22,512 nt of DNA from a virus: positions 1 through 22,512 of the IMG/VR virus record IMGVR_UViG_3300032050_000871. One strand, given 5' to 3'. The notes under the pieces were generated by a model. That model was given only the letters and a program-made list of their open reading frames with translations, did not search any database and was not told the DNA's origin. The number at the start of each line of letters is the position of its first letter. Within the stretch, counting starts at the first letter, position 1. The translations under genes and the position numbers were made by a program. Below, piece by piece: positions 1 through 22,512 of this stretch.

Positions 1-73
1 ACGCCTTCTGGACTAGACCAGCACCACCAGCGGTTCCGCCTAATGAAGCGGAGTCTGTTGATACATATGCCAT
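1..73 (-). CDS. Probable major capsid protein, N-terminal fragment
   Basis: Only the first 24 codons are inside the window; the gene continues past its left edge. The start is the ATG at 73, preceded by an excellent ribosome binding site (GGAGGTG, 5 nt spacing). The visible peptide begins MAYVSTDSASLGGTAGGAG and is rich in Gly, Ala and Ser. It lies 30 bp downstream of the scaffold gene, which is where the major capsid gene normally sits in this type of phage head cluster. The identification rests on position and on the general look of the N-terminus, because no diagnostic capsid fold motif is visible in so short a piece. If the head is made as in HK97-like phages, this protein would form the icosahedral shell. 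Confidence 0.6.
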   Translation of the reverse strand, partial: MAYVSTDSASLGGTAGGAGLVQKA

Positions 74-103
74 ATCGTCACCTCCAAGTGACTATGAACG
101 GAA

Positions 104-580
104 TTATTGTGAGCGAAGTACATCCAATAATGCATCCATTGAATCTGCATTATCGATGCGAAGATTTAAATCCTCTGCTCGGTCTGGGGTCATAGCGCCT
201 TGAGTTAGTACATCTTGCTGCCGTAAGGCGGCTTTATCTACTTCACTTATTTTAGGCTCTTCTTTAGCAACCGTAATTCCGAATAAATCAGCGTTATCAT
301 CAAGCCAGTTAGAAACTGACTCTTCGTTAACATCTTCTAAATCCTTAAGAACTAATCTTGCTGCTTTAAGGTTGACACCCTTCTTTTCTAGGACCTCTTT
401 GACTGTACGCTCACGCTGCACCTTGGATAATCCCTCAAGTTGCTCAGTGAGTTCCTTGATACGCTTTTCATCGTTACGCTTGGCTTTCCGCAATTTTTTA
501 AGTAAATCGCTTCCGTCCATCTGTGTATCGTTGTTGGTATCTAGGTCGTCTTCGTCTTCATCCCAGTAATTGTTGCTCAT
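104..580 (-). CDS. Capsid assembly scaffolding protein
   Basis: This 158-residue acidic protein has the usual layout of an actinophage scaffold. A disordered Asp/Glu-rich N-terminus (residues 1-20) is followed by a charged coiled coil from about residue 24 to 65 (LLKKLRKAKRNDEKRIKEL onward). A short motif KKGVNLKAARLVLKDLEDV comes next, and the C-terminus is a helical tail that would contact capsid subunits. Scaffold proteins template prohead assembly inside the shell and are then removed. The gene sits directly in front of the probable capsid gene, which supports the call. A strong AAGGGTGGG ribosome binding site precedes the ATG. The HslV-like protease encoded upstream in the same transcript is a candidate for its removal, but that is inference. 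Confidence 0.8.
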   Translation of the reverse strand: MSNNYWDEDEDDLDTNNDTQMDGSDLLKKLRKAKRNDEKRIKELTEQLEGLSKVQRERTVKEVLEKKGVNLKAARLVLKDLEDVNEESVSNWLDDNADLFGITVAKEEPKISEVDKAALRQQDVLTQGAMTPDRAEDLNLRIDNADSMDALLDVLRSQ

Positions 581-604
581 AGCAACCCACCCTTCTATTC
601 GTTG

Positions 605-688
605 TTAGTCGCAAGCCTCAGATTCTAGTCGGGGAACTAGCCTGGCTCTTGCTACCAGTCTTTTACGCCATGTGTGCTGGTCGGCCAC
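605..688 (-). CDS. Possible 27-residue micro-ORF between virion genes
   Basis: A GTG-initiated frame of 27 codons begins 12 nt after the stop of the 405-residue gene and ends 24 nt before the scaffold start. The peptide is MADQHTWRKRLVARARLVPR followed by seven residues, strongly basic in the middle. It occupies most of the only sizeable gap in the late cluster. No convincing ribosome binding site precedes the GTG, so translation would have to depend on coupling to the upstream stop. The gap could equally be an untranslated leader for the scaffold and capsid genes. No family is recognised. Confidence 0.2.
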   Translation of the reverse strand: MADQHTWRKRLVARARLVPRLESEACD

Positions 689-700
689 ATAGGATTCTAT

Positions 701-1918
701 TTAGAACTGTCCTGCCGAAGAACCCTTATTTAGGTATCCAGTAGAGAACGAACCTTTCATGGTTCCAGATTCGCCTGCGAATCTTGCTTGTTCTGTTTCT
801 TTCAGACTTGAAATTTGTCCTAGGTCTGATATATTTTTCATAAATACTGCATTTTGCGCTTGTTGCTGGGTGAACTTGCCACCACCAAATTCGGCAATAG
901 TATTTGCTCTGCCAAGACTTGCTACTTGACCATATCCAGTAAGTGCGGCATTATAGTCGTAACCTCTATTTGCAATATCAATTGCTGTTGGTAAATCAAC
1001 GTTCATTCCGTACTGTTGGGCAGCAGAAATAACAGATACACCCTTAACTTTCTGACTTAGAGCCTGTGCTCCCTCTGGTCCAGTTAAAATTGCTTTAGCA
1101 ATAGATACTCTATCTACTCCAGGGAAGTATGTTGATAGTGTTTCTTTAAGTTCCTTAGGAGCATAATCAATTGCATTAAATACATCGCTAATTAGGCTCG
1201 CTACTTCATTAACTGATTTTTGTTGTCCAATTATATCACCAAGGAAGTTCTCAGTAGCCAGGTCACCTAATCCAGCAGTTCTTAGAACCTCACCCATCTT
1301 TGCCTCGGTAGCAAAAAACTCAGCAATAGTTGGAACCGTAATAGCGGCACCTTTTTGCTTTGCATCTCTAAGTGCAAATATTCCTTTAAATCTAGAAGTA
1401 AATTCAGGAATAGCGTTTTCATTCTCGGCCTGGTATAAGGCAAGATTTATTGCTTCCTCTGTTGTGGAACCAGTTTTATAAAATCCTGAAGTCAATTGGT
1501 AAAGTTTACTTACATAACTCTTATTTGATTCTTCTTTTCCAAATATTAAACCCAATGTTGCTTTAAATGTATCTAATGCTAATGTTGGTTTAGCGGCCTC
1601 TGCAAGAGCCCTATCAGCATCTTGTTGTTGCCTTTGTAATGCTAATTGTTGCTCATATGTTAATCCAGTAGAAGTGTTTCCACCACCACTTGATGCGCTT
1701 TGGCTATTAATAAAATCTTGTAATGCTTTTTCTGCGGCACCAATAGTTTTATTTGCGTCGTCTATTGCCTTTTGAACCTCTTTATCAATCACTGCTCCCT
1801 TAGGAGTAGATTTGACGGGATTTGCCGCTTTAGTGGTAGGTAATGTCTGACCAGGCTTGGTAATTGTAGTTACCTTAGGATTTCCTAGTCCGTATGTAAA
1901 GTTTGATGGTGTTGCCAT
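701..1918 (-). CDS. Putative virion-associated helical protein, 405 aa
   Basis: I do not recognise a family. The protein opens with about 50 residues rich in Thr, Pro and Lys. A helical segment with a Gln/Ala-rich coiled-coil stretch follows (about residues 85-110, with a GGG-Ser linker before it), then an alpha-helical body, and a Gly/Ser-rich tail. There is no signal peptide or membrane segment. Its start overlaps the stop of the 306-residue gene by one base (TAATG), so the two are translationally coupled. Both lie downstream of the giant 1688-residue gene and upstream of the scaffold. Position and composition suggest a structural protein packaged in the head, possibly involved in DNA delivery, but no sequence motif proves this. 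Confidence 0.55.
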   Translation of the reverse strand: MATPSNFTYGLGNPKVTTITKPGQTLPTTKAANPVKSTPKGAVIDKEVQKAIDDANKTIGAAEKALQDFINSQSASSGGGNTSTGLTYEQQLALQRQQQDADRALAEAAKPTLALDTFKATLGLIFGKEESNKSYVSKLYQLTSGFYKTGSTTEEAINLALYQAENENAIPEFTSRFKGIFALRDAKQKGAAITVPTIAEFFATEAKMGEVLRTAGLGDLATENFLGDIIGQQKSVNEVASLISDVFNAIDYAPKELKETLSTYFPGVDRVSIAKAILTGPEGAQALSQKVKGVSVISAAQQYGMNVDLPTAIDIANRGYDYNAALTGYGQVASLGRANTIAEFGGGKFTQQQAQNAVFMKNISDLGQISSLKETEQARFAGESGTMKGSFSTGYLNKGSSAGQF

Positions 1919-2838
1919 TATACTCCGTATCCAAACGCTCTACCTATTGCTGTTGCAGCAGTTCTTGCTGACTCATTAGCAGCAGTTGTGTTTTCCCATT
2001 GAGGAGTGTTTCTTAATTTAATTCTAAAGTCTGCAAGGGACATAGACGGCAATTTACCTGCAGTTCCATCTGGACGTATTGCTCTATCTAGTTCTATATT
2101 ATCTAATTCAATTGTATTAGGGTCTAGTTCTAGTTCTTTTGCCATAAGATTAATATATGGAGAAGCAAGGTCTCTAATCGTAGAACCAGGATTTTGCTTT
2201 AAACGTTCAGCATATTGAGGATAGTTGGCCATTGCTTTTTGAGCAATTGTAGACCTAAAATCATCATTTGTTATTTCGCCTTTAGCAATTTGCTTGGCTG
2301 CAGTATAAATTTCTGCATCAGAGAAATCTAATGGCCCAAAGCCAGCAAGGATAGACCTTACGTTATTAAGAGCAGTTAAAGACTTTCCACCTAAAGTTTT
2401 TTCGTCTTTAAAGTTTACCTTTGCCCAAATATAATCAGAAGCAAATATCTCTGGCTTAAAATATGATGGATATTCTGTGGTTAAGGTATTCTCTACTTGA
2501 CGCTTTATCTCATCGGTACTTGTTCCAGGCTTAACATTGGTGGACTTAACAACATTTTCTATTTGCTTGTCTTGTTCTGCCTTAAATTTCTTTAAAAAGT
2601 CATCTAAGTCAACATCGGTAAATTTAACATTATACTGAATATCTTTTGCTGTTTTTTCAAGCAAGGCTCTAGCGGAAACTTTATTTAACCTAGTGATGTT
2701 CCTAGATGAACTAGTAGTAGATGTAGGCTTACCTGAATCGCCACTCATTGCATTTATAATTTTTTGTATATCAAAATTAGCAAGGTCAGCCTCTGCCTGA
2801 GCCTGCGTTTTTTGATTTTGAGTAACTGGTGCAACCAC
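1918..2838 (-). CDS. Putative virion-associated protein, 306 aa
   Basis: This GTG-started gene overlaps the stop of the giant gene by one base (TAGTG). The first 50 residues are low complexity (Gln, Ser, Thr). The rest is predicted helical, with a charged region at about 65-110. The C-terminal half contains SPYINLMAKELELDPNTIEL and ends with a segment around FRIKLRNTPQWENT. I associate this kind of C-terminal pattern with uncharacterised structural genes of actinobacterial and marine phages, but that is memory of a pattern and not a search result. No catalytic motif is visible. It is best described as a probable virion protein of unknown function that works with its two neighbours. Confidence 0.55.
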   Translation of the reverse strand: MVAPVTQNQKTQAQAEADLANFDIQKIINAMSGDSGKPTSTTSSSRNITRLNKVSARALLEKTAKDIQYNVKFTDVDLDDFLKKFKAEQDKQIENVVKSTNVKPGTSTDEIKRQVENTLTTEYPSYFKPEIFASDYIWAKVNFKDEKTLGGKSLTALNNVRSILAGFGPLDFSDAEIYTAAKQIAKGEITNDDFRSTIAQKAMANYPQYAERLKQNPGSTIRDLASPYINLMAKELELDPNTIELDNIELDRAIRPDGTAGKLPSMSLADFRIKLRNTPQWENTTAANESARTAATAIGRAFGYGV

Positions 2839-5800
2839 TAGTCAACCGCCTTTAGGGTATCATTGTCAAAATATATTTTTAACATTGTTTGTAATTTAGG
2901 ATGAAAAGCAACCATATTGCCTTCAATATAATCTAAATAAGCGTCTTTAAACTTTGCTTTTCTACTATCTCCATCTGGAAATGAGTTATAGACTTGAACT
3001 ACTTGATTACGAATATTCATAAATGTATTAACATCTTGCCAGTATTCTGTTTGGCCATGCTTATTCATAAAGCCAGGGTCTTTAATGATTAGATTAAATG
3101 CCTTAGCGTAGTTATAAGAATTATCTCCCCTAAGTCCAGAAGAATATTCATCAAACCATTCTTGGCTCTCAGCCCTAAATACTGTTCTAGCGGCATATTG
3201 CAATGCATCGCCTAGTTCTTTATGAGCACGGAAAGACCTGCCATCAGTAATAGTTGCTGTTAAAGCATCTTTCATAGCATTGTATCTTTGCCATAAAATA
3301 TTCTTTTGGCGTTGAATATCTTCTTCTGCTGGAGTAAGTTTAGTATCATTAATTAACTTGCTAGTTCCAGGTAGTTTAGTATTAGGGTCATTAAGTAGTC
3401 TTGAGATAGATAGGTTTCTATCTTCAGATTTATACTCTATATCAGCACCCAATAGACCAACTAAAGAGATATCACCATCTTTAATGTTTGCAAGTTGCTT
3501 TACTAGATTTTCGTTATCAGAAAAAATCCTATTATAGTTTTCAACAGTTGGGACTACTCCAGGAATGTTCTTATTGTAATCCTTGAATGTAACATTTTCT
3601 AATGTAAGTTCAGGACCAACAATAGTTAAAAGTTCATCTCCAGCCGCAGTCTTAGCCTGCTCACGATTCATTCCTTGCTTTTGATATTTATCAATTAGTT
3701 TACTATATAATCCATCAACCATACTTGCTGGATATAGGTTAACATCTACTGGCACACCAAATGGAGATATAAAACTGTTTTTAAACTTAGCAAACCAAAG
3801 CCCTCTGGCTTCCTGTATTGCCTGTTCCTCAGTTACAAATTTGGTTTCAATTCCCATATCAAATAGGATTTTATGATACCTATAAACTGAGTTTACAGAA
3901 GATAAGAAGTTATCTTGCCCCATTGGAGTTGTAGCCCAGTTTGCAAGGGCGCTTCCCCATGTAGGTACAAATGCTTTTCTTAGGCTATCTTGTGGTCCAT
4001 ATGGAAAACTTCTGTTATATTGTGCTCCCAAGAGAGCCTTAATCCACTCAGGACCTTTTTTGCCACTTGCGTAGTCTTCTGCTGTAGGCCATTCTTTAAA
4101 TATCTTTGCAACAGACACTGAGGTTATAAAAGATGGGCTTGGTAGGTTAAGTAAGTATCCTAGTGATTTAGCATTTAGTCTTACGCCTTCGCCTTTATTG
4201 GCTAATGGACCAAAATCTTTGCTACCTGGTAATACTAACCATGCAATCTGATTTATATCATCAGTTGGGTTGCCGTATTTATCTACACCAAAGTTTTCAA
4301 ATGTTCTACCGTAATTATATACAAACCCAGTCATTCTTGTAGGGTTGTTAACGGCAAGTCTACCATATCGATAGAACGCATTTAAAGACGCTGCTGGGAA
4401 TGCAACGGCGGCACGAGCAGCATACAGCACAGAGTTTTGTCTACGAATTGTATAGAATGTTTTTTCTGTTTCTTGTAATGCTTCTCTACCTGCTGCTTGA
4501 CGTAAGGCATTCCACTGTGCTTGAGAAACTGATACGCCTTGGTCAGCCAAGGATTGCGCCTTCTTTGCTAGGTTAGTCATTGCTAACTGGTCAAAGACTC
4601 CTTCACGAAGTGGGTTTTCAGGAGCATTAAGTTTCTTATAAATTTCATTAGATTTCTTAGAAAGAATCTTGGTTAATGCGCTCCCAGCCTGGTTTCCAAA
4701 TATTGCGCTTTCTGCATAATTCCAGTCAGACGGAGCAATTGGGAACAACTTATTATCTTTAGCGTATGGAGCAAGTAGGTCCATTAATTCATTTTCTTTA
4801 ATCTCACGCTTTAAAATAACTGCTTGTGCTTCTTTTGATGGGATAGTTCTATTTAAAAAAGCAAGTTTATCTTTTACGTAAGATATTCCATCATCAGCAC
4901 CATGAATACCCCATTGGGCTAGATATTGAATACCTTCTTGGCTAACAACCCATTTTTTTAAAGTTGCTTCTACTGGATTACTTAAAAGAATATCAAATAA
5001 TTTATCGCCACGAATTAAGTCATTAGCAACGTGCTGTAATTCTTGAAAATACAAAGGATTAGATATATCAATTGGCAGGTTAGGAATTCTTCCATGAATC
5101 GTAGCCTGTGTTGTTCCAACAGAAAGTTCACCCAAGAATGTTTGCTCGGCAGTTATTGTATTATCTACTTCTGCTCTTACGGCCTTGGAAAAGTTATTAC
5201 CGTCTATGTCATCAAAGAATGAGGTTATTGGAACCCATTGACCGTTGAACATGCGATAGTTGTCTGTTCTACCATAGTAGCGTTGCTTATATTTAGCACT
5301 TTTGCCAAATAGTTCAGCCTGCTCCCTTATTAAACTTGGAGTATTATCTAATATGTTATCAATTTCATCATAAGACTTCATTAGACTATCGTCTACCTCT
5401 TTAAGCACCTTGTTATTGGTTGCCATTTTAGCAACTGTTGCATAGTACTTTGAGAGACCATTTTTAGCGGCAGTTAACTGAGGCTGTACTTTTGCTAATT
5501 CGGCAGGAGATAAATTCTTTTCGATATAATCAATTCTGCGTCGTAGGCTAGGAGCATTGTTAATCTTAGGCATTTTACCCAATGGTGCCATAGATTCAAT
5601 AAGATTAAGTTCTGCCTTTTCAACAAGATTATCAACTGCAGTCAAATACTTTTTTAACTTAGGTAAATTTTGCTGTCTAGCAGCAGGAGAACCCGAAGTA
5701 AGCATATCGTCTATGGTTGCAGAAAGATGGTCTTTTTGAGCCACCAAAGTATTTAAAATTCTTTGATTCTGAGCAACTCTTTTATTGACGGCCTTTAAAT

Positions 5801-7904
5801 CTTTTCTATTTATTAATTTAGCCGCTGCTCCAGCAGGTTTTTGAATTACGTTATTCTTAAAACCATTTACAATAGATGTCTTTGCAATTTTTGCGGCTGC
5901 TGTTGGCCCTAATGCTAAAGAAGCGCTAATATAAGGCTCAAATAAAGATTGCTTTACGATGTACATAGGTCTTACCAAAGCATCAAATGTCCACACTCTT
6001 GTCAGGCCTTCATAAACCTGTTTAGCAACTTGCTTGCTAGTTCCAAATGCTCTACGAACACCTACACTAGACTCTAATATAATTTCTTTTTCAATTGCAT
6101 CCCAAGGCGTAAATAAATATGAGTTTGCCATTTGGCGAGTAGTCTCAGGACTTGTCACATTCATCTGCCCATTGGCATCAAAAGAGTATCCCACTTTTTC
6201 GTGGGCAGCCTTATTGGTGGAAACTTTAGAGCGCATATCTCTAACTACTGCGCTAATCTCTTTTTCGGTTCTCCAACCATTATTCCAGGCTACAGCAAAA
6301 CCAATTTGGTCATTAATTGCATCTAAAACATTATAGCGTTCCATTGGGTCTTTGGCAGCCACATAGGCTCTTTCCCACTCACGTCTAATATCTGCAACTT
6401 TTCTTACCTCAGTAGGAGTAATATTTATTATTTTATTACCGTCTCTGAATGTTGGAACAGCGTCAACAAAAGCAGTTAACTCTACTCTTGCGTCAAATGG
6501 ACGCATACCAGATAATGTCACATAACGCAAAGGCTTTAATCCAGTTACCTGGTTTCTAAATTTAATAAGATTAACAATTGGTCCGCCAACTTTATTACCA
6601 ATTTTTAAACTTAAAACTTCGGCTAATTGGTCTGTGGCTTGCTTGCTGCCTTTTCGCATGCCATACTTGTATTCATCAAATTTAGTTGCTGATTTACCAA
6701 ATCTTAGGGCTGACTCTGCTTTAATATATGCATCTGAAAGTCCAGTTACTCCAGCAAACTTTGGGTCTACTGGGAAGTAATCTGTCTTTCCCAAAACTCT
6801 AAGTTGGTCAGACTCGTCAAAAAATGTTTTGCGAAGTTCAACCATTCTTTCATCTTTAGTGACAGCCTGGTCAAATGCTCTTTTTAAGCGGTCTACCGCT
6901 GGTCCTTCTGGAATAAATATATTTCCAGTTTGTAAATATTTTGTTTGTAATTGTCCAGCAACGTTGCCTGCTGCAAATAAGTCATCAGCATTGGTTTGGA
7001 CAAGACGACTAAGAGCCTCTACATCTCCCTTGTCGGCAAGAATTAAATCTTTAACAATTTCTTTTTTAGTTGTACCAGCAATGATTGGGGCTAATCTTTC
7101 GTTGTTGCTATACAACTGAACTAAATCTTCAATCTCGCCAAGATTCTTGCTTTCAGCCATTTGCATCATATGCGTTGCTGCTACGGTTTGTCTACCGCCA
7201 AGATTATCTGCATAGTCAAAGCCAGTTTGAATATCTTGTTTAAACTCATCTATTGTTTTTGCTCTAGTGCTAATACCAGCGTGGTTTAAACCAGACTTTC
7301 CAATTTTACCAGCAACACCAAACGCTTTAGTTACACCAATACCGCCAACAACTAAATCTGTAACACCAGTAAAGTATTTTCCAACTATATTATCAGAAAA
7401 ATTTCTTTGTATATTTTCGTCGTCCCATAAATCAATTTCATTTGTTAGACCAGTAAGATAACCTATTTGCCCAACTGGAGATAGAACCGATTTTGTTAAT
7501 GCTTGCCCAGTAGATACTTTAGCACTACGATTATAAGCGGTGGCTATATCTTTAAATTGAAAACCTTCGTCATACTGACCTTTTTGATATAATGGAGAGT
7601 TAGGGTCAGTTAATAAAGCAAGTGTTGACATTGGTCGAGTAATTAAAGGCGAGATTACTCTATTGTTTAATTCGGTTGCTGTTCTTAGTAATAAGTCAGC
7701 GGAACGCTCTGCAGTATTGATACCAAATTGGTTTACACTTCTAAGTCCTGATTGAACTCTGCTTTTAAATTCTTTTTCAGTACCAGGTTTCGGAGCGGCA
7801 ATTATTGGCTCTAAATCTCCTGCCAAAAAATCCTTACCAAAAGAGGTAACTGGTTTAACAACTTTATTTGAGATAGCGCTTGTGAAACTTGACCACAATG
7901 ACAT
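2838..7904 (-). CDS. Giant virion protein, candidate internal/DNA-ejection protein, 1688 aa
   Basis: This is by far the largest gene in the window. It lies in the head cluster between a small gene and two helical proteins. The N-terminal 130 residues look like a helical leader. A Gly/Val-rich hydrophobic stretch lies around residues 175-210. Extended charged coiled coil lies around 690-830. The region around 1190-1450 is rich in Trp, Tyr, Phe and Pro and would be globular. I see no lysozyme, peptidase or tape-measure repeat signature. Its size, and the smaller helical genes that follow it, recall the internal core proteins of T7-like phages, which enter the host envelope with the DNA; that analogy is inference. 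The ATG follows AGGAG located in the last codons of the preceding gene. Confidence 0.6.
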   Translation of the reverse strand: MSLWSSFTSAISNKVVKPVTSFGKDFLAGDLEPIIAAPKPGTEKEFKSRVQSGLRSVNQFGINTAERSADLLLRTATELNNRVISPLITRPMSTLALLTDPNSPLYQKGQYDEGFQFKDIATAYNRSAKVSTGQALTKSVLSPVGQIGYLTGLTNEIDLWDDENIQRNFSDNIVGKYFTGVTDLVVGGIGVTKAFGVAGKIGKSGLNHAGISTRAKTIDEFKQDIQTGFDYADNLGGRQTVAATHMMQMAESKNLGEIEDLVQLYSNNERLAPIIAGTTKKEIVKDLILADKGDVEALSRLVQTNADDLFAAGNVAGQLQTKYLQTGNIFIPEGPAVDRLKRAFDQAVTKDERMVELRKTFFDESDQLRVLGKTDYFPVDPKFAGVTGLSDAYIKAESALRFGKSATKFDEYKYGMRKGSKQATDQLAEVLSLKIGNKVGGPIVNLIKFRNQVTGLKPLRYVTLSGMRPFDARVELTAFVDAVPTFRDGNKIINITPTEVRKVADIRREWERAYVAAKDPMERYNVLDAINDQIGFAVAWNNGWRTEKEISAVVRDMRSKVSTNKAAHEKVGYSFDANGQMNVTSPETTRQMANSYLFTPWDAIEKEIILESSVGVRRAFGTSKQVAKQVYEGLTRVWTFDALVRPMYIVKQSLFEPYISASLALGPTAAAKIAKTSIVNGFKNNVIQKPAGAAAKLINRKDLKAVNKRVAQNQRILNTLVAQKDHLSATIDDMLTSGSPAARQQNLPKLKKYLTAVDNLVEKAELNLIESMAPLGKMPKINNAPSLRRRIDYIEKNLSPAELAKVQPQLTAAKNGLSKYYATVAKMATNNKVLKEVDDSLMKSYDEIDNILDNTPSLIREQAELFGKSAKYKQRYYGRTDNYRMFNGQWVPITSFFDDIDGNNFSKAVRAEVDNTITAEQTFLGELSVGTTQATIHGRIPNLPIDISNPLYFQELQHVANDLIRGDKLFDILLSNPVEATLKKWVVSQEGIQYLAQWGIHGADDGISYVKDKLAFLNRTIPSKEAQAVILKREIKENELMDLLAPYAKDNKLFPIAPSDWNYAESAIFGNQAGSALTKILSKKSNEIYKKLNAPENPLREGVFDQLAMTNLAKKAQSLADQGVSVSQAQWNALRQAAGREALQETEKTFYTIRRQNSVLYAARAAVAFPAASLNAFYRYGRLAVNNPTRMTGFVYNYGRTFENFGVDKYGNPTDDINQIAWLVLPGSKDFGPLANKGEGVRLNAKSLGYLLNLPSPSFITSVSVAKIFKEWPTAEDYASGKKGPEWIKALLGAQYNRSFPYGPQDSLRKAFVPTWGSALANWATTPMGQDNFLSSVNSVYRYHKILFDMGIETKFVTEEQAIQEARGLWFAKFKNSFISPFGVPVDVNLYPASMVDGLYSKLIDKYQKQGMNREQAKTAAGDELLTIVGPELTLENVTFKDYNKNIPGVVPTVENYNRIFSDNENLVKQLANIKDGDISLVGLLGADIEYKSEDRNLSISRLLNDPNTKLPGTSKLINDTKLTPAEEDIQRQKNILWQRYNAMKDALTATITDGRSFRAHKELGDALQYAARTVFRAESQEWFDEYSSGLRGDNSYNYAKAFNLIIKDPGFMNKHGQTEYWQDVNTFMNIRNQVVQVYNSFPDGDSRKAKFKDAYLDYIEGNMVAFHPKLQTMLKIYFDNDTLKAVD

Positions 7905-7905
7905 T

Positions 7906-8121
7906 CTATCTCCTTAAATTACGAATTGGATATTTGCTTTCTGTCCCACCCTGGATATTGTCACCAGTGATTGCATAAATAAACGCATTTCTATCTTCTG
8001 GCGACTCCCAAGATTGCATTGCTAATTCTATAGCAATACCAGCATTTTGGTAGCCAAGTGAATTGGCAAATTTGTCTACATTATCAAATAGGCTACCTGG
8101 TAGCCAGGCTACTCTACTCAT
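7906..8121 (-). CDS. Small conserved-position protein, 71 aa, unknown function
   Basis: The protein has no recognisable domain. It is predicted mostly helical, with MSRVAWLPGSLFDNVDKFAN at the start and a basic C-terminus (IRNLRR). It overlaps the upstream 151-residue gene by four bases (ATGA). It also supplies the AGGAG ribosome binding site of the giant gene within its own last codons, so the three genes form one coupled unit. Small proteins in this location often act as head completion or minor structural factors, but nothing in the sequence shows that here. Confidence 0.6.
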   Translation of the reverse strand: MSRVAWLPGSLFDNVDKFANSLGYQNAGIAIELAMQSWESPEDRNAFIYAITGDNIQGGTESKYPIRNLRR

Positions 8122-8573
8122 TGTTGCTCTAGTAGATAGTTAATAAAACGCTTGTATGAATCTGGAGTATCTGGTAAGTTTGCTGCTTGCATTAATGTTG
8201 GAAGATACTTTTGGACAATCATTTTATTTTCATCTGCTCTAGTATCGGCACTAATATTTTTTGGAAGAATTTCAGAGCCAGGTCCAGGACCCATATCTAC
8301 TCCAGCGGTAACTGGCTCAGATGGGTTATTGGTTGGTCCTAATAAAGTTCCTAGTTCTTTAGAAAATACAGGCATTGGTGGTGTCCCAGCCATTGGTGCC
8401 GCATTTTGTTGTGCCATTGTTTCAACTCCTGTAGAACCTAATTGTTTCATCCCAGGTATATACTTGGGTGCTTGAGTGCCACTTCCACCTGCTCCGCCTG
8501 TAGCGGAAATATTTGCGGGATTGTTCTGTGGTGCTGTTGGGCGATATCCGCCACTATTTTCATTTCCAGCCAC
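8118..8573 (-). CDS. Low-complexity virion-cluster protein, 151 aa
   Basis: The start is GTG with a good AGGAG ribosome binding site five bases upstream. The first 105 residues are disordered and rich in Gly, Pro, Ala, Asn and Ser. Only the last 40 residues look folded, as a helical segment beginning near residue 112 (ENKMIVQKYLPTLMQAANL). This arrangement, a flexible linker ahead of a short helical docking segment, suits a scaffold-like or adaptor role, possibly with the protease encoded just upstream. No family is recognised and the role is inference. The gene begins 8 bases after the protease stop and ends in a four-base overlap with the next gene. Confidence 0.55.
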   Translation of the reverse strand: MAGNENSGGYRPTAPQNNPANISATGGAGGSGTQAPKYIPGMKQLGSTGVETMAQQNAAPMAGTPPMPVFSKELGTLLGPTNNPSEPVTAGVDMGPGPGSEILPKNISADTRADENKMIVQKYLPTLMQAANLPDTPDSYKRFINYLLEQQ

Positions 8574-8581
8574 TTTATCTC

Positions 8582-9124
8582 CTACTTAATTTTTCTTGGT
8601 TGCTCTTTTGATATATATGGACCTGCTGTGAATGCTGTAAGTCTAGATGCAATTTCCATTGCTTCATAAGCATCTGCTCCAGCATATAAAGCACCTAGTG
8701 CATATGTAGCACCAGAACCTGCAGCGTATACTCCATCTGCAGATTTGCTTATTGATAACTCTTGGTCGACATCAAATATCTCTCCACCAACAGCCATAAT
8801 AAATTGAAATCTATTTTCTTTTGTATCTTCATCAAAGTTATAGCCATTATCTGCCATACACTTTCTAAGAGAAGGCATAGCCTTTACAATCATAAAGTGA
8901 TATAAGTCTTCTCTATCTTGCTTAGTTGGAACTGGTGGCTCCCAGATATGTTGTGCAATATCGCAAGGAAGTGTTTCTCCAGAACCAGCAATTAAAAACA
9001 TTCCATTTTCAGAAATCTTTTTAACCTCAGGATGAGAATAAATTCTACCATCAGCATCAGTAGTTTGACTATCAGCAACTATGAAACAGCGGTCTTTATG
9101 TTCTATTCCTATAATTGTTGTCAT
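8582..9124 (-). CDS. HslV/proteasome-like Ntn-hydrolase protease
   Basis: The 180-residue protein resembles HslV and proteasome beta subunits in length and in the placement of key residues. After Met removal the chain starts Thr-Thr-Ile-Ile, which places a Thr nucleophile at position 1. The segment FIVADSQTT puts Asp at position 17. HPEVKK supplies Lys at 34-35, close to the usual Lys33. GMFLIAGSGE and AAGSGATYALGALYAGADA match the later Gly-Ser-Gly core and packing helix. Family members cut peptides from inside a ring-shaped chamber. Here the gene sits between portal and scaffold genes, the usual place for a prohead maturation protease, so processing of scaffold or capsid is a likely job (inference). 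No HslU-type ATPase is visible. The ATG follows GGGGGA. Confidence 0.8.
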   Translation of the reverse strand: MTTIIGIEHKDRCFIVADSQTTDADGRIYSHPEVKKISENGMFLIAGSGETLPCDIAQHIWEPPVPTKQDREDLYHFMIVKAMPSLRKCMADNGYNFDEDTKENRFQFIMAVGGEIFDVDQELSISKSADGVYAAGSGATYALGALYAGADAYEAMEIASRLTAFTAGPYISKEQPRKIK

Positions 9125-9138
9125 TGTCCCCCACTTAG

Positions 9139-10917
9139 TTAACTTCTTGTTACTACTCTTCCGCCTGCTTTACCGCCTGATGTTAAACTTGAAAGAATTG
9201 TTTGAATGTCTGGTGGTTGCTCAGGTGGCAATAAACCGCCAACTGGACCTTGAGGAGAGCCTCCTACTGGGGCACCAGAGGGAGCAGGGGACGTTTGCTC
9301 AACCATAGGATTAGAGGCACCAGCAGGAGGGACTTGTTGTTGCGGTGCAAAGGTAGCCTCAATAGCATCTTCTAATGCTTGTCCCTTTTGGCGAGCCTTG
9401 ATTACCGCAGCAATCTTTCTAACAACATCAGAAGCGTCTTGTCCCTGTGTAGCCATCTGTGGTATTGCCTGTGTATAAGCAGTTAATGAGCCAAGTAATG
9501 CGGCTCTCATATCTTCAATTTCAATCTTCTCTAATTCTTGAGTTACGTTAACTGTAAATGGTAACTCACGCATAGCCATATCTTTAGAGATTAACTTGCC
9601 TCCAAGTGCTTGTAGCATAAAGATAAGACCTTGGGCTGGATTGAGTCCAGCAAGCATTCCATAACGAACATCTGCTGAGTAATCACCCTTAATATCTTTG
9701 GTTGGCTTATATGTAATTTCATAAGGTGAGCCAGAATCAACACCACGAATTGTTTTCTCTTCTGGGTAGATTGATTCATCAACTTCAAAACATACGCTAA
9801 TTACATCACGAAGTGCAGCAGCAAAGATTGCTTGGGCTGATTTAACCTGTGTATCAAATGCTCCCATAAGAGCCTGTACACCTTGACCAGTAACAATAGA
9901 TGCATCAATGTTTCCAGTGCGTGATTCTGGATAACGAGCACCAACTCTAAGTTCTTGATTAAGTAACTGTTGTTCTGTAAATGCGCCTTGTGGTAGTGTA
10001 AGTTCTACTCGACGAACACCTGCTGGGTTGGCAGTACGGATAACCGCATCGCCACCCAACTGTAGTTCTTGTACATCTTGTGGAAGTACAATAGGTGCCT
10101 GTACTGATTTCTCCGCTGCTTCCATTGCCAATAAGGCGAAACGGTTGCGAAGTAACTGAATTCCAAGTACGTCGTCAAATTGTCCACGCAACTCATTGTC
10201 GATAGATGGTTTACGTGCTACAATTACCATCATCTTACCAAGAGGATTCTTGGCTTGTGATAATATTAAATTATCTCTTGCTGGAACATAGACTACAGAT
10301 TGGTCTTTATCGTAATAACGAATCATTTCAATCTGACCATTTAGGTCTTGCTTATAGCCCATTCCGCCAAGTAGTATGTTATCATACTCTGGGAACTGGC
10401 TTACTAACTCACCTAATGTAAGTGTATATCTCTTAGCAAATGCTACGCAGCGACCATAACGGTCAAACTCTGGGTATGCTCCGATTGGATTCTCAATACG
10501 GATTCTAGGAAGTTTTGCTTCCTCATCAAGTTCTACAATGAATGGGATAAAACCGTAAGTTAAATACCAGTCCGCTCCTGAGTACATCTGGACCGATAGG
10601 TCAGAGTTCGAAAAATAATTGCTAGCAATACGAGTACGCTTATCGGCAAAAGTACGAGCACGGTCACTGACTTGATTAGCGGCTGAGCAGTTAACCGCTG
10701 GAAGAGGCGCCATAACCTCAGAAAGGTCCCTGGCAACGATATCAATAAAATTTGCAACGACATTAGCATCTACACCATCTGGAAAGAAGTCAGGATAGAC
10801 TTCAGAGATTTTACCTTTACGAACAGCAAGCACGTCAAGATTACGGGCATCTCTCTCACTGTTTCGATAACGTAACGATTGTACTCGTGCCGCTATCTGT
10901 TCAATTGTTAATGCCAT
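9139..10917 (-). CDS. Phage portal protein
   Basis: This protein of about 592 residues lies directly downstream of the terminase. Portals form the dodecameric ring at one capsid vertex through which DNA passes. The N-terminal half has the alternating strand and helix pattern of actinophage portals, with DIVARDLSEVMAPLPAVNCS and RIRIENPIGAYPEFDRYGR. The last 75 residues are a Pro/Gln/Gly-rich disordered tail. I place the start at the ATG at 10917 (MALTIEQIAARVQSLRYR) because an AGGA ribosome binding site precedes it and it lies 7 bp after the terminase stop. The upstream in-frame start at 10956 would overlap the terminase by 32 nt. Recognition is by overall pattern and position rather than by a short catalytic motif. 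Confidence 0.85.
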   Translation of the reverse strand: MALTIEQIAARVQSLRYRNSERDARNLDVLAVRKGKISEVYPDFFPDGVDANVVANFIDIVARDLSEVMAPLPAVNCSAANQVSDRARTFADKRTRIASNYFSNSDLSVQMYSGADWYLTYGFIPFIVELDEEAKLPRIRIENPIGAYPEFDRYGRCVAFAKRYTLTLGELVSQFPEYDNILLGGMGYKQDLNGQIEMIRYYDKDQSVVYVPARDNLILSQAKNPLGKMMVIVARKPSIDNELRGQFDDVLGIQLLRNRFALLAMEAAEKSVQAPIVLPQDVQELQLGGDAVIRTANPAGVRRVELTLPQGAFTEQQLLNQELRVGARYPESRTGNIDASIVTGQGVQALMGAFDTQVKSAQAIFAAALRDVISVCFEVDESIYPEEKTIRGVDSGSPYEITYKPTKDIKGDYSADVRYGMLAGLNPAQGLIFMLQALGGKLISKDMAMRELPFTVNVTQELEKIEIEDMRAALLGSLTAYTQAIPQMATQGQDASDVVRKIAAVIKARQKGQALEDAIEATFAPQQQVPPAGASNPMVEQTSPAPSGAPVGGSPQGPVGGLLPPEQPPDIQTILSSLTSGGKAGGRVVTRS

Positions 10918-10924
10918 TAGTTTC

Positions 10925-12793
10925 CTATCCGTAAGTTTCTTGCCATTGCTCTGCAAAGGCTTCGTCTAAATTAAGTGAACCTCTACTAGCCTTTTGTGCC
11001 CTAGTAGCCCATCTATTATTTTGATACTGTCCAACTCTACTTGATGTTTGCATAAGTTCTCTACAGCGAATAATAGCAAACCATAATGCCATAACACAGT
11101 CAGTTGGGTTCTTAGTGTCAGGCTTCCAAATGATAAGTTGTTGTACTAAAGACTTAAGACCCTCAGAGCCTTCATTGGAAGGTAACTCTATTAGGTTGTT
11201 ATCTTGGAATCTACCATCTCTGGCTGAGCCAAAAAGGCTTGCCATGGATGCTACACCAAATCCAACATCCCATTTATTCTTACCAGTAAAGTGTGAGTTA
11301 AGTTGACATCCATAGGATGCTAGATACTCACGCAACTCTGTATCCATAGCATAGTACTTTTGATGGGCGTTGATTTCAACCCTAAACTCTTGTGGCTTAA
11401 ATCTTTCTACCCACTCTTTAATAAGAGCATTTTCTTTTTGAGGAGTAGGGTCAACCATGTTGACGCAATCTAAAACATATATACGACCATCAGCACGGTT
11501 ATAGGATACTGCTACGAAAGCAGAGCGTCCCGTTACGGCTGGGTCAAAACCAATAATGGTATAAGTTGAATCTACGTTCTTGGGGTGGCCTGGCGTGTCT
11601 TTTCTAAGCGGTCCACGCTTTCGCATACCGTTAACACATCCTGCAACAATTGTTGGCGAGAAGATAGAGTCGGATTGGACGTCTTCTTGTTGGTAGACCA
11701 TAGCCCAGACACTCGGAGCAACTTCAGACCGCCTTGTAAATAACGAGGGTCCGTCCCATTTAGGATAAAGTCCGATATCATTAGGTTCGTCTTTTTCGCC
11801 TTCTGCTCTGTCTGTCCAAGGCCAAAGTGTTTTCCAGTTCTTTGGGTCCTCGTCAAATTCTAATACTGATGGCATAGCCATGTATGTGAAAGGAGACTTG
11901 CCACCTGTCCATTGGTCGCCATCTCGTATCATCTTATATAAATCTATAGGTGCGACACGGGTTCCTACTATAAGCAGTTTACCGTGCCGCCCTAGGCGGG
12001 TGATGACTTCTTTTTGAAGCCATTCAATTTGCTTCTCCCACTCATGGGCGTTTGCATTCATCACCACATCGTCAAGGATAATCAGGTCAGCACGAGCACC
12101 GTAAATCTGTGACCCGAATCCTAATGCTTGTACAGTTGGGTCCTTCTCGCCTGAGTCACGTCCTGCACCCAGGTAAATCATATCAGCAGACCAGGTTGGT
12201 GAATCTGCTTTGTAGCCACCGTTAGGTCCAAAGGATACTTGCATCTTGGTCCAGTTAGGATGGCTTAATCTTGTCTTAATCGCAGATAGGAATTTACGTG
12301 CCATACCTTGCGTCTTTGAAACAATAATAATTCTAATGTTAGGGTCTAGGCATAATCGGTAGGTAACGTAGTTGATGGTAAGTACTGTTGACTTAGCATG
12401 CTCTGGTGGTACGTTAATTAAGATACGATTGGTTGCTGCCTGTTCGTATGTCATACTAGGGTGGATGAACCTTGGCTCTTTACCCTCTACTAAATCAATC
12501 CATGACTTGTGATGGTCAAAGAGTTTGGTATCTAAAAATTGTTCTGAGAAATCCTCAAAGGAAATATCTTTTAGGTTGGCTAGGTCTGCTTTAATACCTT
12601 TGCCAGATAGGCGTGCCTTGTCGGCTTTGTCCTTAAAGTCAGGGTCTGCCATTGACCATTGGCGGAAGGTAACATCGTTACGCCCCACAGCCTTCATAGC
12701 ATCTACCACGGTAGAGCCTTGGGCCAGTAATTCTAAGACTTGCTTTTGGGCGGCATCCTTAGGGATGTTTTGTACCCCTGGCTTACGACCCAC
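10925..12793 (-). CDS. terL: Terminase large subunit with N-terminal HTH-like domain
   Basis: This is the DNA-packaging motor, 622 residues long. The ATPase domain has a Walker A-like loop VPPEHAKST at 128-136, Walker B LIILDD at 237-242 and a coupling motif LLIVGTR at 273-279. The nuclease domain has FDPA with Asp416, then FRVEIN with Glu472, and a later Asp near 564 (NPTDCV). Residues 10-60 form a helix-turn-helix-like unit (LELLAQGSTVVDAMKAVGRN then TFRQW) of the type seen in small terminase subunits. No separate small subunit gene is visible, so DNA recognition may be fused here. The Walker A loop is unusual in having Glu-His-Ala before the Lys. The start is GTG with a G-rich ribosome binding site, and this is the first gene of the leftward late cluster. 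Confidence 0.93.
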   Translation of the reverse strand: MGRKPGVQNIPKDAAQKQVLELLAQGSTVVDAMKAVGRNDVTFRQWSMADPDFKDKADKARLSGKGIKADLANLKDISFEDFSEQFLDTKLFDHHKSWIDLVEGKEPRFIHPSMTYEQAATNRILINVPPEHAKSTVLTINYVTYRLCLDPNIRIIIVSKTQGMARKFLSAIKTRLSHPNWTKMQVSFGPNGGYKADSPTWSADMIYLGAGRDSGEKDPTVQALGFGSQIYGARADLIILDDVVMNANAHEWEKQIEWLQKEVITRLGRHGKLLIVGTRVAPIDLYKMIRDGDQWTGGKSPFTYMAMPSVLEFDEDPKNWKTLWPWTDRAEGEKDEPNDIGLYPKWDGPSLFTRRSEVAPSVWAMVYQQEDVQSDSIFSPTIVAGCVNGMRKRGPLRKDTPGHPKNVDSTYTIIGFDPAVTGRSAFVAVSYNRADGRIYVLDCVNMVDPTPQKENALIKEWVERFKPQEFRVEINAHQKYYAMDTELREYLASYGCQLNSHFTGKNKWDVGFGVASMASLFGSARDGRFQDNNLIELPSNEGSEGLKSLVQQLIIWKPDTKNPTDCVMALWFAIIRCRELMQTSSRVGQYQNNRWATRAQKASRGSLNLDEAFAEQWQETYG

Positions 12794-12887
12794 GATTGCC
12801 CCCTATAAACGGTGATTTAACGGTACCCGTAAACGGGCAGACTATCCCCAATATAATTATAAATTATAATATTATATATAGGAGGAG

Positions 12888-12912
12888 CGGAGTCTTAAAC
12901 GGAGCGACTCCG
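12888..12912. repeat. Inverted repeat CGGAGTC/GACTCCG
   Basis: Two 7-base arms, perfectly complementary, are separated by 11 bases. The element is flanked by AT-rich tracts on both sides and lies about 95 bp upstream of the terminase start. No T-run follows it in either direction that would make it a typical intrinsic terminator. It could be an operator or a leader hairpin in the late transcript. Confidence 0.5.
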
Positions 12913-12917
12913 TATAT

Positions 12918-12946
12918 TATATATATACTATAGATAACCTGTTCAA
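12918..12946 (-). promoter_or_regulatory. Candidate leftward promoter for the late cluster
   Basis: On the minus strand TTGAAC (12941-12946) is followed 17 bases later by TATATA (12918-12923). It is the best sigma-70-like pair I could find reading toward the terminase gene. The region is so AT-rich that chance matches are likely, and the -35 match is only partial. It overlaps neither of the two inverted repeats but lies just after the 12888-12912 one in upstream orientation, which could be an operator or a leader hairpin. Confidence 0.3.
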
Positions 12947-12976
12947 AGTACTAAAACCGAACAGATAGGTAATAAT

Positions 12977-12995
12977 TACGCTCATTCTGAGCGTA
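12977..12995. repeat. 19-bp palindrome next to TATAAT
   Basis: TACGCTCA and TGAGCGTA form two perfect 8-base arms around TTC. The right arm runs directly into TATAAT (12994-12999) on the plus strand. The geometry, a palindrome touching a -10-like hexamer, resembles the six TATAAT palindromes further right, although the sequence is different. A repressor or activator site controlling the divergent promoters is a reasonable reading, but no -35 box is visible. Confidence 0.5.
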
Positions 12996-13114
12996 TAATA
13001 TATATCCCCCCTATAATATAACAGTAATTTTTTATGGGAGTATATATACTATAAAGCACGCAAATTAAATAACCCTAGGGTCAAATGCTCTTAATAGGCA
13101 CTTATTTATTGATT

Positions 13115-13137
13115 AACCAATCTTTATTTAACCAATC
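13115..13137 (+). repeat. Short direct repeat AACCAATC (iteron-like)
   Basis: AACCAATC occurs at 13115-13122 and 13130-13137, each preceded by an ATT(T)-rich stretch (TTATTTATTGATT and TTTATTT). A partial inverted copy, ATTTATTGG, follows at 13141. The 15-bp spacing would place the copies on neighbouring faces of the helix. Two copies are too few to call an origin, but together with the AT-rich flank and the G/C tracts they are worth noting. Confidence 0.35.
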
Positions 13138-13343
13138 GGTATTTATTGGAAAGCGGACTATCTCCCTTAAAAGAAAATCCCCCAGAAAAAATAAATATAA
13201 ATGGGGGGAATCAATAGAAGGATTAGATAGGGGAATCGGTAGGGGTAGGTGATGAAACCTATCTGCCACCAAACCCCCCTAGAATCCAAACCTCGAGCCA
13301 GTTAGGGCTATCTCAAAACCCCCCGCCTAACCCCCTAAAACCC

Positions 13344-13360
13344 TGCCGTATAATACGGCA
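13344..13360 (+). promoter_or_regulatory. TATAAT palindrome, copy 1
   Basis: TGCCGTATAATACGGCA is a perfect palindrome with 8-base arms around a central A. It contains TATAAT (13349-13354) reading rightward. No -35-like hexamer lies 16-18 bases upstream (CCTAAC at the 17-bp position). It is 111 bp before the start of the 213-residue gene, farther than the other gene-proximal copies. Confidence 0.75.
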
Positions 13361-13471
13361 ACACGCTTAAAAAATAATTTGCAAATAGACTTGCAATAAC
13401 CCTTAACCTATGGGAAAATTATCTTACTGGCGGAGAAACCGAGTATCTGCCAAAAAGAAAAGGATAGAAAA

Positions 13472-14113
13472 ATGACTAAAGAAAAAGCAGTTAAAGAAGC
13501 AGTAAAAATCAATAGCAACATAACAACCCAATACGCTCTTTTAATTGAGAGTGGAGAAAATGCAAACGCCGAGGCACTTAATTTTATTCTAGGCGTTGGT
13601 GATGAAATGGGAAACGGCACAACAACCCGAGAGGTAAAAGAAAGCATGAAACAGGCGTTAAACGGGGTCAATGTAAAACCCGTAGTTTTGCCAAATCATG
13701 TAGACGCCTTGCAAACCGCATGCCTAATTATCTCCCGCTTTAATGATGAAATGGGAAACATCAAAGCGAGCAAAGTGTTAAGCCTTGCAGTACGGGTAAA
13801 TGCAGATAAAAAAGCAAGTGGCGCAAAAGCGCACATAAATAGCGTAAAATCTTTTGATGAGTTAGATGAAAAAACGCTAACCAAGAAAGAAAGTCAAACC
13901 CGAGATGGCTCAACCAAAGCCAAAGCGGAGATTAAAAAATCCGCAAACGATATTACTATCGAAACCTTAACCGATAGTATTATCGCATATTTTCAGGGTA
14001 AGAATCCTAAGGACATGATTACAACCGAGCCAAAGAAAACCGAGGTTGTTATCGGTATCTTTAACTTAATCCGCAAAAACAGCGAGGTTAAATTAGAGGT
14101 AAAAGTTAAGTAA
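13472..14113 (+). CDS. Lys-rich protein of unknown function, 213 aa
   Basis: This is the first rightward gene, with an AAAAGGATAG ribosome binding site before its ATG. I recognise no family. The N-terminal 125 residues look helical and globular (ITTQYALLIESGENANAEAL, then NHVDALQTACLIISRFNDEM). A Lys/Ser/Thr-rich linker follows at about 125-165, and then a second helical domain that ends in repeated Val-Lys. No signal peptide or membrane segment is visible. The gene is monocistronic: the TATAAT palindrome copy 1 lies upstream and a clear intrinsic terminator follows within 15 bp. Its place beside the divergence region fits an early-expressed DNA-binding or host-takeover protein, but this is a guess. 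Confidence 0.75.
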   Translation: MTKEKAVKEAVKINSNITTQYALLIESGENANAEALNFILGVGDEMGNGTTTREVKESMKQALNGVNVKPVVLPNHVDALQTACLIISRFNDEMGNIKASKVLSLAVRVNADKKASGAKAHINSVKSFDELDEKTLTKKESQTRDGSTKAKAEIKKSANDITIETLTDSIIAYFQGKNPKDMITTEPKKTEVVIGIFNLIRKNSEVKLEVKVK

Positions 14114-14127
14114 GAAAAGAAAAGTAG

Positions 14128-14159
14128 CCTCACCCCTTAGGGGGTGGGGTTATTTTTTT
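14128..14159 (+). terminator. Rho-independent terminator after the 213-aa gene
   Basis: CCTCACCCC (14128-14136) pairs with GGGGTGGGG (14141-14149) around a TTAG loop. The stem is nine pairs including one U-G. It is followed by TTATTTTTTT. This is the clearest intrinsic terminator in the window and it isolates the 213-residue gene from the next rightward unit. Confidence 0.9.
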
Positions 14160-14176
14160 GCCCAAAAATTTTTCCA

Positions 14177-14300
14177 ACACAAACCCAACACAAACTAAAT
14201 TGTACTAGGCGGTACGGGAACTGCGCTGAACTAGACCAAACTTTTACGCCTATCTGTGAAAAAAATCCGACACAAACTAAACTAGATGGTACTGGTACGG
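14177..14300 (+). repeat. Imperfect direct repeats upstream of the strong promoter
   Basis: ACACAAAC occurs at 14177, 14188 and 14270. The second and third copies extend to ACACAAACTAAA and are each followed by GGTACGG, at 14211 and 14294. The spacing between the extended units is about 82 bp. The block lies 60-180 bp upstream of the promoter at 14357. Activator or repressor binding sites, or a decayed duplication, are the simplest readings. Confidence 0.5.
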
Positions 14301-14325
14301 CTCGCAACGGGTACGATTTAAGCCT

Positions 14326-14342
14326 TGCCGTATAATACGGCA
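14326..14342 (+). promoter_or_regulatory. TATAAT palindrome, copy 2
   Basis: A perfect copy of TGCCGTATAATACGGCA. It ends 14 bp before the TTGACA of the sigma-70-type promoter, so a protein bound here could touch RNA polymerase at that promoter. No -35 box of its own is visible upstream. Confidence 0.75.
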
Positions 14343-14356
14343 CGATTATTTTAGGC

Positions 14357-14385
14357 TTGACAGGGGTGCAGTTTTTCAGTATACT
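14357..14385 (+). promoter_or_regulatory. Strong sigma-70-type promoter
   Basis: A perfect TTGACA (14357-14362) and TATACT (14380-14385) are separated by 17 bp. Transcription would start near 14392 and run into the 48-residue gene at 14458. The predicted leader contains palindrome copy 3. This is the only promoter in the window with both hexamers near consensus, so it is probably read by the unmodified host polymerase soon after infection. Confidence 0.85.
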
Positions 14386-14416
14386 TATGCCAACGGGAAA
14401 GAAGTACCGCTAACCT

Positions 14417-14433
14417 TGCCGTATAGTACGGCA
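14417..14433 (+). promoter_or_regulatory. TATAAT palindrome, copy 3 (TATAGT variant)
   Basis: TGCCGTATAGTACGGCA has one mismatch in the right arm, which changes TATAAT to TATAGT. It lies about 25 nt inside the predicted transcript of the 14357 promoter and 24 nt before the ATG at 14458. It could be a roadblock operator, a second start site or an RNA hairpin. Confidence 0.7.
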
Positions 14434-14457
14434 GGTTAAATACCGAAAGGCAACAGC

Positions 14458-14604
14458 ATGGAAGCAACAGCAAGCAATACCCTACTCGCTCTCCTTGAGC
14501 GTGTTGAGGTAGTAAAAAATATCGAAGCCGAAGCGCAACGCAAAGCCAAGATACAAGAGCAAATCGCTAGGGCTATGGATAGGACTTCTCGTGAGTGGAG
14601 ATGA
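14458..14604 (+). CDS. Small helical protein, 48 aa, unknown function
   Basis: The ATG is preceded by GAAAGG at suitable distance and lies downstream of the strong promoter. The product begins MEATASNTLLALLERVEVVK and is predicted to be one long amphipathic helix rich in Glu, Ala, Lys and Arg. No family is recognised. Its final 14 bases overlap the GTG start of the next gene, which suggests coupled translation. It is the first gene behind the best promoter in the window, so early high expression is likely. Confidence 0.65.
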   Translation: MEATASNTLLALLERVEVVKNIEAEAQRKAKIQEQIARAMDRTSREWR

Positions 14605-14734
14605 TGTAGCACTAGATTTTATGACCGAGCAAGAGATAGCCGAGATTATGGCAACCGAGGATATTTTCCAAGTAGACATGTCCAACATTGATGACTTACT
14701 TGAGGATGTTGCTACGGACTCGGACTACGAATAG
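14591..14734 (+). CDS. Small acidic protein, 47 aa, unknown function
   Basis: A GTG start lies 14 nt inside the preceding gene. The product starts MSGDDVALDFMTEQEIAEIM and ends with a run of acidic residues (ATDSDYE). It has about 15 Asp/Glu and almost no basic residues. Very acidic small phage proteins sometimes mimic DNA or bind basic host factors, but that is only a possibility here. No separate ribosome binding site is obvious, so translation probably depends on coupling. Confidence 0.6.
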   Translation: MSGDDVALDFMTEQEIAEIMATEDIFQVDMSNIDDLLEDVATDSDYE

Positions 14735-14744
14735 CAACTGGATA

Positions 14745-14790
14745 GCCCACGCTAGACGGCATAATCATGGGTGCAATTCCCATGGTGGGC
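14745..14790 (+). other. Stacked hairpin with a tRNA T-arm-like loop
   Basis: GCCCAC (14745-14750) pairs with GTGGGC (14785-14790). Immediately inside the 3' strand lies a perfect hairpin, CATGGG / TGCAATT / CCCATG (14766-14784). The two stems could stack end to end like the acceptor and T arms of a tRNA. The seven-base loop matches the T-loop consensus except for G in place of the second T. There is no room for D and anticodon arms (only 15 bases), so it is not a functional tRNA. A processing signal, a mimic or a tRNA remnant are all possible. Confidence 0.5.
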
Positions 14791-14795
14791 ACGCA

Positions 14796-14812
14796 TGCCG
14801 TATAATACGGCA
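14796..14812 (+). promoter_or_regulatory. TATAAT palindrome, copy 4
   Basis: A perfect copy of TGCCGTATAATACGGCA, starting 5 bp after the stacked hairpin. It ends 17 nt before the ATG at 14830, with AAGGAG in between. If TATAAT is a -10 element, transcription would begin at about the last base of the palindrome and give a leader of about 17 nt. The hexamer at the expected -35 position is TCCCAT, which is not a match. Confidence 0.75.
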
Positions 14813-14829
14813 AGCACTAAGGAGATAGC

Positions 14830-14961
14830 ATGTACATAGAGATAACAGATACAATAGCAATCATAATTGCGCTGACTACTAGCACCACGCTGGTAATTAC
14901 TACCGCAATTAGAAACGCTAAACTTACTCGTGCTTTGCGTGAGTTAAGTGTCCAAAAGTAA
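14830..14961 (+). CDS. Single-span small membrane protein, 43 aa
   Basis: The ATG follows AAGGAG at good spacing, directly behind palindrome copy 4. Residues 7-27 (DTIAIIIALTTSTTLVITTA) form a likely transmembrane helix. A short basic tail (RNAKLTRALRE) should stay in the cytoplasm. No family can be assigned to so small a protein. Holin-like, antiholin or superinfection-exclusion roles are possible but not shown. It overlaps the next gene by 14 nt. Confidence 0.65.
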   Translation: MYIEITDTIAIIIALTTSTTLVITTAIRNAKLTRALRELSVQK

Positions 14962-15169
14962 TGTAGACTATGCCAATGAGATTATCCTGACACTTACTAG
15001 AGATGAACTAGAAACTGTCAGGGAATCTCTTAGGCAATTTTCTATACACAATACAAGGCATGGCTTCGAGGCTCGTGCTAAGTACGCTGATGACCTGCGG
15101 GATAAAATCGTGAATGTTATTCTCGATAGTGTCCAGCGCAAGGTTGACAAGGCTAAGGAATTAGTCTAA
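14948..15169 (+). CDS. Helical protein, 73 aa, unknown function
   Basis: A GTG start lies within the 3' end of the membrane-protein gene (14-nt overlap). No internal Met offers an alternative start. The product is predicted all-helical and strongly charged, with LTLTRDELETVRESLRQFS and a long C-terminal helix. No ribosome binding site is clear, so coupling to the upstream gene is likely. A partnership between the two products is plausible but unsupported by motifs. Confidence 0.6.
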   Translation: MSKSNVDYANEIILTLTRDELETVRESLRQFSIHNTRHGFEARAKYADDLRDKIVNVILDSVQRKVDKAKELV

Positions 15170-15181
15170 GATAGTACTACT

Positions 15182-15204
15182 CGGCAGTAGAGATACTATT
15201 GCCG
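15182..15204 (+). other. Hairpin competing with palindrome copy 5
   Basis: CGGCAGTAG pairs with CTATTGCCG around an AGATA loop (nine pairs, one G-U). Its 3' arm ends in TGCCG, which is also the left arm of palindrome copy 5. The two hairpins therefore cannot form at once in RNA, which is the geometry of a simple RNA switch or attenuator. No T-run follows. Confidence 0.45.
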
Positions 15205-15216
15205 TATAATACAGCA
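15200..15216 (+). promoter_or_regulatory. TATAAT palindrome, copy 5
   Basis: TGCCGTATAATACAGCA has one arm mismatch (A for G). The TATAAT is intact at 15205-15210. The element ends 13 nt before the ATG of the amidoligase gene, with AAGGA in between. No -35-like hexamer is seen upstream (CGGCAG at 17-bp spacing). Confidence 0.7.
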
Positions 15217-15229
15217 AGAAGGATAGCAT

Positions 15230-16456
15230 ATGGAAACTGTTGACGAGGTCGAGATAAAGTACAAATGTACTGTCTGCGACAGCGAGTTAGACAGTAGTAC
15301 TGTTGTCGAAACTGATAGCGGTAAGCCTGTCTGCGAAAACTGCTCTGTAATATGTATGCGGTGTGATGGTGTCGGTCATATAAACGACACTTACTCAAGC
15401 GTAGGAGGCAGTAGGTGGTGTGAAAATTGTACAGATTATTACGCCTCATACTGTGAACTATGTGAAGAGTATTTTACGGGACACCGATATGGTGCAGAGG
15501 ATACTGGTATGACATTTTGCGAATCATGTTTTGAAAGCGAAGTGTCTTACTGTGAAGAGTGCGATAATTATTACTATGAAGGTTGTGGTTATTCGCATGA
15601 AGACGAGGAAGATTCTAGATTGATACACGATTACTCGTACCGACCTGACCCTATCTTCCGTAGTTCCGAGGATGAAAATACTAGGCTTTACTTTGGTATC
15701 GAGGTTGAGACCGAGGTGCGAGGTGGTAGTTATGAAGCCCGCAAAATAGCAGCCGAGTTTGCATATCTGTTAGAGAATGAAAATCTAGCCTATCTAAAAT
15801 CTGACGGCTCACTTGAGTGCGGGTTTGAGATAGTATCTCATCCAATGACTCATAGTTATTTCATGAATGATGCAAGTGTGTTATGGGAAACTATCAATAC
15901 ACTTAAATCTAACTATGACATGATGGCATGGGGTACAAAAACCTGTGGACTACATGTGCATATATCTCGTGCTGGATTTAGTGGCGGTTCACACCAGCAT
16001 AGATTCCTGCAATTAGTCTACAATAACAAGGACTTCTACGAGGTACTTGCTGGTAGGTCATCTAGTCATTGGGCTAAGTTTGATGACAATGTTGACCCTA
16101 ATACTGGCAGGAAATCCTTTAAGCATAAATTTGACCGACATGGTAGCGATAGATACTCTGCGGTCAATACCAACAACAGAAATACTTTAGAGATGAGAAT
16201 CTTTAGAGGTAGTGTAAATCCGAGATTCATTAAGTCTGCTATTGATTTGGCGCATGCCAGCGTTGAGTTCACTAGGGTAATGAGTGTCAAAGAAGTTAGA
16301 GAAGGTGGACTATCCTGTCTAAACTTTAGGCAGTACATAGAGAGTAAGTCTGAGTTATATCCATCCCTCAATGCAAGAATACAAATACATAAAGATGTAT
16401 TAACTAGGATAGAAAGGAAAGAGCATGTGTCTACTAGTAGTAAGTTCACCGAATAG
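15230..16456 (+). CDS. Amidoligase-family enzyme with N-terminal zinc-ribbon array
   Basis: This 408-residue protein has two parts. Residues 13-119 hold seven CxxC pairs (13/16, 35/38, 42/45, 64/67, 75/78, 97/100, 108/111), which should fold as several zinc ribbons or treble clefs. Residues 150-400 resemble the glutamine-synthetase-like amidoligase family. FGIEVETE (155-162) holds the acidic metal-binding residues, then come SDGSLECGFEIVSHP (191-205), CGLHVHIS (239-246) and a late NTLEMRIFRGS. Such enzymes join an amine to a carboxyl group using ATP. The next gene encodes a class II glutamine amidotransferase, overlapping by 32 nt, a pairing known for this family. The substrate is not evident; peptide tagging or cell-wall change are candidates. 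The start follows AAGGA behind palindrome copy 5. Confidence 0.85.
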   Translation: METVDEVEIKYKCTVCDSELDSSTVVETDSGKPVCENCSVICMRCDGVGHINDTYSSVGGSRWCENCTDYYASYCELCEEYFTGHRYGAEDTGMTFCESCFESEVSYCEECDNYYYEGCGYSHEDEEDSRLIHDYSYRPDPIFRSSEDENTRLYFGIEVETEVRGGSYEARKIAAEFAYLLENENLAYLKSDGSLECGFEIVSHPMTHSYFMNDASVLWETINTLKSNYDMMAWGTKTCGLHVHISRAGFSGGSHQHRFLQLVYNNKDFYEVLAGRSSSHWAKFDDNVDPNTGRKSFKHKFDRHGSDRYSAVNTNNRNTLEMRIFRGSVNPRFIKSAIDLAHASVEFTRVMSVKEVREGGLSCLNFRQYIESKSELYPSLNARIQIHKDVLTRIERKEHVSTSSKFTE

Positions 16457-17240
16457 CACACCACGCAAGAAGGATTTAGACAATGCTTCTTGTAATAATC
16501 CGCATGGCTTTGGCTACGCTGTAATTGCTGGTAATAAAATTATTACTGGCAAGGGCATGAACTCTAAAAAAGTTATCAAAGAGTTCCTAGAAGTACGCAA
16601 GCAATACCCAAATAGTTATGCTATGTATCATGCTAGATTTGCTACGCATGGTGTTAAGAATGATGAGAATTGTCATCCATTCAAGGTAGGTGGTAGCGAC
16701 CTGACATACTTAGCACACAATGGCATACTAGATGTGCATATCGAACCTGCTGACAAGCGTAGTGATACTCGCATATTTGCCGAGGATATACTGCCGTCAA
16801 TGGGTGGTATCACAGCATTGGATAACCCTAATCTATACGGCATGATAGAGAAGTGGTCTGTCGGTAGTAAGATTGCGGTATTTACCTTAGACCCTAATGC
16901 CGAGTATGACTGCTACATTATCAACGAGGACGCAGGTCATTGGGATAATGACGGCAATTGGTGGTCTAATGATTCATATAAGAGCGACAATGGTTGGGGT
17001 AAGTACTTCCAGCAATATGATTACGAGGCTGCTGATGATGCCGAGTTTGCTTGTATGATGTGCGGTATAGAAGTACTCGAAGACGGCAATATGTACTATT
17101 GTGAAAACTGTGGTTCATGCTTTGATTGCAGTATGATAGTAAATGATAGTTGCCTGTGCTGGTCTCCCGAGAGGGATGCATCAGCCCGACACAAACAAAT
17201 AATGGGGGCATATAATGGACAGTATGACTTTGGCTTCTAG
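16425..17240 (+). CDS. Class II glutamine amidotransferase-like protein with C-terminal zinc ribbon
   Basis: The 271-residue product has the hallmarks of a class II (Ntn) glutamine amidotransferase. Cys2 is exposed as the nucleophile after Met removal. NPHGFGYA lies at 25-32, HARFATHG at 69-76, NCHPF at 82-86 and AHNGIL at 97-102. The family hydrolyses glutamine to release ammonia, or acts on related gamma-glutamyl bonds. The need for Cys right after Met fixes the start at 16425, which has its own AAAGGAAAG site inside the amidoligase gene. The C-terminus (210-245) carries CxxC pairs at 210/213, 226/229 and 232/235 and a final CLC. The YCENCGSCFDC segment resembles VCENCSVICMRC in the partner. 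The two proteins probably form a complex in the cytoplasm. Confidence 0.85.
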   Translation: MCLLVVSSPNSTPRKKDLDNASCNNPHGFGYAVIAGNKIITGKGMNSKKVIKEFLEVRKQYPNSYAMYHARFATHGVKNDENCHPFKVGGSDLTYLAHNGILDVHIEPADKRSDTRIFAEDILPSMGGITALDNPNLYGMIEKWSVGSKIAVFTLDPNAEYDCYIINEDAGHWDNDGNWWSNDSYKSDNGWGKYFQQYDYEAADDAEFACMMCGIEVLEDGNMYYCENCGSCFDCSMIVNDSCLCWSPERDASARHKQIMGAYNGQYDFGF

Positions 17241-17358
17241 GGAAGAAGTCAGAAAAGTAATCATAGAGTTAATCTCTATCGCCAATTTGACTGACGAGAG
17301 AGATGACGCTATAATTGCTAATGCAAGACTACTGCTACAAAAACTATATGCCGTATAA
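17215..17358 (+). CDS. Small helical protein, 47 aa, unknown function
   Basis: The ATG lies 26 nt inside the end of the amidotransferase gene, with a GGGGG run 6 nt upstream. A second Met at codon 4 (17224) is an alternative start. The product is helical (REEVRKVIIELISIANLTDE, then a Leu-rich helix). Its TAA stop is formed inside palindrome copy 6, so the regulatory element and the gene end share bases. No family is recognised. Confidence 0.55.
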   Translation: MDSMTLASREEVRKVIIELISIANLTDERDDAIIANARLLLQKLYAV

Positions 17359-17365
17359 TACGGCA
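17349..17365 (+). promoter_or_regulatory. TATAAT palindrome, copy 6
   Basis: A perfect copy of TGCCGTATAATACGGCA that overlaps the stop codon of the preceding 47-residue gene. It ends 13 nt before the ATG at 17379, with AAAAGGATAG between. The hexamer at the expected -35 position is ACTGCT, which is no match. The same spacing to the start codon is seen at copy 5. Confidence 0.75.
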
Positions 17366-17378
17366 GAAAAGGATAGAG

Positions 17379-17606
17379 ATGAAACTAAAAGTACACCATC
17401 CAAGCGGTGATGTAATAGCAGATGTATATGATTATGCTGCTGGCGCATTACTGATGAGTCTATATGGAGAAGGTTCACATATATCGTACAAGGGTAAAGC
17501 AATATGGCGTGAAGGCATAGATGGTGAAGGTGCCGAAAGTTATGATACAACAAGCATGGTAATGGATAGCCGACTAATAGAAATGGGAGTAAATGTTGAC
17601 GAATGA
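17379..17606 (+). CDS. Small protein, 75 aa, unknown function
   Basis: The start is supported by AAAGGATAG directly behind palindrome copy 6. The product starts MKLKVHHPSGDVIADVYDYA. It looks like a compact alpha/beta protein with Gly-rich turns (YGEGSHISYKGKAIWREGID). No Cys pairs, signal peptide or known motif are seen. It overlaps the next gene by 14 nt. This is the first gene of a run of coupled small genes that reaches the WhiB gene. Confidence 0.65.
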   Translation: MKLKVHHPSGDVIADVYDYAAGALLMSLYGEGSHISYKGKAIWREGIDGEGAESYDTTSMVMDSRLIEMGVNVDE

Positions 17607-17838
17607 GGTATCGGTACAAGAAATAATAAGCAAGTATATGATATCATGTACTGGCATCACATCTACTGGTTGGACTAAGCATGTGATACTAAATGATAAT
17701 ACAAATCAGTACTCGGGTAGATTGCATTGGGATTCCAATGACGGATATTCTATGGCATGGGATACCAAACCTGCGCCCGAATCAGATAGACCTGAGTTCG
17801 AGTATGTACTAGACTGCATAACAGAGGGAGATAGATAA
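17593..17838 (+). CDS. Small protein, 81 aa, unknown function
   Basis: The ATG lies 14 nt before the end of the upstream gene, following GGGAG. The product looks like a small beta-rich domain (WTKHVILNDNTNQYSGRLHW, then Trp and Tyr residues) with an acidic C-terminus. No family is recognised. Its TAA stop shares one base with the ATG of the next gene (TAATG). Confidence 0.6.
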   Translation: MLTNEVSVQEIISKYMISCTGITSTGWTKHVILNDNTNQYSGRLHWDSNDGYSMAWDTKPAPESDRPEFEYVLDCITEGDR

Positions 17839-17975
17839 TGGCGATAACCGATGAGTACTTAAATGAACAATTAAATAAAGTGCAAGCACTACTTTGGTCT
17901 GGGTCTTTAGACGAGGTAGATGAGGCACATAACATAATTGTCGAATTGATTCATGAAAGGGAAGCATATGAGTGA
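17838..17975 (+). CDS. Small helical protein, 45 aa, unknown function
   Basis: This gene starts in a TAATG junction with the upstream gene, behind AGGGAGATAG. The product is acidic and helical (MAITDEYLNEQLNKVQALLW, then VDEAHNIIVELIHERE). No domain can be assigned. Coupling on both sides (1 nt upstream, 8 nt downstream) supports that it is a real gene in the operon. Confidence 0.6.
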   Translation: MAITDEYLNEQLNKVQALLWSGSLDEVDEAHNIIVELIHEREAYE

Positions 17976-18084
17976 GCCAATGTACTTGCAGGGTGATGAC
18001 TATGCCTTAAACGGGACAGAAGATGATATAGATGAGGATGATACTGGGCTACCTGACCGCATGTGGGAGGATGAGGATGCTTAA
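17968..18084 (+). CDS. Very acidic micro-protein, 38 aa
   Basis: The ATG has GGGAAG upstream and overlaps the preceding gene by 8 nt. The product contains EDDIDEDD and ends WEDEDA, with 14 Asp/Glu and only one basic residue. The same DNA is also open in another frame that extends the WhiB gene upstream. The ribosome binding site and the 8-nt overlaps on both sides favour this frame instead. It could be a DNA mimic or a regulator of the WhiB protein that follows, but there is no direct evidence. Confidence 0.5.
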   Translation: MSEPMYLQGDDYALNGTEDDIDEDDTGLPDRMWEDEDA

Positions 18085-18430
18085 CGGCAACTGTACTGGC
18101 GACGATAATCCTGACTGGTGGTTTCCTGAGATTCCAACGGGCAGAACTGAGCCTGAAAAGATTAAAAGAGTTGCGTCTCAGATAAACTATGCGCTACAAT
18201 TATGTGCTACCTGTCCTGTCAAAGGTGAATGTTTGGCGGAGGGTATGAAGATGGAGAAAATGCCGTCAGGTAAAACTGGCTGGGGTAATCTACCATTTGG
18301 AATATGGGGTGGAACAATGGCTGCTGAGAGATTAGCATCTGTGGGCATAAAACCTGGAACCTCTAGAAGTAGTGCTTCCTATCAAGCATACAAATTATAC
18401 AGTCTAACTAAGGACCTAATAAGGCGGTGA
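18077..18430 (+). CDS. WhiB-family transcriptional regulator
   Basis: The four iron-sulfur cysteines of the family are all present. Numbered from the chosen start they are Cys6, Cys43, Cys46 and Cys52, in the pattern C...CxxCxxxxxC. The typical acidic DDNPDWWFPE segment follows the first Cys. The turn motif PFGIWGG (73-79) and a basic C-terminal tail for DNA contact follow. WhiB proteins are restricted to actinobacteria and their phages and usually act by binding region 4 of the main sigma factor. I choose the ATG at 18077 because GGGAGG lies 6 bases upstream; the longer frame from 18032 would add an atypical leader. The product may regulate the phage's own rightward promoters or shut down host genes. 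Confidence 0.92.
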   Translation: MLNGNCTGDDNPDWWFPEIPTGRTEPEKIKRVASQINYALQLCATCPVKGECLAEGMKMEKMPSGKTGWGNLPFGIWGGTMAAERLASVGIKPGTSRSSASYQAYKLYSLTKDLIRR

Positions 18431-18433
18431 ACT

Positions 18434-18820
18434 ATGAAGAAACTATTACTATTATTCATAGGAATATTTTCTCTTGCTGGAGTAACTAGAGTAGAAACAT
18501 TACCACAACCAAGGGAATGGACAGTCAATGATAGTAAATTATACGCAAGAGAATCTTTACTTGCGTGGCAACATAATCAATGGCTATGTTTAGACAAATT
18601 GTGGACCAAAGAATCTAATTGGAGACATGAAGCATATAATAAGCAACCAGTATATCAAAAAGGTAAGGCATTATACGCTGGCGGTATTCCGCAGATTCTA
18701 GGGCTTTCGCCCGACACAAACCCAACAGAGCAGATTGATAGAGGACTGGATTATATAATCTATCGATACTCAACGCCATGTAAAGCATGGAAATTCTGGC
18801 AAAAGAACGGCTGGTATTGA
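18434..18820 (+). CDS. Secreted lytic transglycosylase-like protein
   Basis: The 128-residue product has a signal peptide or membrane anchor (MKKLLLLFIGIFSLAGV). After it comes a compact domain with the layout of small actinobacterial transglycosylases. LDKLWTKESNW contains a candidate catalytic Glu60, YAGGIPQILGL recalls the Gly-Gln substrate loop, and the end is CKAWKFWQKNGWY. Cys52 and Cys116 could form a disulfide outside the cell. Such enzymes cut the glycan strands of peptidoglycan. Its place among regulatory genes rather than a lysis cassette is unusual. It may remodel the wall during infection or be part of lysis. Its stop overlaps the next start by one base (TGATG). Confidence 0.75.
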   Translation: MKKLLLLFIGIFSLAGVTRVETLPQPREWTVNDSKLYARESLLAWQHNQWLCLDKLWTKESNWRHEAYNKQPVYQKGKALYAGGIPQILGLSPDTNPTEQIDRGLDYIIYRYSTPCKAWKFWQKNGWY

Positions 18821-19005
18821 TGCCGAACTATGACTTCAAATGTAATGATTGTGGTAACACTAGAGAACAGTTTATATACCACAAAGATTACGAAAAATAT
18901 GTTGTTAGGTGTCCAACCTTAAACTGCAATAAAGTAATGGAACGTGTATACACAGTACCAGGAATCAAATTCAAAGGTCCTGGATTCTATTCGACAGGAG
19001 GATAA
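18820..19005 (+). CDS. FmdB-like zinc-ribbon protein
   Basis: The 61-residue product begins MPNYDFKCNDCG. CxxC pairs near residues 9/12 and a later CPTLNC pair form a zinc ribbon, and GIKFKGPGFYSTGG at the C-terminus is the family's signature. FmdB-type proteins are small putative regulators common in actinobacteria; their biochemical role is poorly known. The start is the ATG in TGATG at 18820. An upstream ATG at 18787 would add 11 residues atypical of the family. It is coupled to both neighbours by one-base overlaps. Confidence 0.85.
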   Translation: MPNYDFKCNDCGNTREQFIYHKDYEKYVVRCPTLNCNKVMERVYTVPGIKFKGPGFYSTGG

Positions 19006-19439
19006 TGAAAAACTCTAATTGGGATTTAGACCTACGTGATGGGGAATTAGGCGAGAGTAAACTTGCTGACCTATTGCGTATGGATACAGTAGAAGTTAAG
19101 ACAGATAGACGCTGGATAGAAACAGGTAATTTATTTATAGAGGAATCTTGTTTTTATCAAGGAAGTGGTCAATGGGAGCCGTCAGGACTTTCCGTAAGTA
19201 AGGCTACTCATTGGGCTTTTATAATGGATAACAATGTAATCATTACGCCAATAGACCATCTAATCAATGTAGTTAGGGATTATGGTAAACCTATTGAGAA
19301 TAAGCAACCACCTAATCAATCTAAGGGACATCTTATTACACCAGCACAGTTAATTAACTATAAAAGAGTTAAGAATGAGGAGTTTGATAGGGCTGGAGAA
19401 GTATACAAAAACTATATGGAACAGGAGTATCCAATCTGA
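19005..19439 (+). CDS. Possible PD-(D/E)XK-type nuclease
   Basis: The 144-residue product has a pattern suggestive of the PD-(D/E)XK nuclease fold. An N-terminal helix bears GELGESKLADLL. Then comes a strand DTVEVKTDRRW, whose Glu-Val-Lys matches the ExK signature. The strands NLFIEESCFY and THWAFIMDNN follow, and KGHLITPAQL closes the domain. Phage members include Holliday-junction resolvases and repair-type nucleases. The match is by eye and the acidic residue before ExK is not certain. It starts in a TAATG junction after the FmdB-like gene and is the last rightward gene. It converges on the sigma-like gene with only 14 bp between stops. Confidence 0.6.
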   Translation: MKNSNWDLDLRDGELGESKLADLLRMDTVEVKTDRRWIETGNLFIEESCFYQGSGQWEPSGLSVSKATHWAFIMDNNVIITPIDHLINVVRDYGKPIENKQPPNQSKGHLITPAQLINYKRVKNEEFDRAGEVYKNYMEQEYPI

Positions 19440-19453
19440 AGGTAGATAAATAC

Positions 19454-20185
19454 TTATTCATCGGACCTATCCTCGTTCCTATCATCGGGTTGTTCATGTG
19501 GTACTTCGGCCTCGAGATTATCGCTAATATCGTTTTCTTTTTTATCAAAATCTTTATCTAACCAAGGTCGGAATCCACCGATTCTAGTGATAAGTTTTTT
19601 GACTGCACGATTATGGCGCATACGAGCAGCATCTTCACTACCTAAATTCATCTCGGTAGCGATATCGCCATAGTCCATAGATTCAGCGTACCTGTAAAAC
19701 AGTACTGTCCTATCCTCGGTACTGAGTTTGCGGTACGCTTTATCTATTTCAATCATCATAACCATCATGTTGCCGCCTTCAGCGGGAGCAGGTGGCTTAC
19801 TTGGACCAACTAAATTTAACTTATGCGATACACCAAACTCACCTCGTAAGACTGAAGGTAAAAGTGCTTCAATTATATCTGCTTCATAAAAGAATGCATC
19901 TGAAGTTTCATAGCCAATAGACTTGGCCTTCCATTCTAAACAATAATCCAATGCATCATTACGTAGGCAACGATAGATTAAATTCTTAGCATCTTTTTCA
20001 CCTATTGCTTCCCATTCATTTAACTTATTGGGATGCTCAAGAAACCATTTGTACAATGATTGTTTAATGTCTTCGAGTTCAACCATATCATATTTTCTAT
20101 GGTATTCAGAGGCAACGGCAACTACAATGTAGTCCCATTTTTCTATGCGCTTCCATTCTAAATGTGTATTGTCTACCATTTCCAA
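19454..20185 (-). CDS. Sigma-factor-like protein
   Basis: The 243-residue protein has a C-terminal helix-turn-helix that resembles sigma region 4: YRKLSTEDRTVLFYRYAESM (151-170), then DYGDIATEMNLGSEDAARMR and HNRAVKKL (to about 198). The N-terminal half (30-95) is helical with a weaker similarity to region 2. The last 35 residues are very acidic. Phages use such proteins to redirect host RNA polymerase. The TATAAT palindromes are a candidate target, though that is inference. The start is uncertain: a TTG at 20185 has GGAAGG 6 nt upstream, while an ATG at 20179 is better as a codon but too far from that site. The gene overlaps the metallophosphoesterase gene by 13 nt. Confidence 0.75.
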   Translation of the reverse strand: MEMVDNTHLEWKRIEKWDYIVVAVASEYHRKYDMVELEDIKQSLYKWFLEHPNKLNEWEAIGEKDAKNLIYRCLRNDALDYCLEWKAKSIGYETSDAFFYEADIIEALLPSVLRGEFGVSHKLNLVGPSKPPAPAEGGNMMVMMIEIDKAYRKLSTEDRTVLFYRYAESMDYGDIATEMNLGSEDAARMRHNRAVKKLITRIGGFRPWLDKDFDKKENDISDNLEAEVPHEQPDDRNEDRSDE

Positions 20186-20913
20186 GTCTTACCTTCCACA
20201 GTAAAAGACCTATTTACGATAGGTACTAATTGAGGCACAACAGTTTTGCCATCAACATGCAAGATACCAAAACCTTGTTGCCACGTAAATAATCCTGCTT
20301 TAATATACTTAGCGTTAGCATAATTCATTAGATTGCCCAGTTCCATACCCCATATAGTCTTAGGTTTACCACCACGATATGTTTGAGTATGATGTGTCAA
20401 ACCCATACGGTGCGTGTGTCCACACACTACTGACATGCCTGAGCGTTTGGCTAAACCAAGTGCGGTAGCACCAGCAGTAGGCTGTACGTTGCCTTCATCA
20501 CCATGCATTAACAACCAGCCAGGAGCCAGTTCATAAGGGTCTTTGTGATACTTAATCTCTAACTCATCAAGCCCTAAGAAGTTTTCTAATTGCAACTCAG
20601 GTAAGCCAAGTAATCCTGGCGCTCTCATCGCAACTGTATTAAATAATCTATCTGTATGATTACTACGAACCATATGTTCAACAGTTAAGTCATAAAGAAC
20701 CTGTCTAGTAGTGTCCCTATCACGTCCAATAGAACGCTCAAACTCTAACTCAGTTCCCTTACTCCATTTACTGATAGTCTGCATATCCATTTCATCACCA
20801 CAAGATACTACGGTGTCAGGTTGATATGCCTTGATAAACTTAGCAATTGCCTTGACGGCTTCTGCATCGTGGTACGGTACTTGCAGGTCTGATATACAGA
20901 CTATAGTTTTCAT
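20173..20913 (-). CDS. Calcineurin-like metallophosphoesterase
   Basis: The 246-residue enzyme shows the family's metal-binding motifs in order: SDLQVPYHD (8-16), CGDEMD (38-43), SNHTDR (83-88), LMHGDEG (around 133-139) and CGHTHR (around 161-166). The first motif has Gln where many members have His, a variant I associate with phage-type members. Such enzymes hydrolyse phosphodiesters or phosphomonoesters with two metal ions; the substrate here is unknown. It lies in the replication module, which fits DNA repair or nucleotide metabolism. The start overlaps the HNH gene stop by four bases (ATGA). Confidence 0.88.
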   Translation of the reverse strand: MKTIVCISDLQVPYHDAEAVKAIAKFIKAYQPDTVVSCGDEMDMQTISKWSKGTELEFERSIGRDRDTTRQVLYDLTVEHMVRSNHTDRLFNTVAMRAPGLLGLPELQLENFLGLDELEIKYHKDPYELAPGWLLMHGDEGNVQPTAGATALGLAKRSGMSVVCGHTHRMGLTHHTQTYRGGKPKTIWGMELGNLMNYANAKYIKAGLFTWQQGFGILHVDGKTVVPQLVPIVNRSFTVEGKTWKW

Positions 20914-21191
20914 TTCTTTTTGGCTCGTCTCTTATTCTCTAAGCCTACATTTTTCTTTTTGGATAGAACTCTTAGGTTAGATATCTTATCATTACCTTTA
21001 CGCCCACCATTATCTTTATGGTCTACTTCTTGGTTGCGCTTTAACTTCTTACCAGTAGCCTTCTTATAATCTAAGCGGGCTTTGTTTGTAGATGTAGTCT
21101 CGGTTGTGCCATCTTTTTTCTTGCGCTTGATGACATAGATAGGACGACCACCATTTTGTTTACTGCCTTTGTAAGGTCCAAATATTTTCAT
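20910..21191 (-). CDS. HNH endonuclease
   Basis: The 93-residue basic protein contains EVDHKDNGGRKGNDKISNLR. Asp57-His58 would serve as the metal and general-base pair, and Asn72 in the NLRVLS motif completes the HNH fold. The N-terminus (1-50) is Lys-rich and probably binds DNA. Small free-standing HNH enzymes of phages nick or cut DNA and may be homing enzymes or part of replication. The gene is coupled to both neighbours by four-base overlaps, which argues that it is a resident gene and not a recent insertion. Confidence 0.88.
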   Translation of the reverse strand: MKIFGPYKGSKQNGGRPIYVIKRKKKDGTTETTSTNKARLDYKKATGKKLKRNQEVDHKDNGGRKGNDKISNLRVLSKKKNVGLENKRRAKKK

Positions 21192-21316
21192 TGATTCATC
21201 CTTAATCTTTTAAGTTCTTTGAGTATTTCGTATAACATAATTGTTACTGCCACGTTTCTGACATCTAGTTCATACTTAGAAAGAATTTCATCGAGTTCTT
21301 TTTGATTTCCTTTCAC
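21188..21316 (-). CDS. Small coiled-coil protein, 42 aa
   Basis: A GTG-started frame fills the gap between the DUF1599 gene and the HNH gene, with four-base overlaps at both ends (GTGA and ATGA). The product begins MKGNQKELDEILSKYELDVR and ends with a basic helix (EILKELKRLRMNQ). It is predicted to be helical throughout. The exact fit between two coupled genes is the main support. Its function is unknown. Confidence 0.7.
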   Translation of the reverse strand: MKGNQKELDEILSKYELDVRNVAVTIMLYEILKELKRLRMNQ

Positions 21317-21678
21317 TTGTCCCATTCTCCTCTCAGTACTAGCAATCCGATGATTGCATAGTTAGCCATGTCCTTGAATGAATCTTCAAATGATTCATGC
21401 TCTGGACTTTTCTTACTGTCAACTAAATTATTTATACGTGCTAACTTATCGTGCATACGCACACGCAGTCCATTGATGGCACCGCCAGGTGCATCAGCAA
21501 TATTCTTTGCGCCGTAATCTTTATGTTTGGATAGCAATAGGTCTAGTAATTCTTGGTAGGTTTTTCCAACATGGTACTCAAAAGTGGTATTTTGAGCGTC
21601 AATATGAGTGATTTCTGCTCTATCTGCTTCTTGGTTATATGGAAACCTTGCTTTTCCAAGTGGGTTATAATCTGCCAT
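21313..21678 (-). CDS. DUF1599-family protein (nucleotide-modification-associated domain 1)
   Basis: The 121-residue product contains the conserved core of this family: TYQELLDLLLSKHKDYGAKN, then GLRVRMHDKLARINNL, then HESFEDSFKDMANYAIIGLL followed by RGEW. The domain is all-helical, and members have been linked by gene context to phage nucleotide and base modification. No partner modification enzyme such as a thymidylate-synthase homologue is visible in this window. It sits between the zinc-finger gene and the 42-residue gene, in the replication module. The family call is confident, but the reaction is unknown. Confidence 0.8.
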   Translation of the reverse strand: MADYNPLGKARFPYNQEADRAEITHIDAQNTTFEYHVGKTYQELLDLLLSKHKDYGAKNIADAPGGAINGLRVRMHDKLARINNLVDSKKSPEHESFEDSFKDMANYAIIGLLVLRGEWDK

Positions 21679-21684
21679 ATTTCG

Positions 21685-22050
21685 TCACTCTCCATCTTTC
21701 TCTTCGTTGGTTTCTGTTAAGAAGTGTGTTAGTTCACTATCAAGATGACGCATTTCTTCACGAATAACTATGTCCTCTATATACTTTTTCATTTTTTTGG
21801 GACTAGATTCTGCCGCATATAATGTTGCATATACCGACTGAGTAATACTTTCCACTTCCTCAGGGTTATCCGCCACGCTATATATGCAACGAAGTAAAGA
21901 ACCTACCATTAGTTGGTAGCCCCCAGGAAGAATAAGTTTAGGGTCAAAATACTCACCATTTTCATCGTCTATTAGATGGTCGGTAGCCTCAAATATGTTG
22001 TCAAAATGTTGTCCGCATGTTTTACATGGCGGAATATCTTTATAATTCAT
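21685..22050 (-). CDS. Protein with C2H2-like zinc finger, 121 aa
   Basis: The N-terminus holds PPCKTCGQHFDNIFEATDHL, a CxxC followed by a single His, resembling a C2H2 finger with one ligand missing or replaced. The rest is helical and acidic, ending in ETNEEKDGE. No enzyme motif is seen. Its start overlaps the primase stop by 11 nt, so it is co-translated with primase and may assist it; that is inference from position. Confidence 0.6.
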   Translation of the reverse strand: MNYKDIPPCKTCGQHFDNIFEATDHLIDDENGEYFDPKLILPGGYQLMVGSLLRCIYSVADNPEEVESITQSVYATLYAAESSPKKMKKYIEDIVIREEMRHLDSELTHFLTETNEEKDGE

Positions 22051-22512
22051 TTAGTCCCATTCTTTCTCGAATATACTGGGAGCCGTATTTGACATAGCAA
22101 GAGTTGACGTCTTCCTCGTCTGGCATTTGCACAACTGTGACTGGCAATTCACGGGCGAGACTAGCAGCAAATTCTTTTCCTGGTTGGTCTCCATCCGCAA
22201 ATACAAAAACTCTTTCAAAGTCTGCAAGTAATCTTGTGTAATGTTTTTTCCAGGAGTTCGCACCAGGAACGCCAACGCAAGGAATGCCAACACAGGCAGA
22301 CAAAGTAATAGTATCCAACTCTCCCTCACATACACCAATCCAGTCCCCCGCTCTATCGATATCTAACACATTATACATTTTAGTTTCCATACCTGTCATT
22401 CCCATGTACTTAGGTTCAACAGCAGGATGAAGGCTACGAAAACGCAAATCGACAACACCAGTCTTGGTAATATACGGTATGGATAATCGTCCTTTGAATG
22501 CTTCATGTCCAA
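22040..22512 (-). CDS. DnaG-like primase, C-terminal part with Toprim domain (partial)
   Basis: The frame is open to the right edge, so the 5' end is outside the window. The visible 157 residues begin GHEAFKGRLSIPYI, which matches the DnaG core that precedes the Toprim domain. Toprim motifs follow: GVCEGELDTITL (the EGxxD motif), then GIPCVGVPGANSW, then VFVFADGDQPG (the DxD motif). Primases make the RNA primers for DNA replication. Because the chain ends soon after Toprim, a helicase is probably encoded separately. Confidence 0.88.
   Translation of the reverse strand, partial: GHEAFKGRLSIPYITKTGVVDLRFRSLHPAVEPKYMGMTGMETKMYNVLDIDRAGDWIGVCEGELDTITLSACVGIPCVGVPGANSWKKHYTRLLADFERVFVFADGDQPGKEFAASLARELPVTVVQMPDEEDVNSCYVKYGSQYIRERMGLNEL

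Follow-up and report, generated by a model that had tools for sequence, protein, structure and literature searches.

What is the role of a 17-bp palindrome that occurs six times in a 22.5-kb virus fragment (IMG/VR record IMGVR_UViG_3300032050_000871, 22,512 nt; this whole stretch is the window referred to below) related to phages of freshwater Actinobacteria? An earlier note, made from the letters alone, had read these sites as −10 promoters dependent on a phage sigma factor or a WhiB protein, with a regulator dimer on the palindrome, or alternatively as RNA hairpins. We strongly infer from comparison with related phages that the six palindromes are docking sites for g213, an orphan protein encoded beside the first of them, and not promoters.

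Occurrence of the palindrome

The host group was inferred from isolated relatives: the terminase of the window is 75% identical to that of phage E7, an isolate on ‘Ca. Planktophila’ (PMC10202952), and 44–45% identical to those of Streptomyces phages. A search of E7 itself found no palindrome, g213, amidoligase or glutamine amidotransferase (GATase). The 17-mer occurs in about 18 contigs of IMG/VR, which preserve the gene neighbourhood of the window and mostly carry several copies; matches elsewhere were single and at chance level. A host motif was also considered and rejected, as 84,980 bacterial and archaeal genomes gave only single matches in roughly the number expected by chance, none of them in a genome that was actinobacterial by title.

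Sites, promoter and genes of the rightward operon

All six sites are placed on the plus strand. Four match TGCCGTA-TAA-TACGGCA exactly and two, at 14417 and 15200, carry one mismatch each, exactly where the earlier note had located them, and the central A falls on the plus strand in all six, as it had also observed. Shuffled sequence gave a mean of 0.04 matches against six in the window, so the sites are real; a scan of the window allowing up to three mismatches found no further match. P1 (13344–13360) precedes the g213 gene and its presumed promoter, while P2 (14326–14342) ends 14 bp 5′ of a −35 box. P3 (14417–14433), a TATAGT variant, lies in a 5′ leader, 24 nt from the ATG at 14458, and P4 (14796–14812) lies 17 nt from an ATG. 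P5 (15200–15216), a TACAGCA variant in which GG has become AG in the right arm, and P6 (17349–17365) both stand 13 nt from the gene that follows, respectively an amidoligase-like gene and a 75-aa ORF. These four start-codon distances agree with those first reported. The accompanying statement that the sites occur only in front of rightward genes does not apply to P2, which sits between a terminator and a promoter with no gene directly after it. P6 contains the TAA stop codon of a 47-aa ORF (17215–17358, plus strand) that is 94–98% conserved across seven relatives.

The g213 gene (13472–14113, plus strand) encodes an all-helical protein of 213 aa, the candidate regulator that would bind the palindromes as DNA (R53, D78), and is followed by a strong intrinsic terminator (14118–14159, plus strand; −29.2 kcal/mol, with a T run). 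P2 and P3, 91 bp apart, flank a sigma-70-type promoter (14357–14385, plus strand) composed of TTGACA (14357–14362), a 17-bp spacer and TATACT (14380–14385), which matches consensus at 11 of 12 positions and was missing from the earlier account. The rightward operon includes the amidoligase-like gene (15230–16456) and a class-II GATase-like gene (16425–17240), both on the plus strand. A WhiB-like gene (18032–18430, plus strand) and a sigma-factor-like gene (19454–20185, minus strand) were weighed as the source of the cognate factor and rejected.

This bracketing of the promoter is conserved. In nearly all palindrome types (16 types) a pair of sites 89–114 bp apart encloses the operon promoter, the upstream site ending at a mostly type-specific distance from the −35 box (14, 15, 19, 21, 17 or 4 bp) and the downstream site beginning at least 29 bp past the −10 box, with the core promoter untouched by both. 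Across whole records, the sites are confined to a single region of roughly 4–6 kb.

Palindrome types in related phages

We compared 80 loci encoding relatives of the GATase-like gene. Most share a common layout with a palindrome that differs from that of the window: about 20 different palindromes of the form 7-N2–4-7, most of them without TATAAT, occupy equivalent positions in related phages. Half-sites separated by a 3-bp spacer are TGTATTA, TGTCTGA, TGTCATA, TGCTGTA, CACTATA, CACTTTA, TGTATGA, TGTCCGA and TGTACGA; those with a 4-bp spacer are TGTCGGG, TGTTCGG, TATCCGT and TGTTCGT, and TGTCGGC has a 2-bp spacer. Rarer palindrome types are also present. Each phage has a single type, all its sites being alike. 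Over a 3.3-kb stretch (14498–17825) phage L144 and the window share 87% identity, yet every palindrome of L144 is of the CACTATA type, and L148 and L154 show a similar switch of type in the aligned P5 and P6 regions. Because these three phages and the other types fill equivalent positions with other palindromes, the TATAAT of the window is incidental. No TATAAT-like hexamer is conserved at these positions, which carry TGTCTGA-, TGTATGA-, TGTTCGG- and other palindromes instead, and TATAAT as a conserved −10 element was accordingly dropped.

Where the spacer is 3 bp long its centre is never G or C, and the sense strand carries A in 343 of 398 cases (T in 55) against a background A/(A+T) of 57%. 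The centre A:T ratio is 41:6 before promoters and 189:13 in leaders; since both classes show the bias, the polarity of the site along transcription is not confined to RNA leaders. The earlier observation that the central base orients the site thus proved real and general, but its explanation by a −10 hexamer did not survive. Stop codons were tried as the cause of this orientation: they account for P6 and for the amidoligase ends in G001, G012 and G015, and do not do so generally, since stops occur in both orientations in other types.

Co-variation of the palindrome with g213

Homologues of g213 occupy the equivalent place in nearly all phages in which that region is present. A profile built solely on proteins of the window type recovered 48 of 66, the remainder being linked via intermediates. 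All ten contigs retrieved by the scan with g213 itself carry both g213 and the window palindrome. Wider scans found at least three repeated palindromes at 60 of 83 g213 loci and the expected core at 20 of the 23 others; most loci that looked repeat-free proved either to be truncated or to keep that core while its outer bases are degenerate.

Over 56 phages, the distance between palindromes rises with the distance between g213 proteins (rho 0.63–0.67). The correlation persists when each of ten other genes is controlled for in turn (partial rho 0.59–0.67; permutation p 0.0005, the floor of a test that ignores the tree). Once g213 is controlled for, those ten genes, sigma and WhiB included, reach a partial rho of at most 0.22. 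In the comparison with sigma and WhiB, g213 retains 0.62–0.65 against 0.19 and 0.04, respectively, and both were dropped as the cognate factor, along with the dependence on them that had been proposed. Palindrome type therefore goes with g213, whereas it does not track sigma, WhiB, terminase or GATase. Linkage alone is an insufficient explanation, because the sites beside the amidoligase and GATase genes follow g213 and those genes do not. With a changed palindrome accompanied by a correspondingly changed protein, the two look like the lock and key of a regulatory system, evolving together.

Recognition residues and structure of g213

Residue 78 of g213 corresponds to base 4 of the half-site in 53 of 56 proteins: D or E goes with C, Q or H with A, and P, S or A with T. 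This residue adjoins the nearly invariant H76 in helix 74–89. Where position 2 admits G alone, g213 carries R53; where that position is degenerate, R53 is mostly missing. Contacts of Glu or Asp with C, Gln with A and Arg with G are commonly seen, and the residue pattern of g213 matches them. Among held-out proteins from scans with other g213 subgroups, the residue-78 rule holds in 26 of 31, and it does so even for some with no more than 39–49% identity to any protein of the training set; the five exceptions all come from the TATCCGT lineage, whose deviation was known before. We counted the break of the rule in this lineage against the g213 reading. The g213 tree shows just six or so changes of residue 78 and as many of base 4, too few for independent events to support a claim of significance; phylogenetically independent pairs never contradict the rule, in numbers too small for significance. 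On this pattern g213 would read the half-site in part, through R53 for the G at position 2 and through residue 78 for base 4, and TGCCGTA, common to two distant g213 clades, is predicted to be read by D78 in one and E78 in the other.

Comparison of g213 with Pfam, PHROG, PDB sequences and annotated phages gave no convincing match, and tblastn found no relative of it in annotated phages. A structural model built from 11 close sequences was mediocre (pLDDT 72); one built from 32 diverse sequences reached pLDDT 88.2 and is all helical. Foldseek returned no significant match in PDB or in BFVD (best E 0.009 in the latter, to an unnamed protein). Residues 14–150 of the model resemble the DNA-binding domains of KorB, ParB, SopB and Spo0J weakly (Z 2.9–4.0; KorB 1r71 Z 4.0, ParB 6s6h Z 3.7, SopB 3mkz Z 3.7). 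The likeness to KorB, ParB and SopB stays a lead, because profile comparison with chromosomal ParB by hhalign gave no support for homology (E 0.52); a Pfam scan of 32 g213 members likewise gave no ParB match.

Mode of action and alternatives

We consider it probable that a g213 dimer binds the palindromes as DNA operators and controls the rightward early operon, most likely by silencing it. In each operator, a 3-bp A/T-rich centre would separate two 7-bp half-sites in inverted orientation. Encoded right after P1, g213 would probably control its own gene through that site, while dimers at P2 and P3 around the promoter, together with those at the intergenic sites, would control the operon. Silencing would probably proceed by promoter block or by looping, with roadblocks along the operon in a dispersed, stoperator-like manner; in that case the preference of the central A for the sense strand would indicate a polarity with respect to RNA polymerase. 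The site families, the co-variation with g213, the confinement to one operon and the conserved promoter bracket were shown by sequence comparison; the dimer, its binding and repression rather than activation are what we infer. The earlier suggestion of a dimeric regulator whose palindromes define a rightward phage regulon is supported. Silencing is favoured over activation because the sites repeatedly sit between genes, in the manner of stoperators (PMC9283540, PMC5712189). Silencing during lysogeny would have no evident purpose here, since no integrase or resolvase (PF00589, PF00239) matched in 16 relatives of 38–41 kb. That no site overlaps the core promoter was counted against silencing, and that searches matched g213 to no known DNA-binding family and to no fold significantly was counted against the g213 reading.

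Activation by g213, in which P2 would recruit RNA polymerase to the promoter at 14357 and the downstream sites would be secondary or aid a protein–DNA filament, is conceivable because a site lies just 5′ of the −35 box, a position that an activator would also occupy, and the type-specific spacing of that site clear of the core promoter suits it. We think it unlikely, however, as the window promoter is already near consensus and the intergenic sites, 13–24 nt ahead of start codons, are followed by no promoter on which an activator could act. Lower still we place a ParB- or KorB-like protein that loads at parS-like palindromes and spreads along or condenses DNA for segregation, replication or long-range silencing. 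The TG...CA palindromes do resemble parS, ParB R173 reads guanine at the equivalent outer position (PMC7383237), and the weak structural matches point the same way; but Z values so low are common for helical models, the profile and Pfam searches lend no support, and the sites are confined to one operon, at its promoter and gene starts.

Elements of the RNA are harder still to credit. Many sites lie 10–25 nt before an SD sequence or ATG, could form stable 7-bp hairpins and are A-rich at the centre of the sense strand, as might suit translational or processing elements in 5′ leaders bound by a phage RNA-binding protein. Variation at 513 sites in 74 loci nevertheless favours a duplex DNA site for a symmetric dimer: changes in the arms are symmetric, and a search for wobble-preserving changes found no preference for G-U, one-sided changes giving G-U (38) and A-C (35) equally often and the outermost pair giving C-A (96) more often than U-G (63). 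The position of P2 and the orientation bias at sites before promoters also disfavour this hairpin alternative, which we regard as very improbable. Least credible of all are the −10 promoters first proposed. The window type contains TATAAT in a consistent orientation, with sigma-like and WhiB genes nearby, but P3 lies within the leader of a sigma-70 promoter, palindrome type follows neither gene, and relatives have, for example, TGTCTGA-N3-TCAGACA or TGTTCGG-N4-CCGAACA at those positions.

Significance and comparison with known systems

Here co-evolution by itself connects a family of orphan phage proteins with its probable binding sites, and the amino-acid-to-base code is testable. The apparent hosts of these phages belong to a bacterial group that is among the most abundant in fresh water, and almost nothing is known of regulation in such phages; the operator types may set superinfection exclusion groups. 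A bolder proposal, which we put forward tentatively and with some doubt, is that g213 stands at the head of a new family of DNA-binding phage regulators whose code can be read in part, that integrase-less freshwater actinophages employ it, together with dispersed operators, as a stoperator-like system without lysogeny, and that the roughly 20 rapidly diversified specificity types decide mutual silencing of early genes in co-infection.

Several described systems share features with this one. The presumed silencing at the promoter and along the operon is comparable to that by L5 stoperators or by the GalR bracket of the gal operon. ParB/Noc with parS/NBS and KorB with OB have palindromic sites with outer TG or TA and a specificity switch of a few residues, and KorB is a global repressor with dispersed sites, as g213 may be (PMC7383237, PMC11790492); unlike them, g213 has no sequence homology that we found to this group, and its fold similarity is weak. 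The SAS/ESAS repeats of Cluster K phages also stand just before start codons of non-structural genes, with an inverted-repeat consensus that varies among subclusters, but SAS is asymmetric, 13 bp long and located at the ribosome-binding site, and ESAS comprises two imperfect 17-bp repeats with variable spacers (PMC3203893). No 13-bp asymmetric SAS-type motif was found between palindrome and start codon here, only variable SD-like sequence.

Cluster A stoperators, bound by the L5 repressor, occur in many copies near gene starts, are oriented with transcription and have a consensus that varies between related phages (PMC9283540, PMC5712189); multiple oriented sites between operon genes were likewise found here. 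Stoperators are asymmetric, span 13 bp and bind a monomer, and their phages are temperate (PMC9283540, PMC5712189), whereas ours are 17–18-bp palindromes associated with an unrelated protein in phages in which no integrase was found.

The closest described repeat is that of Cluster O mycobacteriophages such as Corndog, TGTTCGG-N3-CCGAACA, whose function is not known (PMC4351075). It has the same 7-3-7 design: 17 bp with a 7-bp inverted repeat and a 3-bp A/T-rich centre, in many copies per genome (PMC4351075). The copies are identical, some lie inside genes and there is no integrase, as here, and the half-site TGTTCGG recurs in one freshwater type, there with a 4-bp spacer. The Corndog sites are genome-wide, show little orientation and lie mostly away from promoters (PMC4351075), whereas those of the freshwater phages are restricted to one operon, oriented, promoter-bracketing and co-varying with a neighbouring gene. 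The g213 system may offer a function for palindrome arrays of no known role, such as that of Corndog.

Proposed operators at the ends of genes and within them

The central TAA of P6, one of the six predicted 17-bp palindromic operators (17349–17365), is also the stop codon of a 47-aa open reading frame (17215–17358), which shows 94–98% conservation across seven relatives, and amidoligase genes in other relatives likewise terminate within a palindrome. Operators lie within coding genes, at homologous codon positions, in two related phage loci, L035 (4403 and 4720) and L014 (594 and 911); here the arms are preserved and the centre switches between A and T, altering the amino acid.

In the window itself, amidoligase-like and class-II amidotransferase-like genes form an overlapping pair in the operon (15230–17240). 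Relatives of the latter were confirmed in 198 virus stretches; E7, a phage isolated on 'Ca. Planktophila', has neither gene.

Sequences flanking P1 and P4

Directly upstream of operator P4 (14796–14812), a hairpin (14745–14792) resembles the acceptor and T-arm of a half tRNA, and the T-arm-like GGTTCGAGTCC is present in relatives at the matching position. ARAGORN found no tRNA in the window. Between terminase and operator P1 (13344), the intergenic DNA at 12848–13046 is AT-rich and contains small inverted repeats; it is 89% conserved in the related locus L144 and is possibly an origin or leftward promoter region.

Comparison with Corndog

In seven freshwater phages (L188, L194, L201, L207, L208, L211 and L220), a 4-bp spacer separates the TGTTCGG half-sites. 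The 17-bp repeat of the Cluster O mycobacteriophage Corndog (PMC4351075) has an identical half-site but a 3-bp spacer, and these phages may share a regulator family with Corndog.
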